Assembly (NCBI GenBank): GCA_002162955.1
Contig: MABD01000056.1
Coordinates: 62,001 to 126,000 of the forward strand
Reading direction: 5' to 3'
Length of the DNA stretch: 64,000 bases
Origin: Gammaproteobacteria bacterium 45_16_T64
Lineage (GTDB): Bacteria; Pseudomonadota; Gammaproteobacteria; Pseudomonadales; Ketobacteraceae
Position numbers and translations under genes: made by a program. The notes under the pieces are model-generated. The model was given only the letters and a program-made list of their open reading frames with translations. It searched no databases and was not told where the DNA came from. Shown one piece after another: positions 1-64,000 of the stretch; the stretch's first letter is position 1, and the number at the start of each line of letters is the position of its first letter.

Positions 1-619
1 CTTTTAATTTCAACTAATTGATTTATCTGCGATCTTTCTTTCGCTGCATTGCCAGTGATAATTACCCCATCTGTCTGGAAACCAAAATTTTCAGACAATA
101 AAAAAGCCCTCGCAGTCAGACTGGGAGAGCTTTCTTAGTGATTGGGCTTAATCATTTCACGTAAGCAGCATCTCTCCCAGCCAAATATGCATTGACTGTC
201 GGTGAATAACTGATGAATACGCGTTAATATTTTTCATGGGGCAATCATATAGATTTACAACAACACGTGTCAACTGAAAGCACCATGGATTTTCGTTAAG
301 ATTGGTTAGATGTAGAGATAGTTCGTTCCGGTATATAGGAATATTTTTATTACCTTAACCTATGACTTTTTTTCGTTTAATAAATAATTCATGACAATAA
401 AACGAGCAATCACCCAATATATTTCTATGGTTTTGAAAATACTGGAGCACTACTCTTGGCATTGAGAATAATTATGCTAAGCTATTCTCATATCACTGAG
501 GATATTTAGAAAACGTCACACTTAAGCGCATCACGTTATTCTTATTTATCAGAACTAACAATCATTTGACGCGCACGATTATGATCGGCAGATTAAGGCC
601 GAACAATACTCATATTTAA
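1..619. other. Left-edge region without a recognisable gene
   Basis: No convincing coding region is visible. A short minus-strand frame (about positions 98 to 1) is open to the window edge but begins only with TTG behind a terminator-like hairpin. It could be the start of a gene lying outside, or chance. An 8-bp inverted repeat TGAGAATA/TATTCTCA lies at 463-470 and 483-490. I infer no function for it. Confidence 0.4.
103..138. terminator. Bidirectional terminator-like hairpin
   Basis: AAAGCCCTC (103-111) pairs with GAGAGCTTT (125-133) with one mismatch, and an inner CAGT/ACTG helix extends it. On the minus strand it is followed by six Ts, on the plus strand by TTTCTT, so it could stop transcripts from either side. 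No gene that it obviously serves is in the window. Confidence 0.5.
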
Positions 620-648
620 CCCGGCTTCGAAAGACGCCGGGTTTTTTA
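620..648 (+). terminator. Strong plus-strand terminator, possibly of a small RNA
   Basis: CCCGGC (620-625) pairs with GCCGGG (636-641), followed by TTTTTTATT. This is a textbook intrinsic terminator reading rightward. There is no plus-strand gene upstream, so it may end a small RNA transcribed from about 480-560, or a transcript from further left. On the minus strand the T run is poor, so it is a weak candidate for ending the phosphoesterase gene next to it. Confidence 0.6.
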
Positions 649-703
649 TTGGTGTTTATAAATGCTAGTAAAATTATATAGTTATCATGCGAGTTGTCGG
701 TCA

Positions 704-1492
704 TCATAAGATAACGTGAGAGTTGGAATCTCTCTCTTTCCGTCCATTAATCTCAATACATTTGTAAGGATCATAATAGGGGTTCTCCTCACCAGGATAC
801 CCTTTCGGATTACAGTATACTTTGCAATTCCCCATATCGTACTCTGAACTATTGTGAAGATGCCCATGAATCCAATAATTCGGCTCCCGCATTGAGACCA
901 ACTCTGCCAAATCCGAAACATATGCGGACGTCGTAATATCCGTCCTCTTATTCACTGGCGCGGAATAAATGCTTGGAGCATGATGGCTAACCACAACATT
1001 GGTATCCCCGCTTAGAGCTTCGAGTGTTTTATCTAACCATCTTAGTGAATTCGCATGAATAATAGCAACATCTAGAGAGCGTAGTTTAGAATACCTGGGA
1101 GACTTACGGATTTTTTTATAGTCATTCATTACCTGCTGGCACTGATAACCCGCGATCCTCGGATCACCAAACAATTCAAAGTTCGTCCATAACGTACAAC
1201 CAATAAAGTTCACACCATCGATCTTGGCATGGTCATTTTCAAGTACATGAACATTGCTGCCTTGTGCTCTACTTTTTATTTCACCAATAAATTTTGGATG
1301 CGCCTTCCCGTAGTATTCGTGATTCCCCAATACATAAATTACAGGAATATTAGGGATATTCTCAGCGGCCCAAATTACACCTTTGTCCTTGGCATGAATA
1401 TCTCCTGCTAATACAACCACATCGGCATCGCAGGCAGGGTAGGTGTAATCTTCAAACTCGATGTGAAGATCACTTAATATATGTATTTTCAT
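704..1492 (-). CDS. Calcineurin-like metallophosphoesterase
   Basis: 262-residue protein of the calcineurin-like phosphoesterase family, a dinuclear-metal hydrolase of phosphomonoesters or phosphodiesters. The metal motifs occur in order: SDLH at residues 7-10, AGDIH near 30, LGNHE near 56, SHHAP near 170 and HGHLH near 211. There is no signal peptide, so it should be cytoplasmic. It is the last element on the minus strand after five tRNA genes and rtcB, about 70 nt beyond tRNA-His. That placement makes a 2',3'-cyclic or 3'-phosphate end-processing role on cleaved tRNA attractive, but this is inference; the substrate cannot be read from sequence. The start ATG has only a weak upstream purine stretch. 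Confidence 0.85.
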   Translation of the reverse strand: MKIHILSDLHIEFEDYTYPACDADVVVLAGDIHAKDKGVIWAAENIPNIPVIYVLGNHEYYGKAHPKFIGEIKSRAQGSNVHVLENDHAKIDGVNFIGCTLWTNFELFGDPRIAGYQCQQVMNDYKKIRKSPRYSKLRSLDVAIIHANSLRWLDKTLEALSGDTNVVVSHHAPSIYSAPVNKRTDITTSAYVSDLAELVSMREPNYWIHGHLHNSSEYDMGNCKVYCNPKGYPGEENPYYDPYKCIEINGRKERDSNSHVIL

Positions 1493-1562
1493 ATCTTAAC
1501 TCACTCTACGGTACTTACATACCGCGAGCCTAATTGTGATCTTCCATATGGATAGGAATAAA

Positions 1563-1639
1563 TGGGGTGAACGACGGGACTTGAACCCGCAACCGTCGGC
1601 ATCACAAGCCGAGAATCTACCAATTGATCTACGTCCACC
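1563..1639 (-). tRNA. tRNA-His (GTG)
   Basis: A full cloverleaf folds on the minus strand: acceptor GTGGACG/CGTTCAC, anticodon GTG (plus-strand complement at 1603-1605), T loop TTCAAGT and an encoded CCA. The extra G(-1) opposite C73, the histidine identity element, is present. The body differs from the usual gammaproteobacterial tRNA-His, which begins GTGGCTATAG, and looks phage-like. It is the fifth and last tRNA of the array. Confidence 0.95.
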
Positions 1640-1645
1640 ATAATA

Positions 1646-1723
1646 TGGCTGGCAGAGCAGGACTCGAACCTGCCTCCATCTCGGTTAACAGCCGAGTGCG
1701 CTCACCGGGAGTGCTATCTGCCA
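1646..1723 (-). tRNA. tRNA-Asn (GTT), divergent
   Basis: Acceptor TGGCAGA/TCTGCCA, anticodon stem CTCGG/CCGAG with anticodon GTT (complement at 1687-1689), T stem GCAGG/CCTGC and an encoded CCA. At 78 nt it has a long D loop, a D stem with an A:C mismatch and a T1:A72 acceptor end, quite unlike the standard chromosomal tRNA-Asn (TCCTCTGTAG...). It is likely a spare or decoy copy rather than the main tRNA-Asn. Only 6 nt separate it from tRNA-His. Confidence 0.92.
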
Positions 1724-1740
1724 AATTTTACTGGGTTAAT

Positions 1741-1814
1741 TGGAGCGGGATAAGGGAATTGAACCCTTGTAGGTAGCTTGGAAGGCTACTGCACGACCAC
1801 TATGCCAATCCCGC
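1741..1814 (-). tRNA. tRNA-Gly (TCC)
   Basis: Acceptor GCGGGAT/ATCCCGC, anticodon stem GTAGC/GCTAC with anticodon TCC (complement at 1780-1782), T loop TTCAATT and encoded CCA. It is a normal 74-nt tRNA shape, but its D arm and T arm differ from the usual tRNA-Gly(TCC). It lies third in the array, after a 103-nt spacer that carries a mini-ORF. Confidence 0.95.
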
Positions 1815-1833
1815 GCTGTACTTTTTGTTACTC

Positions 1834-1884
1834 TCAATTATTTGAGAGTATGGCTATACCATCAATGTCATCTTGATAACTCAT
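1834..1884 (-). CDS. Possible 16-codon mini-ORF inside the tRNA array
   Basis: In the spacer between tRNA-Lys and tRNA-Gly a minus-strand ATG follows a strong ribosome-binding site, AAGGAG, six nt upstream (plus complement 1891-1896). The frame encodes 16 residues (MSYQDDIDGIAILSNN) and then TGA. Its 3' end runs into a perfect 9-bp hairpin (1829-1837 / 1842-1850) with no T run. A Shine-Dalgarno of this quality inside a tRNA operon is unusual. It could be a translated minigene, a ribosome-loading site that affects RNA processing, or chance. I know of no homologue. Confidence 0.35.
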   Translation of the reverse strand: MSYQDDIDGIAILSNN

Positions 1885-1917
1885 GACGTTCTCCTTAAAA
1901 CAAATATCTATGTTAAC

Positions 1918-1993
1918 TGGTGCGCCCAGAAGGACTTGAACCTTCAACCACCCGATTAAAAGTCGGATGCTCTACCCATTGAGCTATAAGCGC
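1918..1993 (-). tRNA. tRNA-Lys (TTT)
   Basis: Acceptor GCGCTTA/TGGGCGC, D arm AGCTC...GAGC, anticodon TTT (complement at 1958-1960), T arm GAAGG TTCAAGT CCTTC and encoded CCA. The body differs from the common GGGTCGTTAG tRNA-Lys and resembles phage-borne tRNA-Lys. tRNA-Lys(UUU) is the established target of the anticodon nuclease PrrC, which is relevant given rtcB upstream. Confidence 0.95.
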
Positions 1994-2014
1994 ATAAACT
2001 CTCCCATCAAATGA

Positions 2015-2091
2015 TGGAGTACCGAGTCAGATTCGAACTGACGAACAATGGATTTGCAATCCACCCCTTTAGACCACTCAGGCATCGGTAC
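2015..2091 (-). tRNA. tRNA-Cys (GCA)
   Basis: Acceptor GTACCGA/TCGGTAC, anticodon stem GTGGA/TCCAT with anticodon GCA (complement at 2055-2057), T loop TTCGAAT and encoded CCA. The sequence is unlike the standard tRNA-Cys (GGCGCGTTAA...). It is the first tRNA of the array, starting about 36 nt after the T run of the leader terminator, so its transcription depends on readthrough of that terminator or on a promoter not seen here. Confidence 0.95.
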
Positions 2092-2126
2092 GTATTATTT
2101 TTAAACCACGTCACTTTTCATGAGGC

Positions 2127-2165
2127 AATAAAAAACCCCGGAAGGTTTTAGCCTTCCGGGGTTTT
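2127..2165 (-). terminator. Attenuator-like terminator in front of the tRNA array
   Basis: On the minus strand AAAACCCCGGAAGG (complement of 2152-2165) pairs with CCTTCCGGGGTTTT (complement of 2132-2145) around a 6-nt loop, followed by TTATTG. With its GC-rich stem and run of Ts it is a strong intrinsic terminator. It sits between the leader ORF and tRNA-Cys, so it controls entry into the tRNA genes. Its 5' arm contains GGAAGGC, which can alternatively pair with GCCTTCC of the preceding hairpin. Confidence 0.8.
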
Positions 2166-2189
2166 AGCATTTACTGCTGACCCTGTAAT

Positions 2190-2209
2190 GGAAGGCTGTA
2201 TCGCCTTCC
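2190..2209 (-). promoter_or_regulatory. Upstream hairpin competing with the terminator
   Basis: GGAAGGC (complement of 2203-2209) pairs with GCCTTCC (complement of 2190-2196) over a 6-nt loop, and an outer TGACC/GGTCA helix can extend it. The GCCTTCC arm is also exactly complementary to GGAAGGC (complement of 2151-2157) in the 5' arm of the terminator. The 1:2 and 3:4 pairing versus 2:3 pairing of classical attenuators is therefore available. The pairing is seen in sequence; the regulation is inferred. Confidence 0.55.
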
Positions 2210-2224
2210 CTTTCGGTCAAGCGA

Positions 2225-2356
2225 TTAGCTGAGGAGGTTCTTCCCCACAACATTATTTCTATGATTATTCTTGGCACAACACACAGACAATACGGAACAA
2301 CAACGCATACGCGCCGAAGTCTTCGTTTCTGTCTTATGCCAATGAATGGAAATCAT
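2225..2356 (-). CDS. Putative leader peptide of the tRNA array
   Basis: 43-codon ORF with GGAG six nt before its ATG (plus complement of GGAG at 2363-2366). The peptide has 4 Cys (two CC pairs at 19-20 and 26-27), 5 Asn (30, 31, 34, 35, 40), 4 Lys (8, 12, 29, 39), 3 His (5, 7, 32) and 1 Gly. So 17 of 43 residues belong to the five amino acids whose tRNAs follow, with Cys, Asn and His far above normal frequency. It ends about 60 nt before a strong terminator. This is the layout of an amino-acid leader peptide in ribosome-mediated attenuation. It is too short for homology to help, and translation is not proven. Confidence 0.6.
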   Translation of the reverse strand: MISIHWHKTETKTSARMRCCSVLSVCCAKNNHRNNVVGKNLLS

Positions 2357-2397
2357 GTGTTGCTCCAAATAATGTGTATCAGTAATCAATGTGGGTA

Positions 2398-2425
2398 ATT
2401 AAAACATACTTCCTGAAAAAGCCAA
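2398..2425 (-). promoter_or_regulatory. Candidate promoter of the leader/tRNA unit
   Basis: On the minus strand TTGGCT (complement of 2420-2425) and TTTAAT (complement of 2398-2403) are spaced by 16 nt. Initiation would fall near 2390, giving a leader of roughly 35 nt before the leader ORF. If real, the tRNA array is transcribed independently of rtcB, which ends at 2491. The -35 match is moderate. Confidence 0.4.
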
Positions 2426-2490
2426 GCGTTGTTTTGTTATTTTTGAAAATTAATTTTATTAATTTCAAATGCTTTAGTGATCATTTCTTA

Positions 2491-3915
2491 TCATCCTTTA
2501 AACGTTAGTAGCGGTTTCATCTTCGCTACCGGACTCACAATACCATTCTGAACCTGGACATCCACTACCGCATCAATATCCTTGTATGCAATCGGCGCCT
2601 CTTCAATCCGACGATCTTCTTTAAGGGTGATGCAGTCAACGCAAGTAAGTCCTAAATCCTTTCCATTGCGATTCAGCCGATACATTTCATGCCGTGGTTT
2701 TGCTCGACCAGCGCCGTGTGAGGCAGAACACAAAAAATTTTGATTACCTAACCCCATCATCAGATAGGACGAATGCCCCATTGATCCAGGAATAAGCACC
2801 GGCTGCCCTTCATGTGCAGGCGTTGCTCCCTTACGGTGAATAAAACAGTCATGCTCCTGCGTCACGATATTATGAGGCCCATCAAAAACCAATGGCATTT
2901 CAACATCGCTGCCAAATACCTCTCGCATACGCCGACGTACAATTTCCGCCAACAATAAACGATTCAGATTCGCGTAATTTGCCGCCGTATTCATTGCCGT
3001 AAGATAGTCACGCGCCAAATCCCCGTACAAAGGAAAAATACCGCTTTTAGGGTATCGCTCCCCACCGGGCCAAGCGCTTTTGGCTTTATCATTCCAGTAG
3101 TTACCCACGTGTTGACCCACCGCCCTTGAACCCGTATGGATCATTATCGACAGCTGACCTTTACGCAACCCCCAGTTAAACGCCTGCTTTCTATCACTAA
3201 TTTCATCAAGCGTTTGGAACTCCACGAAATGATTACCCCCACCAATGGTTGCCAGAGACGCATCACGGATATGGCTACGCTTCTCCGAAAGCAGACTCTC
3301 TGGTGCCCATTTACTATCACCGGATTCGCTGCCGCACTCAAAGACACGTTCCAATTCGCTTTCTAACTGATTAAAATCAGCCGATTGCAAATCACCCAGT
3401 GGGTGTTTTTTCATTTCATCGACCCATCCCAGCAATCCATGCTGAAACAACCCGTTAAAACAGGAGGGTGTCATTGGTAAGTCACGACTGCCGAGTAACA
3501 AATCCCCCCTCAACTTTTCCACTAACAGCGTTTTTTTCCTGTGCCAATGATCCATATCGATATCGGCGACATGCAGGCGCATACCGCAATGAATATCGGT
3601 ACCGATGGCTTGAGGAAGAATAAAGTTCGTGGTCGTCGACACCACTGCACCCACTGGCACAACCGATCCTGCGTGAAAATCTGGCGTTGCCCTAGCGGCA
3701 TTCACCATGCCACCGTGTGGATGATACACACCCGCAAATGCCACCAATTGCTTTAACGCTTTGTTATCTAAATCAAAATGCTCAGGCAATAGAATTTGTA
3801 CCGATGGAAAATCATCGACATTATTTTTGCTAACGCTATAGATACCGTTATTCTTACTAACGGTTAGACCTTGTTTATATAAAGCTTTTATAAGACGTGT
3901 GAGTGAAGTACTCAT
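2491..3915 (-). CDS. rtcB: RtcB-type RNA ligase
   Basis: RtcB joins RNA 2',3'-cyclic or 3'-phosphate ends to 5'-OH ends, using GTP and Mn2+, and repairs tRNAs cut in the anticodon loop. The core motifs are visible: GTDIHCGM with the metal-binding Asp and Cys, GGGNHF, an IHTGSR histidine, DGPHN, PGSMG and SASHGAGR with the guanylated-histidine region. I chose the internal ATG (complement 3913-3915) because GGAG lies 8 nt upstream of it; a GTG 14 codons earlier is the alternative. That gives 474 residues, longer than E. coli RtcB (408). No rtcA, rsr or prfH is adjacent. Instead the next elements on the strand are a leader ORF, five unusual tRNAs and a phosphoesterase, pointing to tRNA repair and replacement. 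Confidence 0.93.
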   Translation of the reverse strand: MSTSLTRLIKALYKQGLTVSKNNGIYSVSKNNVDDFPSVQILLPEHFDLDNKALKQLVAFAGVYHPHGGMVNAARATPDFHAGSVVPVGAVVSTTTNFILPQAIGTDIHCGMRLHVADIDMDHWHRKKTLLVEKLRGDLLLGSRDLPMTPSCFNGLFQHGLLGWVDEMKKHPLGDLQSADFNQLESELERVFECGSESGDSKWAPESLLSEKRSHIRDASLATIGGGNHFVEFQTLDEISDRKQAFNWGLRKGQLSIMIHTGSRAVGQHVGNYWNDKAKSAWPGGERYPKSGIFPLYGDLARDYLTAMNTAANYANLNRLLLAEIVRRRMREVFGSDVEMPLVFDGPHNIVTQEHDCFIHRKGATPAHEGQPVLIPGSMGHSSYLMMGLGNQNFLCSASHGAGRAKPRHEMYRLNRNGKDLGLTCVDCITLKEDRRIEEAPIAYKDIDAVVDVQVQNGIVSPVAKMKPLLTFKG

Positions 3916-4076
3916 TGCTGTCTCCAGTGCTCGAAGTGCCTCCTTTGGAGAAGACACAAAAAAATCCCACTCAATGAGGAGCGGTATTCGAGCAAGATTC
4001 AGCAGCCAGATAGGACATCTTGCGATTTGGTCGCGGACTATATAGTAGTTTACTCAGTGATTCAAACAATTTGTCA

Positions 4077-4102
4077 TTAGGGGAGTCACCTAACTCCCCT
4101 AA
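4077..4102 (-). terminator. Hairpin just after rhlE
   Basis: A perfect 9-bp inverted repeat TTAGGGGAG (4077-4085) / CTCCCCTAA (4094-4102) begins 7 nt beyond the rhlE stop. No clear T run follows on the minus strand, so it may act as a 3'-end stabilising hairpin or as a weak terminator. Confidence 0.5.
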
Positions 4103-4108
4103 TACGGT

Positions 4109-5449
4109 TTACTTCTTACGGTTTCGAAGCCAGGGATTATCAGCATCGGATTTAGCCGCAGAAGAACTTTCCGAAGATTTCTGCGGGCGATTAGTAGGCT
4201 TACTCCCTGCCTTTGCCCCCTTCGCTTTCGCTCGACTCTTATCCTGCTTGCCTTCTGACGGCTTCCGCGTCACGGCTCCCTTGCTGACAAAATTCAGATT
4301 AGAGACCGGCAATTCTTTTTTGGTAATAAACCCTTCGATATTTTTACGCTCAATAATCTGATCCAGACGGCGCTCAATCGCGCACAGTCGCTTGAAATCA
4401 TCCATAGAGACCAAGGACACCGCTTCACCGCAAGCCCCCGCTCGACCGGTTCGACCAATCCGGTGGATGTAATCATCCGCATCATCGGGTAGATCATAGT
4501 TGACCACACGGGTAAGTTCGTCGATATCAATACCTCGCGCGGCAATACCGGTGGCCACCAACAGACCAATTTTACCCGATTTAAAATCGGCGAGTATTTG
4601 CGTGCGGACGGCTTGGCTTCGACCACTATGAATTGACTCAGCGTTGATACCGCGCTTTTCGAGTTGGCCAACTAATTTCGCAGCACCGTGCTTGGTGCGA
4701 ATAAAAATAAGCGCTTGCGTCCATTCATGTTCTTTAATCAGGTGACTCAGCAGAGTCGACTTATTGTCCTTATCAACCGAAACTACCCACTGAGATATCT
4801 GTGGTGTTGATTCGCGATTATCCTCAATCGACACTTCGACGGGGTTATCGATCGCCCTCTCTGCTAATGACCGTACGCCCTCTGGCATCGTCGCGGAAAA
4901 CAACAGGTTCTGCCTGTGCTCAGGTAAGCGATCAATAATTTTATTGATATCACCAATAAACCCCATATCGAGCATTCTATCGGCCTCATCCAAGACCAAC
5001 ACTTCCAACTCATCAAAATGCAACGCTCGTTGATGAACCATGTCCAGCAATCGACCGGGAGTAGCAACGAGAATATCGATGCCATCGATCAACTGCTGTT
5101 TCTGCGGCTCCGAATCAACCCCACCATACATCGCCATCGATATCACATTCAGGTGCTTACCATACTGGACGATACTGGCCTCAACCTGTATCGCTAATTC
5201 ACGGGTAGGCACAAGGATCAGGGCACGCAGGCGTTTAGCGCGACGTTTACGCTCACCACTAAGGCGTTCCAAAATCGGCAACACAAAGCCCGCGGTTTTT
5301 CCCGTTCCCGTCTGAGCGGTAGCAATAAGATCCCTGCCCGACAAAATCGCTGGAATCGCCTTCTCTTGAATAGCCGTTGGGGTTTCATACCCCAACTCAC
5401 TAACGGCATCTAGAATAGGGGTACTTAAATTAAGTTTGGCGAATGTCAT
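4109..5449 (-). CDS. rhlE: DEAD-box RNA helicase, RhlE-like
   Basis: ATP-dependent RNA helicase of 446 residues. All DEAD-box motifs are present in order: Q motif (ETPTAIQEKAIP), AQTGTGKT, PTRELA, TPGRL, DEAD, SAT, a GIDI-containing motif V and HRIGRTGRAG. The C-terminal 80 residues are Lys/Arg/Ser-rich and low-complexity, typical of RhlE-type RNA-binding tails. Such helicases act in ribosome assembly and RNA turnover. It is transcribed toward rtcB, but about 190 nt and a hairpin lie between them, so an operon is not clear. Confidence 0.92.
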   Translation of the reverse strand: MTFAKLNLSTPILDAVSELGYETPTAIQEKAIPAILSGRDLIATAQTGTGKTAGFVLPILERLSGERKRRAKRLRALILVPTRELAIQVEASIVQYGKHLNVISMAMYGGVDSEPQKQQLIDGIDILVATPGRLLDMVHQRALHFDELEVLVLDEADRMLDMGFIGDINKIIDRLPEHRQNLLFSATMPEGVRSLAERAIDNPVEVSIEDNRESTPQISQWVVSVDKDNKSTLLSHLIKEHEWTQALIFIRTKHGAAKLVGQLEKRGINAESIHSGRSQAVRTQILADFKSGKIGLLVATGIAARGIDIDELTRVVNYDLPDDADDYIHRIGRTGRAGACGEAVSLVSMDDFKRLCAIERRLDQIIERKNIEGFITKKELPVSNLNFVSKGAVTRKPSEGKQDKSRAKAKGAKAGSKPTNRPQKSSESSSAAKSDADNPWLRNRKK

Positions 5450-5670
5450 GTGGGGTCTCGAATCTATGATTAGTTAACCGGCTGCCCGGTCAAGCGCTGC
5501 TAGCAGCAAAAAGAGGGGTAAAAATAGGGGTACAATATAACACATTAACGGGAATGACGGTCGCTAACTCCTTGCCCTAGCAAAATGACCCTATACCTCA
5601 CCAAGATTATGCGCCTCGCCCCATCTAACGTCTTGATTCGTAAAGCCCTTATCTATAGTGTGGTGCCAAC

Positions 5671-6540
5671 ATGAAGCAAGATACTACATCGACTACCCAT
5701 ACGATCTCAGCACTATTTCTGCGGGGGATCATTACCGCACCACTGAACATCCGAGCTAACCTCGGCGACCGGTGCGTGGACGCCGTTCTATTAGAAGACG
5801 GCAGTGTACAAATTGAAGCCCATCACCACCCTGACATTCATCAAGCAATGTTAGCCACCCATCGCGACAGCAGCAGTACCAGCGATGCCTGGCAATTTTG
5901 GTGCTGGTTGAGCGATAAGACTCAGATCTGGAACCCTCTTGAACATTTACGGGCGACACTCAACGCCCAATCCTCGCCAACAGAAATACGCACCAGCGAC
6001 AGCCATCCGCTTCGTATCGATTATATCAGCGTTCCACATGCTACCGGTCGAATAGGATTAACCTTCTGCCCCGGGAAACACTGCGAAGGCTTATACGGTG
6101 GCACTTGGCAGCGCGACTTGAACAAAGACTTGACCGTTATCGAAACCTCCGGTGGCAAGGTGCTTGTCTCCCTGATGGAAGGTCATGAATTTCCACTGCT
6201 AGGGCTTCCCGAATTTGCTGAAGCCCTAGCAAAGTCATCCATTGAATGGCTACACTTACCGATTCAAGATATGAACATTCCCACTGAGCAATTTGAACAG
6301 CAGTGGACGAGTATTGGGCCGGATCTGCATCAACGACTCGTCGATGGCGACACGATCATCATACACTGCCGTGGTGGGCTCGGTAGAACCGGATTACTCG
6401 CCGCTAGAATGCTGGTAGAAGCAGGGTTAGCCCCCGCAGATGCCGTCGCAAACGTACGTTCGGCAAGAGAACACGCCATAGAAACCTACGCTCAAGAACA
6501 CTATGTATTACACAAACGCTGGGCCTTAAATAAGCGTTAA
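5671..6540 (+). CDS. Dual-specificity (CDKN3-like) protein phosphatase
   Basis: 289 residues. The C-terminal half carries the Cys-based phosphatase signature HCRGGLGRTG (C-x5-R) near residue 231, with the LPIQDMNIP aspartate region before it, as in CDKN3-like phosphatases of bacteria. The N-terminal 90 residues are an unassigned domain. In other bacteria this phosphatase type is found with ADP-ribosylglycohydrolases (established association), but none is next to it here. It is followed after 49 nt by a kinase-fold fusion gene, so phosphatase and kinase may act on a common target. The substrate is unknown. Confidence 0.75.
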   Translation: MKQDTTSTTHTISALFLRGIITAPLNIRANLGDRCVDAVLLEDGSVQIEAHHHPDIHQAMLATHRDSSSTSDAWQFWCWLSDKTQIWNPLEHLRATLNAQSSPTEIRTSDSHPLRIDYISVPHATGRIGLTFCPGKHCEGLYGGTWQRDLNKDLTVIETSGGKVLVSLMEGHEFPLLGLPEFAEALAKSSIEWLHLPIQDMNIPTEQFEQQWTSIGPDLHQRLVDGDTIIIHCRGGLGRTGLLAARMLVEAGLAPADAVANVRSAREHAIETYAQEHYVLHKRWALNKR

Positions 6541-6589
6541 GTTATCGATAAACGCTAGCGGCAATCAACGCCCACCATAAGGAAAATGG

Positions 6590-8437
6590 ATGAAAGCAGT
6601 ACTGATTACCCAATGCATACAAAATGACTTTGTGAAACCACTGGCAGCCGGTGAACCGCTCCCCAATCAACTGCATATAGGCCATGAAGAATCCCAACGC
6701 TTAGTGGGCAGCAGTATTGACACCGGCCCTATCGGACGCTTTATGTCTTGGGTGAACCAACAACCCTCCTCTCAGCTGTCGACCATTCATATCCGCGATT
6801 GGCATAACCCCAACTGTCCGGAACAAAGCGGTCACTTAACGCAGTTTGGCAAGCACTGCCTTCGAGACACCGTAGGAGCCGCTTTTCTCTTCGATGAAGA
6901 TAACCCAGAGACGACCACAAACCACACCATCATCAACAGCACCACACTGAATGACTTCGAAGGTACCGCCCTGAAAGCGACCTTGGATACGTTAACCGGC
7001 AACCTAGCAGCAGGTGAGACCATTCGTGTTGGGATCATCGGTGTATGGACCGAAGCCAAAGTGATGTTTCTCGCTTACGAGCTATCCACTCGATACCCAC
7101 ACTTTGAGATAGCCGTGTGTAGCGCTCTGACCGCCAGCTCTTCTCGCAGTCAGCATTTCCTTGCGCTCCAGCAACTTCGCCGTGTCGTTGGCACTACCGT
7201 TATCGACTCCATCGGAGAATTCATTCAATACTTAGGTGGTACAGAAGAGCACTGGCAAGCTATAACCACCGAACATAAGTCTCTTAATCAATCCCTAGAG
7301 ATCATCAGCGACAAAGCCATGCATGTAGATGACGAAACAGAGCGGCTAATCCGCTACCTGTTTCGCGACTGCCAGAAAATCACCTTAAAGATTCTTGATG
7401 GCGGATTCTCTGGCAACCTTGTTGCCGGGGTCAGCGGTATTGATATACACGGGCACGAAGAAGCACCCCATGTCATAAAGATTGGCCCGCGAGGCGAAAT
7501 GGCCCGAGAACGTACCGCCTTCGAACAAATAGAACGGGGGATGGGAAATAATGCCCCCGCCATATCGGAATATGCCGATATGCAACGTAGGGGCGCGATT
7601 AAATACCGCTACGCCTCCATGGGCACCGGCAGTACACGCTCATTACAAGAGTGCTTTCAAGCCTCTTTCGGTAAAAGTCATAAAGACCAGAGTAAACTGC
7701 ACCGCTATCTTGATGCGATCTTTAACGAACAACTTGGACGTTTATACCGCGCGTCAATCAATGACACTCAAGACCTACTGAAATACTACTGCTTTGATTC
7801 CAGCTGGGCGAATTCAGTCAAAGAAAAAATCATTGAGCTAATTGGGCATTGCCCAGAAACAGACGAGCTTATATTCCCTGGCAACAAAACCACCCCTAAC
7901 CTCTATCACTTTTACAAAGAAACCTTAGATAGGTTACCGTCAACAGTAGCAGACTACCCTTTTGCTTTTATTCACGGCGACCTTAATGGTGCCAATGTAA
8001 TTATTGATGAGCGCGATAACGTGTGGCTGATCGACTTTTTCCACACCCACCGTGGACATGTACTAAAAGATTTTGCTAAGTTAGAAAATGACCTGCTTTA
8101 CATCTATACCCCCATTGAGACTGAAGAAGACTTAATACTCGCTTATGCATTTACGGATTTTTTTCTGGCGATGAGTGACCCGTTTCTCGGACTACCTGAA
8201 TTACCTGAACAATTCGTTGGGACTCAATTTTCTGATACCTACCGAACAATTCACAAAATACGTGAACTAGCGGGTGTGCAAATCAATGAGCAGGATTCCA
8301 AACGAAAGCTTCAATGGCTAGTGCCACAGCTAAGATATGCCGTACATACCATTGGATTTGATGAGCCGAATGAGAGACAGAGAATTTGGGCGCTGTATGG
8401 TTCGGGAAAAATGGCCAAAATACTAGAAAACAATTAG
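6590..8437 (+). CDS. Pseudo-isochorismatase/kinase-fold phosphotransferase fusion
   Basis: 615 residues with two regions. Residues 1 to about 210 resemble cysteine hydrolases of the isochorismatase/nicotinamidase family (D13 in the QNDF motif, GxxT motif near 151). The catalytic Cys of the G-x-x-T-x-x-C-V motif is replaced by Lys157 (GVWTEAKV), so normal hydrolysis is unlikely. Residues about 250-610 resemble the aminoglycoside/choline phosphotransferase fold, with HGDLNGAN at 462-469 and LIDFF with D482. This part may correspond to the phosphotransferase-like domains of ternary conflict systems, which I cannot verify. RBS AAGGA precedes the ATG. It probably forms an operon with the upstream phosphatase; the role is unknown. 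Confidence 0.7.
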   Translation: MKAVLITQCIQNDFVKPLAAGEPLPNQLHIGHEESQRLVGSSIDTGPIGRFMSWVNQQPSSQLSTIHIRDWHNPNCPEQSGHLTQFGKHCLRDTVGAAFLFDEDNPETTTNHTIINSTTLNDFEGTALKATLDTLTGNLAAGETIRVGIIGVWTEAKVMFLAYELSTRYPHFEIAVCSALTASSSRSQHFLALQQLRRVVGTTVIDSIGEFIQYLGGTEEHWQAITTEHKSLNQSLEIISDKAMHVDDETERLIRYLFRDCQKITLKILDGGFSGNLVAGVSGIDIHGHEEAPHVIKIGPRGEMARERTAFEQIERGMGNNAPAISEYADMQRRGAIKYRYASMGTGSTRSLQECFQASFGKSHKDQSKLHRYLDAIFNEQLGRLYRASINDTQDLLKYYCFDSSWANSVKEKIIELIGHCPETDELIFPGNKTTPNLYHFYKETLDRLPSTVADYPFAFIHGDLNGANVIIDERDNVWLIDFFHTHRGHVLKDFAKLENDLLYIYTPIETEEDLILAYAFTDFFLAMSDPFLGLPELPEQFVGTQFSDTYRTIHKIRELAGVQINEQDSKRKLQWLVPQLRYAVHTIGFDEPNERQRIWALYGSGKMAKILENN

Positions 8438-8464
8438 CCAAAAAACTTCCAAAGCAAAAGGTAC

Positions 8465-8489
8465 CGGGGCTCACCCAAATGATGCCCCG
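8465..8489. terminator. Terminator between convergent genes
   Basis: CGGGGC (8465-8470) pairs with GCCCCG (8484-8489). A T-rich stretch follows on the plus strand and TACCTTTT on the minus strand, so it can serve both the fusion gene and the serine hydrolase. Confidence 0.55.
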
Positions 8490-8504
8490 ATTAAATTTTC
8501 AATA

Positions 8505-9704
8505 TTAAGCCGTCACCGCACCACTTAATTTTCTTCCCGCAACCTTCGCTCCTTCGTACACCGCCCCCGTCATTGCAATGCAACGTATATGGCCGAGTAA
8601 CGTAAAAGGAGAACTATTGTGAACCAACCCAAATGCCAGATTCTGTTCTGGGTTAGCCCAACCACCTGCCCCACCAAATCCATAATGACCAAAGGCATTG
8701 GGATAATTTTGGAAAACTGCATCGGCCCTGTGATATCCCAAGCGCCAATGCAATGGGTAAATCGCAACTCGATCACAACGCCGAGTCTGCACTTCCCTTG
8801 CCTTTTCAATAGTGCCAGGAGACAGAAATTGATGCCCTTCGAACTCACCCCAGTTAGACAACATGGCATACAATTTCGCTAAGCTTCGTGCATCGAAGGT
8901 GCCATTGGCTGCAGGAATAGTGGCACGATAAAACTCTGGATCACCGAAATAATTCATTAATCGTTTAGGTGTCAGTCCACGACTGAAGAGTCGGCGAATC
9001 TGCCCGGGCGGAACAAACTCGGGAACCTGATATCGATCACGAATTTTTGAATATTGTCGTATAGAAGGTGTGCCCATTTGATCTGCTAGACGTGAAAAAT
9101 TCGTATCGTCTGCGCCAATCACCAAACCATCAACGCCTAGAGGCTCAGTTAAGCGAGTACGAAGGAAGTCGTTAAAAGACAAGCCACTGACTTTCTCAAT
9201 CAACGCCCCAACAAGCCAACCGATATTAAAGGCATGGTATCCATTGGCTTTCCCTGGCTCGTGAATTGGCTTGGCTTTAGCCAGTGCGTCAACCATTGCG
9301 TCCCAATTCAAAATATCACTGGGGCGTTCGATCAAACCGATGATCTGATAGAGCCCAGCTTGATGGGACATTAGTTGGCGGATACTGATATTTTCTTTAC
9401 CGTTTTGCGCGAACTCAGGCCAGTAGGTTGCCACAGGCGCGTCATAATCTATTAGGCCATCACTGGCAAGGATATGCAGGCAGGTTACCGGTACGGCTTT
9501 GGTAGCGGAATAAACCAGTGACAATGTGTCCGCTTGCCAAGGACGCTGATCATTACCCGCGACACCACCCCACAGGTCCACCACTTTTTCACCATGATGG
9601 TAAACACACGCTGAGGCGCCACCACCAAAACGTTTTATTTGATTCGCAAATTGATCCTTAAGTTTGCCGAAAGCGGGATCGCAAGTACCGTAAATCTCTA
9701 CCAT
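8505..9704 (-). CDS. Serine hydrolase of the beta-lactamase/esterase family
   Basis: 399-residue class C beta-lactamase-like protein. The SxxK motif SATK lies near residue 87 and a Tyr-containing motif (GYHAFN) near 155. An HYGFGGAGG segment near the C-terminus takes the place of the KTG motif, which favours esterase (EstB-like) over beta-lactamase activity. No signal peptide is visible, so it is probably cytoplasmic. It follows a TetR regulator and an acyltransferase on the same strand, suggesting lipid or ester metabolism. The substrate is unknown. Confidence 0.85.
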   Translation of the reverse strand: MVEIYGTCDPAFGKLKDQFANQIKRFGGGASACVYHHGEKVVDLWGGVAGNDQRPWQADTLSLVYSATKAVPVTCLHILASDGLIDYDAPVATYWPEFAQNGKENISIRQLMSHQAGLYQIIGLIERPSDILNWDAMVDALAKAKPIHEPGKANGYHAFNIGWLVGALIEKVSGLSFNDFLRTRLTEPLGVDGLVIGADDTNFSRLADQMGTPSIRQYSKIRDRYQVPEFVPPGQIRRLFSRGLTPKRLMNYFGDPEFYRATIPAANGTFDARSLAKLYAMLSNWGEFEGHQFLSPGTIEKAREVQTRRCDRVAIYPLHWRLGYHRADAVFQNYPNAFGHYGFGGAGGWANPEQNLAFGLVHNSSPFTLLGHIRCIAMTGAVYEGAKVAGRKLSGAVTA

Positions 9705-9791
9705 AACCGTTACCTTTTACAATCGATAACAACAGACTAAGATTTACGGCGACATAATGCAAATGTGTCAAATTGTGTATTTTACCGTAAT

Positions 9792-10640
9792 TTATAAGCG
9801 TATAAGTTGCTTTCGCAACCAACTTTTATCCGTGTCAGCGGCTTGCTGAACTTGCAAATCGGCGATCAAGGTATTAATCGAATTAGCCACTTTTTCTCGA
9901 ACTTCCCACTGAGCATCCCTATTTTCGTGACGATCGATATAGTCTTCCGTTGATATAGGTTTACCAAAGCCGATATAAAATTTCTCGGGCTTGGGTATTG
10001 ACGTTGGGCCAATACCTCGTGATATCGGCATAAACATATCGCCATTGCGAGACAGCTCGTTAAACGTTTTATTCTTTAATAGTTTTTTTCCTAACCAAGA
10101 TTCAGAAAATTGATTGGCGTCGTAAACAATTTTAAACGCATCATCACACCCCACTGAACCAAAGGGGATAATGTCATAACCGTATTTCATTGCCATCTTG
10201 GCGAATCCGGTTCGCTTTTTCCAAAATAATTTATGTTCTTCACCGGATCTTTTTGCAACTTCTCTACCGCCACCGGGAAACACCATCACATGCTGCTTGC
10301 TTTGCATTAGCTTATCGCAATTCTCTGGCGTTCCTGGAACAGAACCAAATTTGATCAGCGCCTTACCCCATACAGGAACTTTATAGTGAAAATGATCACC
10401 CAAGGTTCTTACAAATACACCGGTATGTTTGTAGATACCATTAAACACCAGTGGAGAATCGATCATTCCATAAATAGCATGGTTACCCACAAACAATGAC
10501 GGCCTGTCAGGATTAATATTTTCAAAACCCGAATACACCGGATTAAAATAGAAATTTCGAAAGGCCATTTGGCGATCAAGCCATTCTGCAGAAGGTGGAA
10601 CAAAGTCGTCAAATTGTAGATCAAGTGAGCTGTCAGTCAT
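9792..10640 (-). CDS. Lysophospholipid/diacylglycerol-type acyltransferase
   Basis: 282 residues of the PlsC/LPLAT acyltransferase superfamily. The catalytic motif NHxxxxxD appears as NHAIYGMID near residue 66 and a substrate-binding FPGGGRE follows near 133. The spacing and the FPGGGRE form resemble monoacyl/diacylglycerol acyltransferase-like (TMEM68-type) members more than true PlsC. It has no obvious membrane segment. It lies between tetR and a serine hydrolase on the same strand, so the three may form an operon for acyl-lipid turnover. Confidence 0.82.
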   Translation of the reverse strand: MTDSSLDLQFDDFVPPSAEWLDRQMAFRNFYFNPVYSGFENINPDRPSLFVGNHAIYGMIDSPLVFNGIYKHTGVFVRTLGDHFHYKVPVWGKALIKFGSVPGTPENCDKLMQSKQHVMVFPGGGREVAKRSGEEHKLFWKKRTGFAKMAMKYGYDIIPFGSVGCDDAFKIVYDANQFSESWLGKKLLKNKTFNELSRNGDMFMPISRGIGPTSIPKPEKFYIGFGKPISTEDYIDRHENRDAQWEVREKVANSINTLIADLQVQQAADTDKSWLRKQLIRL

Positions 10641-10704
10641 GATACGTAAATGCCATTAATCGTTGGGAGCGAAATGCGAAAAAGGATAATACACTAAAAT
10701 TAGA

Positions 10705-11319
10705 TCATTTGATCTGTGTCACTAGAGCTGCTGCTAATTCATGCGCCGCTTGCTTAGCCTCTTTCTTTTTTTTAGGAGTCAGTCCAGCCTTAATGGCGTC
10801 ATGCACAAGCCATTGAAACGCCGCCATCATTGCTTTTAAGAATGTGCGCGATGGATGAGCAGCATTCTGTCGAAAAGATTGTTCCATCGTTTTTGCGATA
10901 TGCTCAAACGTAGAATCAATAATCTGAGATGCAGGTGATCTAGGATCACTGTATTCACGCAGCAACAATTGAGCTAACTTCGCATGCTCGAAGATCCGGT
11001 CAAATAGCTCATCTAGCGCCGTGTTAAGGCTCTCTTTTCCCGAAATTGACTCATGAATGGTGAAACCCATTAGCTTTTCTACATGCGCATTAATTGCATC
11101 CTGGTAAAGAGTAGAAACCAATTCATCCTTATCCTTAAAGCAACGATAAAACGTAGGCTTGGATACATCCGCACTCGCACAAATCTGTGCAATGGAGGTA
11201 TTTTGGGTGCCCTGCTCAATAAACAATCCAATAGCCGAATCGATGATAATAGCTTTTTGTTCTTCCACCCCTGGACGCTTTTTACTTCGACCATCTGATT
11301 GCTTATTTTTTACTGCCAT
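10705..11319 (-). CDS. TetR-family regulator
   Basis: 204 residues with an N-terminal TetR helix-turn-helix (about 20-65; TSIAQICASADVSKPTFYRCFKDKDEL) and a helical C-terminal domain of unknown ligand. The basic N-terminus (KNKQSDGRSKKRP) is typical of this family. It is the first gene of the acyltransferase/serine hydrolase group and is divergent from the membrane protein at 11485, so it probably controls the 11320-11484 promoter region. Confidence 0.88.
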   Translation of the reverse strand: MAVKNKQSDGRSKKRPGVEEQKAIIIDSAIGLFIEQGTQNTSIAQICASADVSKPTFYRCFKDKDELVSTLYQDAINAHVEKLMGFTIHESISGKESLNTALDELFDRIFEHAKLAQLLLREYSDPRSPASQIIDSTFEHIAKTMEQSFRQNAAHPSRTFLKAMMAAFQWLVHDAIKAGLTPKKKKEAKQAAHELAAALVTQIK

Positions 11320-11484
11320 TATTTTCCCATTCTTATGTATGTAAGCCCGATAAACACGAATCCGCTCAATTCTATAGGAATATGACTGACAGTTTTAGCC
11401 TCCAATTGATTGTTGACGATCTCTCGAAAAGCATTTAATGTTACCACACCGTAAGTTTAAAGGCCTAGCAAAAAGGAGAGTGAA

Positions 11485-12306
11485 ATGAACGTTTCAACAC
11501 AAGTCGCGGGGATTAGCGGCATAACCCAACCCGAAGTACGATCTATTTCTCAAAGCACCCTAAAGCTATTCGGCTTATGGACCCTGTTCTGGTGGGGTGG
11601 TGTCGGGTTATTTGCTTTATTATTTTACGTTGGCGTTCTCGATTTTGTCACTAGCACCAAGATTCCACTCTATGGCATTAGTATTTGGCTAAATGGTTGC
11701 TTACTGCCTTTATTGATGAACAAAGGCCAATCAAGAATGAATATTTACCACGACTGTCTCGTGGTATGGATGCTGTCTTACACCCTGACCAATCTACTAT
11801 GGGAAATTCCCTGGGTGATCTTCTCCCCTTTCGTATTTGAAAATATACATACCATTGACGATGTCATCGCCCACACCGAATATATGCGTGAATCCATCTT
11901 TCATATGTATTGGTGGACACTCGCGTCGTTTAGCTCAGTAGATTTACGTACCGTTAACCATGACCCCACATTCTACACCTTAGAAATCTATGCGTTCGTC
12001 AATGTGCTATCCACGTTGTACTTTTTTCACCTCAATAAGAAGGGCTCTCCGTATCGCTACCTCATTCCCATTATTGGTTGTGGAGAACCTATCGCTGCTA
12101 CATTTATTTTTTCTTTCACTGAGGTGTTTGCGGGCTTTGAGAATATGGTAGGAGGTGTCGCCGATACATTACTGGCGCTGGTGTGGACTCAATATCAGTA
12201 TATTCTTTTCCCCATTGTATTTGGCATTATTAGCACCAAGCTACTGTTAAATGATTGGCAGCAAAGTGACATAAGCCTTAGAAAAAGTTCGCCAGTATAT
12301 GGGTAA
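11485..12306 (+). CDS. Multi-pass membrane protein, possibly EBP/EXPERA-like
   Basis: 273 residues with about six hydrophobic helices (around 28-50, 62-77, 93-115, 160-182, 193-213 and 235-250). Conserved-looking polar residues inside helices (NLLWEIPW, FTEVF) and a YWWTLASFSSVDLRT loop recall emopamil-binding/EXPERA-type sterol isomerase folds, but this assignment is tentative. AAGGAGAG precedes the ATG. It is divergent from the TetR-acyltransferase group and ends at a large hairpin. Confidence 0.55.
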   Translation: MNVSTQVAGISGITQPEVRSISQSTLKLFGLWTLFWWGGVGLFALLFYVGVLDFVTSTKIPLYGISIWLNGCLLPLLMNKGQSRMNIYHDCLVVWMLSYTLTNLLWEIPWVIFSPFVFENIHTIDDVIAHTEYMRESIFHMYWWTLASFSSVDLRTVNHDPTFYTLEIYAFVNVLSTLYFFHLNKKGSPYRYLIPIIGCGEPIAATFIFSFTEVFAGFENMVGGVADTLLALVWTQYQYILFPIVFGIISTKLLLNDWQQSDISLRKSSPVYG

Positions 12307-12319
12307 AAAAACAACGACA

Positions 12320-12383
12320 TATCTAAGGTTGATTGGTGTAAGAGCTTGCAGTAACAAGTTCTTGCACCAATCAATCTTAGATA
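12320..12383. terminator. Long bidirectional terminator
   Basis: TATCTAAG (12320-12327) pairs with CTTAGATA (12376-12383) and the whole interval folds into one imperfect stem of about 28 bp with a 6-nt loop. T-rich tracts flank it on both strands (CTTTTAATTTTT rightward, GTTTTTTT leftward). It separates the convergent membrane protein and histidine kinase genes. Confidence 0.85.
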
Positions 12384-12386
12384 CTT

Positions 12387-15300
12387 TTAATTTTTGTCAT
12401 TAGGCCTGTAAAGCCAGACTCGTAACATTGAGATCAATCTGTCTGTATCGACGGGTTTGGTGAGAAATTCAGATGCTCCTGCATCGATACATTTCTGACG
12501 ATCCTCTGGCATAGCTTTAGCAGTGAGCGCAATAATCGGTACTTCGGCATACTCCCTCATACGGCGAATTCTACGCATAGCCTCGTAACCATCCATAGTG
12601 GGCATCATAATATCCATAATAATCAGTTCTACTGCGGGGAGTTTAGCTGTACCGATGGAAGGGTTATTCGTCGCACCGTCTACGATCGTTTCCTCTAATC
12701 GATCCAATGCAGCCTGACCGTTATCCGCCATTACCACAGAAAGCCCTTCACTTTGCAATTGCTTTGATAATGCAAAGAGATTGCGCATATCATCATCCAC
12801 CAACAGTATTCGCCGATCTTTAAGCATTGAATCAGCATCATGTAGCATTGCAATCTCGTTTCCAGATCCACTGGTATGCTTTTTACCAACACTGTTAAGA
12901 AACAAGTTTACATCAGCCAATAGGCGCTCAGGTGAGCTGCTTCCCTTAATAATAATGTCTGCAGTCACAGAGCTAAGTGCTAGCTTTTGATTATCTGAAA
13001 TAGTTTGACCGGTATAGACAATAACAGGAATATCACTATAAGCCGGTAATACGTGAATTCTTTCAAGCAACTCTTCGCCGCTCATATCGGGTAAGCCAAG
13101 ATCTAGAATAATTCCATCAATAGTTTGTTTCTCCAAGACCCCTAACGCTTCTTCGCCAGTTGAGGCGCTAATTACCCTAACTGTTTCCGATTCAAGTAGC
13201 TGAGAGACCGCTTTCTGGTGTGATTTGTCATCCTCAATCAACAGAATCGTTATACTGTTATAGGTATTGGTTTTCGACAACTCGCTGAAAATGGCCATAA
13301 TATCCTCTTGTCCACTTGGTTTGGATAAGAATGTTAATGCCCCTTGATCCAAATAGTCTTGCTTCGAATCACGACCCGAGATTACATGAATCGGTATATG
13401 GTAAGTTTCTGGGTTATGTTTGAGTTGCTCCAAAACAACTAGGCCATCTACATCGGGTAAACCCGCATCCAATAAGATACCTCTAGGGAGATATTCCATA
13501 GCCAGGTAGAGACCTTCCCTACCTTTATTCGTCACAATGCATTTGAATTGTGCTTCTCGGGCCAGATCCAACAATATGTTAACAAAATTCACATCGTCTT
13601 CAATAATCAAAATGGCGTCGCCTTTCTGGCTAATCGCGCTACGATCATCTGCAATAAAAACATCACCAAACGATGATGACTGCATCGACGCTGGAGATAC
13701 ACTCTCCCCTAAATCCTCACTCCGTCCCCCTCCTAGTTCAGCCCCCGCCTTCGGAAGTGGCGTAGCAGACTCGTCTTTGGATCGCTCATTCTTTGACGGT
13801 AAATAGAGTGTAAATGTACTGCCGTTTCCTGGCTCACTGTGAAGACCAATTTCACCCTCTAAGAGACTGGCAAGCTCTGTCGATATCGCCAATCCAAGCC
13901 CTGTACCACCATATTCTCGACTGGTAGTACCATCTGCTTGCTGGAAAGCGGCAAAAATAGCCTTTTGTTTATCCTTGGGAATACCAATACCCGAATCAGT
14001 AACCGAAAAAGCTACACTGGTTGACAACGACAAACCCGACTTAGAAAAAATGGTAGCTTCATCGGGTTTGTGTATTCTAACAGTCACAGTACCTTGTTTA
14101 GTAAACTTAAAGGCATTGGAAAGAAAATTCTTGAGAATCTGTAACAGTCTCTGCTCATCACTCACAATAGATTGCGAAAGACCATCATCTATCGTTGATC
14201 TGAAATCAATACCCGTCTCCCTAGCGACGCTACCAAATAGAGTCGAAAGATTATCTAGCACATTTTGGAATTGAACATCCTCATAGTTTACGTTAAGCAT
14301 TCCTGCTTCAACCTTGGATAAATCCATGATGTCATTAATAAGATTCAGTAAATCATGGCCCCCCTCATAGATTATTTTTGCGTCTTGTTTCTGACTTTCC
14401 GTGAGATTGCCTTCCTTATTTTTTGAAAGGCCTCTAGAAAGAATTAGCAGACTATTGAGTGGCGTTCTCAATTCGTGAGACATATTAGCCAAAAATTCTG
14501 ATTTGTATCGACTTGCCTGCGATAATTCCTCTGCGGACTTAGTCAGTGTTTTCTTTGCCTTTTCTAAGTCTTTCTTCTGTCGGCGTAAGGCCTCTTGCTT
14601 TTCCTCTAACTCTTCATTAGTAACCTGAAGCTCTTCATTAGCTACCCGCAGCTCTTCACTTTGCTGGGTAAGTTCCTCTTCAGAGGATTTTAATTTAAGA
14701 GCTTGCTCTATTAAGTTCTCATTTGCAGAGCTTAAACTTTCTTGCTGTGATTTCAATTCCAGTGATTGACGCTGCGTATCTTGCAATAGAAGTGTCAATT
14801 GAACTCTATCCTGGCAAGACTGGATCGCCATCGCAACCGTTTCAGATACCAAATTGAGCAGCTTTCTCTGCTCGTCGTTAAACGGATATAAGGAACCTAT
14901 TTCCAATACACCCTTCACAGTATCTCCAGTAATGAAGGGATTCACCAGAATACACATGGGTTTACACCCAACTAGCGCTGAGTTAATGCTCAGGTGGCCT
15001 TCAGGAAAATCCTCTGCCAAAATGACTTCTTTGTCCAATGCAGATTGCCCTACAAGACCTTCGCCATACTTTACTGTTTCTAAAGCGGATGTACCGGAAT
15101 AAGCATAACTGCCCGTAAGTTGCAGACTCGCTGAATCACCAGAGGTATACATAACACCCACACGCGCACCAAAGTACTTAGTCAGATAAGCAATCACCTT
15201 CGTTGAAAGCTCGGTAACTCTCTCTTCACCTCGAATAATCTCATATAACCCTGCAACACCAGTCTTTAGCCATTGGGCTCGTTCGTTTTCCTCCGCATTA

Positions 15301-16718
15301 TCTCTAATCTGACTAGTCATCTCATAGAGTGCATTACCAAGTGCATCCTCATCACTGCTTGGGGTGATTTTCATCCGATAGTTGCCCTGGGCTATCGCAT
15401 TAGCCTGGGAGACAATATTGATAAAGTTATCTACCATTCTATTGATAGCCTCTCCGAGAAGGTCGTTATCACTCTTGAGGATGACCTTTCTCGAATAATC
15501 ACCCACTGATATCCCTCTACACACGTCAGTGACTTCAGCGAGCATTTCCGTCATTGAATATAAGGCAAGTCCAAGTGCATCGTTGGCACCACGAGGAGTA
15601 ATCCTCTCTGAAAAATCACCTTGAGAAATATCACTGGCCATAGATGCTATATCAGCCAGAGAAGTATTCATCTTGTTAAATGATTCTGCTAACTGAGACA
15701 ATTCATCATCGCCGTCGATAGGAATGTGATTACCTAAAGTACCTTCTTGTACCGCGAGTGAAGCTTGATGAATGGTATTAATACGAGCTAACACATATTT
15801 CGATATTACCGCATAAATAACAACGAATATGATAACTCCTGAAACAAGGAAAAAAGCTAGCATGAGTTGCGAAGTTTGCGTCACTATCTTAGTCACTTTA
15901 TCTTCATTAAATTCAAGTTTAAGCTCTACGCCCTTCCCAACAAACGATAAAGGAACAACAGAAGATAGTACATTAATGGATTCAATATCCCCCTCATCCG
16001 AAACACTTTTAACCAAGACTTTTTTTTCATCATTAATCGACAGGCTAACAATAGGATTCCCCGATCCGATAAGTTGTAGTCTTATACTGTCTAATAATAA
16101 TGAAACTTGCTCGTACCAGTCGTAGGAAACAACCATCCACCCAATAACTTCTTCTCCATGCTTCACAGGTGATATGAACAACTGTGTCGTCGATTGTTGC
16201 ATATCAAAATCACCTAGCCACACATCCTCACTAGGTGATAATGAAGATACATGATCAAGTAAACTTCCGCTCAACATAAGTATGTCATTGACATTCATAC
16301 CTATCAAATTTTCACCAGGCACACGATCACCTGAAGAATCGCGAGTAGAAGCCGCAAAAACCTCCATTTGATCATCTACCAACACCACATAATTTAAGAA
16401 TGGATATATCGCCACCAACCGATTTATCGCTTGAGATATTCCACGACTAGAAAGAAGGTGCAACGAACGGCGTATGGTCGGTTCCGAGGAAATAATGGAG
16501 CCAATATCAACAATTTCATGGTGCCTGTCATCCAGTTGCTGAGACACGAAACTTATTTGATTTTCTATCTCTACGTTCGCCCTCGTATATACGTATTTTT
16601 CAAAGTACGAGATTATGAAGAAATATATAACCGCAAACGAAATGAAAAGCGCCGCCAGAATAGCAGCGCTAATTTTTACACTTAGAGTTGAAAATTTATT
16701 GGAACGAGTCTTTAGCAT
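12387..16718 (-). CDS. Large hybrid sensor histidine kinase with three receivers
   Basis: 1443 residues. Order: membrane helix (18-38), extracytoplasmic sensor region (about 40-270), second helix (about 280-303), four successive HAMP-like repeats (about 304-480; recurring ISxGDF/IAQGNY segments), GAF-like domain (about 490-640), coiled coil (about 650-735), HisKA with SHELRTP near 745, HATPase with GIGIP and GGTGLGLAI motifs, then three receivers with phospho-acceptor Asp near 1084 (LLDAGLPD), 1207 (ILDLGLPD) and 1369 (IMDIMMPT). It lies 5 nt after the binding-protein gene, in the porin-binding protein-kinase operon, which suggests the binding protein presents a ligand to this sensor. No separate response regulator is adjacent. 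Confidence 0.92.
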   Translation of the reverse strand: MLKTRSNKFSTLSVKISAAILAALFISFAVIYFFIISYFEKYVYTRANVEIENQISFVSQQLDDRHHEIVDIGSIISSEPTIRRSLHLLSSRGISQAINRLVAIYPFLNYVVLVDDQMEVFAASTRDSSGDRVPGENLIGMNVNDILMLSGSLLDHVSSLSPSEDVWLGDFDMQQSTTQLFISPVKHGEEVIGWMVVSYDWYEQVSLLLDSIRLQLIGSGNPIVSLSINDEKKVLVKSVSDEGDIESINVLSSVVPLSFVGKGVELKLEFNEDKVTKIVTQTSQLMLAFFLVSGVIIFVVIYAVISKYVLARINTIHQASLAVQEGTLGNHIPIDGDDELSQLAESFNKMNTSLADIASMASDISQGDFSERITPRGANDALGLALYSMTEMLAEVTDVCRGISVGDYSRKVILKSDNDLLGEAINRMVDNFINIVSQANAIAQGNYRMKITPSSDEDALGNALYEMTSQIRDNAEENERAQWLKTGVAGLYEIIRGEERVTELSTKVIAYLTKYFGARVGVMYTSGDSASLQLTGSYAYSGTSALETVKYGEGLVGQSALDKEVILAEDFPEGHLSINSALVGCKPMCILVNPFITGDTVKGVLEIGSLYPFNDEQRKLLNLVSETVAMAIQSCQDRVQLTLLLQDTQRQSLELKSQQESLSSANENLIEQALKLKSSEEELTQQSEELRVANEELQVTNEELEEKQEALRRQKKDLEKAKKTLTKSAEELSQASRYKSEFLANMSHELRTPLNSLLILSRGLSKNKEGNLTESQKQDAKIIYEGGHDLLNLINDIMDLSKVEAGMLNVNYEDVQFQNVLDNLSTLFGSVARETGIDFRSTIDDGLSQSIVSDEQRLLQILKNFLSNAFKFTKQGTVTVRIHKPDEATIFSKSGLSLSTSVAFSVTDSGIGIPKDKQKAIFAAFQQADGTTSREYGGTGLGLAISTELASLLEGEIGLHSEPGNGSTFTLYLPSKNERSKDESATPLPKAGAELGGGRSEDLGESVSPASMQSSSFGDVFIADDRSAISQKGDAILIIEDDVNFVNILLDLAREAQFKCIVTNKGREGLYLAMEYLPRGILLDAGLPDVDGLVVLEQLKHNPETYHIPIHVISGRDSKQDYLDQGALTFLSKPSGQEDIMAIFSELSKTNTYNSITILLIEDDKSHQKAVSQLLESETVRVISASTGEEALGVLEKQTIDGIILDLGLPDMSGEELLERIHVLPAYSDIPVIVYTGQTISDNQKLALSSVTADIIIKGSSSPERLLADVNLFLNSVGKKHTSGSGNEIAMLHDADSMLKDRRILLVDDDMRNLFALSKQLQSEGLSVVMADNGQAALDRLEETIVDGATNNPSIGTAKLPAVELIIMDIMMPTMDGYEAMRRIRRMREYAEVPIIALTAKAMPEDRQKCIDAGASEFLTKPVDTDRLISMLRVWLYRPNDKN

Positions 16719-16723
16719 ATCTT

Positions 16724-17698
16724 CTAGTCGACATAATCCACATTACTAAGTATTGAAGGGATATCTATATTTAGAAACTCTGCACTCTTTTTATTTACCA
16801 AAATCAATGGTGGATCTTGTGTTTTACTTTCAAGAGCGCTTGGCTTTATATTATCTACTAGAATTTTACTCGCCATTTCTCCAGACATTTTACCTAACGT
16901 ATAGAAGTCAGCAACAGGACCAAAGGTTGACCCCATTTCTATACCGTTTTTATTTGAGCTTAGGATTGGCACTTTTTGAGCCAGCGATGCTTCAATCAAA
17001 ATTTTCTCTCCACCACCTTGCATTAGAGTATCGGTTGTCGTGATAAAGGCATCAACCTTTCCCTCAAGGGCGCCCGCCATTTTCTTTACATCGGATAGAT
17101 CTACCGGTTCCTGATCGATCACCGTGATACCTTTCTTACGTAAGAGACGTCGAATATTGGTGGATTGAATTTTTGAATTGGGCTCACCCTTACGATGAAA
17201 AATAGCAACCCGCTTAGCATTTGGCAGAAGATCCCCCAACAGTCGAACATAATGCCTAAATGGTACAAAGTTGCTAGTGCCTACTAAGTTATTGGCCGAA
17301 TATTCGAACGATTCGATTAGCCCACTATCCGCAGGGTAGGTTACAATTGAGAACACAACAGGCATCGTTGATGGAACTATTTCTTTAATAATCGAAGTTC
17401 CCGATGTTGTTAACGTATAAACCAGATCAACATTGGCCTTTTTAAACTCCTCAGCGATACCCTTTTGTTTTTCTTTATCTATACCGCTCTTTCGATAGAT
17501 AATTTTGAGATTTTTACCTTCAATAATTCCCGCCTCTTTTAATCCGTCCTTAAAGCCCTGAACACTTTTAGGATAACCCGTCCATACAGACACCCCTATC
17601 ACGTATTCGCCCCCTTCCTTAGCAAAAGACGCTGCGCTAAATAGAAGTAGAATTGAAACGAGACACACTATAAATTTATTTCGATATGCGACATTCAT
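16724..17698 (-). CDS. ABC-transporter-type substrate-binding protein
   Basis: 324 residues with an N-terminal signal peptide (hydrophobic segment about 9-26 ending SFA) and the fold features of the 'ABC_sub_bind' family (PF04392): GVSVWTGYPKSVQGFKDGLKEAG at the start and a TTTDTLM segment mid-protein. No permease or ATPase gene is next to it. It sits between a porin and a hybrid kinase, so it more likely delivers a small ligand to the kinase's periplasmic domain than to a transporter. The ligand is unknown. Confidence 0.85.
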   Translation of the reverse strand: MNVAYRNKFIVCLVSILLLFSAASFAKEGGEYVIGVSVWTGYPKSVQGFKDGLKEAGIIEGKNLKIIYRKSGIDKEKQKGIAEEFKKANVDLVYTLTTSGTSIIKEIVPSTMPVVFSIVTYPADSGLIESFEYSANNLVGTSNFVPFRHYVRLLGDLLPNAKRVAIFHRKGEPNSKIQSTNIRRLLRKKGITVIDQEPVDLSDVKKMAGALEGKVDAFITTTDTLMQGGGEKILIEASLAQKVPILSSNKNGIEMGSTFGPVADFYTLGKMSGEMASKILVDNIKPSALESKTQDPPLILVNKKSAEFLNIDIPSILSNVDYVD

Positions 17699-17712
17699 AA
17701 TATCCGTACCCT

Positions 17713-18966
17713 TTAGAAATTGTATTTTGTAGAGAAAATGACTCGATCTAGATCTCCTTCTAGCCCCGATATTCTCTCACTTTCCGCCCGAATATATTCA
17801 AGACTCACTCTCATATTTTTGGTAGGTAACCACATCGTATTGATATGATAAGTCGTTACCTCTTCCGTCGCGGATGTTACTGAATCAAGACCATCGGCCT
17901 TCGCAGTATTAAATATCAATGCACTATTCCACGATGAGGCCCAGCGATGCTGATAGCTCAACATAAACGCTCTAACATCAACTAAGTCAATACCTCCCGC
18001 ACTATCAATAATCCCTCCAGGGAATACTGTGCCTGATACAAATCGCCCAATACCATCACCCCAATGTGCTTGGTAGCGTAATTGATCACGCTTACCGAAA
18101 TCTATTCTCCCGGCAACACTAACACCCCATGCTTGCTGACTATCACTGCAACTTCCAGGCATATCGCACCGCAATTGCCTCAAGAGGGCCGACACAGAGT
18201 GCTTCTTCAAATTATAACGGGCGATAAAATCAGGAATCCGATCGTCGTCTGGTCGCACAGCATTATTACTGCTATCGCGCAGATGGGTTTCAGGGTTCTC
18301 AATGGCTAGTTGTACACTGTCGCCATCAAAAGGCATGGTCCAGCGAATCATGGGAGTGCGTGAAAATGCTTGACCTGGCAATTCACCCAACGTAGTCGTA
18401 TGTGGGAATGCTGACAGGTTTTGAAATGTTGTCCACGCCTGGCCCATTAAATACCGGCCCGCACTCTTCGTGCTAACTTCACCAAAGGCTTGGCGTAAGC
18501 GAAAATCTGAATTATTATTCAATGTTTCCGAGCTAGAGGGTTTATTGCCAAAAAAATCACCCTCAATAAGGAAATTAATGGTTGAACCATCCGCTTGGCT
18601 ATTTGCCTTCACCCATAGCCGACTTTCTCTTGCCGTAAGTTTAATCTGGTCATCCTCACCATCACTACTCGTCGGCACCAAAGCGCTAATGAGAAACTCA
18701 TCCCCTAGACTGTTTGCTCCAGCACTCGTAGAGCTATAGACCATATCCAACTTAGCATAACCACCAACTTCCCATTCAACTTTCCCGCCGTTGTTATTTC
18801 TAGAAGGCTTGGCATCCCGGCGCTCAAGCTGCTCTAAGCGCTTTTTCAGATCCTCTACTGTTTTAGACAGCTCACTTTCTCTGCTTTGTTCTGCATAGGC
18901 TGTGCTAATAGAGACGCACATAAGCATGGTCATTTTAAGCGCGTGGAATAATCCTAACTTTGACAT
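17713..18966 (-). CDS. Outer-membrane porin (DcaP-like)
   Basis: 417 residues with a signal peptide ending AYA near residue 25, a short coiled coil (about 30-52; LKKRLEQLERR, typical of trimeric DcaP-like porins), then alternating beta-strands and a terminal Phe (KYNF), the outer-membrane insertion signal. Such porins pass small organic acids and similar solutes. It is first in the operon with the binding protein and hybrid kinase, which fits uptake plus sensing of one compound. Confidence 0.85.
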   Translation of the reverse strand: MSKLGLFHALKMTMLMCVSISTAYAEQSRESELSKTVEDLKKRLEQLERRDAKPSRNNNGGKVEWEVGGYAKLDMVYSSTSAGANSLGDEFLISALVPTSSDGEDDQIKLTARESRLWVKANSQADGSTINFLIEGDFFGNKPSSSETLNNNSDFRLRQAFGEVSTKSAGRYLMGQAWTTFQNLSAFPHTTTLGELPGQAFSRTPMIRWTMPFDGDSVQLAIENPETHLRDSSNNAVRPDDDRIPDFIARYNLKKHSVSALLRQLRCDMPGSCSDSQQAWGVSVAGRIDFGKRDQLRYQAHWGDGIGRFVSGTVFPGGIIDSAGGIDLVDVRAFMLSYQHRWASSWNSALIFNTAKADGLDSVTSATEEVTTYHINTMWLPTKNMRVSLEYIRAESERISGLEGDLDRVIFSTKYNF

Positions 18967-19276
18967 ATTAATTGGTCTCTAGTCTGATCCATATTGATGC
19001 AATATTTTCTATGTATCGACTCGACGCTAGGTTCTTTCAACAGGCAAGCACCCAACAAATCACGCCTACAAATTAGTCGAACTCAAGAAAAGCCTAGTTC
19101 CGTAAGTCTGAAAAATCAATTTACTCATAGATGTTGAAACCCCCAAATTAAAGGCGCTCGCGGGAAAGTAGGTTTTCAAGCTTAACGGCAATCCCCTCAC
19201 AAGTGAAAGAGTACACTCCCCCCATCTTAGCTATTGGTTTTACTGGAAAATTCGCCCTTTTGTCGTATGCTGACTA
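18967..19276. other. Divergent promoter region
   Basis: 310 bp between the divergent porin and CHASE-kinase genes. It presumably holds both promoters. I see no strong repeat, riboswitch or terminator, and no small ORF with a good ribosome-binding site. Confidence 0.5.
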
Positions 19277-21124
19277 ATGATTAACGCTAGGATCAGGACA
19301 CTTTATAATCGTCAAGCAATGAAGGTATACAACCAAATGAACCAAGATATTAGTAGCAGGGATGTACTAGAAGACCCTAGAGAAAAGCTCATCCGCTCCG
19401 CCAGACTACATTTTGTACACTGGATCGTTATTGCGCTGTCGATTCTGCTCACAGTTGGTGCGTGGTATTTCTCAAAACAACAATTAGATCAAAAGCTTGA
19501 AGCCAAATTTCACCGAGAGGCTGAGCAGGTCGTAGAGCTTATTAAAGAGCGAATGGCCTTGTATGAAAACGCACTCTGGGGAGGCGTTGCGCTAATAGAT
19601 TCAAACCAAGGTGAAATATCCTATACCCAGTGGCTAGCGTATTCCAATAGCCTGAATATAGACAAGAGCTACCCTGGTATAAATGGCTTTGGCGTTATAT
19701 TTAATATTCGTCCATCGAAAATGGAAGCATATCTGACGAAAGAACGGGAAATTCGCCCAGACTACAAGCTTCACCCAATCCATAAAGAAAGTGAATTTTG
19801 GCCAATAACCTATGTGGAACCCGCGGACTCCAATAAGAAAGCCATTGGCTTAGACATGGCTTTCGAGACTAATCGATATACTGGCATTAAGAAATCAAGA
19901 GATACCGGCACCGCTCAACTTACAGGGCCGATTATATTAGTTCAGGATGCCAAGAAGACGCCAGGGTTCCTTTTTTACACGCCATTTTACGAGCAAGGCA
20001 ACAAACCCATCACCCTCGAATCGAGACGAAAAAACATCGTTGGAGTAACGTACGCTCCCTTCATCATGTATAAACTTATGCAAGGAGCACTATCAACACA
20101 AAGTAGGCATGTGGGTATTACCATTAAGGACCAAGGCGAGTTACTCTATTCTGACGACAACGAGAGTCTCGCTGACTACGATAAGAATCCACTCTATAGA
20201 AAATCCGTTAGCGTAGATCTATACGGTCGTACCTGGGCTTTCGACATTCAATCTGACCTTAAGTTTAGAGCGGCCTCTGCCAGCAGCCAACCGTCCTGGA
20301 TTCTTTTGGGGGGGGTCATTATCGACTCGCTGTTAATTGGCCTGTTTCTTTTCCTTAGAAGTGCCAATAGAAAAGCCCTGGTTTATGCTGATCAAATTAC
20401 CGAAAAACTTGAAAATAAAACCAGGCGGTTAGAAAAATCCAATCAGGATTTGGAGCAATTCTCTTATGTTGCATCTCATGATCTAAAATCACCTCTCAAT
20501 GGGATCAAACAATTAGCCAGCTGGATCGAAGAAGATTGCCAGGATATATTGCCACTCGAATCCAAAAAGCATCTAGGCCTTTTAAGAAGCAGAAGCCAGC
20601 GGATGATAAAGTTGCTTAATGACTTATTGGAATATTCACGCATTAATCGGCAAGAATACACACCTGAGCTAGTCGATCTAAGAGCAATGGTTAATGACAT
20701 AACCGAGTTACTTGATTTCCCTGATAGCTTTAACGTCTCCACTACTGATATACAACCCAGAATTCAACGAGCTCCTCTTGAAATAGTACTCAGAAATTTG
20801 ATATCAAACGCAATCAAACATCATGATAAAGATAGCGGAGAGATAGTTGTCAACTATACCGACATGGTGACGATGCACGTGATTAGTGTTATGGACGACG
20901 GCCCAGGGATACCAGAAGAGTATCATAGCAAGGCATTAGAGATGTTTAACACATTACAACCTCGTGATGAAGTCGAAGGCAGCGGTATGGGATTAGCTAT
21001 CGTCAAGAGAATCATCGAACATCACGGAGGTAAACTCGAAATAGAAAATCGCTTCCCTCGTGGAAGCAGCTTTATTCTAAGTTGGCCTGTAGTCCAGCAA
21101 GGAGCTCAACAAGGCGTTCTATAA
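19277..21124 (+). CDS. CHASE-domain sensor histidine kinase
   Basis: 615 residues: membrane helix (about 50-66), CHASE extracellular sensor (about 75-320, with SYPGINGFGVIF and the FYTPFYE segment), second helix (about 340-360), short coiled coil, HisKA with SHDLKSPLNG near residue 400, and HATPase with DDGPGIP and GSGMGLAIV. It lacks a receiver domain and no response regulator is adjacent. The first ATG has no good ribosome-binding site; ATGs at codons 15 and 21 (the latter with AAGG upstream) are possible real starts. It is divergent from the porin operon. Confidence 0.9.
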   Translation: MINARIRTLYNRQAMKVYNQMNQDISSRDVLEDPREKLIRSARLHFVHWIVIALSILLTVGAWYFSKQQLDQKLEAKFHREAEQVVELIKERMALYENALWGGVALIDSNQGEISYTQWLAYSNSLNIDKSYPGINGFGVIFNIRPSKMEAYLTKEREIRPDYKLHPIHKESEFWPITYVEPADSNKKAIGLDMAFETNRYTGIKKSRDTGTAQLTGPIILVQDAKKTPGFLFYTPFYEQGNKPITLESRRKNIVGVTYAPFIMYKLMQGALSTQSRHVGITIKDQGELLYSDDNESLADYDKNPLYRKSVSVDLYGRTWAFDIQSDLKFRAASASSQPSWILLGGVIIDSLLIGLFLFLRSANRKALVYADQITEKLENKTRRLEKSNQDLEQFSYVASHDLKSPLNGIKQLASWIEEDCQDILPLESKKHLGLLRSRSQRMIKLLNDLLEYSRINRQEYTPELVDLRAMVNDITELLDFPDSFNVSTTDIQPRIQRAPLEIVLRNLISNAIKHHDKDSGEIVVNYTDMVTMHVISVMDDGPGIPEEYHSKALEMFNTLQPRDEVEGSGMGLAIVKRIIEHHGGKLEIENRFPRGSSFILSWPVVQQGAQQGVL

Positions 21125-21170
21125 CTATTACAGTAAGACGCCTTTAAAATTTCATCTATCATCGTATTAG

Positions 21171-21211
21171 AAAAATGATGTTGGAATTTGCATTTCGCGA
21201 ATTCCAACATC
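21171..21211 (-). terminator. Terminator of the nadM-nadV operon
   Basis: A perfect 12-bp stem GATGTTGGAATT (21177-21188) / AATTCCAACATC (21200-21211). On the minus strand it is followed by ATTTTTCT, giving a good intrinsic terminator 30 nt after the nadV stop. Confidence 0.75.
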
Positions 21212-21240
21212 AATCTCGACTAAAAATAGTCCATCCATAT

Positions 21241-22647
21241 TTACTTAGTAATTACGCCCTGTACAGCCCGATTACGCACTTGCTCAAAATCATATTCTTT
21301 GATGATATCACCGTTACGAAATACTGGTACCATCATGTTATTTTGTTGACCAATATCTTGCGCTCGAATTGTGCAGATCTCTCCAGTGGTGGATTGCACC
21401 ACCGCCAAACGGCCTTTTTTCGAACGTTTACCGTGATCAGTCACAGGGTCCTTAAAGACATCCCTCCACAACCCATCCACTTTGGCAGACGATGCTTTCA
21501 TAGCGAATTGCATCGTATCCCGATTAATTTTCTGCAATAATTCGCCGCCCATTCCGAACGCCACGTTGTCAGCACTTTGTCTACGTTGCTTCATCGCGGC
21601 TAATATTGCTTCAATGGTTTGTTGTGATATACCATCCCCTTGAATCACACGAATATACTCCGGTAATACGCGATACCCTTTACTGTTAACCTCGCTACCA
21701 AAATTTTTCATCAAACGTTCGACAGTTTCGATAACAATATTCACCGGATCACCGCTATCGGGGCGAACCACCAAGGTCCCACCAGTAGACACCACCTTGG
21801 CTTTTAACTCATCCCCCCAAATATTATCGATGGCGTTCCATAAATCATAAGAGTCACTCACAACCGCCACTAACTTTCCTGGACCGGCGAATTGATCCAA
21901 CATATTGGCGTAGGCATCGGCTTCGTTATCTTTACCCCAGCTTGTAATAGTACTGTGTTCAGCAGCGGGAATAGAAAACCCCGCCATCTCTGCACCATAA
22001 TATCGTCTGGCCGCGACTATCGCACTGATGGTATCGGTGCCTTGGAAATTTACCAAGTGGGCCGTACCACCGATGGCGGCCGCTTCTTCAGTAGTAGCCC
22101 CTCTCGCACCAAAATCGTGTAATTTAAAATCGATACCATCGGTACTATCAGCAGTCTCCTCCATATAGCGCTGAATCACTTGTCGGCAATTCCATGACAC
22201 CGTCGCGACCGTTGTTGGGTACCACACGGCCCGTAATAACGCGGTTTCCACATAACTGGTTAACCAGGCGCAATTGGGGTCGGTATTCATCACCTGCACC
22301 ATAGCATTTTTCACGGGAATAACAGTACCTTCCGGTATAGCCTCGATCTCTATGGGTAAATATCCGTCGTACTCCTTGAGGATATAACGCCAGCCTTCTT
22401 CATTAAACGGCACACCGTGAGCATCAAAGATGATTTTGGCTTCATCCACGTCATCGTTAGTGATTGGCTTGGTTAAATATTCTTTGATAAACATCTGCAA
22501 ACCAAAGAACACCGCACTTTTATACTGGCCACCACGGGCTTCAATATAACTCGATACCTGCGTAGTGCTCGGTGGATATTGTAAGAAGTGGGACGCTTTA
22601 TAAGAGTCCGCGTTTAAAATTATATTGCGATTGCTGTAACTAGTCAT
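21241..22647 (-). CDS. nadV: Nicotinamide phosphoribosyltransferase
   Basis: 468-residue NAMPT/NadV, which turns nicotinamide and PRPP into NMN. Family landmarks include DSYKASHF near the N-terminus, the HDFGARG segment, GTDT, VVSDSYD and GGTLVVRPDSGDP. Length matches the family (about 460-490). It is the second gene of an operon with nadM-Nudix (77-nt gap), making a two-step nicotinamide-to-NAD+ salvage route. The same gene pair is known from phages that restore NAD+ during host immunity. Here its promoter element is shared with the KptA/macrodomain operon (see 23902 and 31633). Confidence 0.95.
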   Translation of the reverse strand: MTSYSNRNIILNADSYKASHFLQYPPSTTQVSSYIEARGGQYKSAVFFGLQMFIKEYLTKPITNDDVDEAKIIFDAHGVPFNEEGWRYILKEYDGYLPIEIEAIPEGTVIPVKNAMVQVMNTDPNCAWLTSYVETALLRAVWYPTTVATVSWNCRQVIQRYMEETADSTDGIDFKLHDFGARGATTEEAAAIGGTAHLVNFQGTDTISAIVAARRYYGAEMAGFSIPAAEHSTITSWGKDNEADAYANMLDQFAGPGKLVAVVSDSYDLWNAIDNIWGDELKAKVVSTGGTLVVRPDSGDPVNIVIETVERLMKNFGSEVNSKGYRVLPEYIRVIQGDGISQQTIEAILAAMKQRRQSADNVAFGMGGELLQKINRDTMQFAMKASSAKVDGLWRDVFKDPVTDHGKRSKKGRLAVVQSTTGEICTIRAQDIGQQNNMMVPVFRNGDIIKEYDFEQVRNRAVQGVITK

Positions 22648-22724
22648 GATGGAAATCCTCCAGTCATCTTAGAATAGTGCTGGGTCTATCCCTGCACTGA
22701 AAATATTACCTATATCTACTTGTT

Positions 22725-23786
22725 CTACATACCTGTCATTTTTTTAATGATGAAATAGTGATCCTCAAAAATTTTCGTTGGATCAAGATTAGCCAGTGGA
22801 ACCCACTTAGCATATTTTGCATCATCACTGCCTTTTACTTTTGGTAGTGCCTTATTAGGCTCCAATTCCATATAGAAAGCATGTGTAATCGTTCTACCCC
22901 GCGCCGATCGATGAGGATCATCAAACACTTGCTGAGATTTGATAGAGCCCTTTAATACCGGTGCCGGGACTTTTAAGCGTGTTTCTTCACGTAGTTCACG
23001 CAAGCAGGCATCCACTAATTTTTCATCGTGGTCCAAGAAACCACCGGGTAATGCCATCAAGCCCTTGCCTGGTCTTGCTTTACGCTCCACCATCAAAATA
23101 TGTCCACTTTGAACCACCACCGCATCTACCGTAACAAACGTAGGTGCATAAGGAGCGGCATCCCACGCTTGTTTGTATTTAACCACGAAGTCATGTTCTC
23201 CTTTTACCTCAACGTAGGTCTCGGTATCGTAAAACGCGACAATGTTTTCACGCACATTACTCGGCAATACTTGCTTTGCGTTGTCACTTTCTATGTAGCT
23301 AGTGTCATTTTCTGCTGAGCCCAATATCGCTGCGCGAATGGGTGTTGCACTAATCCCATCGAAGTTCTTAACTTGTACCGCGCCCCACTGAGGGAAAAGG
23401 TTCAAATAGTAAGAGCTTTCATCTTTGCTGTGACCTATCAAACCGACTTTCGGTGTTTTGTGAGGTATACCATGGTGGGCTGTCACTAAACCATTTACCG
23501 TCGCCTGAACATTCCGCGTCCAAGATTCGTCGTTATAAACAATATCCATCAATGGTGCGATATGAATACGGTTGTTATCTGCTTCAGAAATAGCACCGCG
23601 AATCATGGTTTCACGTTCAGATACAGTCCATGGGTTACGAGCTGATCGGGGTTGGTGAGCTGAACCACATAAGATAATCATCTGCTCAGCTTGCTGTAGT
23701 CCTGCCTGAATTACCTCGAGGTGCCCCATATGAAAGGGCTGAAAGCGGCCGATAAAGACCAAAAAGTCGAATTCTTTGTTGCTCAT
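22725..23786 (-). CDS. nadM: Bifunctional NMN adenylyltransferase/Nudix hydrolase
   Basis: 353 residues. Residues about 1-180 are a NadM-type NMN adenylyltransferase (GRFQPFHMGH at 13-22, ISATPIR near 145), which makes NAD+ from NMN. Residues about 205-350 are a Nudix domain with the box running from GGFLDHDE to REETRL, as in the NadM-Nudix proteins that hydrolyse ADP-ribose. Two-domain proteins of this size are a known family. It is the first gene of the operon with nadV. A promoter with an operator-like inverted repeat lies about 110 nt upstream. Confidence 0.95.
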   Translation of the reverse strand: MSNKEFDFLVFIGRFQPFHMGHLEVIQAGLQQAEQMIILCGSAHQPRSARNPWTVSERETMIRGAISEADNNRIHIAPLMDIVYNDESWTRNVQATVNGLVTAHHGIPHKTPKVGLIGHSKDESSYYLNLFPQWGAVQVKNFDGISATPIRAAILGSAENDTSYIESDNAKQVLPSNVRENIVAFYDTETYVEVKGEHDFVVKYKQAWDAAPYAPTFVTVDAVVVQSGHILMVERKARPGKGLMALPGGFLDHDEKLVDACLRELREETRLKVPAPVLKGSIKSQQVFDDPHRSARGRTITHAFYMELEPNKALPKVKGSDDAKYAKWVPLANLDPTKIFEDHYFIIKKMTGM

Positions 23787-24186
23787 GGCAGCAAGTTCCT
23801 TGCTGTTAGTGCTCTCTAAAGAGCGTGAGGTGAGTTCGGTCTATCCGAATTACCGTTTTTAGTCGACTAAATGAATCCCATCCAATCGATTAGCTTGACC
23901 ACATAGTGGCATACTGACACTATGTGGTCAAGGAGTTATTTTTACTACCTTGTGGATACCGACTCTTATCGTCCCGCATCTTAGCCGATCTCTAACTATA
24001 TAGGCACCCGAAAACCCAATACAACATACTATGGACAGGCCTCTTACTTGTTAATGATGACTTATTCCAAAGGCTATCGGCTTTCGAGCAAACCTTCTAC
24101 ATGAGATCATTTTTGATAAGGCATCAAATAATGATAAATAATTGCTTCGTGAGAGGTTATTGATGCAGACAGAAGAGATGCATTTT
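23787..24186. other. Promoter region of nadM and 3' flank of the oxygenase gene
   Basis: 400 bp without a gene. The nadM promoter and operator lie at 23902-23931. The rest (about 23935-24186) shows no strong terminator, repeat or well-supported small ORF. Confidence 0.6.
23902..23931 (-). promoter_or_regulatory. nadM-nadV promoter with operator-like inverted repeat
   Basis: On the minus strand TTGACC (complement of 23926-23931) and CACTAT (complement of 23903-23908) are spaced by exactly 17 nt. Over the spacer and -10 lies CATAGTG-N9-CACTATG (23902-23924), inside a perfect 15-bp inverted repeat (23894-23908 / 23918-23932). The same arrangement occurs before the NADAR gene at 31633-31663. A DNA-bound repressor is more likely than a terminator, since the repeat coincides with promoter elements. 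Confidence 0.7.
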
Positions 24187-24753
24187 CTATTTTGGCATCG
24201 TTCGTCTATACATCACATCAGTTCGTATCACATATTTGGTACCTTTGATCACTTCACAGCCTTCATGTTCTAGAGGGTGCTGAAAGAGAATACCTCTACC
24301 CATTTTTGGCGAAAACGATAATTCTGGCTCAACCAAAAAACCGGTTTCACCACCTTCTTCGACTTCATTTAGATAAATGAGAAACGTATAAAAACTACGC
24401 TCATCTTTATTTCGCTCATAGCTACTGTCAGAGCGCGGCTTAAACTGCATCCCCTTCTTATATCGATAACATCTAAAGAGTTCATTAAGTCCAACAACCT
24501 CATAATCAAAGATAGATGTAGGGATTCTGTGTCTAACTCTCTGAAAAAGGTAATCAGCTAATTCAAAATCTGTCTTCATAACTCTTTGATTGTTGCGAAT
24601 ATCCGGCTTATAGGCTTCTCCACGTAGTGTAATCACGGGAGCAGCGGTAGGATTATTGCTATCGATAAAGTGTATAATCGAATCACATTCCTTTTGAGAC
24701 AGTAGATCCTCAACCACCATTATATAGTGATTGGTATCATCAAGTAGATCCAT
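24187..24753 (-). CDS. 2OG-Fe(II) oxygenase-like protein (prolyl 4-hydroxylase type), altered metal site
   Basis: 188 residues with the double-stranded beta-helix layout of prolyl 4-hydroxylase-like dioxygenases: YLNEVEEGGET after the first metal motif, then LFQHPLEHEG and GTKYVIRTDVMY with the 2-oxoglutarate-binding basic residues. The usual H-x-D metal motif reads R107-S-D109 (FKPRSD), so one iron ligand is missing. A CGC codon stands where CAC would give His, a single-base difference. Its ATG overlaps the TAA of the upstream GyrB-like gene (TAATG), so the two are translationally coupled. It may be inactive, a pseudoenzyme, or a different chemistry. Confidence 0.75.
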   Translation of the reverse strand: MDLLDDTNHYIMVVEDLLSQKECDSIIHFIDSNNPTAAPVITLRGEAYKPDIRNNQRVMKTDFELADYLFQRVRHRIPTSIFDYEVVGLNELFRCYRYKKGMQFKPRSDSSYERNKDERSFYTFLIYLNEVEEGGETGFLVEPELSFSPKMGRGILFQHPLEHEGCEVIKGTKYVIRTDVMYRRTMPK

Positions 24754-25865
24754 TAATCTTGACTCTGTAATAAATGTAGTAACTCCCCGTTCTTTTTGAA
24801 GTAGCCCTTAGCCTGTTGAAAGGTCACCTCTATCACTGCATTAAAAACTTCGCCATTAATGAGTCGATCTTTCGTCGGGGAAGAAAATTGAGGATCCCCT
24901 ACGTTTACATGCACTATTAGATACAATCCCTTCGTGAGTCGCTTTGACCACGCCTCAACATCTAGCGTTGCAGACGTTTGTATTGATACTGCTTTGGTTA
25001 ATCCTAGAGTCACAGCATCGACATGAACACCACCATCGTTAGTGCAAAGATGATTGGCAAAACTACGCTGATGGCCGGGCCCACCGGACCAGCATAGCGC
25101 GAGTTCGACTTTCGTATTTTTTTCTATCGTATCAAAATGCAATACAGGAGGAGGAACCTTGTCTCTATATGCCCTGTTTTCGAATGACATTATTTTCTCT
25201 AAATAACCAACGATTCCGTTAGGAGAGTAGAATTTTTCTATATCTTCCTGGCTACTTTTTAGCTGAAGCGTTAGTCCTCTACAAAGAAATGATAATTCCT
25301 CAAAACGCGATGATATCGCTTGCTTATCAAAAACCAGTGAAGAAAAGTACTTCGCACTTGGATGAAACAATATTCTAGTGCCTGTTTTTTCCGTCGTACC
25401 TTTATCGATGAGGTCGCTAGCGTATCCATTTTCAAACCTCATCCGCCATTGAGTACCATCTTTGAAACTATCAACGTCAACATAATCACACAGCGCATTA
25501 ACAGGGGCCAACCCAATACCAATTAACGTTCCCACATGTGTGTGAGGCCTATGATTATCCCACGTCGCTCCAGCATGCAGGGTGGTCATGATGATTTCTA
25601 AGACAGACTTTCCGTGAAATTCATATATAGGAATTCCTTCGCCATCGTCGACTACTTCCACATCACCATTATCAAATAGAGTAATGGATACCAAGGAAGC
25701 CTTACCTGCAAGGAACTGATCTATGCTATTACTCACTATCTCCATTAGCATAACAAAAAGGCCAGTTCCATCATCTGTATCACCCACATACATACCTGGC
25801 CGTTTTTTCACTGGGTCTAAACCTTTTAACACAACGATCTGACTAGCATCGTATTCATCGAGCAT
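24753..25865 (-). CDS. Stand-alone GyrB/ParE-type ATPase domain without TOPRIM
   Basis: 370 residues closely resembling only the N-terminal ATPase and transducer region of type IIA topoisomerases: LDPVKKRPGMY, the Bergerat N-box EIVSNSIDQ, DDGEGIP, the ATP lid HVGTLIGIG and the QTK-loop-like DPQFSSPTKDRL. It then stops before the TOPRIM domain that cleavage and GyrA/ParC pairing need. The full ParE is encoded at 45085-46974, so this is an extra paralogue, not a broken housekeeping gene. I chose the ATG with GAGG 8 nt upstream over a GTG ten codons earlier. It overlaps the oxygenase gene by 1 nt. The role is unknown; it could interfere with or sense gyrase. Confidence 0.8.
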   Translation of the reverse strand: MLDEYDASQIVVLKGLDPVKKRPGMYVGDTDDGTGLFVMLMEIVSNSIDQFLAGKASLVSITLFDNGDVEVVDDGEGIPIYEFHGKSVLEIIMTTLHAGATWDNHRPHTHVGTLIGIGLAPVNALCDYVDVDSFKDGTQWRMRFENGYASDLIDKGTTEKTGTRILFHPSAKYFSSLVFDKQAISSRFEELSFLCRGLTLQLKSSQEDIEKFYSPNGIVGYLEKIMSFENRAYRDKVPPPVLHFDTIEKNTKVELALCWSGGPGHQRSFANHLCTNDGGVHVDAVTLGLTKAVSIQTSATLDVEAWSKRLTKGLYLIVHVNVGDPQFSSPTKDRLINGEVFNAVIEVTFQQAKGYFKKNGELLHLLQSQD

Positions 25866-25917
25866 TAATTGCGCCTCATAAATGTAGTTACACACCTAAT
25901 TTGAGGTTACAATTTTA

Positions 25918-25951
25918 TCATTTCTGACGCTAAAAAACTGATTTTTGACGC
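25918..25951 (-). promoter_or_regulatory. 21-bp-period direct repeat upstream of the GyrB-like gene
   Basis: TCATTTCTGACGC (25918-25930) and TGATTTTTGACGC (25939-25951) match at 11 of 13 positions and are exactly 21 bp apart, two helical turns. They lie about 55-85 bp upstream of the GyrB-like start, next to a minus-strand GATAAAAT -10-like box. This placement fits an activator or repressor binding as a tandem dimer. The regulator is unknown. Confidence 0.45.
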
Positions 25952-26060
25952 ACATCATACAGAAAACAATATCTGTTTTTCGCAATTCCTTTATCCTAAT
26001 AACCTGGCCACACAAAAATCATAAACACAACGTACGAAACAAAAATTGATAAAAGCATCT

Positions 26061-26777
26061 CTAAAATTTAACCTTTTTGACCTGTTTCTCTAACGTATTT
26101 TTTGCGTCATCAAACAAAGGACTACCGTGACCGCTCAATAGGTGCTTAAAATCCAACCCTAGCAGTCTTTCAAAATCCAAAGATAGATTCGGCCCTGATT
26201 CAGGTGTTACGGTCTTTAACCATATTGGTCCTATTTTGGCCGGGCCAATAAACCCCAATGCTCGTGTGACTAGACCTCCTATGAATGAACCGATCTTGAG
26301 GTCTTTTTTCCCCCAGTTTTGCACGCTATCACACGTAATTAAGATTCCGCCCTCTCGTCGTAATAGAATTGGGAACTCTGGGGATTTCGCATTCTTAAAT
26401 TTGAAAACCATCGCATTACTAAAAGGTAGCTCGACATTCTCTTCTATCATGACATCAGGTTCATAGCCTAATCCCGCTTCCTTTCTCGACCATATTTTTG
26501 GTTGGTATTTATCAATATAATAGGGGTTGTCCATACCGTGGGAGCCTATTTTCAACAGATGTTTCACTTGCCCAAGCTTTTCGAGTTTAGCTTCATCTTC
26601 TGATCCTAGACGTATCGCATTGATCAGTGATAATCCCCCATTTTCCCTGATTATTACCATGCTTCGAGTGATTCGCACTCCGGGTCCCATCTTTACGGTT
26701 CCCTGCACATAAAATACATCTGGGAATACCTCTTTAATAGGTCCATGAGAAGTTGATGGTGTGTATATTTGACTCAT
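26061..26777 (-). CDS. Metallo-beta-lactamase-fold protein lacking the HxHxDH motif
   Basis: 238 residues resembling the metallo-beta-lactamase fold, with the SGHGSPL motif near the C-terminus and an ILITCDSVQNW segment. The usual zinc motif HxHxDH is replaced by GSHGMDNPYY, so most metal ligands are missing. It may be a DUF4336-like or degenerate member without hydrolase activity. It is the last of three MBL-fold genes on this strand, 137 nt after the previous one. Confidence 0.65.
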   Translation of the reverse strand: MSQIYTPSTSHGPIKEVFPDVFYVQGTVKMGPGVRITRSMVIIRENGGLSLINAIRLGSEDEAKLEKLGQVKHLLKIGSHGMDNPYYIDKYQPKIWSRKEAGLGYEPDVMIEENVELPFSNAMVFKFKNAKSPEFPILLRREGGILITCDSVQNWGKKDLKIGSFIGGLVTRALGFIGPAKIGPIWLKTVTPESGPNLSLDFERLLGLDFKHLLSGHGSPLFDDAKNTLEKQVKKVKF

Positions 26778-26914
26778 AAAGATTCCTTATTGCCGATTAA
26801 AAACAACGAGATCCAAAACCTATTATGCTTTTGGTTTGATATTCAGAGAAAGTAACTTTTATTCGCCGCCATAAAACCAGTTATGGTTCGATTCCGCGCA
26901 GAACATTCTCTCCG

Positions 26915-27640
26915 CTAATTTTTTTGCCCGTGTAATATTCGATTAGAGTAACGCCTGACTTCATCAGCCGCTAGTGGGCCTCCATGCCCCATATAGAAGG
27001 TTTCTACACCTTGAACCAGCAAACTAGACAATTCTTTTGCTATCTCGACAGAGCTGTCCTCAAATGGCGGTGGCATCGCTGTGCCGTTTCTTATAATTCC
27101 ACCAAGTAAAATTCCTGAAGATACTAAGTCACCAACCAACGCTTTCTTGTTGCTAAGCATGATCGAAATTGAGCCTTGTGTATGGCCTGGCGTCGAAAAT
27201 ACTGCGCCATTCACTCCGAATGGCGCAAGATCGAGAGAATCGGTGCCCTTTAGTAGAATATCAGGTATGAATTTTTCATACTCCACTAATGGAATGCCTG
27301 TTTTGATAAAAAACCGACCAAACCAACCCGTTGTGCAATAGGTCATAGCTTTTTCTCGAAGGTAATAAGGGAGATCAGCTTCATGTGCAACGATTGGTGC
27401 CCGAGAGTATTTCTGAATTTTGTACGCGCTACCTGCATGGTCCGCATGGGCATGGGTGATAACAATGAGCTTAATATCTCTAAATGTAAGCCCATGCCGT
27501 TTAAGCGCTTTACCAATTTTATTTTCCGAATTGGGAATACCAGCATCAACCAATATATACCCATTAGTACTTGCCACTAGATACGCGTTTACCATTCCCA
27601 TAGGTAATATGGGAATCCTAATAATATCAATATCTTTCAT
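26915..27640 (-). CDS. Metallo-beta-lactamase-fold hydrolase
   Basis: 241 residues with a complete zinc-binding set: THAHADH near residue 62, TPGHTQGS near 152, an aspartate in VGDLVSSG and a final GHGGP near 224. There is no signal peptide, so it acts in the cytoplasm. The family includes glyoxalase II, lactonases and many others, and the substrate cannot be deduced. It sits in the middle of the tetR-MBL-MBL-MBL group, 47 nt after the lipoprotein gene. Confidence 0.85.
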   Translation of the reverse strand: MKDIDIIRIPILPMGMVNAYLVASTNGYILVDAGIPNSENKIGKALKRHGLTFRDIKLIVITHAHADHAGSAYKIQKYSRAPIVAHEADLPYYLREKAMTYCTTGWFGRFFIKTGIPLVEYEKFIPDILLKGTDSLDLAPFGVNGAVFSTPGHTQGSISIMLSNKKALVGDLVSSGILLGGIIRNGTAMPPPFEDSSVEIAKELSSLLVQGVETFYMGHGGPLAADEVRRYSNRILHGQKN

Positions 27641-27687
27641 AAGTCACCTTCTCAGACTTCCACTCAACGGACTAAAGGATATGGGCT

Positions 27688-28629
27688 CTAGAATCCAAGG
27701 TACGACCCCGACGCTTGACGCAATATAAAGGGCAGGCTCATCTCGTCATATCCATGCCAATCGCCATACTTATCATCTAAGGCCTCCTTAGTATCGCCAA
27801 TTATTGATCGAAACCATTTCGCAGTATCTTTTTCACTGGGCAAACCATGCTCATCAAACCCTTTCAGAACGGCTTCCCTGGTATCGTTAAAGAAGTCTCT
27901 TGTCCCAGTCACACAGGACTTATCTCCGTTATTAAAATGGCTCGATATAAACCGATCAAAATCCAAATTTGCAGCTTTATCTAACGCTTCCACATGTCCA
28001 TAATGATTAAAATCTGGAAATCCAAATGGAAAAAGTGCGTCGCAAAATGCTAGATCAGGGCCATATAGCAATTTTTCTTCTGCAATATAAAAGCCATATA
28101 AATGCTCAGCATGACCGTGCTCAAAATCAATAAACTCTACTGAGTGTGCTCCCAGTTTCATGGTGAGATTGCCATCGATATAGCGCGTAGGTTTTAATAC
28201 CTCCTCATCCGAATAACGATCAAAATGCCAACGAGTATTTTCATGGGCAATTACTTCTTTGGGGTCAAGCACGTGCCCACCTCTCGTATGGTCTAGGTGC
28301 TGATGAGAATAAATCAGGAGCTTAACAGGCTTGCCTGGAAACTTTTCATCCAATATTTTCTTTAATTCACCCGCCATTTCTTCGTTAAACGACTCAATGA
28401 CAACAATCCCTTCAGGCGTATCGATGATCAGTGACCGGTCGATCCAATGCTGGTAGGAATACAGGTTATTTCCTAGGGATTCCCATTTACTGCCTTCAGT
28501 TTCAGGCGATGCAAAATAGCTTTCCGCCTGCAGTGAGAGCATATACACAGGCAAGCTGCCACAACCCACAATACAAAACATCAATAAGCAAATAACCAGT
28601 GATTTACTTGAATCTTTTCTGTTAATCAT
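27688..28629 (-). CDS. Metallo-beta-lactamase-fold lipoprotein
   Basis: 313 residues. I chose the ATG at 28629 because AGAGG lies 8 nt upstream, because translation from it begins with a lipoprotein signal (hydrophobic stretch ending in the lipobox IVGC), and because the longer frame would overlap the tetR gene and its operator. The zinc motif SHQHLDHTRGG is followed by a central histidine region (EHGHAEHLYG) and YGPDLAF. The form is like alkylsulfatase or other exported MBL hydrolases. It is probably anchored in a membrane facing the periplasm and controlled by the adjacent TetR through the site at 28651-28668. Confidence 0.8.
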   Translation of the reverse strand: MINRKDSSKSLVICLLMFCIVGCGSLPVYMLSLQAESYFASPETEGSKWESLGNNLYSYQHWIDRSLIIDTPEGIVVIESFNEEMAGELKKILDEKFPGKPVKLLIYSHQHLDHTRGGHVLDPKEVIAHENTRWHFDRYSDEEVLKPTRYIDGNLTMKLGAHSVEFIDFEHGHAEHLYGFYIAEEKLLYGPDLAFCDALFPFGFPDFNHYGHVEALDKAANLDFDRFISSHFNNGDKSCVTGTRDFFNDTREAVLKGFDEHGLPSEKDTAKWFRSIIGDTKEALDDKYGDWHGYDEMSLPFILRQASGSYLGF

Positions 28630-28650
28630 CGATATTACCTCTTTTATTAA

Positions 28651-28668
28651 ACTGATCGGTGTAAAACT
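28651..28668 (+). promoter_or_regulatory. TetR operator copy 1 (before the MBL lipoprotein)
   Basis: The 18-bp sequence ACTGATCGGTGTAAAACT lies in the short gap between tetR and the MBL lipoprotein gene. An identical copy in opposite orientation lies in front of tetR (29264-29281). This strongly suggests a binding site of the encoded TetR at both promoters. Confidence 0.7.
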
Positions 28669-28684
28669 ACCGAAATTTTTTATT

Positions 28685-29248
28685 CTATACCGTCTCAATA
28701 ACACTTAGCGCTGTGTCAGCAATGGCGTGCAAATCTTTTTGGTGAGTGCCTCCTTTAGACATAATGGATAAGGACTGTAAGCTGGCGGTTAAATACTTAG
28801 CCATCAAAGCAACATCTACCTCGACAATTTCGTTGCTCTCTATTGCGTTCGTCAGTGACCGGGAAAAGCAACGGTCCAAGCGTTGTAAGTGTTTCTTGAT
28901 ACGATTTTTCACTTCGCCTTCCAACTCAAGGCCAAATTCTTGGATGGTATTCACGAACAAACAGGCCCGATATTTACTATCATAAGGCGGTCCACCGTGA
29001 AACATTGCCTCGATCTCAGGCCAAGAAGCCAATTCAGATGCAATCGGATAAGGTATGGTTAGGTAATTATCTAATACCCGTAAAAATAGCTGCTCCTTAT
29101 CACCAAAAGTATCATAGAGACTTTTACGCCCGATCTTTAAGTGTTTTTCTAACTGAGAAAGCGACGTATTGGCATAACCCTGGCTCCAGAAGATATCTCC
29201 TGCCAAGTGCAATACTTCTTCTTCATTAAACTGCTTAGGTCTACTCAT
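28685..29248 (-). CDS. TetR-family regulator of the MBL genes
   Basis: 187 residues from the internal ATG (MSRPKQF); a longer form from 29284 would run through the operator and is less likely. TetR DNA-binding domain at about 8-55 (TSLSQLEKHLKIGRKSLYDTFGDKEQLF), followed by a helical ligand domain with two cysteines' worth of unassigned pocket. Identical 18-bp sites flank the gene, one before tetR and one before the MBL lipoprotein, implying autoregulation and control of the MBL genes. The inducer is unknown. Confidence 0.88.
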   Translation of the reverse strand: MSRPKQFNEEEVLHLAGDIFWSQGYANTSLSQLEKHLKIGRKSLYDTFGDKEQLFLRVLDNYLTIPYPIASELASWPEIEAMFHGGPPYDSKYRACLFVNTIQEFGLELEGEVKNRIKKHLQRLDRCFSRSLTNAIESNEIVEVDVALMAKYLTASLQSLSIMSKGGTHQKDLHAIADTALSVIETV

Positions 29249-29263
29249 AGTAATAGTGTAATC

Positions 29264-29281
29264 AGTTTTACACCGATCAGT
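29264..29281 (-). promoter_or_regulatory. TetR operator copy 2 (before tetR)
   Basis: Reverse complement of the 18-bp site at 28651-28668, identical at every position, located 16 nt upstream of the tetR start chosen here. It supports negative autoregulation. Confidence 0.7.
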
Positions 29282-29403
29282 CAATTACTGCTTGGTAGAA
29301 TACATTGTTCCAGTATTATGCACTGCTGAAGCCCCTACCGAATTCAGCTCTGCTTGATTACACGGCCTGTACATTGTTATCGTTCTGCTATTACTCATCT
29401 GAA

Positions 29404-29919
29404 TTATGACCCCATTTCCATCTGTGTCTTCCAAGCCGACATCGCTCGCTTATCATAAAGATAAAAGGAGATATCAAGACTGGCATATTTCTCTTTGCTG
29501 CATGTAGAGATAGCGATGTAAGCTGCCTCATCTAACGGGTATCCATAGGCTCCACAAGAAATTGCGGGGAACGCGATAGATGTTAGGCCATGCTCACAAG
29601 CGAGATCTAAGCACTCGCGATAGGCGTTCGCCAAAATTGCTGCAGGATTACGATCTATTTTGTATCGAGGACCCACCGCATGTATGACATAGTTCGCAAA
29701 TAGGTCAGCTGCTTCTGTCAGTCGCGCTTGTCCAAATGGACATCGAATACCATTAACCGCTTTAACTTTTCTACACGCCTCTAGGAGACCCGGACCGGCA
29801 GCCCGATGAATAGCTCCGTCAACACCACCACCGCCCAACATACGGGGATTGGCAGCATTGACAATAACATCAACTTTCGCCTTCGTGATATCTCCCTGAA
29901 TAATGGATATGTTATTCAT
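29404..29919 (-). CDS. Macrodomain protein (MacroD/YmdB type)
   Basis: 171 residues from the internal ATG (MNNISIIQGDI), which begins exactly at the macrodomain and 13 nt after the kptA stop; a longer frame overlapping kptA is unlikely. Diagnostic motifs are VNAANPRMLGGGGVDGAIHRAAG and the ISCGAYGYP loop, as in O-acetyl-ADP-ribose and ADP-ribosyl hydrolases. It binds ADP-ribose and usually removes it or its esters. It is the last gene in the NADAR-macro-kptA-macro operon, consistent with removing ADP-ribose products made by KptA or another transferase. Confidence 0.9.
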   Translation of the reverse strand: MNNISIIQGDITKAKVDVIVNAANPRMLGGGGVDGAIHRAAGPGLLEACRKVKAVNGIRCPFGQARLTEAADLFANYVIHAVGPRYKIDRNPAAILANAYRECLDLACEHGLTSIAFPAISCGAYGYPLDEAAYIAISTCSKEKYASLDISFYLYDKRAMSAWKTQMEMGS

Positions 29920-29932
29920 GCCTTTCTCTATC

Positions 29933-30490
29933 TTATACGTAATCTGTGGATATATATTGCGATGGCACTTCATCAACCAACCAGACTCCGTTAGCTGATT
30001 GATAGAATTCAAAACCATCACGCTGCATAGCCTCTGCATCAATTGATAACAGTACTGGCTTTCCATATCGGCCACCCACTACTTTTGCAGTACTTGCATT
30101 TTCAGTTAAGTGCACATGGTGACGGTTTCGTTTTCTAAGCCCATCTCGGTTTATGGATGCAATAAACTTTTCTGCCGTCCCATGCAATAGTACCTTCGGA
30201 GGCACTATTGATAATAGGCCAAGCTCTATTTCAATCGAGTGCCCTTGATTTGCCCTAATCATTAAACCGCATTCGCTGATGGAGAAACGCTGTTTATCGT
30301 TAGTTTCTACAATTAGCCTGATGAGTTCGTCATCTAATCGCTTTACCGTTGTATTTGCCTTCTCTATTAGCTCATCAAGCACTGCCCAGCCAGCATCATC
30401 CAATGCTAGACCAATAGCTCCTGGATTATGACGAAGTATATAACTTAAGTACTTTGATATACTTTTTAGTTGCTTTTCCATTGCCTTCAT
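29933..30490 (-). CDS. kptA: RNA 2'-phosphotransferase (Tpt1/KptA)
   Basis: 185 residues. KptA uses NAD+ to remove an internal RNA 2'-phosphate, releasing nicotinamide and ADP-ribose 1'',2''-cyclic phosphate; family members can also ADP-ribosylate nucleic-acid 5' ends (established for Tpt1). The N-terminal winged-helix part has LSYILRHNPG with the catalytic Arg20-His21 pair. The C-terminal part has VLLHGTAEKF and HHVHLTEN, then VGGRYGKPVLL with the third basic residue. It is 2 nt after the first macrodomain gene and 13 nt before the second, in one operon with NADAR. No 2'-phosphate-leaving ligase (Trl1 type) is seen in the window. Confidence 0.93.
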   Translation of the reverse strand: MKAMEKQLKSISKYLSYILRHNPGAIGLALDDAGWAVLDELIEKANTTVKRLDDELIRLIVETNDKQRFSISECGLMIRANQGHSIEIELGLLSIVPPKVLLHGTAEKFIASINRDGLRKRNRHHVHLTENASTAKVVGGRYGKPVLLSIDAEAMQRDGFEFYQSANGVWLVDEVPSQYISTDYV

Positions 30491-30492
30491 TC

Positions 30493-30963
30493 TTAATAGT
30501 CGTATACGTATACATCAATGTCTTTGGAAAGCAGAGTACGTTTAATAATTTCCTCTATTTTTTCCCATTTGCCGCCAGCTAGACCACAGCCTATTCTTGG
30601 CATATGCACAGAGGCACCCAGCTCCAAAACACTAATTGCAAGACTGTCTAAGCAACGCTCCACCGCTTCATAGCGGATTGGTGGCCCATTACTTCCCGTT
30701 TTCATTCCTCGCTGGGCAATCATATTGGCGACAAGTACGTACTTTTCGACCTGTACCAACTTAGTTTTTCCTAGTTGAAAATCGTTCTTTGATCTTCCCC
30801 TATGCCATAAACGATACTCTTTTTCAGGCTCCGGCCAACGTTTTGATATCGCCAAAACAAAACCTTTACCCCAACCGCCAAGATCATTGCAAACATGACA
30901 GATGACCTTGGTGCCCTTTGCTTGTGGTGATGTTGCGTCACCCTTAATATAATGAATAGTCAC
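30493..30963 (-). CDS. Macrodomain protein (Poa1p/Appr-1''-p phosphatase-like)
   Basis: 156 residues. The ICHVCNDLGGWGKGFVLAI segment and the late MPRIGCGLAGG loop match the macrodomain class that includes yeast Poa1p, which removes the 1''-phosphate from ADP-ribose 1''-phosphate, and TARG1-like hydrolases. That would act on the KptA by-product after opening of its cyclic phosphate. It overlaps no gene, but only 2 nt separate it from kptA, so coupling is likely. Enzyme specificity is inferred from motifs. Confidence 0.88.
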   Translation of the reverse strand: MTIHYIKGDATSPQAKGTKVICHVCNDLGGWGKGFVLAISKRWPEPEKEYRLWHRGRSKNDFQLGKTKLVQVEKYVLVANMIAQRGMKTGSNGPPIRYEAVERCLDSLAISVLELGASVHMPRIGCGLAGGKWEKIEEIIKRTLLSKDIDVYVYDY

Positions 30964-31008
30964 TTCTTTCGCTCTTTATCCTTGAGCAAGTCCATTTAAT
31001 CCTTGCTC

Positions 31009-31590
31009 CTATTTTTCTAAAACACTGTTTTGTAATCGAGTCCTAACGTTCATTAAGGCAAATCCTAACAAATTCAGCCCTCGCCATTTATAGGGTGACT
31101 CAATTAATGGGTTATCCTCCGCTAGACCTACGCCCCAGATTTTGTCCACTGGACTCGCCTCAACTAGCACCCGTTTTCCAGTTGAAAGCAGGTACTCTTC
31201 TAGCGATTCATTTTGTGAGAACTTGGCCTCGTTTGCCGTTACAACAATATCGGAGCGATGTTCCTTCCATAGGTTGTCATTGAATCCTTTTACATTCCGA
31301 CCAATCTTCTTTGCTTCGCCAGGGGTCCTGCAACTTACAATCGCTTCCCTTGCTTTATTATCACCAAATAGTTTCGCTTTCTCTGCCATCATATAGTGTT
31401 CTGCAGTTCGATAGGTTTCACCATCAATAATGAAAGAGGTGCTATACCACTGGCTAAAACACGATTTTTCCACAAGGCCATTCATATTTTTCTGATGTCC
31501 CCAAAAATACAGATATTTTGCCCGCTTGCCATGATTCAAATAATCAAGCAGCGTCGCCTTATCCTGTATTTTCTCTACCAACTGTTTCAT
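31009..31590 (-). CDS. NADAR-domain protein (YbiA-like)
   Basis: 193 residues from the ATG at 31590, preceded by AGGA; a GTG start at 31653 would lie upstream of the likely transcription start and is rejected. NADAR motifs: YFWGH, SCFSQWYSTSF, AEHYMMAEKA, the GRNVKGF region and KIWGVGL near the C-terminus. NADAR proteins are N-glycosidases on ADP-ribose-related substrates; some act as antitoxins that remove ADP-ribose from guanine in nucleic acids, others (YbiA) on riboflavin intermediates. It is the first gene of the operon with macrodomain, kptA and macrodomain genes, which favours an ADP-ribose role. The spacing to the next gene is 45 nt. Confidence 0.88.
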   Translation of the reverse strand: MKQLVEKIQDKATLLDYLNHGKRAKYLYFWGHQKNMNGLVEKSCFSQWYSTSFIIDGETYRTAEHYMMAEKAKLFGDNKAREAIVSCRTPGEAKKIGRNVKGFNDNLWKEHRSDIVVTANEAKFSQNESLEEYLLSTGKRVLVEASPVDKIWGVGLAEDNPLIESPYKWRGLNLLGFALMNVRTRLQNSVLEK

Positions 31591-31632
31591 TTTCCTAAAT
31601 CTACCCAGCGCCATTAGTGTTACTATGCCACT

Positions 31633-31663
31633 ATTATAGTGGTAGTTAGCCACTATGTGTCAA
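31633..31663 (-). promoter_or_regulatory. NADAR-operon promoter with the shared operator
   Basis: On the minus strand TTGACA (complement of 31658-31663) precedes TATAAT (complement of 31633-31638) with 19-nt spacing, or ACTATA with 17. Over the spacer lies TATAGTG-N9-CACTATG (31635-31657), the same 7-9-7 geometry as at nadM. A further CCACTA-TTA-TAGTGG palindrome overlaps at 31628-31642. The predicted start near 31625 fits the ATG at 31590. Confidence 0.7.
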
Positions 31664-32037
31664 GCGGTGTTTTTATTTAGTTTATCTATGGCTTACAAAC
31701 GGGAAGAGGAAAGCAGAACAATAGGCCCAACATAAAGGCAACCACAATGAATTAGGAAAAGAGAATATTTCTTGGGTTCCAGACTAATGGAAAAAACTGT
31801 TTCTTTAGCCAATAAATCAACCAAAAGACCCACTCTTTTGGGGTGTTTTTTGACAACAATAAGTGACTAGGCATTATATCCACCAAGACTGATTAGAATA
31901 GGCTGGAAAAGGTCATTCCAGCCCTAATGATTCACCTATTATTTACTCTACAATCTATTTTGGTTGAATTAAAGACCGTATATATAGAATCCATTCATAT
32001 ACATATTCACCTAAGATCGGTGGCTCAAAAAGACTAT
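31664..32037. other. Region between NADAR promoter and DUF99 gene
   Basis: No supported gene. It holds a plus-strand terminator-like hairpin (31821-31851) and an inverted repeat GGCTGGAA/TTCCAGCC (31901-31908 / 31916-31923) just behind the DUF99 stop, which may end that gene on the minus strand although no T run follows. Confidence 0.5.
31821..31851 (+). terminator. Orphan plus-strand terminator-like hairpin
   Basis: CCAAAAGA (31821-31828) pairs with TCTTTTGG (31834-31841), followed by GGTGTTTTTT. It looks like an intrinsic terminator, but no plus-strand gene lies upstream; it may end a small RNA or be fortuitous. Confidence 0.4.
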
Positions 32038-32625
32038 CTAAGCGCGATTACTACTTTCCCCGGTTTTCACCGCTGCTCCAATAAAGTGTGCCAACCGCAG
32101 CGGCTCTGGAACCTTTCCTGTGTCGGTGACCCGCCCCAATAAGCACGCGGCGTTATCCCTATCTATGCCCGCATGCTGGAAGATAAAACCACCCTGCTGC
32201 TGTATCGTTCCAGCATTCTTTAGAAGTATTGATCTTCTTTCATAGTCAGTAAAATTCGTCAGTGCTTTATCAATAGCAGCCAAATTTGGACACTTCCTCA
32301 TAACGGCTATACAGGGTAATTGTGTCTCAGTTGATAATGCTTGCAGATCAATAATATTGAAACCACCAAAGGCAATACCATCCAATAGAATTGCATGTAA
32401 TTGTGGATAGAATTTACTCTTTGTAATGAGATCAATAAGCTGGGAGGTGGCGTCATCCCCATCCTTTTTCACCTCCCCCCACACCATGCCTTCGAAGCGC
32501 GTCAGGGAGCAAACGATACCCGAAATATTGACAATAGAATTTCGCTCCTTTGAAAAAGGTGCATCATCAAACCCCATTACACGGATATTTTTGCCTTGCT
32601 TAAGCGCCTCTATTGTATTACTCAC
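32038..32625 (-). CDS. DUF99 family protein (endonuclease V-like fold)
   Basis: 195 residues of the DUF99/UPF0215 family, related in fold to endonuclease V. Visible landmarks: RVMGFDDAPF near the N-terminus, the ILLDGIAFGGFNIIDLQ segment near the middle and PCIAVMRKCPN. Family members are commonest in archaea and some are thought to cut deaminated nucleic acid; the exact activity is not established here. It lies upstream of the NADAR operon on the same strand but has its own flanking hairpins, so it is probably a separate unit in the same nucleic-acid-repair neighbourhood. Confidence 0.8.
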   Translation of the reverse strand: MSNTIEALKQGKNIRVMGFDDAPFSKERNSIVNISGIVCSLTRFEGMVWGEVKKDGDDATSQLIDLITKSKFYPQLHAILLDGIAFGGFNIIDLQALSTETQLPCIAVMRKCPNLAAIDKALTNFTDYERRSILLKNAGTIQQQGGFIFQHAGIDRDNAACLLGRVTDTGKVPEPLRLAHFIGAAVKTGESSNRA

Positions 32626-32727
32626 TGTACATCCTTTTCATAAGCTGCCTAACTCTATTGCGACATCTTACAATTTTAAGAATTTAACGTACATTTTCAG
32701 ACAGTAACGTTATGTAGAGGCCCCAGA

Positions 32728-32767
32728 AAACCCTGCTATCGCCAAATATGGCACCAAGATAGCAGGG
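32728..32767 (-). terminator. Terminator of the MFS transporter gene
   Basis: CCCTGCTATC (32731-32740) and GATAGCAGGG (32758-32767) form a perfect 10-bp stem; on the minus strand TTTTCT follows. It begins about 17 nt after the MFS stop. Confidence 0.75.
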
Positions 32768-32783
32768 ATTAATACACCACTAA

Positions 32784-34103
32784 TCAGGCTGTCTTTTTAC
32801 CTTTATCTTGACGTAAAAAAATCAGTATCACGCCGGCAATAAATGAACCTGCCGCCATGATAGGCGCGACACTATTTAAGGCGAACCCCGCCGCAAATAG
32901 AAAACCAGGAATCATTGGACCAAGTACCGCTCCACCGCGCCCAAGACCAAGTACTAACCCAGAGCCAGAGCCCAATAGCGAAGATGGAAAGGATGAAGCA
33001 AATAACGCAAAAAAACCGGATATCGCGGCAAAGATAAAAACACCGGTCACAAATCCAATTTGCTTCATACTCTCTAAAGATTCTGTGGCATAAGGAAATA
33101 GCGCAACGCCAATTGCGGCACATATGAGGCAAACAATCATCATTGCTCGGATAGCAATAAAGCGCGTCACTATCCCCATACCAATTGACCCTATCACACC
33201 ACCTAGGCTAATGACCCCCAGTACTTTGGTAGCTTCTGATGCTGAATAACCAAAGTCGGCGACCACGGTGGGAATCCACTTTACAAAGTAGTAATACGTC
33301 CCAACATTGCCAAAATAAGCCAGAATAAGAATAATAGTGACCGGTCCCAATCCTTCTTTAAACAAGCTGGCAACCCCTACTGGCTCAGCTTGCAAACTTT
33401 CTCGCGGAGATAGCGCTTCGGGTACCGGATGCCCTAAGCGATGCATAATTTTTTGTATTCGCTCCAACGCGTTATCCGGGCGTTTGCGTTCTAAAAAGCT
33501 AATGGTTTCTGGCACGAAAAAATACACAAAAGGGATAAAGATAAAACTTAGAAATGCGCCCAAATAAAAGGTAATACGCCAATCAAATTGTTTTAGTAGT
33601 GGCGCTAAAAAGGTAGCTCCCAGGTAAACACCAAACGCAAAACCACCTGCAACAAGCACCACCGCGAGGGATCGGTTCTTTTCATTACAATAATCTGATG
33701 AAGTTGCCGTCGCCGCGGCTAGCAGCCCGCCAATGCCGATACCGGTGAAGATACGCGCAGCCCCTAACACATAGACATTGGGCGCCAATCCCGCCACCGC
33801 CATTCCAGCGGTAAGTATCATTAAACCAAGCAGCATCGTTGGCCTACGACCTCGGCTATCGGTTAACGCCCCCATAAAGATAGAGCCCAGTGCCATTCCA
33901 ACCAGCTCTAATGAAAGTACTATCCCGAGGGTAGCCTTGGAGAGCCCCCATTCTGCGGTAATACCGGGAGCCGCAAAGGCAATGGAAAGTACATCGTAAC
34001 CATCCAGCGCCAGTATTCCTATGCAGATTGCCACCACAGTCCACTGCCCGATTCGCATCGGAGCTTGCTGAAGTGTTTCAAGTGATGCTATACCTGTATT
34101 CAT
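32784..34103 (-). CDS. MFS transporter, aromatic acid:H+ symporter type
   Basis: 439 residues from the ATG preceded by GAGGGAG, which is 16 codons inside a longer frame. About 12 membrane helices; the DGYDVLSIAFAAP motif in the first helix and the GALTDSRGRRPTML loop between helices 2 and 3 are the hallmarks of the PcaK/BenK aromatic-acid symporter family. It would import an aromatic or related acid across the inner membrane. It is divergent from an AraC-type regulator (137-bp gap), which probably controls it. No catabolic enzymes for the substrate are adjacent. Confidence 0.9.
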   Translation of the reverse strand: MNTGIASLETLQQAPMRIGQWTVVAICIGILALDGYDVLSIAFAAPGITAEWGLSKATLGIVLSLELVGMALGSIFMGALTDSRGRRPTMLLGLMILTAGMAVAGLAPNVYVLGAARIFTGIGIGGLLAAATATSSDYCNEKNRSLAVVLVAGGFAFGVYLGATFLAPLLKQFDWRITFYLGAFLSFIFIPFVYFFVPETISFLERKRPDNALERIQKIMHRLGHPVPEALSPRESLQAEPVGVASLFKEGLGPVTIILILAYFGNVGTYYYFVKWIPTVVADFGYSASEATKVLGVISLGGVIGSIGMGIVTRFIAIRAMMIVCLICAAIGVALFPYATESLESMKQIGFVTGVFIFAAISGFFALFASSFPSSLLGSGSGLVLGLGRGGAVLGPMIPGFLFAAGFALNSVAPIMAAGSFIAGVILIFLRQDKGKKTA

Positions 34104-34207
34104 TATACTCCCTCTTTTCTGATTGTTATTATGATTGTAAGTGCCTAGCATAATCCAACATCGTCCATATGTATTAGTTAAATTAATTCACGCTACGGAT
34201 CGCTTGA

Positions 34208-34236
34208 AATCAACCCAACACGCATGAGAATCAACC
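34208..34236 (+). promoter_or_regulatory. Direct repeat between MFS gene and AraC regulator
   Basis: AATCAACC occurs at 34208-34215 and 34229-34236, a 21-bp period, just before the araC-type start codon at 34241. Direct repeats spaced by two helical turns are typical AraC-family sites, so autoregulation is plausible. Confidence 0.4.
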
Positions 34237-34240
34237 AGTA

Positions 34241-34984
34241 ATGACACCCACCGTTTGGCTAAAACCGGGAATCCTCATCCTTTACGGCTCATCTCTAGAT
34301 GCGGCAACCCATAAACACCACGCACTTCAGATTATATGGCCAACCGCCAACGTACACTGCACATTTGAAGACCAGGTGATATCAGGCCCACTGATTATCA
34401 ATTCCCAAGTCAAACATCAGCTACAGTTAGACGCTGGTTGGGTACTTTTAGTTGAGCCCAAAAGTGATTTAGGGCAGCAGTTATTAGAGCGATTAGCAGA
34501 CCGCCCTGCCGTATCCATTGAGCCTATTGCACCTTTACACCACGAGAGACCCACAGCCAGCGATGACCCTAATCAACACCTGGCCCCTCTGTGCGACGCC
34601 CTTGGCATTACGCTGGCATTCGCCAGTACCAACAGCGAAATATCGGACCAGCGTATTCAACAGCTGTTAAGCAACCTTCATGATTGCCTACCGGATGGTT
34701 GCCTGAAACCAGCCAGTTGGAGAGCAACGGACGTCGCTGCAAGCCTTTTTCTATCAGAAAGCCGTTTTCTTCATCTGTTTAGAGAGCAGATGGGTATTGC
34801 CTGGCGTCCCTTTCTACTGTGGCACCGAATGATCTGCGCAATTAACGCCATTATTAAGGGCTCCTCAATTACGAATGCAGCGCATTCAGCAGGGTTCTCT
34901 GATGGTGCCCACCTAAGCCGTACCTTTCGTCGCCTCTTTGGTATGTCTGCTAGAGATTCCCTCGCACTATTCCCATCAAGATAG
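34241..34984 (+). CDS. AraC-family regulator
   Basis: 247 residues. A C-terminal double helix-turn-helix (about 155-243) with ATDVAASLFLSESRFLHLFREQMG and the SITNAAHSAGFSDGAHLSRTFRRLFGMS signature. The N-terminal region looks like a small cupin-type effector domain. It is divergent from the MFS transporter and probably regulates it. The ATG lacks a strong ribosome-binding site and a nearby start could be used. Confidence 0.88.
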   Translation: MTPTVWLKPGILILYGSSLDAATHKHHALQIIWPTANVHCTFEDQVISGPLIINSQVKHQLQLDAGWVLLVEPKSDLGQQLLERLADRPAVSIEPIAPLHHERPTASDDPNQHLAPLCDALGITLAFASTNSEISDQRIQQLLSNLHDCLPDGCLKPASWRATDVAASLFLSESRFLHLFREQMGIAWRPFLLWHRMICAINAIIKGSSITNAAHSAGFSDGAHLSRTFRRLFGMSARDSLALFPSR

Positions 34985-35081
34985 CAGGTTTATTCAAGTG
35001 TCGAACGCCACAGATCGATAAGATAATAACCATAGACGCAATCACATCAATGGCGATACCACACTCTCGGAGTAGCACACC

Positions 35082-35417
35082 ATGAAATCAACACTACGAC
35101 AGGCCTTTGAACATGAAATGACCCTTGCCCGTGACATGTATGAGGCAACCAATTATTCTCAGAGCTTTGCGCATTTAGAGCGTGCACACATCCTTGGACA
35201 ACGGCACTATATTACCCATGTTCGCAACCACTACTGGATGTATAAAGTGGCCCTAAAAACCCGTGACCTACGAGAGGCATTGGGCCAGATCGTAAGAATC
35301 ATTATGAGCGTAGGGTCATTGGTAGGCGTTGTACCATTAGGAAATACCGGCAGAGCACGGATCAACCCTATTAAGCCTATGAAAATTCCCAGCGATCTAC
35401 AGGTCTATTTTGACTAA
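35082..35417 (+). CDS. DUF3703 family protein
   Basis: 111 residues, matching the DUF3703 family by its compact all-helical pattern: an ATNYSQSFAHLERAHILGQRHYITHVRNHYWM segment with regularly placed His residues, then a C-terminal NPIKPMKIPSDL. No function is established. It is followed by an MBL-fold gene after 13 nt, probably in one operon. DUF3703 genes are often seen near metal or detoxification genes, which I cannot test here. Confidence 0.75.
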   Translation: MKSTLRQAFEHEMTLARDMYEATNYSQSFAHLERAHILGQRHYITHVRNHYWMYKVALKTRDLREALGQIVRIIMSVGSLVGVVPLGNTGRARINPIKPMKIPSDLQVYFD

Positions 35418-35430
35418 CGGGATTAACACT

Positions 35431-36429
35431 ATGAACGGGATACAATACGCCGTCACACGAATTACACTGCTATTTTTTATTGGTGTGTCACTCTTAATAG
35501 GTTACCGAGCAATTACCTTCGTCCAGGGTACCGCCGCCATTGAAAAAGAGTGGGAAGCAAACCAGCCTCAACGACTCGAAGATTTCGGTTCAACTCAATC
35601 GTTATCTATACTCCCGTTGGTCAACTGGCACACGAGTAACGACAGGTTAAAAGGTGAGGCCGGAGTGTCGTATTTAATCAAGACTGACAATAACACCATC
35701 TTGTTTGACGTAGGATTTAACAAACACCAAGAATCGCCCTCCCCGTTAGAGCACAACATGCAACAATTAGGGATAACGCTGGAAAGTATCGATACCATTT
35801 TCTTGAGCCATGCACACCTGGATCATAATGGTGGTCAACAGTGGGTAAGCGACAATACATTCTCACTCGGCCAAGAACAAATCGATCTCGGTGGTAAAGC
35901 GATTTACGCGCCAACCAACACTACTTACCCAAACCAAGAAGTACGGGTTATTCCTGAAGCAACCGTCATTGCACCCGGTGTTGCCAGCCTAGGAGCCATA
36001 TCCAGACAATTATTGTTGGGCCGAATAGAAGAACAAGCACTCGTAATCAATGTCACCAACAAAGGTCTTGTGTTGATTGTCGGTTGTGGGCACCAAACTG
36101 TGCCTAAAATTTTAACCCGCACGCAGCAGGTATTTGATAACAACATTTACGGGCTAGTGGGCGATCTTCATTACCCTGTACCCGAGGGGCGCATCACGTT
36201 ACTTGGCGTCAACCTACAAAAATACCTCGCCTCTGGCGACGGCCCCCATAATCCTATGACCTTCTCGACCATGGAAAATGAACTGCACATGTTGCACGCA
36301 TCAGGGTTAGGCGTCATGGCATTAGGAGGGCACGATACCAGCGATGAAGTTATTGCACGTTTTAGCCAGCAATTCGGAAATGCTTACCATCATGTTCGCG
36401 TTGGGGAGTGGATAGAGGTCGCTAAATAA
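35431..36429 (+). CDS. Membrane-anchored MBL-fold hydrolase
   Basis: 332 residues from ATG 35431; an upstream TTG overlaps DUF3703 and is less likely. An N-terminal membrane helix (about 12-30) is followed by a metallo-beta-lactamase domain of the type annotated as RFAP-synthase-like: SHAHLDHNGG near residue 133, VGCGHQT near 220 and ALGGHDTSD near 305. It may be anchored in the inner membrane facing the periplasm. The substrate is unknown. Confidence 0.85.
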   Translation: MNGIQYAVTRITLLFFIGVSLLIGYRAITFVQGTAAIEKEWEANQPQRLEDFGSTQSLSILPLVNWHTSNDRLKGEAGVSYLIKTDNNTILFDVGFNKHQESPSPLEHNMQQLGITLESIDTIFLSHAHLDHNGGQQWVSDNTFSLGQEQIDLGGKAIYAPTNTTYPNQEVRVIPEATVIAPGVASLGAISRQLLLGRIEEQALVINVTNKGLVLIVGCGHQTVPKILTRTQQVFDNNIYGLVGDLHYPVPEGRITLLGVNLQKYLASGDGPHNPMTFSTMENELHMLHASGLGVMALGGHDTSDEVIARFSQQFGNAYHHVRVGEWIEVAK

Positions 36430-36442
36430 TATTCTGCTACCT

Positions 36443-37423
36443 CTATCCATTCCCCAACCAGCGAGGAACCCACTTCCAGGCCCTCTCTTTTATTGAGGAC
36501 GGCACGAACGCCAAAACCCATCTTGGCCATTTCAACATTACCCTCAATTCCTGCCGATAATCATCCAAGTTATGATTCTGGTAATTAAGAATCCGCTGGG
36601 ACTCATCGGTGTCCAGCCATTCGGTATAAAATCCATTGTCACCAAAACACTCAAGCGGAGGCTTGCCTAAACCAAGCATTTCAAGTCGAATGGAATTCAT
36701 CTCCCGCCAGTAGCTTCGACAGCTCTGTCCTCCTCCCAGCAGAAAGCGTTTCCCCTTTGCTTCATGGTTGCCAACAGCATTTACCATGGCCGTCGCCACA
36801 TCGGCAGGATGGACGTATTCGATACGGCACATTGAATGGACGCTAAAAAAAGTGACCAGGCTACCTTTAATATTCGCCAGCGATAACATTCTCGCTTTTT
36901 CATCAACGCAAGCACTGACCCGAAGAATGCTCCAGTCAATAGTACTCTCCTCTAGCATCTGCTCACATTCAATTTTCTGCTCACTGTATGCATCCACCGG
37001 ATTATACGGGTCACTCGCGGTTCTTCCGGGTTCCTGGTTGGGCAGATGATTTCCATGAACACTTACCGAAGAAGAAAAGACTAAGTGGGCGCGGGGGTTT
37101 ATCCGTTCAAGCGCCCGTATTATGTTACACGTGCCGTCCACATTCACTTTTCTAGACAAGGCGGGTTGATTTTCAGAGAACGGAGGAAGTATGGCGGCAG
37201 TATGTATTACTGCATTAACACCCTTTATTGCATGTAAGACCCCATCACTATCAGTAATATCGCACCATACCATCTCGATCTTACCGTAATAACGCTTGGC
37301 AATTTTAGTATTCATCTTGTTTTTAAGGTCCAGACATCGCACTCGATAGCCACGCGAATAAAGCTCATCCACAATTTTTGTCCCTATATTGCCTAAACCA
37401 CCCGTCACTAGGACTGTTCTCAT
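36443..37423 (-). CDS. NAD(P)-dependent epimerase/dehydrogenase (extended SDR)
   Basis: 326 residues from the ATG preceded by GGAG; the ATG at 37435, which overlaps the P450 stop as TAATG, is an alternative start. Rossmann motif TGGLGNIG near residue 7, SSSVSVHG near 115 and the catalytic YSEQK near 147 place it in the extended SDR family with UDP-sugar epimerases and 3-beta-hydroxysteroid dehydrogenases. Coupled to the P450 gene, it probably oxidises or reduces a P450 product. The substrate is unknown. Confidence 0.85.
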   Translation of the reverse strand: MRTVLVTGGLGNIGTKIVDELYSRGYRVRCLDLKNKMNTKIAKRYYGKIEMVWCDITDSDGVLHAIKGVNAVIHTAAILPPFSENQPALSRKVNVDGTCNIIRALERINPRAHLVFSSSVSVHGNHLPNQEPGRTASDPYNPVDAYSEQKIECEQMLEESTIDWSILRVSACVDEKARMLSLANIKGSLVTFFSVHSMCRIEYVHPADVATAMVNAVGNHEAKGKRFLLGGGQSCRSYWREMNSIRLEMLGLGKPPLECFGDNGFYTEWLDTDESQRILNYQNHNLDDYRQELRVMLKWPRWVLAFVPSSIKERAWKWVPRWLGNG

Positions 37424-37434
37424 AACGCGCTCCA

Positions 37435-38793
37435 TTACTTTCTACGCCTTTTATATTGAATCAGTGTTGGCGTTGCAGGCCATGCGGTATCAATGCCAGG
37501 CTGAGGCTTCGGATTTTTTGTCAGCAGTTTGATATCGTAATTTTGAAGTAATTTTGCCACCAAAATCTTTTGCTCTAGCTTCGCGAAGTTAACGCCAGCA
37601 CAGCGGTGCGCTCCTCCCCCAAACCCAATTAGACTAAATTTTCTGGACCCTTCTTTTCGTTCAGGTGAAAATCGTTCCGGATCATATTTCTCAGGATGTT
37701 TAAAAACCTCAGGTATATTATGGGCTGTTTCTGGTGCGACGAATAACATACTGCCTTGCTTTATCTGATATTTATCGAATTCGATATCTTCTCTTACACC
37801 GCGCATTATCAAGTGTGCTACTGGATGCATTCGCTCCGACTCTAAGATTGCCCAATCCAGGCAGTGTAACTTTTTCAATTTTCCAGCTGTATAGTCTTGT
37901 CCTTCACCCAACACAGCTGTCAGCTCTTTTTTAACTTTTTCCAAATACTCGGGGTTTTGCAATAAATCAATTAACGTCCATCCCGCTGCCCCGACGGTAG
38001 TTTCATGGGCCGCCCAAGGGATAAATAACATCATGCTAACAAGCACCTCATCTGCCAACGGCTTGCCGTTAGAATAAGTAGCCTCTACTAAGTCTTGCAA
38101 CAGGTCTCCAGGCTCCAAAGGGTTTCTACGCCTTTCCTCAATTAGTTCGACAAACATGCTTTCCAAATGTCGCTTGGCTTTTTGACTACGTTTGAACTTT
38201 GGCAATGGCAACCAAGATGGAAGAACCACATCGGCGCCGCGTGAGAAATCGCGGTATAAGTTAAAATACTCGTCACCTAATTTATTCCTAAAGTTTTCAC
38301 CAAAAAAGGCGCGAGCCCCTATATGCATCACAACCGGACCAAACGCATCGGTTATATTTTGGCTGCCACTTTCCCCCAAAAGAGTATCCATAAAATTATT
38401 CGTTTCTTCCAACATTAACGGTAGAAAGCGATCATTATGCTTGAGTAACGGCATGATCACGCCCATTTGCTCCTTATACTCGGTGGAATGCGTAAACATA
38501 AGCATCTGCTTATCAAACATCTTCTGGTAGGTTTCATAACCTTTCCTCATTGAAAACACACCATCTGTCTCCTTGAAAAAAAACTCATGATACTCCGGCC
38601 CCAACATCACCACCGCTTTTCTAATTCCAAGATCGATGCTGAATATCAGACCATGCTCTTCATACCCCCGACGAATAATCTTGTGCGGATCCAGCAGAAA
38701 CTCCAACGCATGGCCAGCAACAGGAAGTCGCCTACTCACCATAGGCGGTTCGGAATATCTCGTTCTAAACAATGCATTTGCTGTGTTACTCAT
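37435..38793 (-). CDS. Cytochrome P450 (CYP51-like)
   Basis: 452 residues from the ATG preceded by GGGGA (six codons inside the longest frame). Heme-binding loop FGGGAHRCAG near residue 395, ESERMHP (ExxR) near 300 and I-helix AAHETT near 245. Overall similarity is to the CYP51/sterol-demethylase branch of bacterial P450s rather than CYP101-type, but this is judged by eye. No ferredoxin or ferredoxin reductase is adjacent. It forms an operon with the SDR gene and is divergent from an AraC-type regulator. Confidence 0.9.
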   Translation of the reverse strand: MSNTANALFRTRYSEPPMVSRRLPVAGHALEFLLDPHKIIRRGYEEHGLIFSIDLGIRKAVVMLGPEYHEFFFKETDGVFSMRKGYETYQKMFDKQMLMFTHSTEYKEQMGVIMPLLKHNDRFLPLMLEETNNFMDTLLGESGSQNITDAFGPVVMHIGARAFFGENFRNKLGDEYFNLYRDFSRGADVVLPSWLPLPKFKRSQKAKRHLESMFVELIEERRRNPLEPGDLLQDLVEATYSNGKPLADEVLVSMMLFIPWAAHETTVGAAGWTLIDLLQNPEYLEKVKKELTAVLGEGQDYTAGKLKKLHCLDWAILESERMHPVAHLIMRGVREDIEFDKYQIKQGSMLFVAPETAHNIPEVFKHPEKYDPERFSPERKEGSRKFSLIGFGGGAHRCAGVNFAKLEQKILVAKLLQNYDIKLLTKNPKPQPGIDTAWPATPTLIQYKRRRK

Positions 38794-38918
38794 GGCTTTC
38801 CCCATTAACATTGGCTACTCGGTATCAATTAAGCCAATAATATAACTTGCGATATTGTGGGAATGTATCCTAAGATTGGCCAAGTTTCTTGGAATTTAGG
38901 CCACCCCAAATAACCCCT

Positions 38919-39941
38919 ATGAATCCGCTATTTGCAAAGAACAAAGCAATCTCCTCGAGTTATGTACCAATTATGGCTGACCTTGTAGAGAGTCGAGGCG
39001 GCAATAGGCATGCCTTGTTGAGCAAGGCAGGATTACACCATAATCAAAACGATAACTTCTTTAATTTTATATCCATAGAGCAGTATGAGGCGTTACTTAA
39101 GGCGGCCATCGACACAACCGATGATCCCGCTATTGGGCTATACCTTGGAAATGCAATTCAATTCAGCGACCACGGGACATTTGCCTATTCAGCATTGAGC
39201 TTCCCGTCCGTTTGGGATGCGTTACACGTAGGGCTCAAATTTTCCCAGCTCGCGAATCAGATCGTCGATCTCACTATGGAAGAAGGCCAACACTTTAATA
39301 GCATTCATTTTGATACAGCCTACTTCTCAGGTGGCCTATACCAGACACTTATTGAAACCGTGATGAGCCTATTTTGTGAAATTCTAAAGTTCCTGCTTAA
39401 TGAAAATATCACTTCTGTTGAAATTGAATGTTGCTACAGCCCGCCAAAATATGCTGCCCTATACAATGAGGTGTTTTCTTCGACCGTAGCCTTTGATGCT
39501 CCAACCAACACAGTGAGAATCCCAAAACAGTTAGCCAACAAACCCCAAACAATGGCCAACCCAGCAATAGCGGAAAAATTCGAAAAAGAATGTGATGCAC
39601 TTATTGAAAAAATCCACGAGCCAAAAGGTATTCCACAACAAGTCCATGAAGCAATTTTTTTATCTCGAGGGAATTTCCCACAGCTTCAAGAGATTGCCCA
39701 ACAAATGAATACTTCTCCTCGAACCCTCCGACGACGCTTACAGGATAGCGGTACATCCTATAAAGTCATACTAGATAATGTACGTTTAGAACTCGCCAAT
39801 CGATACCTATCCACGACTAACCACAGCATTGGAAAGATCGCTGAACTTTTAGGCTACTCTGATCAAAATAGCTTTTCCTACGCCTATAAGCATCTCTCTG
39901 GCTTCCCCCCCACAGCGTTTCGAAAACGTGGCGTTAATTAA
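38919..39941 (+). CDS. AraC-family regulator with arabinose-binding-type domain
   Basis: 340 residues from ATG 38919; a TTG ten codons upstream is the longer choice. Residues about 20-210 are the AraC 'arabinose_bd' ligand domain (SYVPIMADLVESRGG, LGNAIQFSDHGTFAYSALS) and about 245-340 the helix-turn-helix domain (LQEIAQQMNTSPRTLRRRLQ; IGKIAELLGYSDQNSFSYAYK). This class frequently sits next to P450 or lipid-catabolic genes. It is divergent from the P450-SDR pair and likely controls it. A CCAAGtttCTTGG palindrome lies at 38880-38892. Confidence 0.9.
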   Translation: MNPLFAKNKAISSSYVPIMADLVESRGGNRHALLSKAGLHHNQNDNFFNFISIEQYEALLKAAIDTTDDPAIGLYLGNAIQFSDHGTFAYSALSFPSVWDALHVGLKFSQLANQIVDLTMEEGQHFNSIHFDTAYFSGGLYQTLIETVMSLFCEILKFLLNENITSVEIECCYSPPKYAALYNEVFSSTVAFDAPTNTVRIPKQLANKPQTMANPAIAEKFEKECDALIEKIHEPKGIPQQVHEAIFLSRGNFPQLQEIAQQMNTSPRTLRRRLQDSGTSYKVILDNVRLELANRYLSTTNHSIGKIAELLGYSDQNSFSYAYKHLSGFPPTAFRKRGVN

Positions 39942-39942
39942 G

Positions 39943-40917
39943 TTATCGTTTATATGTAACAAGGTAGTCATATACACCCTGAACCACAAAAGCCATCTTT
40001 TTGTAATTCAGCGTTTCGGGTAAATCGGCCTTCGTATGGTACGCCTTATTTCTATAGAACGCCGTATCTGTAATCATTAGCGCAGAATACCCAAACCACC
40101 AAAAATTCAAATGATCCGACAACGTCATTCCAGGAAAAAATGGTGGTGCATTAATAGAAACTACAGGGAGCCCCGAGAATCTGCTCATGCATCTCTTAAG
40201 CTTTCTTAGCTCGGGAATCTCGCTATATGCTCCAACCAAGGCAATAAAATCCCCAACTTCTGGGTATATGCCCGATAACCAGGGCATGGGATACTTCTGA
40301 CTATGTTCAGCATCCGTGAAATACCCTATCATCTCCAAATTAATCATAAGCACAATATTGGCATTAGAATCATGCAGTGATTTGGCATAGTGAAAACTAC
40401 CCATATCGCCAGACCGAAAGTACGGCGGTTCCTCTAGCGAAAAAGCAACTAGCTGCACCGCTATATCTAAATCAGCATCCTTTAGCAACCGAGACAGCTC
40501 TAGCAAGCCCGCAACACCACTTGCGTTATCATCAGCCCCAGGCAATCCATCTGCACTGTCATAATGTGCCCCAATAACAATCATTTCATCTGACGTTGGT
40601 CCGAAACGGGACACTACATTCTTGTACTCTACACCCCACACATCATAGCCTTGATACTCTGTATTTGAATTCGATTTCGAGAATTCTTCATAGATATAAG
40701 ATGCAGCGACATTGAGGTTATCTACATCATCATTTCTTGGTGGCAACACAGTGGAAAGTTGTACAACATGGTATTTTAGCCGCGTACCATCAATCGATAC
40801 TGTTTCTGAGGGTGATCCCAATGTATAAACTGGTTGCGTAAGCAGCGCCCATAACCCGACGATAATCACAGCCAACAATAGGGTTAAGATAATTAGCACA
40901 CCGTAAATTTTTGCCAT
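39943..40917 (-). CDS. M28-family metallopeptidase
   Basis: 324 residues with an N-terminal membrane helix (about 5-27), then a Zn peptidase domain of the M28 aminopeptidase family: IGAHYDSADGLPGADDNASG (metal His and Asp), SLEEPPY with the catalytic Glu, and SDHLNFW with a late His. It is probably membrane-anchored in the periplasm. It ends one base away from the convergent AraC gene, with no terminator between. Confidence 0.88.
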   Translation of the reverse strand: MAKIYGVLIILTLLLAVIIVGLWALLTQPVYTLGSPSETVSIDGTRLKYHVVQLSTVLPPRNDDVDNLNVAASYIYEEFSKSNSNTEYQGYDVWGVEYKNVVSRFGPTSDEMIVIGAHYDSADGLPGADDNASGVAGLLELSRLLKDADLDIAVQLVAFSLEEPPYFRSGDMGSFHYAKSLHDSNANIVLMINLEMIGYFTDAEHSQKYPMPWLSGIYPEVGDFIALVGAYSEIPELRKLKRCMSRFSGLPVVSINAPPFFPGMTLSDHLNFWWFGYSALMITDTAFYRNKAYHTKADLPETLNYKKMAFVVQGVYDYLVTYKR

Positions 40918-40997
40918 TTAGCTCTCCTCAAGCCCCCAGTCAGAATCACATACTAGCCATAAAAACCGACATAAATATGCTTCCATTGTGATGAAAG

Positions 40998-41549
40998 ATG
41001 GCATTCACGAAAAGCAGATTCGACATAAGAAAGGCAAAGCCTGAGAATCCAGAATACGACGAGATCAAGCAGCACATGGTGGATGAAGCCATTGAATTAA
41101 TGGCTGAACAAGGTTTTGATAAGTTTCGTTTTGATCAATTAGCCAAACGTGTGGAAAGGAATCGCACAACAATTTATCGTTATTTTGATAGTAAGCAGGA
41201 GTTAATCATAGCTGTGATGAAAACCCTAATGGTTGAAATAACTGAAAACATCATCGAGGATACCGCTAGCACTAAAGTAACTACTCCGATGTCGATTACA
41301 GATAACCTCTATCAGGTTATTCACGCCATGCGTACAGAAGATCGATATCGAATCATAATGGACGCTCAAAACGTTGAGATATTTTCGGAACTTGCAAAGA
41401 AAAATCTATCGGAAATTGCAACCATTATGCTGTCAAGATTCATGATTGATTCTGATGCAGGACGTCTATTGCGTACGGATATTGATATGGATGAAGCTAT
41501 CCATTGGCTGTTTCATCAGATTATTTCCAAACCTAACATTCGCATGTAG
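40998..41549 (+). CDS. TetR-family regulator
   Basis: 183 residues with a TetR helix-turn-helix at about 25-70 (FRFDQLAKRVERNRTTIYRYFDSKQELI) and a C-terminal helical domain. It is divergent from the M28 peptidase (80 bp apart) and may control that gene or itself. The inducer is unknown. Confidence 0.88.
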   Translation: MAFTKSRFDIRKAKPENPEYDEIKQHMVDEAIELMAEQGFDKFRFDQLAKRVERNRTTIYRYFDSKQELIIAVMKTLMVEITENIIEDTASTKVTTPMSITDNLYQVIHAMRTEDRYRIIMDAQNVEIFSELAKKNLSEIATIMLSRFMIDSDAGRLLRTDIDMDEAIHWLFHQIISKPNIRM

Positions 41550-41734
41550 AAAACATCGCCGGTGAATTTTTTGAGGGGGCCGATCTAGATAAATAAAACC
41601 ACTAGGCACATTTCATTTAGGTAATTTCTGGTTCTCGCAACGTCTCTTGTCAGAAACTTAAAACATTGGAGTTCTATCGTTTGGGCCACAGCATTCAGTT
41701 TGCATGGAAAGACAGATCTGAGCCATTACAACGA

Positions 41735-42304
41735 TTAACTTTGCAAATACTCATAAAAATGCTGAAAGTAGCGACTTCTCTTATCTTGCATTGCATCTGA
41801 CAGTCCAGCTATTTCCGCACCTTTGCTTTCAAAAATATCTTCTACGATCCAATATTCGTCTTGAATTGAAAATGACAAATTACAATCACTTTCTCCACTC
41901 CATTCTACATTTGTTGGCAGCCCTTTCTTACCTTCTTCACATCCAAATGTAGCGTCGACGATTCGCCATTCACCCTCAATTCGTACTTCCAAGAAGTTAT
42001 GAAAATCATAAATCACTTCACTTAATTCTAAGCTCTTAGGCAAGTAGTCGTTCATGCTTCGAAGGTCGCATCGCCCCATACAATAGCGAACTTCGTAGCC
42101 AATATCCGAATATATTTCCCCTAGTAACTTATGTTTTCCAGAACAGGATCCTCTATTTGTCTTTAAAATATTCTCAACGCTTCGAACACCAACCCCTCCA
42201 TACGGGATATTTGCCACAAGCCGATATATTCGTATGAGACTATTCTTAGAAGCAAGCATATTGATGCCTACCAAATAGGGATAGAAGACAACAGGGGGTA
42301 TCAC
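41735..42304 (-). CDS. Transglutaminase-like protein
   Basis: 189 residues with the transglutaminase/papain-like catalytic pattern: Cys in GSCSGKHKLLGEIYSDIG near residue 53, His in IYDFHNFLEV near 98 and Asp in IVDATFG near 113. There is no signal peptide, although the first 20 residues are hydrophobic. Its start overlaps the nucleotidyltransferase stop by 4 nt (ATGA), so the two are coupled. It could be an amidase, a peptidase or an acyl transferase; with asnB and a nucleotidyltransferase it may modify a small molecule or glycan. Confidence 0.7.
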   Translation of the reverse strand: MIPPVVFYPYLVGINMLASKNSLIRIYRLVANIPYGGVGVRSVENILKTNRGSCSGKHKLLGEIYSDIGYEVRYCMGRCDLRSMNDYLPKSLELSEVIYDFHNFLEVRIEGEWRIVDATFGCEEGKKGLPTNVEWSGESDCNLSFSIQDEYWIVEDIFESKGAEIAGLSDAMQDKRSRYFQHFYEYLQS

Positions 42305-43089
42305 CCACCATTATTCGTTCTACCCATACTATCGATATCTAAATCCCTATTCAATTTCTGAATCACTTCCTCTCTGATTGAATTAATATCCGGATGAAAA
42401 TCCATCTCACTCCATTCATCACTACCAATTTCAACCGTATTTACTTCTATACCATTCGCCACCAGTTCATTAAACGCTCTTAACCAATAGACTTTTAGAT
42501 TCGCCTTATCCTTCATCATTTCAGTAACATTGGAAATAAACACCTTCCTATATCGATCGCCATAAACACCGACCAGGCCAACCGATTCTGCCGAAACGTC
42601 AGCTAGCGGCACATCTTTCGATACATGGGAAACGGTCATATTAGGTGTTAGTATGACCTTCATATCATCATCGTCATACTCGTTCTTACGACTTATTGTG
42701 AGGTAAATACCTTCTTCCTGTTTGCGCACCTCAGGGAATACTACTTCCTTATATAGATTATCACCATTCGTGATCAATACATCATTTTCCAGAAATAGAC
42801 TTCTAGCACACCAAATTGATACTAAATTATTTGAAACATCAAAAAATGGATTGAATATTGTACTTATAGGTATACTTGCAGAGTACTCCTTAATTTTTTC
42901 ATCAATCTGACCTGCCTTATAACCCGTTACAATACAAACTTCTTCAATATATTCGCTCTTGATTGCAGCTTCAATCTGACGCTCTAACAAACTCACGCCA
43001 TCACCAAGATCCAATAATGACTTAGGTGTATTTCTCGTTAGAGGATATAGCCGCGATCCGGTGCCCGCAGCCAAAATTAATAATTTCAT
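42301..43089 (-). CDS. Nucleotidyltransferase (phosphocholine cytidylyltransferase-like)
   Basis: 262 residues, sugar-nucleotidyltransferase fold with the signature LAAGTGSRLYPLTRNTPKSLL at residues 6-26, FNPFFDVSNNLVSIWCAR in the middle (the NN-S pattern seen in LicC-type phosphocholine cytidylyltransferases) and NGDNLY. It probably makes a CDP- or UDP-activated group. It is the middle gene of the asnB / nucleotidyltransferase / transglutaminase-like operon, 15 nt after asnB. Confidence 0.82.
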   Translation of the reverse strand: MKLLILAAGTGSRLYPLTRNTPKSLLDLGDGVSLLERQIEAAIKSEYIEEVCIVTGYKAGQIDEKIKEYSASIPISTIFNPFFDVSNNLVSIWCARSLFLENDVLITNGDNLYKEVVFPEVRKQEEGIYLTISRKNEYDDDDMKVILTPNMTVSHVSKDVPLADVSAESVGLVGVYGDRYRKVFISNVTEMMKDKANLKVYWLRAFNELVANGIEVNTVEIGSDEWSEMDFHPDINSIREEVIQKLNRDLDIDSMGRTNNGG

Positions 43090-43104
43090 TTTCTCTCCTA
43101 GGAT

Positions 43105-45015
43105 TTAAAAATAGCTTCTCAGAAATAGCTCTAAATTCGTGAGCATCCAAGTTTTGAGTGCTTCTGAATGATTATTTCTTAGTATATCAGGGTCACATCG
43201 TTTATTGAGTTCCTCAATATCGAATATATCTCTCAGTTTGGAATTACTAGACAATATCAAATCACGAGCCACACCACCAAAATCATCACTAAACCACTTA
43301 TCCAGAGGCACTGGAAACCCCATCTTTTTACGGTATAAAACCCGATCAGAAACAACACCTTCATAGGCCTTCTTCAAAATATATTTAGGTGTATCATATT
43401 TTTCGGATATTTGGTCCCCCATCAAACTCATCGCGTTGAGACGACTTTGATCATCATTCCATTTGAGTTTTAGATCTAAAGGTATATCGTTAGATAACTC
43501 AACTAACCGATGATCAACAAAAGGAACCCTAGCCTCGACAGACACAGACATGGTCGCACAATCCACCCTCTGAAGCAGGCCGACCATATGAACTTTTTGA
43601 AAAGCTCTCATCATTTTTTCTGGATATGAGTAATCACCCCAGGAATCAAACATCTTGGTGAAAAGAGCATGAGTTTGCTTGTCTGCGTTCTGAAACACTT
43701 CGTTATTACCAAACAAAGCTTCTCTTTCGTGTTGTGGAATATAGTCATAGAGATGAAGAAAGTGATCAACCTCTGATTTAAACTCACGCCCTCCGTATTT
43801 CTTTTCGTAATTTTTCAAGAAAACCTTGTTTTGTTCTGCGCTCATCGACCCATAATTTTTTCGCTCCCAGTCAAAACTGGATCGAAAAATTCTTCCATAG
43901 CCTCCAAACACTTCATCTGCACCTTCACCAGACAAAACAACAGTAATATCCTTCTTGAGGCGCTTCGACATATTATGAAGCGCCACTTCATTCGGTACTG
44001 ATAATGGTGCATCTTTGACATCAATAAGCGATGTCATCATATCCATGTAGCCATCCATATCTAATGTGATCTCATGGTGATCACACTTAGCATTCTCCGC
44101 AACTATCTTAGAATATTCGAATTCGTTATAGCCTTCTTCCTTGAAGCCAATCGAATAGGTCTTAATATTGGGCTCTACCTGACTCATTAAGGTTGCGATA
44201 ATACTAGAATCAACGCCCCCAGAAAGAAAACAGCCAAATGGAACATCAGATCGCATGCGCAATGTTATGGCAGATTCCATTAACTCTCTTAACTTCTCGA
44301 TATACTCATTTTCACTCAGCGAGCTCTGCTGTCGATCAGTAGGAAGATCCCAGTAACAAACATCCTTGATATCCGAAGTATTACCTAGATTTAGTTCCAG
44401 GTAATGCCCCGGCTTAACGCTGTATATTCCTTCGAAAAAAGTATCGCCGAGTATTGGGTAACGATAGGCCAAATAAGAGTTAACAGCCGTCATATTGAGG
44501 TTAGGCTTGTTCTTTTTCAGCCGAAGGATTGACTTGATTTCGGAGGAAAATAATAACCCATTGCTTTCAATCGAGTAATGTAGTGGTTTAATACCTAAAC
44601 GATCTCTCACTAAAAACATTTGGTTCGAACGCAAGTTAACGATCGCAAAGGAAAACATCCCTATACAACGATCAATAAACTTTGGCCCCTCTACATCAAA
44701 GCCATGAAGGATTACTTCTGTATCCGTATCTGTATGGAAGATAATACCTTTTCGAATTAGGTCTTGTCTCAACTCAATATAGTTATAGATTTCACCATTA
44801 AAGGTAATGATCCATTTTCCATTTTGAGTGGTCATTGGCTGCCTTCCGTTACGGGACAAGTCCAATATACTCAACCGTCGATGCCCTAACCGAAGTTTAC
44901 CGGATTCAAACACTCCATAATCATCTGGGCCACGATGCATTTGAAGATCGAGAGCTTCCCTAAAAGCAAGACTATCAACAGGGTAGTCCCCCACTGCACC
45001 TAAAATCCCACACAT
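43105..45015 (-). CDS. asnB: Asparagine synthase (glutamine-hydrolysing), AsnB-type
   Basis: 636 residues. N-terminal glutaminase domain starts MCGILGAVGDY, leaving Cys2 as nucleophile after Met removal, with RLSILDLS and GEIYNY. The synthetase domain follows with SGGVDSS (PP-loop) near residue 265 and GEGADEVFGGY. This class makes asparagine or amidates other carboxylates in polysaccharide and natural-product clusters. Here it is first in a three-gene operon with a nucleotidyltransferase and a transglutaminase-like gene, which favours a biosynthetic amidation over plain asparagine supply. It sits 69 nt after parE. Confidence 0.88.
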   Translation of the reverse strand: MCGILGAVGDYPVDSLAFREALDLQMHRGPDDYGVFESGKLRLGHRRLSILDLSRNGRQPMTTQNGKWIITFNGEIYNYIELRQDLIRKGIIFHTDTDTEVILHGFDVEGPKFIDRCIGMFSFAIVNLRSNQMFLVRDRLGIKPLHYSIESNGLLFSSEIKSILRLKKNKPNLNMTAVNSYLAYRYPILGDTFFEGIYSVKPGHYLELNLGNTSDIKDVCYWDLPTDRQQSSLSENEYIEKLRELMESAITLRMRSDVPFGCFLSGGVDSSIIATLMSQVEPNIKTYSIGFKEEGYNEFEYSKIVAENAKCDHHEITLDMDGYMDMMTSLIDVKDAPLSVPNEVALHNMSKRLKKDITVVLSGEGADEVFGGYGRIFRSSFDWERKNYGSMSAEQNKVFLKNYEKKYGGREFKSEVDHFLHLYDYIPQHEREALFGNNEVFQNADKQTHALFTKMFDSWGDYSYPEKMMRAFQKVHMVGLLQRVDCATMSVSVEARVPFVDHRLVELSNDIPLDLKLKWNDDQSRLNAMSLMGDQISEKYDTPKYILKKAYEGVVSDRVLYRKKMGFPVPLDKWFSDDFGGVARDLILSSNSKLRDIFDIEELNKRCDPDILRNNHSEALKTWMLTNLELFLRSYF

Positions 45016-45084
45016 CGAACGTCACCTTCCTCATGTAAATATCGTTTGTTATCTGCCAAATAAAGCGCTAATACGCGTTGAAAA

Positions 45085-46974
45085 CTACGTCTGCGCCATA
45101 TCCCCTTTCGATTCCAACCATGCCTTACGATCACCCGCACGCTTCTTCGCAAGTAACATATCCATAATTTTATGGGTATCATCACCACCATCAATGGTCA
45201 GCTGTACCAAACGGCGAGTATCTTTTGCCATTGTAGTTTCTCTTAACTGAAGAGGGTTCATCTCTCCGAGCCCTTTAAAGCGCTGTATCGATACGTTGCC
45301 ACGCTTCTTCTCAGCCTTTATTCGATCGATAATACCCTGCTTTTCATCTTCATCTAACGCGTAGTAAACATCCTTCGCAATATCAATACGGTACAGTGGA
45401 GGCATCGCCACGTAAATGTACCCAGCTTTTACCAAGGGCTTAAAGTGTTGCAGGAATAATGCACATAATAATGTGGCGATATGCAAACCATCAGAATCCG
45501 CATCAGCAAGAATACAAATTTTATGGTAACGCAAATTGTCTATGTTATCGGACGCTGGGTCCGCGCCAATGGCAACTGAAATATCATGTACTTCTTGTGA
45601 TGCGAGAATTTCGCTGGAATCGACTTCCCAGGTATTGAGTATTTTCCCACGTAACGGCATAACGGCTTGAAACACTCGATCTCTCGCCTGTTTAGCCGAG
45701 CCACCAGCAGAATCCCCTTCCACTAAGAATAACTCGGAAGCTTCTGGATCTTGGCTAGTGCAGTCTGCGAGCTTACCTGGCAATGCGGGACCAGAAGTGA
45801 TTTTTTTACGCACCACCTTCTTGCTCGCACGCAAACGCTTCTGTGCATTATTGATTGTGAATTCTGCAAGCGCATCACCGTCATCAGTATGCTGATTAAG
45901 CCATAGGCTAAATGAATCCTTAACTACACCAGAGACAAAAGCCGCCGTTTGACGAGAAGATAAACGTTCTTTGGTTTGCCCAGAAAATTGCGGATCTTGC
46001 ATTTTCACCGACAAGACAAAACTACAACGATCCCAAATATCATCAGGGGTTAGCTTTACACCGCGGGGTAATAGGTTACGAAATTCACAGTACTCTCGCA
46101 TGGCTTCTAACAAACCTGTGCGCAGACCATTAACGTGAGTTCCCCCTTGAATGGTAGGAATCAGGTTTACATAACCTTCGGTAACTAAATCGCCACCTTC
46201 GGGTAACCATTGCACCGCCCAATCAACGGCCTCCGTTTCCCCTACCAATGATCCCGTAAAAGGCTCTTCTGGCAACAGCGTCCAACCTTTGTTTGCCGCC
46301 TTTAGATAATCTTGCAGGCCATTTTCATAACACCACTCATGGGTCTCGCCGCCCTTCTCATCGACAAACTTGATCGCAAGACCGGGGCACAGCACTGCCT
46401 TTGCCCTTAGCAAGTGCACTAAACGCGGTGCCGAAAAATTAATAGAATCAAAATATTGCGCATCGGGCATAAAGCGAATAGCAGTACCGGTATTGCGCTT
46501 ACCACAGGTATCAATAACTTCCAGATCTGCTGCTTTTTCACCATTCTTAAAGCCCATTCGGTGAACTTCACCATTACGCTTTATGGTTACTTCCAACATG
46601 GTTGTCAGTGCATTTACAACGGAGATACCTACTCCGTGCAAACCACCGGAAAACTGATAGTTCTTATTAGAAAACTTACCACCCGCATGCAGCGTCGTCA
46701 TGATCACTTCAACACCAGGTTTACCTTTCTCTGGGTGAATATCTACTGGCATTCCACGGCCATCATCCACAACTTTTAGCGACCCGTCTTTATAGAGATA
46801 CACCTCAATGGTACTTGCGTGCCCAGCCAAGGCTTCATCCACACTGTTATCTATAACTTCCTGCGCAAGATGATTAGGCCTTGAAGTATCGGTATACATA
46901 CCCGGCCTTTTTCGAACAGGATCTAGACCAGATAAAACTTCAATGGAGTCAGCGTTATAATTTTCGTTTGCCAT
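45085..46974 (-). CDS. parE: DNA topoisomerase IV subunit B
   Basis: 629 residues, the usual ParE length. GHKL ATPase (LDPVRKRPGMY, EVIDNSVDEALAG, DDGRGMP, GGLHGVG), transducer with QTK-like DPQFSGQTKERL, TOPRIM domain (LVEGDSAGG, ILADADSDG) and C-terminal GLGEMNP. With ParC (not in the window) it decatenates chromosomes. It heads the block parE-yqiA-cpdA-yqiB-nudF found in reverse order in many gammaproteobacteria. A truncated ATPase-only relative is at 24753-25865. Confidence 0.97.
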   Translation of the reverse strand: MANENYNADSIEVLSGLDPVRKRPGMYTDTSRPNHLAQEVIDNSVDEALAGHASTIEVYLYKDGSLKVVDDGRGMPVDIHPEKGKPGVEVIMTTLHAGGKFSNKNYQFSGGLHGVGISVVNALTTMLEVTIKRNGEVHRMGFKNGEKAADLEVIDTCGKRNTGTAIRFMPDAQYFDSINFSAPRLVHLLRAKAVLCPGLAIKFVDEKGGETHEWCYENGLQDYLKAANKGWTLLPEEPFTGSLVGETEAVDWAVQWLPEGGDLVTEGYVNLIPTIQGGTHVNGLRTGLLEAMREYCEFRNLLPRGVKLTPDDIWDRCSFVLSVKMQDPQFSGQTKERLSSRQTAAFVSGVVKDSFSLWLNQHTDDGDALAEFTINNAQKRLRASKKVVRKKITSGPALPGKLADCTSQDPEASELFLVEGDSAGGSAKQARDRVFQAVMPLRGKILNTWEVDSSEILASQEVHDISVAIGADPASDNIDNLRYHKICILADADSDGLHIATLLCALFLQHFKPLVKAGYIYVAMPPLYRIDIAKDVYYALDEDEKQGIIDRIKAEKKRGNVSIQRFKGLGEMNPLQLRETTMAKDTRRLVQLTIDGGDDTHKIMDMLLAKKRAGDRKAWLESKGDMAQT

Positions 46975-47005
46975 ATTTTTCCACGCAATTTACTTCAATG
47001 GTTAT

Positions 47006-47593
47006 TTACTTAAATAAGAATGCCAAGATCTCTGGCAAATGAGGCTCAAAGTCATCAAACCCATGGCTACCCCCAGGTAACACGATTTGACGGCTTTGTT
47101 GGTATTTTTCTACGCCATCTCGATAGTCCAACACCTCATCACCCTGCTGAGTCAGCAACAGGTATCGTTCCGGGTGGGCAATTGATTCAATATCAAGTTG
47201 CTTTAGTTCTTCTACGTTCTGTTCAGTGAACTGATAAACCTCACCCGTGTACACATTGGTATTTTCACCCAAGTAATCCTTAAGCAAATGATAAGGCCGC
47301 ACTGCGGGGTTCACCAATACCAACGGCAGCTGATATTTCTCAGCAACCCACGTACCGTAAAAGCCTCCCATTGAACTGCCTATCAGCCCCACTTCCTTAC
47401 CACTTTCGACACACTCATTCACCGCTTGGTCCAACGTAGAAATCGCAGCCATCGGCCCGTAAGAGAGCTCGGGCACTGAATAGTCAATACCTAGAGCGTG
47501 ATCACGTAAATACCCTGCAATCAATTGAGCCTTAAAGGATTGAGGCGAACTATTGAATCCATGGATATAAAAGAGATGTCGGGGTGCAGACAC
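47006..47593 (-). CDS. yqiA: YqiA-type alpha/beta-hydrolase esterase
   Basis: 195 residues, matching the YqiA family of small esterases encoded next to parE. YIHGFNSSPQSFKA near the N-terminus, nucleophile elbow GSSMGGFYGTW near residue 72, and the terminal Asp/His pair (QQGDEVLDY, PGGSHGFDDF). It is cytoplasmic with a preference for short acyl esters in E. coli. It ends 32 nt before parE and is likely co-transcribed with it. Confidence 0.93.
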   Translation of the reverse strand: MSAPRHLFYIHGFNSSPQSFKAQLIAGYLRDHALGIDYSVPELSYGPMAAISTLDQAVNECVESGKEVGLIGSSMGGFYGTWVAEKYQLPLVLVNPAVRPYHLLKDYLGENTNVYTGEVYQFTEQNVEELKQLDIESIAHPERYLLLTQQGDEVLDYRDGVEKYQQSRQIVLPGGSHGFDDFEPHLPEILAFLFK

Positions 47594-47719
47594 AGAATCT
47601 TCTTACTCATCAATAATAGGGATAGATATGCAGGGATCTTAGCATAACTTTAGAGGATACAAATTAGTATTTTTTGATCACTTATCAGGCATAGTGCGGG
47701 CATTCAATAAATATGTTTA

Positions 47720-48517
47720 TCAATAGCCCTTAATAGAATAATCGATTTCAAATACAACTTCTTCTACTCGAGAAACCACTGATTCTACGGTGCCATCAGC
47801 ATGCAAATCAAACCAACGATATCCAGGGGATTTGTCGTCTACAGCAAAATCTTCACTATCTGGTTTAAACTGCACACACGTTGAGGGGACTGAATACAAA
47901 CGCACACCATTCCTCTCACCCTCATAGACTTGGTGTACATGCCCCCAAATTATGGCACTAACGTGAGTATACTGATCAAGGATCTCAAACAACGCATCTG
48001 CATTACCAATGATTTGGTCATCGAGCCAAGGACACCCAACTTTCACTGGCTGATGATGCATACACACCATCACTGGATGACCCTTCGTCTGCTCCAGAGA
48101 GGTTTGCAAGAAAGCCAGCTGGCTATCGGAAAAATTCCCCGGCACTTCGCCTGGAACCGTCGAATCCAGGAGGATAATTCGCCATTGCTCAATTTCGATG
48201 ACTAAGGGACAGCAACGAGAGGTATCTTGCTGAGATGTCATTGCTAGGTTCTCATCATGATTCCCTGGCAATAAATATACAGGAGCGGAGAACCGGGTCA
48301 TATGCTGATGAAATCGTTGATAAGATGCATCACTGGCATCTTGAGATAAATCACCCGTCGCTAAATATGCATCCACAGAAGGCTGTTCGCGCTCGATAAG
48401 CTCTAGCACTTTACCCAGGCTAAATTCGGTATTTAGCCCCAATAACTTGCCCTGATCACTCTCAAATAAATGGCAATCAGATAGCTGTACAATTCGTATG
48501 GGTTTTGGGTCGGACAA
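47720..48517 (-). CDS. cpdA: 3',5'-cyclic-AMP phosphodiesterase
   Basis: 265-residue class III cAMP phosphodiesterase of the calcineurin-like fold: QLSDCHLF near residue 10, ATGDLSQD, LPGNHDE, MHHQPVKVG and IWGHVHQ near 190 are the metal motifs in order. It hydrolyses cAMP to AMP and so resets CRP signalling. Position beside yqiA and yqiB-like DUF1249 supports the CpdA assignment. Confidence 0.93.
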   Translation of the reverse strand: MSDPKPIRIVQLSDCHLFESDQGKLLGLNTEFSLGKVLELIEREQPSVDAYLATGDLSQDASDASYQRFHQHMTRFSAPVYLLPGNHDENLAMTSQQDTSRCCPLVIEIEQWRIILLDSTVPGEVPGNFSDSQLAFLQTSLEQTKGHPVMVCMHHQPVKVGCPWLDDQIIGNADALFEILDQYTHVSAIIWGHVHQVYEGERNGVRLYSVPSTCVQFKPDSEDFAVDDKSPGYRWFDLHADGTVESVVSRVEEVVFEIDYSIKGY

Positions 48518-48700
48518 AGGAATGATCCATTTTATATAAACTAATGTATTACTTATAACTCACATTTCAACCGCTCGCCAGTTGAAACCGCCCAATAGGA
48601 ATAGGAGTTCGCAAAAAATACGAATTAATAAGCCAAATACTAGCGTTATTATTATCTAGCAATCAATAAAGTGAACCATATCACAATTTATGGTCTCGTA

Positions 48701-49150
48701 TCACCCAAATTGTGGAACCTCCTCCGCTACACCCACTTGCTTACAATGGTCAAGCCATTCACCCAAAAATTTGTTTAATTGCGCTTTTTCATCGGGCATA
48801 TACATGTTTTGATTAGGGTATTCGTAACGAGATCTGACATATCGATTCTTTTGAAACGACAGCACTTCTGCCATATGAGCATCGTGATAAAGTCTAACGG
48901 TAATCGCAGGCTGAGGCATCCAGTCAGCCAGTTCCGACTCCTGAGCCAGTCGTAAAGTAACAGTGTATTTACTACGCTCCACAACACAAATAGACACCTT
49001 ACTGAGCTCTTCAGAAGCCGTCTCTACACCAAAATTCCACTCCGACTGCTCGTCAATCGCTGGCAACAAACGTAGGAACCGCAAATAATTGGATTCGCAA
49101 TTACCAATAAACCCTCGTAGATCCGGCACGTATTTATCGGATTTCTTCAT
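48701..49150 (-). CDS. yqiB: DUF1249 family protein (YqiB)
   Basis: 149 residues of DUF1249. Recognised by SKYTVTLRLAQE, ITVRLYHDAHMAEVLSFQ and RYEYPNQNMYMPDEKAQLN. Function is not established; the family is consistently encoded between cpdA and nudF. It is cytoplasmic with no signal peptide. Confidence 0.9.
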   Translation of the reverse strand: MKKSDKYVPDLRGFIGNCESNYLRFLRLLPAIDEQSEWNFGVETASEELSKVSICVVERSKYTVTLRLAQESELADWMPQPAITVRLYHDAHMAEVLSFQKNRYVRSRYEYPNQNMYMPDEKAQLNKFLGEWLDHCKQVGVAEEVPQFG

Positions 49151-49195
49151 TCACCGCTGCTCAATTGATTATCGTTGATATGTTCTATGATGAAC

Positions 49196-49819
49196 TTATT
49201 GCCACTTTTGCTGGAGGCGTTTCCAGTTTGCATCTAACCATTGCAACGCAATAATACCAGCCGCATTGCTGATGTAATTTTCACTTAGGGCATGCATAGC
49301 CTCTTTTCTAGAAAAGACCTGCACCCAAATATCTTCGCCTTCTTCTTCAACCCCGTGAACACCGCCTACACCAGTAGAATCAATCCCACCACAATAAAGA
49401 GTGATTTTCTCACTACTACCGCCAGCACTAGGATAGAACTCATAGATATATTCAAGATCTAGAATCTCCGTTCCGGCTTCTTCTTCAGCTTCTCGATGAG
49501 CAACATCCTGGGTCGATTCACCTTCTTCGACGATACCAGCAACCAACTCCATCTGCCAAGGTCCTTCGTGAGCATCTAGGGTGCCTATTCGAAACTGTTC
49601 TAACAATACAACATTATCTTTATAAGGATCATATAGCAGTACAGCAACCGCTTCAGGCCGAATAAAACACTCCCGAGTAAGCTCCTTGCTCCAGCCACCA
49701 TTAATAAGCTTATGGCGCAACTTGAGCCGCTGCATTTTAAAAAAGCCCTCATAAACACTTATTTTTTCAAGTATTTCTACATCTTCGACGGAAAAGCAGG
49801 GGCCGTCTTGATGATCCAT
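49196..49819 (-). CDS. nudF: ADP-ribose diphosphatase
   Basis: 207-residue Nudix hydrolase that splits ADP-ribose to AMP and ribose 5-phosphate. The Nudix box begins AGIVEEGESTQDVAHREAEEE near residue 95, after LLEQFRIGT, and the TrgB/NudF-type segment EFYPSAGGSSEKI follows. Its standard place beside yqiB and cpdA fixes the assignment. It also offers a housekeeping outlet for ADP-ribose produced by the NAD+/ADP-ribose island at 21-32 kb. Confidence 0.93.
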   Translation of the reverse strand: MDHQDGPCFSVEDVEILEKISVYEGFFKMQRLKLRHKLINGGWSKELTRECFIRPEAVAVLLYDPYKDNVVLLEQFRIGTLDAHEGPWQMELVAGIVEEGESTQDVAHREAEEEAGTEILDLEYIYEFYPSAGGSSEKITLYCGGIDSTGVGGVHGVEEEGEDIWVQVFSRKEAMHALSENYISNAAGIIALQWLDANWKRLQQKWQ

Positions 49820-49854
49820 ATTGACTCCTTAGATAATTAGTTATTGATAAAAAC

Positions 49855-49884
49855 CAATGAGCTAGCCTCTCTAAAGGCTAGCTC
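49855..49884 (-). terminator. Terminator-like hairpin after thiC
   Basis: GAGCTAGCCT (49859-49868) and AGGCTAGCTC (49875-49884) form a perfect 10-bp stem. On the minus strand TTGGTTTTTA follows, a modest T run. It lies between thiC and nudF. Confidence 0.6.
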
Positions 49885-49957
49885 GAATTTTGGATAGGTA
49901 AAGCGTCATGACAGCTCAATAGCAAGCCTTTTAACGAATACCCTTAGGCTGAAGGCG

Positions 49958-51904
<1,947 letters not shown>

Positions 51905-52024
51905 TCAACCAAACACTATCATCAATAGAGTTCAAGAAAGGGCACTTTAGGAGAGAACTATAAGCCACGACCACGCTTCCGGCAACACTTACATGTCTCA
52001 ATATATGTACGTTAGACATCCCTA

Positions 52025-53230
52025 TTAGCCAATATACTGACTAACCCTTTCAATCACCCGTTGAGAATTGGCGCTATCTTTGTATGAAAAATAAAGATCC
52101 CTAACAAACGCCCTTTTACTTGAATATTCTTCGACTTCAACTTTTTGAATAGCATCTAATAGCTCCAAAGGTGTTGAGCACATTGCTCCTGCGGCTATCG
52201 CTTCATATTCGTGCAGCATTCCCCTTTCCCTAGCATAATCCTTTAAATTATAGGTATAAAAGATAATTGGCCTATCCATCAATAGAAACTCGAGCCAGAG
52301 GCTTGAGTAATCGGTAATCAATACATCAACTTCTCTGAGTAACAAGTTAACCTCTGGTACCCTCACTCCGCTCATGGAAATAATGTGCTGACACCCATCC
52401 AGCAAAGCGTCATACGCGTCACTCTCATTCGGATGAGGGCGAATAGCAAGCACTTGCCCCGCATCGCCAAGATATTCATCAATTAACGCTACATCCTTCG
52501 TATCTAGTCCCAAAGGGTAGGACAGGTCATCCCTACACGTCGGGGCATATAGAAATAGTTTACGGCTAGCCTTAACGCTCTTAACCCATTCGAGGCTGTC
52601 TTTTAAGTCGTCTGGCAAATCATTCTCGGCACTCAGCAAAAAATCAACCCTAGGCAAACCTGTGATCATAAATTGATCGCGCGAAAGCAATATACTGCCA
52701 GCCATAACGGAACGATCTGTAGGAGAAGAACTCACAAACAATCCAATTTCTGTCGACCTCCTAATATCCTTATTCCTATTTTTCTCACTATAGCCAACAC
52801 CGAGATTCCCTATCCCTTTTAACGGTACACCGTGCCATAGATTTATCAATGCATACCCTCTAACTAGAGAATAATGCTGCTTATATAGTGAATTGCCATG
52901 CGTAATAAATACCGCAGAACAGCTAAGCATCGACTTCATGCCCAACCATGAATCTCGATGATACAACTTAATATTTGGATAGATTTCCTTTAGTTTTTTT
53001 TCCTCGACAGAGAGTTTATGCGAGTATATAACAACTGGCACGATACTATCCTGACTGTACAGCTGGTGAACAACCGCCCTCAAGTTTCCTTCGAGCCTTC
53101 CACCAGCCGGTATGCTGAACAACCAAAGTGGCGGTGATTTCGGTAAAAAAGACACGAAATATAGGATAATTTTTAATATATAAGCCAGCCCACTGAGCTT
53201 AAATAGGGCCGAATTAGAGTTAAGAGTCAT
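52025..53230 (-). CDS. CDP-glycerol glycerophosphotransferase-like protein
   Basis: 401 residues resembling the TagB/TagF/CDP-glycerol glycerophosphotransferase family: LWHGVPLKGIG near residue 128, YAPTCRDDL, IRPHPNESD and the final VLITDYSSLWLEFLLMDRPIIFYTYN. These enzymes add phosphoglycerol-type units to a polymer acceptor. An N-terminal hydrophobic stretch (about 15-30) suggests membrane association. Such genes are unusual in an LPS-core neighbourhood; this one lies between waaA and thiC and may decorate surface glycans. Confidence 0.8.
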   Translation of the reverse strand: MTLNSNSALFKLSGLAYILKIILYFVSFLPKSPPLWLFSIPAGGRLEGNLRAVVHQLYSQDSIVPVVIYSHKLSVEEKKLKEIYPNIKLYHRDSWLGMKSMLSCSAVFITHGNSLYKQHYSLVRGYALINLWHGVPLKGIGNLGVGYSEKNRNKDIRRSTEIGLFVSSSPTDRSVMAGSILLSRDQFMITGLPRVDFLLSAENDLPDDLKDSLEWVKSVKASRKLFLYAPTCRDDLSYPLGLDTKDVALIDEYLGDAGQVLAIRPHPNESDAYDALLDGCQHIISMSGVRVPEVNLLLREVDVLITDYSSLWLEFLLMDRPIIFYTYNLKDYARERGMLHEYEAIAAGAMCSTPLELLDAIQKVEVEEYSSKRAFVRDLYFSYKDSANSQRVIERVSQYIG

Positions 53231-53325
53231 TGTATCAATCTCTATTTTTGCAACGATAGAATATCGTCAGCCTTCATAATTAGCTATCACGTCTCTATTC
53301 CCTCTTCAGGAATGCTAACCACTCG

Positions 53326-54591
53326 CTAGAAGTAGCTCCTTATGATGAAAAGTAACCTAGCCATAGCCCCTCTGTTGTCCGCAACAACTTTTAGGCCTTT
53401 TTCCGCTAAATCCGCTCTCGCCTGCTGATCTTGTAGTAATGACAACGCTGCCTCACCTAAGCCGATAGATGTTGTCACTGTTGAAAGCACACCTAACTCT
53501 GCTAACAGGTCCGCAACGACTTGAAAGTTAAAGACATGGGGTCCAGTAATTGCGGGGGTTCCCACCGCTAATGCTTCTAGCATATTGTGACCACCGATAG
53601 GCTCAAGACTACCACCTATAAATGCGACATCAGACGCCCCTAACATTCGCAATAACTCACCCATCGTATCACCCAACACCACGTTCATGTCATCGGATAG
53701 GCTGTCAGGATCACTATGGCGGGCTAGCTTCCAGCCCTGCTGCTCAATCAATTCCGCGACACTCTCGAAACGCTCTGGGTGTCGAGGTACAATCACCAAC
53801 AGTGCGTTCTCAATTTGTCGCTGAATCAAGCGAAACCCATCAAGTACCTGGATATCTTCACCTTCGTGAGTACTCGCGGCAATTAATACCGGTCGACTCT
53901 TACCCCAGCATGCCCGTAAGTCTGCAGCCGTGTTTTTTAGCTTATCGTCAACGGTGAGGTCGAATTTTACCGTCCCAGTGACTTTTAGCGATGCTGGCGG
54001 TAACCCCAGCTCCACAAACCGCTCGCCATCCGGTGCGGCCTGTGCTGCGATAACACTAATCTCCCGCAACATGGGTCTAACCAACAACCCCACTTTTCCA
54101 TATCCCACCGCAGATTTTTCAGACAAGCGCGCGTTAGCAACAATCACCGGGATATTGCGTCGAGATGTATAGTGGATCATGTTGGGCCAAAGCTCTGTTT
54201 CCATAACAACAGAGATGATGGGGTTAAATGTATCCAAAAAACGATTCATCGCATCAGGCAAGTCATAAGGCAAATACACATGCAGCACTCTGTCACCAAA
54301 AATTGCACGCACCTGATCTGAGCCCGTCGGTGTCATTGTCGTAATCACCACAGGGTTATTTTCATGCTCTGCAATCATTTGCTCAATCAGCGGCTGGGCC
54401 GCAATGAGCTCCCCGACGGATACGGTATGTATCCAAACGCTCTTTTCCACCGGCTCTTGCGTATAGAAACCGAACCGCTCTGCCTTACGCTCTCGATAGG
54501 CAGGGTTTTGTTTGCCCCTTTTATGCAAACGGTAGAGCACAACTGGGATCGCCAAATAAAAAACTACACTATAAAGCCAACGCGCTAACAT
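53326..54591 (-). CDS. waaA: 3-deoxy-D-manno-octulosonic acid transferase
   Basis: 421 residues from the ATG preceded by GAGGG; a frame 18 codons longer exists but lacks support. WaaA/KdtA transfers Kdo to lipid A precursors at the inner membrane. Hydrophobic N-terminus (about 4-22), then WIHTVSVGE near 57, VMETELWPN near 128, VPRHPERF near 280 and EPIGGHNMLEALA near 330. It is divergent from the FAD oxidoreductase. Confidence 0.95.
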   Translation of the reverse strand: MLARWLYSVVFYLAIPVVLYRLHKRGKQNPAYRERKAERFGFYTQEPVEKSVWIHTVSVGELIAAQPLIEQMIAEHENNPVVITTMTPTGSDQVRAIFGDRVLHVYLPYDLPDAMNRFLDTFNPIISVVMETELWPNMIHYTSRRNIPVIVANARLSEKSAVGYGKVGLLVRPMLREISVIAAQAAPDGERFVELGLPPASLKVTGTVKFDLTVDDKLKNTAADLRACWGKSRPVLIAASTHEGEDIQVLDGFRLIQRQIENALLVIVPRHPERFESVAELIEQQGWKLARHSDPDSLSDDMNVVLGDTMGELLRMLGASDVAFIGGSLEPIGGHNMLEALAVGTPAITGPHVFNFQVVADLLAELGVLSTVTTSIGLGEAALSLLQDQQARADLAEKGLKVVADNRGAMARLLFIIRSYF

Positions 54592-54777
54592 GAAACCCTC
54601 AATCCTAACCATTAGCCCTAAGGCAAGTGACAAACGAATTGGCAATTATAAGAGGGTTAGTACTATTCGCCCAGGATTCCCGTCGATTTAAACTAAAAAT
54701 ATGTGCTTGATCTCATGTGATATAATGCCTGCCTCATTCGGTACACTAGTCATACCTCCTGATGACACAACACGAGC

Positions 54778-55995
54778 ATGATAATGACGGATTTCGACCA
54801 GCCTTCACCTTCAACAGAAATACACACTGATCTTCTGATTTTTGGCGGCGGTATTGCCGGCCTCTATTTGCTAAAACTTCTTAACAACCTGGGTTATGAC
54901 TGCGTTCTCATTGAGAATAATGAACTCGGCGGCGGCCAAACATTACAATCCCAAGGCATTATTCATGGCGGGCTAAAATATGCCCTAGGTGGAAACCTCA
55001 ATGCCGAATCAGACGCTATCAAAGAAATGCCAGAGCGCTGGCGTAAGCTGTTAAATGATGAAGAGACGGTCAAACTAAGTCATACCAACGTTATCTCCAA
55101 GACACAGCACATGTGGTCAACAGGGAAATTCACCTCTAAGTTCACCTCTTTCTTCGCGTCCAAATTACTGCGCGGGCGTATCGAGAAACTTAAAAAAGAT
55201 CAGATGCCCACGTTATTTCAAGCATCTCAATTCAAAGGCAGTGTATACAAATTAACCGACTTGGTCGTTGATACCCCAAGCCTGATACAGAATCTGTGCG
55301 CTGATGTTGACCACAGAATTCTTAAAGGGAACGCCATCGAATTTGAACGCACCGATGACAATGTGACCACATCACGTGTTACTTTGGCTGACGGAAAAGC
55401 AGTGAACATCCATCATCAGGGTGTCATTTTTAGTGCCGGTGCAGGCAATGAGAAACTCGCTGAAATGGCCCAGGTGACCGGCGCCCCAATGCAACGCCGC
55501 CCGCTGCATATGGTAATGGTCAAACACGCGCTACCTTATCCCCTTTTTGCCCATGGTGTTGGCAGTGGCTCAAAGCCGCGCATTACTATTACCTCCCATC
55601 AAACGGAAGACGGTAAGCTGGTTTGGTATCTCGGCGGCGACATTGCCGAAAATGGCGTCGAACGCGATCAAGAAAGCCAAATTGCCGAAGGTAAAAAAGA
55701 GCTCGCGAGTCTATTCCCCTGGTTGGATTTTAGTAATGCTGAATGGGGTACGTTCCACATTGATCGTGCAGAACCTCGTCAACATGGACTCAGCAAACCC
55801 GACTGCGCACATGCCCACCTTGAGAATAATGTCATTGTCACCTGGCCCACCAAGCTGACACTGGCACCTGACTTAGGAGACCGTGTGCTTGCGTTGATTA
55901 AACAACAAGGCATTGAACCCTCCTCATCTGCTGGCGACTTGTCTAATTTCCCAAAAGCCACCATTGCCACGCCAAAATGGGAGTCTCTATTTTGA
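54778..55995 (+). CDS. FAD-dependent oxidoreductase (DAO family)
   Basis: 405 residues. N-terminal FAD-binding motif LIFGGGIAGLYLLKLL near residue 20, then NNELGGGQTLQSQGIIHGGLKYAL, the segment typical of glycerol-3-phosphate/L-2-hydroxyglutarate-type oxidases. The same gene lies between waaA and hldE in Pseudomonas (PA4991-like), but its substrate is not established. The stop overlaps the aldo-keto reductase start by 19 nt, so they are co-translated. Confidence 0.85.
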   Translation: MIMTDFDQPSPSTEIHTDLLIFGGGIAGLYLLKLLNNLGYDCVLIENNELGGGQTLQSQGIIHGGLKYALGGNLNAESDAIKEMPERWRKLLNDEETVKLSHTNVISKTQHMWSTGKFTSKFTSFFASKLLRGRIEKLKKDQMPTLFQASQFKGSVYKLTDLVVDTPSLIQNLCADVDHRILKGNAIEFERTDDNVTTSRVTLADGKAVNIHHQGVIFSAGAGNEKLAEMAQVTGAPMQRRPLHMVMVKHALPYPLFAHGVGSGSKPRITITSHQTEDGKLVWYLGGDIAENGVERDQESQIAEGKKELASLFPWLDFSNAEWGTFHIDRAEPRQHGLSKPDCAHAHLENNVIVTWPTKLTLAPDLGDRVLALIKQQGIEPSSSAGDLSNFPKATIATPKWESLF

Positions 55996-56828
55996 CCGAT
56001 AGCACACATACGATGGATCACCTGCCCTTACGCCCATTAGGTGATACAGGCATTCAAATATCCCCCATTAGCTTGGGCACGGTTAAGATAGGTAGGGATA
56101 AGCAGGTAAAATACCCAACATCCTTCACCATGCCTGACGATAAAGAAACGTTGGCATTGTTTGATCTTGCGCAATCCCTTGGCATTAATTGTTTAGATAC
56201 CGCCCCTGCCTATGGACGCAGCGAGGAGCGTATCGGCGAAGTATTGGGCCGTCGCACCAAGGAATGGATCATCTGCAGCAAAGTAGGAGAAGAGTTCATT
56301 GACGGGGGGTCTGTTTTTAACTTCACACCGGAGCACACCCGCTTTAGCGTTGAACGTAGCCTCAAACGTTTACACAGAGATGAGCTAGACATCGTATTAA
56401 TCCATTCCGATGGTAACGATCTGGATATCATTAATCAGTTTGGAACCTTAGATGCGCTTGCTGAACTGAAACAAGCAGGCCTGATTAGGGCTTTTGGCAT
56501 GTCCACCAAAACTGTCGACGGAGGCATACTGGCGCTAGAAAAATCGGATATAGTCATGGCAACGCATAATCTTACCTATCAAGATGAGGTTGCCGTTCTC
56601 GATTATGCCGCTCAAAACAATAAGGGCACTTTTATCAAGAAAGCCCTTGCTAGCGGTCATCTCGACAAAATGGCCAGCAAAGACCCCATCAGATCAAGCA
56701 TGGAGTTAGTGTTATCACACCCTGGAGTAAGCTCCATTACTGTTGGCACAATCAATCAGAAACATCTAAGGGAGAATATCAATACAGCACTCGAAGTGCT
56801 TTCATCTCCCAATAATAGCCCCCGATAA
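55977..56828 (+). CDS. Aldo/keto reductase
   Basis: 283 residues of the NADPH-dependent aldo/keto reductase family. LRPLGDTGIQISPISLGTVKIG near the N-terminus, LDTAPAYGRSEERIG with the catalytic Asp/Tyr near 68-73, SKVGEEF with Lys near 97 and IHSDG with His near 135. It overlaps the FAD oxidoreductase and is followed 6 nt later by the Gre-like gene, as in PA4991-PA4993 of Pseudomonas. The substrate is unknown. Confidence 0.9.
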   Translation: MGVSILTDSTHTMDHLPLRPLGDTGIQISPISLGTVKIGRDKQVKYPTSFTMPDDKETLALFDLAQSLGINCLDTAPAYGRSEERIGEVLGRRTKEWIICSKVGEEFIDGGSVFNFTPEHTRFSVERSLKRLHRDELDIVLIHSDGNDLDIINQFGTLDALAELKQAGLIRAFGMSTKTVDGGILALEKSDIVMATHNLTYQDEVAVLDYAAQNNKGTFIKKALASGHLDKMASKDPIRSSMELVLSHPGVSSITVGTINQKHLRENINTALEVLSSPNNSPR

Positions 56829-56834
56829 ATCCAT

Positions 56835-57320
56835 ATGAATAACAAAGAATCCCTGCGCCAAGCCATTATCCTTGCTCTACAAGCAAACCTGGATACCGCG
56901 ACCAAAGCCGCCAACGCCGCCAAGGAAACCGCCACCAGCAAAGAAACCGTAGCCGAAAATAAGTACGATACCTTTGGTTTAGAGGCATCTTATTTGGCCC
57001 ATGGGCAATCGAAACGGGTAGAAGAGCTTTTATGCGCCATCGAATGTTATACCTCGATGCCGCTTAAAGTATTTTCTGAAGACGACAAGATCGATATATC
57101 AGCCCTGGTAACGGTGAGCACTGACAATGATGATGTTAAACATTTCTTCCTAGGGCCGGAAGCAGGCGGGCTAAAAATCGAATGCCAGGATAAAACCATC
57201 ATGGTGATTACCCCCAGCACACCTCTAGGCAAGCAGTTACTGGGGAAACAATTGGATGATGTGATCAAAATCAGCACCACCCAAACCGTTACAACCTACG
57301 AAATTACAGACTTACACTAA
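56835..57320 (+). CDS. GreA/GreB-family protein
   Basis: 161 residues. The C-terminal half has the GreAB-C pattern (ISALVTVSTD, FFLGPEAGG, VITPSTPLGKQLLGKQLDDVIKI) that binds RNA polymerase in Gre factors. The N-terminal helix pair (about 1-75, rich in AlaLys and KET repeats) lacks the recognisable acidic tip of GreA, so it may regulate polymerase or bind without cleavage stimulation. It belongs to the FAD oxidoreductase/aldo-keto reductase operon and is convergent with hldE. Confidence 0.7.
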   Translation: MNNKESLRQAIILALQANLDTATKAANAAKETATSKETVAENKYDTFGLEASYLAHGQSKRVEELLCAIECYTSMPLKVFSEDDKIDISALVTVSTDNDDVKHFFLGPEAGGLKIECQDKTIMVITPSTPLGKQLLGKQLDDVIKISTTQTVTTYEITDLH

Positions 57321-57331
57321 ATACGACCGTG

Positions 57332-58765
57332 TTACGAGTCGTCTCTGATCTTCTCAACAATGGCAGTTGTTGAACAACTATCCACCAACGACAGTACCTT
57401 CACTTCACCGCCATATTCCTTGACCACTTCACCGCCAACAACCCCTTCAACGCTATAATCGCCACCTTTAACTAGGACATCGGGGGTAAACATATGAAGT
57501 AAGTTATGCGGTGTATCCTCACCAAAAGGCACCACCCAATCAACCGCGCTTAAACCCGCAAGAACTGCCATTCGACGATCCACAGGATTTATCGGTCGAC
57601 CCTCACCCTTAAGACGTTTCACCGAATCATCATCGTTGATCGCGACAATAAGCCGATCGCCCTGCGCTCTTGCCTGCTCTAGATACGTCACATGACCAGC
57701 ATGCAAGATGTCAAAGCAACCATTGGTCATTACGACTTTTTCACCGTGGGCACGACTATCCTCAAGCACCATTTTAAGCTGCTCTCGAGACATCACACCA
57801 CGCTCTGATCCTAAATCTTTATTAACCGCTCGTCTCAACTCTGGGGCACTGATTGCCGCAGTACCTAACTTCTTCACTACAATACCTGCTGCAATGTTGG
57901 ATAACGCCGTCGCTACCGGCAACCCTTCGCCTGCAGCAAGCGCAGCAGCAAGTACGGATATCACCGTATCACCCGCACCTGTCACATCAAATACTTCTCG
58001 AGCTCGCGCTGGAAGATGAAGCTCAGGCTGGTCAGGGCGTAATAATGTCATCCCATTCTCACCACGGGTGACTAATAACGCATCAAGTTCCAAGCTTTTT
58101 AGCAGCTCTAAACCACGCTGCACCAATTCTTCCTCGGTGCGACATACGCCAACCACGCGCTCAAACTCCGACAAATTAGGCGTCAGCAGCGTCGCCCCTT
58201 TGTACTTCGAAAAATCACTACCCTTTGGATCAGCTAATACCGGTACGCCCTTTTCTTTCGCTGCTTGAATCAAAGACTGGTGATCTTGTAAACAACCTTT
58301 ATTGTAATCGGAAAGTACCACCACCCCCGCATGATTCAGCGCCACAGAAAAGTGATCAAACAACTCCTCAGCGTCCAAGCTTGCGAAACCTTCTTCAAAA
58401 TCTAATCGAATCAATTGCTGGTGACGACTAATCACCCGTAACTTAGTGATCGTTGGGTTTTCATCGGATTGAATAAAATCACAGGCGATACCCGCTGCAT
58501 TGAGACTCGATGTCAGTGATTGTGCAGCTTCATCCTTACCCGTCACTCCTATCAGTCGGGCTCCAGCACCTAACGCTGCAATGTTCAACGCCACGTTACC
58601 TGCTCCGCCAGGTCTGTCCTCAACCTGACCGACATGAACCACCGGAACAGGTGCCTCAGGGGACACACGAGACGTAGTTCCGTGCCAATATCGATCCAGC
58701 ATGACATCACCCACCACCAAGACGTGGGCCTTTTCAAATGCAGGAATTTTAAGCTGTAGTGTCAT
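57332..58765 (-). CDS. hldE: Bifunctional heptose kinase/adenylyltransferase
   Basis: 477 residues from the ATG preceded by GGAGAG. The N-terminal ribokinase-like domain (heptose-7-phosphate kinase: [28 protein letters not shown]) is followed by a nucleotidyltransferase domain near 345-477 ([34 protein letters not shown]). It makes ADP-heptose precursors for the LPS inner core. It is divergent from waaG by about 195 bp. Confidence 0.96.
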
Positions 58766-58960
58766 CAGGTATCTCTCCAACTGGCAACCCAAAAGAGTTG
58801 GCACTTACTTACATCAATTCATTAGGCACTATTTTAACTTACTTTTACTCAACAAAACACGGATCTACAAATGACAGCGGCTAATTTTTCCTTTGCTCTG
58901 TACCCCATAGCTGTAGACAAGGTAAACTGTGCGCCCCCAACCCTGGAGTACATCCGCAGA

Positions 58961-60097
58961 ATGAAGTTTGCCTTTGTTCTTTTCAAATACTTTCCCTTTG
59001 GCGGTTTGCAACGAGATTTCCTGCGTATTGCTCAGGCCTGTACGGCGCTGGGCCATAGCGTAGACGTATATACAATACAATGGGAAGGGCCACGCTGCGA
59101 CGACCTCACTATACATATTGCTCCCATTAAAGCGCTGAGTAACCATCAGCGCAACCAGCGTTTCAATGACTGGCTATTGCTAGAATTAGAAAGAACAAGC
59201 TATGACACGGTGGTAGGATTTAACAAGCTAGCGGGGATTGACGTTTATTATGCCGCCGACGGCTGCTACCAGCACAAAGCTCTGACTTTACGACATCCAA
59301 TATACCGCCTAGGTCGACGCTACAAAGCCCTTTATCATCAAGAAGAAGCCGTATTTTCCTCGAAATCAGATACTGAAATATTGATGATTTCAGAAGTTCA
59401 AAAGCCATTCTTCAAACAACATTACAATACCCAGGAGCATCGCTTCCATCTGTTACCACCGGGTATTAGTAAAGACAGAAAAGCGCCCACCAATGCCAAG
59501 GAAATTCGTACAGAATTCCGACAAGAGTGGAATCTACGCGACAACCAACAATTGATATTAATGATCGGCTCAGGTTTTAAAACCAAAGGGCTCGACAGAG
59601 CGCTGTTAGCATTAGCCTCTTTGCCTGAACCGCAAAAATCAAACACCCAATTTATCGTTATTGGCCAAGACAACCCCAAGAAGTTTCTCCGCCAAGCGGA
59701 CCAACTGGGCATCAGGGAACACTTAACCATATTGAGTGGTCGTGACGATATCCCTCGTTTCTTACTTGGAGCCGACATCCTCATTCATCCGGCCTATAAT
59801 GAGAATACGGGCACCGTGCTATTAGAGGCCCTCGTTGCCGGCCTACCGGTACTGGTTACCGACGTTTGTGGATATGCACACTATATAGCCGAGGCCAATG
59901 CTGGTGAGGTATTAGCTTCGCCGTTTAATCAAACCTCGCTCAATCAATCCCTGCTAAATATCCTGCAAAAAGACAAAAGCCAATGGGCTGCCAACGCCCT
60001 CCAATTTGCAGAAAATGCGGATATTTACGGAATGCCCATCAAAGCTGCGCGCATCATTGAACAAAAAGCACACAGTAAAAAAGGACTTGAGACATGA
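58961..60097 (+). CDS. waaG: LPS core glucosyltransferase I (WaaG-like, GT4)
   Basis: 378 residues from the ATG that begins MKFAFVLFKYFPFGGLQRDF, the WaaG N-terminus; a longer frame 30 codons upstream is not needed. GT4 fold: GFNKLAGIDVYYAADGCY near 82, then GSGFKTKGLDRALLAL and HPAYNENTGTVLLEALVAGLPVL, the C-terminal donor-binding segment. It adds the first outer-core sugar to heptose. It overlaps the kinase-like gene by 4 nt (ATGA). Confidence 0.92.
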   Translation: MKFAFVLFKYFPFGGLQRDFLRIAQACTALGHSVDVYTIQWEGPRCDDLTIHIAPIKALSNHQRNQRFNDWLLLELERTSYDTVVGFNKLAGIDVYYAADGCYQHKALTLRHPIYRLGRRYKALYHQEEAVFSSKSDTEILMISEVQKPFFKQHYNTQEHRFHLLPPGISKDRKAPTNAKEIRTEFRQEWNLRDNQQLILMIGSGFKTKGLDRALLALASLPEPQKSNTQFIVIGQDNPKKFLRQADQLGIREHLTILSGRDDIPRFLLGADILIHPAYNENTGTVLLEALVAGLPVLVTDVCGYAHYIAEANAGEVLASPFNQTSLNQSLLNILQKDKSQWAANALQFAENADIYGMPIKAARIIEQKAHSKKGLET

Positions 60098-61557
60098 TTT
60101 CAACAGTGTCCAATAGCCACAATGGAAATGCGCTAAGGCGTATTGGCAGAGACCTACAAGCCCCATTTTCGCTTCAAGTACGTTCCGGTGACCAAACCCA
60201 TCAACTGCTCTGCAGTGAGTTATTACGCTTATTACCTCACAAACGCGTCACCTGTTTTGCCCAATGGAACCACCAACCCGTTGTCATCAAGTGCTTTGTA
60301 GACCAAGTTAAGTGGAAACGTCATACCAAGCGAGAACTCCAAGGCTATCGTGCCCTAGAAAAAGCCAACATTACCACACCAGACATTCTCGAATACGGTT
60401 TTGATGAGCAACAAAAACTGGGCTTTATTATTTTTCAACGACTTACGCCTAGCCAAAGCTTGCTCTCAAGAATTAATACAACCGACAGTAAAGAAGAGCG
60501 ACTTTCGTTGATCCAACGGGCCTGCCAACTCATTGCGTTGATGCATAACAAAGGTGTCGCTCAGCATGACATTCATCTCGACAACTTCATCGAATACAAA
60601 AACGAGCTCTATGTCATCGACTGCGGTGACATCAGCACGAGTACTCACCTTCCACTTGATAGAGGCAACTCCCTCAAGAACTTGGCGTTATTCTTAGCTC
60701 AATTGCCCCTCATTTTTGATGACAGTGCCGCTTTCGCCTTAGAAACTTACCAATCCATTAGCATTGGTAAGAAATTCGATATTCAGATGCTACTGGATCA
60801 GATGCAGTTACTGCGAAATAGACGCCTAGCAAATTACCAAAAAAAACTATTTCGTGATTGCACCGAAATCATCTACAACCATGATATCCAACACATCAGC
60901 GCATCTCGCCGTGCGCTCACTGGTCCCGAACTCAATTGCTGGAAGCTGGACCCTGATTCCCCTTTTCAAACCGAGGAAATCCTTAAGTACGGTGGACAAA
61001 CCATCGTCAGCGCTAGCTTCGACCAGCGACAGACGTTTATAAAGCGCTACAATATAAAGAATGCCGCTCACCAAGCACAACGAGCCTTCCGACCGAGCAG
61101 AGCTCACATTTCTTGGATTGCAGCCCATAGCTTTCGCTTTTATGGTATTAAAACACCTGAACCCATTGCCATGGTAGAGCAGCGTCTTGGCCCCATTCGT
61201 CGCCACGCATATTATGTCAGTGAGTTTATTGATGGCACGATGCTAATTGATTACTTCAATGACGATACACCGGAGTCGCAAATACAACAAATTGTGTCAC
61301 GGATGATCGAAGTATTTAGACTATTTAAGCTCGGCAACATTACCCATGGCGACACTAAAGCGACTAACTTTATGGTAGTTAAGAACAATGTATATGTTAT
61401 CGACCTCGACTCAGTCCGCTTCCATACGTCGCCGCGAACATTTCAAAAAACGTTCAAAAAAGACGTATTACGGTTCCTACGCAACTGGGATGACAAGCCG
61501 GAGATCCGAGACCTCTTTGAGAAAGATCTCATGTCACTGCTTACTCATTCAAGATAA
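60094..61557 (+). CDS. Tandem lipopolysaccharide-kinase-like protein
   Basis: 487 residues containing two kinase-fold halves: a first catalytic loop HDIHLDNF with IDCGD near residues 165-182, and a second HGDTKATNF with IDLDS near 420-440. Both halves resemble InaA/WaaP-type LPS kinases, and similar double proteins occur in Pseudomonas LPS-core loci (PA5006-like). It probably phosphorylates core heptose residues or is a regulatory pseudo-tandem. It is coupled to waaG and 18 nt before the carbamoyltransferase gene. Confidence 0.82.
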   Translation: MISTVSNSHNGNALRRIGRDLQAPFSLQVRSGDQTHQLLCSELLRLLPHKRVTCFAQWNHQPVVIKCFVDQVKWKRHTKRELQGYRALEKANITTPDILEYGFDEQQKLGFIIFQRLTPSQSLLSRINTTDSKEERLSLIQRACQLIALMHNKGVAQHDIHLDNFIEYKNELYVIDCGDISTSTHLPLDRGNSLKNLALFLAQLPLIFDDSAAFALETYQSISIGKKFDIQMLLDQMQLLRNRRLANYQKKLFRDCTEIIYNHDIQHISASRRALTGPELNCWKLDPDSPFQTEEILKYGGQTIVSASFDQRQTFIKRYNIKNAAHQAQRAFRPSRAHISWIAAHSFRFYGIKTPEPIAMVEQRLGPIRRHAYYVSEFIDGTMLIDYFNDDTPESQIQQIVSRMIEVFRLFKLGNITHGDTKATNFMVVKNNVYVIDLDSVRFHTSPRTFQKTFKKDVLRFLRNWDDKPEIRDLFEKDLMSLLTHSR

Positions 61558-61575
61558 TACCTAGAGCCTCCAGAC

Positions 61576-63267
61576 ATGAACATTCTAGGACTATCCGGAG
61601 TATTCGACCCGACACCCTCGGCAGCACTCTATGTAGACAACACTTTGGTTGCCGCCGCAGAGGAGACCAGTTTCCGCCATATTGAAGGCAACCAAGACCG
61701 TACACCATTGGAAGCTGCACGGTTTTGTTTAGCATCCGCCAACCTATGCCCGGAAGACATTCAGGTGGTTGCTATTCCCTACGCAGAAACGCCACTTAAC
61801 TCACCCGCCCGCTGGCAATTTGCTAAACGTCATTGGTACTCTCCAAAGCGCTCGATTAATGCGGTACTGCAAGGAAACCTTGCCTTTTCTCAATACAAAG
61901 ATGAGATCACCAAACTACTACAAACACTCGGCATCAACGCGTCTAATATCCAGTTTGATACCGTCGATAAACACGTCGCTTACGCAAGCAGCGCCTACCA
62001 TCTTTCAGGTTTTCGCTCGAAAACGGCCATCATCGGCATGGGAGATCAAGGCGAATATGCCTCGATGTTTTTTGGATTTGGGGAGCATGGAAGAATCCAT
62101 GAGATAAAACAGTATTACTTTCCCGACTGCTTGAGCTTTCTTTACGACACTATGTCCAGCTACTTCGGCTTTGACGGCCCCAACGCAGTGAGTAGCACCA
62201 TAACCCTAGCAGCTCAAGGAAACCCAAACCGATACGATCTAAGCCGATTGCTTCACCATGAACACGGAGATGTATCGGTAAACACCGATTATGTTAACGT
62301 TAGCGATAATCGCCGATATCAAAAAGATGACAGGTTCTATCATTTCACCCGCCAGCTTGTCGATTGGTTAGGGCCGGTACGAGATGGCAAGGCAGAACTA
62401 AACCCCTATAGTCACTATGCGGCATCAATACAGCAGCTCTTCGAAAAGACAATAGTGTCACTCGTAAAAGAAAACTTGGGCGATATTATCGATGAAACAG
62501 GACGCTTAGTATTTGCCGGTAGCGGCGCGAGCAACTACAAGCTCAATCAAACACTGCTAGCACAACCCAATATCAAACATCTCTGGGTTCCGCCAACAGG
62601 CCACAACGCACTATCAGCTATTGGGGCGGCAACACATGCCTGTGCGACTCAGGGTATTGTTGCTAATAATCTTAAGCACGCGTTCTTGGGACCCACTTAC
62701 ACCTCGAAAGACTGTAAAGCAGCCTGCGAAGCACATTCCGAAACACCACACTATAAGCCTCTAAAACACCAGGCGAAGGAAGCGGCAAGATTACTTTGTG
62801 AAACGGGTTCAATTGCATGGTTCCAAGGAGCAATGGAATTAGGCAATCAAGCCTCTGGGGCTCGAAGCATTCTAACCCTGTTGAATCACTCAACAACAGG
62901 ATTACCCCCCCAGCCTTGTAGAGTGAGCATGTTAGACCATACTGCGGACACAATGCTGAATACCTCCCATCGTTCCGCTTTTTTTAACATGAGTTATGAA
63001 ATCGCAGAAACTCACCGCCATCATGTTACACACTTACTTCAACCCGATGGTACATTGCTTGCCCAAACCGTAACCCAAGACTATCACCCTGCTTTCTATG
63101 CATTATTACAAGAAGTAGAGGCGCTCACAGGTATCGGTGCGGTATTACATAGCTCCCTTGTGACGCCAAACAACACGCTGGCGACCACCCCAAAGGATGC
63201 CCTTGACGCTTTTTACCAATCAGAACTATCGCAGTTAATCATGGAAGATCTACTCGTAACCAAGTAA
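61576..63267 (+). CDS. wapO: LPS-core carbamoyltransferase (WapO-like)
   Basis: 563 residues of the NodU/CmcH O-carbamoyltransferase family: GLSGVFDPTPSAALY and AAAEETSFRHIEG in the N-terminal part (ASKHA fold), IIGMGDQGEY near 155, and the YrdC-unlike C-terminal part with WFQGAMELGNQASGARSIL near 415. In Pseudomonas the related WapO O-carbamoylates inner-core heptose, and the neighbours here (waaG, kinase, mig-14) match that locus. The specific acceptor is inferred from context. Confidence 0.85.
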   Translation: MNILGLSGVFDPTPSAALYVDNTLVAAAEETSFRHIEGNQDRTPLEAARFCLASANLCPEDIQVVAIPYAETPLNSPARWQFAKRHWYSPKRSINAVLQGNLAFSQYKDEITKLLQTLGINASNIQFDTVDKHVAYASSAYHLSGFRSKTAIIGMGDQGEYASMFFGFGEHGRIHEIKQYYFPDCLSFLYDTMSSYFGFDGPNAVSSTITLAAQGNPNRYDLSRLLHHEHGDVSVNTDYVNVSDNRRYQKDDRFYHFTRQLVDWLGPVRDGKAELNPYSHYAASIQQLFEKTIVSLVKENLGDIIDETGRLVFAGSGASNYKLNQTLLAQPNIKHLWVPPTGHNALSAIGAATHACATQGIVANNLKHAFLGPTYTSKDCKAACEAHSETPHYKPLKHQAKEAARLLCETGSIAWFQGAMELGNQASGARSILTLLNHSTTGLPPQPCRVSMLDHTADTMLNTSHRSAFFNMSYEIAETHRHHVTHLLQPDGTLLAQTVTQDYHPAFYALLQEVEALTGIGAVLHSSLVTPNNTLATTPKDALDAFYQSELSQLIMEDLLVTK

Positions 63268-63299
63268 TCTTCCATGATAATTTACACACCTATTATTAG

Positions 63300-64000
63300 A
63301 TGAACCATAAATTACCTATGTCGCTAAACCCAATTAAATCCATCACAAAAACCTGGCGTGAATCTGGCTGGGAAAAAGCATCAGTGGAAGAGTACACCTC
63401 CGCCTACACTACGTTTGGCGGTAGTTTCATTACCCATCCCGAAGTACTGAGTGCGATATCCAGCATCGCCAACATGCCACTTGAGTATTTAAAACAGGAA
63501 GATAATGGCAAACTCATCGGCGCTATTGCTACCTGGGACAAATGTCTCGCAGGCAGTAAGAATGGACTTAAAAAGGCAGGAAAGCGCAGCCTTATCGACA
63601 TCGGTAATGCAGAGATAATCCTACCGCTGAGCAGAGACCAGCAGTTTAGTATTCGCCATCACGGCGACAATATTTCTGAGCTCAACAATCAGCTGATCAG
63701 CAACATCAAACCCGCTGACTATGAGATGGCATTTGCAAAGCCGCATATGGAGTGCTCAAAGAAATTTCGTTATAACCAACGACGTGAACTGCGCTTGCTA
63801 GAAGAAGCCGGCGCTAGTTACCGCCCCATACAAGAGCTCTCTGCTTTAGAAATATCCACAGCCTACAAGACACTATTCAAGAAGCGCTGGGATTTTGATG
63901 CTAAAGGTCACGAAACAATGGACAAGACCATTGAGATGCTAAAGCCCTTTCTCATTGGCTACGTATTGGAAATGGATAATAAAGCCATCGCTATTCAACT
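63300..64000 (+). CDS. Mig-14 family protein (partial at window edge)
   Basis: The frame is open from the ATG at 63300 to the window edge, 233 codons and two bases, with no stop, so the 3' part is missing. The translation shows KFRYNQRRELRLLEEAGASY and LFKKRWDFDAKGHETM, as in Mig-14 proteins, a GNAT-like family linked to resistance to antimicrobial peptides. In Pseudomonas mig-14 follows the wapO-like gene, as here. A second in-frame ATG six codons later is an alternative start. Confidence 0.85.
   Translation, partial: MNHKLPMSLNPIKSITKTWRESGWEKASVEEYTSAYTTFGGSFITHPEVLSAISSIANMPLEYLKQEDNGKLIGAIATWDKCLAGSKNGLKKAGKRSLIDIGNAEIILPLSRDQQFSIRHHGDNISELNNQLISNIKPADYEMAFAKPHMECSKKFRYNQRRELRLLEEAGASYRPIQELSALEISTAYKTLFKKRWDFDAKGHETMDKTIEMLKPFLIGYVLEMDNKAIAIQ

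Follow-up and report, generated by a model that had tools for sequence, protein, structure and literature searches.

In the marine Gammaproteobacteria bacterium 45_16_T64, an array of five tRNA genes (array 1) probably lies behind a ribosome-sensed attenuator of the his type, and the same logic appears to govern an RNA ligase/HD-Pnk operon, a PNK-Thg1 operon and a second tRNA array, which together look like a tRNA-damage regulon. Array 1 is situated in a stretch of 64,000 nucleotides (MABD01000056.1, 62,001-126,000; hereafter the window) of the genome coded G000. That tRNA arrays and RNA-repair operons are under leader-peptide attenuation is well supported by comparative sequence analysis; the anatomy of the loci, its conservation, mutually exclusive predicted folds and a codon bias can all be read from the genomes. 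Every element that the first-pass annotation of this DNA had listed, i.e. five tRNAs, leader ORF, hairpin and terminator, was found on the minus strand, together with the neighbouring features:

2491..3957, minus strand: rtcB (RNA ligase; PF01139, 8e-96), upstream of the array in the own genome only
2397..2425, minus strand: promoter-like pair TTGGCT-17-TTAATT of the array-1 transcript, hexamers weak, kept in every copy
2225..2356, minus strand: leader ORF of 43 codons (MISIHWHKTETKTSARMRCCSVLSVCCAKNNHRNNVVGKNLLS, then stop), frame and length the same in G003 and G001
2219..2225, minus strand: segment R0 (AUCGCUU), shares its first base with the end of the stop codon and pairs with R1
2200..2209, minus strand: R1 (GGAAGGCGAU), 5' arm of the first hairpin or partner of R0
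2190..2196, minus strand: R2 (GCCUUCC), 3' arm of the first hairpin or antiterminator strand
2151..2157, minus strand: R3 (GGAAGGC), 5' arm of the terminator or antiterminator partner of R2
2129..2162, minus strand: intrinsic terminator 5' of array 1, ACCCCGGAAGGC-TAAAA-CCTTCCGGGGT plus T-run
2015..2091, minus strand: tRNA-Cys(GCA), in the own genome, missing from the congeners' arrays
1918..1993, minus strand: tRNA-Lys(TTT), leads the array in the congeners
1834..1884, minus strand: 16-codon ORF MSYQDDIDGIAILSNN with AAGGAG, located in the tRNA operon after Lys and before Gly, four copies
1741..1814, minus strand: tRNA-Gly(TCC)
1646..1723, minus strand: tRNA-Asn(GTT)
1563..1638, minus strand: tRNA-His(GTG)
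704..1492, minus strand: metallophosphoesterase (PF00149), between array 1 and the PNK-Thg1 operon

The own genome possesses 45 tRNA genes, among them housekeeping versions of all array-1 species, from which the array copies differ by 18-34%. That each array tRNA has housekeeping copies elsewhere counts in favor of the attenuator reading. The promoter-like pair (2425-2397) was not listed by a consensus promoter scanner; as noticed in the first-pass annotation, it is nevertheless present, and it is conserved in the congeners though its hexamers are weak, including in a divergent copy before a ligase operon (see below). The leader region has a much more stable predicted RNA fold than shuffled sequences (z = -6.8). 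The array-1 terminator was missed by the consensus scan because its stem reaches into the T-run, and as real terminators with such stems were overlooked, the promoter/terminator consensus scan was discarded as a detector. The 16-codon ORF (1884-1834, minus strand) encodes the peptide M[ST]YQDDIDGIAILSNN behind a good ribosome-binding site, and nearly all changes among its four copies are synonymous.

When 97 related genomes were searched at the DNA level, the same element appeared in three congeners. In G003 (contig C39, locus L021) and G001 (C55, L023), promoter, leader, hairpin and terminator stand directly before tRNA-Lys, which in G003 is followed by Gly, Asn, Thr and His, a polynucleotide-kinase-like protein and Thg1; degenerate copies occur in G003 (C103, L022) and G002 (C4, L025). 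Compared with the congener arrays, tRNA-Cys is an insertion confined to the own genome. The last terminator T and mature tRNA-Lys are separated by 21 nt in G003 and G001, which leaves room for no independent promoter, and therefore expression of the array would need readthrough. The rtcB gene, which had been taken as part of one locus with the tRNAs, does not adjoin the congener copies and was not found in the 27 relatives searched; its adjacency is thus incidental, and rtcB was dismissed as an integral part of the array-1 system. In the window, rtcB is preceded by a small upstream ORF of its own (MSYLAAESCSNTAPH; 4018-3921, minus strand) that overlaps a terminator-like hairpin, after which follows a stem around the ribosome-binding site. 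Among the matches of the covariance model R1 in 392 genomes of the order, those in the congeners were the only real copies, all others being generic terminators. No attenuator pattern was found in viral contigs.

The first hairpin (GGAAGGC/GCCTTCC, 2209-2190) lies 15 nt 3' of the leader stop, and the terminator 5' arm (terminator at 2162-2129) contains GGAAGGC as well. The R0 sequence UAAUCGCUU pairs with AAGGCGAU (R1) and does not vary among five of the six copies, the sixth reading UGAUCGCUU. The alternatives form a chain, R0:R1, R1:R2, R2:R3 and R3:R4, and hence a five-segment switch like that of the his operon leader. The first-pass annotation had cautioned that the stall geometry may differ from the trp type; this caveat is resolved by R0, a segment at the stop codon overlooked before, which makes the switch his-type. 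Constrained folding was carried out on the transcript up to R3 with R0 either covered or free. With R0 free of the ribosome, R0:R1 and R2:R3 (the antiterminator) were predicted, while a covered R0 gave R1:R2 and then the terminator. For a modelled ribosome on the window leader, all stalls up to Asn40 led to the antiterminator and positions from codon 41 to the stop to the terminator; G003 exhibited the same 40/41 switch except at one position (codon 10). In two array-1 orthologs the folding model thus predicts mutually exclusive folds that are switched by ribosome position, which bears out the exclusive GCCTTCC/GGAAGGC pairing proposed earlier. Three observations limit this result. Equilibrium folding gave no switch with ribosome position in the ligase-operon copy or in array 2, which counts against the attenuator reading. 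When R0 of array 1 was shuffled, the antiterminator was still obtained in 18-32% of the shuffles, and therefore the R0 pairing alone is modest evidence. Finally, the alternative pairs are kept in all intact copies, as had been anticipated for relatives, but the covariation expected along with this is mostly absent, the pairs being invariant, which was likewise counted against.

The leader ORF (2356-2225) starts with ATG, with GGAG located 8 nt 5' of it, and ends with TAA. Its residues include 4 Cys, 5 Asn, 4 Lys, 3 His and 1 Gly, which reproduces the 17/43 of the first-pass annotation, and this match by itself is only moderately unusual. Own-array residues make up 40.5% compared to 20.6% in the null, a level reached by 5 of 482 random ORFs from the same genome; in an amino-acid-set permutation, 0.25% of random sets of the same size matched as well (0.0025). 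In the leader of the G003 array the own-array residues are only weakly enriched (37 of 482 ORFs reach this level, P = 0.054), which we count against the attenuator reading. The intact array-1 leaders come from three closely related genomes only (own genome, G003 and G001), which is a point against; the predicted ORFs are identical in length, codons 17-43 (RCC.VLSVCCAKNNHRNNVVG.N.LS) are conserved and codons 2-16 drift. Frame, length and the Cys/Lys/Asn/His-rich C-terminal half are hence all retained in relatives. This conservation of the leader frame, together with the kept pairings, supports the core claim that the array may be controlled by leader-peptide attenuation. Across all loci, the control codons fit the regulated product clearly for array 2 and PNK-Thg1, moderately for array 1 and weakly for the G003 array.

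A second putative attenuator lies at the left edge of the window, ahead of a PNK-Thg1 operon that starts just outside it (about G000:C48:61985 down to 60755):

244..273, minus strand: promoter TTGACA-18-TATGAT, 11/12 consensus matches
157..237, minus strand: second leader ORF of the window (MKNINAYSSVIHRQSMHIWLGEMLLT, then stop); its relatives in G112, G139 and G689 occupy the equivalent position
172..182, minus strand: antiterminator strand GGCUGGGAGAG within this ORF, which complements CUCUCCCAG, the 5' arm of the terminator
100..133, minus strand: terminator of the second attenuator

The counterparts of this leader are MLNFNAHSAHIYLQSNHYWLGGLL (G112), MINLTILSINNYHHSHSICAERVGVYVI (G139) and MRKNQSHMIHQYHQANHIWLGALLLV (G689), the last of which stands before a HisRS-like gene, PNK and Thg1. 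The product of that gene (L174, minus strand) is a short HisRS-like protein (PF13393) encoded between the His-rich leader and PNK-Thg1. Pooling the four loci, which come from three families and provide 100 residues, gave 12/100 His compared to 3% (P = 6e-5) and 28/100 Asn, His and Tyr together compared to 10.5% (P = 1e-6). The window's own leader has the weakest residue bias of the four, and the His/Asn/Tyr richness is seen in the other families. The L167 leader gave weak matches to Rfam Thr_leader and trpB. No leader was visible upstream of the PNK-Thg1 operons of G198, G874, G789 and G875.

The own genome also contains a second accessory array, which is not homologous to array 1 and is divergent to rtcR (PF06956):

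G000:C57, L230 6286-7616: array 2, tRNA-Ser-GCT, Ile-GAT, Leu-TAG, Pro-TGG, Trp-CCA and Gln-TTG

It is preceded by a sigma-54 site, a leader ORF, a hairpin and a terminator. The leader (MSFDLLLSQTQQRTSNEGVQQGQPLLLSPWSWLCSIKSNQPNSKIKRPPPH) consists of S, I, L, P, W and Q to 64%, compared to 38.5% in 482 random ORFs, three of which were as high, and the amino-acid-set permutation gave 0.00075. Cross-tests in which the residue sets of arrays 1 and 2 were exchanged were negative. As the hypothesis was drawn from array 1, array 2 represents a prediction that held. The leader also gave a weak match to His_leader. No clear ribosome-binding site was seen ahead of its ATG. None of 96 relatives has a full homolog of array 2, which is counted against the attenuator reading. 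Inside array 2, a GOLLD RNA (L230:6767-7230 on C57, 180.7 bits), perhaps of phage origin, embeds the tRNA-Ile. On five plasmids, no tRNA arrays adjoin RtcR.

These biases bear on the strongest competing explanation, according to which the leaders are sensors of general translation stress: any slow-down in the leader, be it by antibiotics, ribosome damage or starvation, would lead to readthrough, and the match between codons and tRNAs would be incidental. In line with this, the model gives the antiterminator for stalls at nearly any codon before 41, the composition match of array 1 is moderate, and a tRNA array and rtcB of Anabaena respond to general translational stress (PMC10272220). However, the leaders of array 2 and PNK-Thg1 are clearly biased to their cognate residues, and leader 1 keeps its C-terminal control region but varies in its N-terminal half. 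We consider a general sensor unlikely compared to attenuation controlled by the cognate tRNAs.

In G003 and G001, a divergent second copy of promoter, leader (MNRVQSYKAKTDNTQTFRCQVSFVCCSSSIS), segments R0-R4 and terminator precedes genes for an RNA ligase (PF09414) and an HD plus kinase protein (HD-Pnk). Parts of the array-1 peptide recur in the leaders of the ligase operons (RCQVSFVCCSSS) and at L043 (CVLSLVKFCSSD), and what is conserved in the array-1 leader is the peptide sequence, beyond mere composition. Both observations would fit a nascent peptide that acts from within the tunnel, RCC.VLSVCCAKNNHRNNVVG stalling the ribosome on a ligand or damage as TnaC does. We regard such an arrest peptide as very unlikely, as the motif is not common to the array-2 and Thg1 leaders, and neither the his-type geometry nor the codon bias of unrelated leaders requires one.

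Different arrangements were observed at other ligase/HD-Pnk operons. The leader of this operon in the own genome (L043:5279-5440, contig C7) is another one, MIFRYLTMCVLSLVKFCSSD with AAGGAGG, and behind it a hairpin sequesters the ribosome-binding site of the ligase, an arrangement that looks like translational attenuation. An AUGUAA/AUGUAG start-stop element occurs before 29 of 34 gammaproteobacterial ligase/HD-Pnk operons (L050-L127), compared to 5.3 expected from shuffles, at a distance of 75-203 nt and mostly 95-135 nt upstream. It often opens the 5' strand of a stem in which the ribosome-binding site of the ligase is hidden, as in AUGUAAUUCC...GGAGUUACAU, and is a possible one-codon uORF switch.

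Scanning Rfam at relaxed thresholds gave a full-length match to His_leader (RF00514) at window positions 2227-2127 (36.3 bits, E = 0.0024), and both copies in each of G003 and G001 reached 39.8-46.0 bits. At the five intact copies searched, His_leader was the top-scoring non-tRNA bacterial family, with 36.3, 40.2, 39.8, 46.0 and 44.1 bits; none reaches the gathering score of 49 bits, and the scores therefore indicate likeness in architecture, not membership. The genes behind these copies are tRNA genes or RNA ligase, not the histidine biosynthesis genes expected for RF00514. There was no further His_leader match across roughly 43 kb of these loci, no leader family in the 59.8 kb that make up the rest of the window (about 103 kb in all), and no match to the T-box covariance model in window positions 1-4200 at E up to 1. 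A sub-threshold match to animal mir-29 (12317-12386, plus strand, 35.8 bits) is surely a chance hairpin. A weak promoter-like site between terminator and tRNA-Cys (2121-2094) counts against the attenuator reading and would suit an ordinary terminator of an unrelated small transcript, with array 1 having its own promoter and the ORF being fortuitous; given the His_leader matches, the mere 21 nt that separate terminator and tRNA-Lys in two congeners, and a leader frame and alternating segments that are conserved and duplicated before a repair operon, this is most improbable.

For the his-type attenuator, we propose the following sequence of events. When the leader is translated to its end, the ribosome would cover R0, so that the R1:R2 hairpin and then the terminator form and array 1 stays off. 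If charged Cys, Lys, Asn or His tRNA is short, the ribosome would stall at or before codon 40, R0:R1 and R2:R3 would form and the terminator would be blocked; RNA polymerase could then enter the redundant tRNA genes and supply the missing species. The same logic may apply to RNA ligase/HD-Pnk in the congeners, to the PNK-Thg1 operon with its His/Asn/Tyr leader and to array 2 with its Ser/Ile/Leu/Pro/Trp/Gln leader, and the four together look like a tRNA-damage regulon. We infer stalling and readthrough, and likewise tRNA cleavage as the natural trigger. Colicin E5-type nucleases cleave Asn, His, Tyr and Asp tRNAs and PrrC-type nucleases cleave Lys tRNA, and either type of cleavage is a candidate trigger. 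The placement of back-up tRNA and RNA-repair genes behind such leaders and terminators suggests that the cell detects the loss of particular tRNAs by ribosome stalling and responds by producing replacements and repair enzymes. The chances appear evenly balanced for the more specific proposal of at least four attenuators, each with a leader written in codons of the tRNAs or repair substrates that its operon restores, such that loss of a tRNA would directly trigger its own replacement and repair. If true, the ribosome reads tRNA loss directly and the cell responds specifically to whichever tRNA is missing, the default silence of back-up tRNA arrays is explained, and it becomes testable which anticodon nucleases the repair and replacement modules counter.

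We know of no bacterial tRNA operon under leader-peptide attenuation, and no paper on such control was found in the open-access full text. The his operon attenuator (RF00514) likewise has a short leader ORF with codons for the relevant residue, RNA segments that alternate in their pairing and a terminator ahead of the first gene. Unlike it, the array-1 system would control tRNA genes and RNA repair instead of amino-acid synthesis, and the leaders here have several control residues where the his leader has one. In the RNA repair operon rsr-yrlBA-rtcBA under RtcR and sigma-54, tRNA fragments are sensed by a protein (PMC7790460). Induction tied to damaged tRNA and RNA repair genes are shared with that system, and array 2 is divergent to rtcR with a sigma-54 site; however, no leader or attenuation is mentioned there, and the window has no sigma-54 site. 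The Anabaena trn operon of 26 tRNA genes, which like rtcB is repressed by TrcR (PMC10272220), is similarly an accessory tRNA array that is off by default, induced by translational stress and co-regulated with rtcB, but it depends on a ribbon-helix-helix repressor and attenuation is not mentioned. Gene neighbourhoods of Thg1 and polynucleotide kinase are known (PMC2904730) and resemble the PNK-Thg1 operon left of the window, L021, L166-L169 and L174; in contrast to the present loci, leader-peptide control is not mentioned in the passages considered there. As far as the open-access literature shows, his-type attenuation is thus a known mechanism, whereas tRNA arrays, RNA ligase/kinase and Thg1 are new targets of it.
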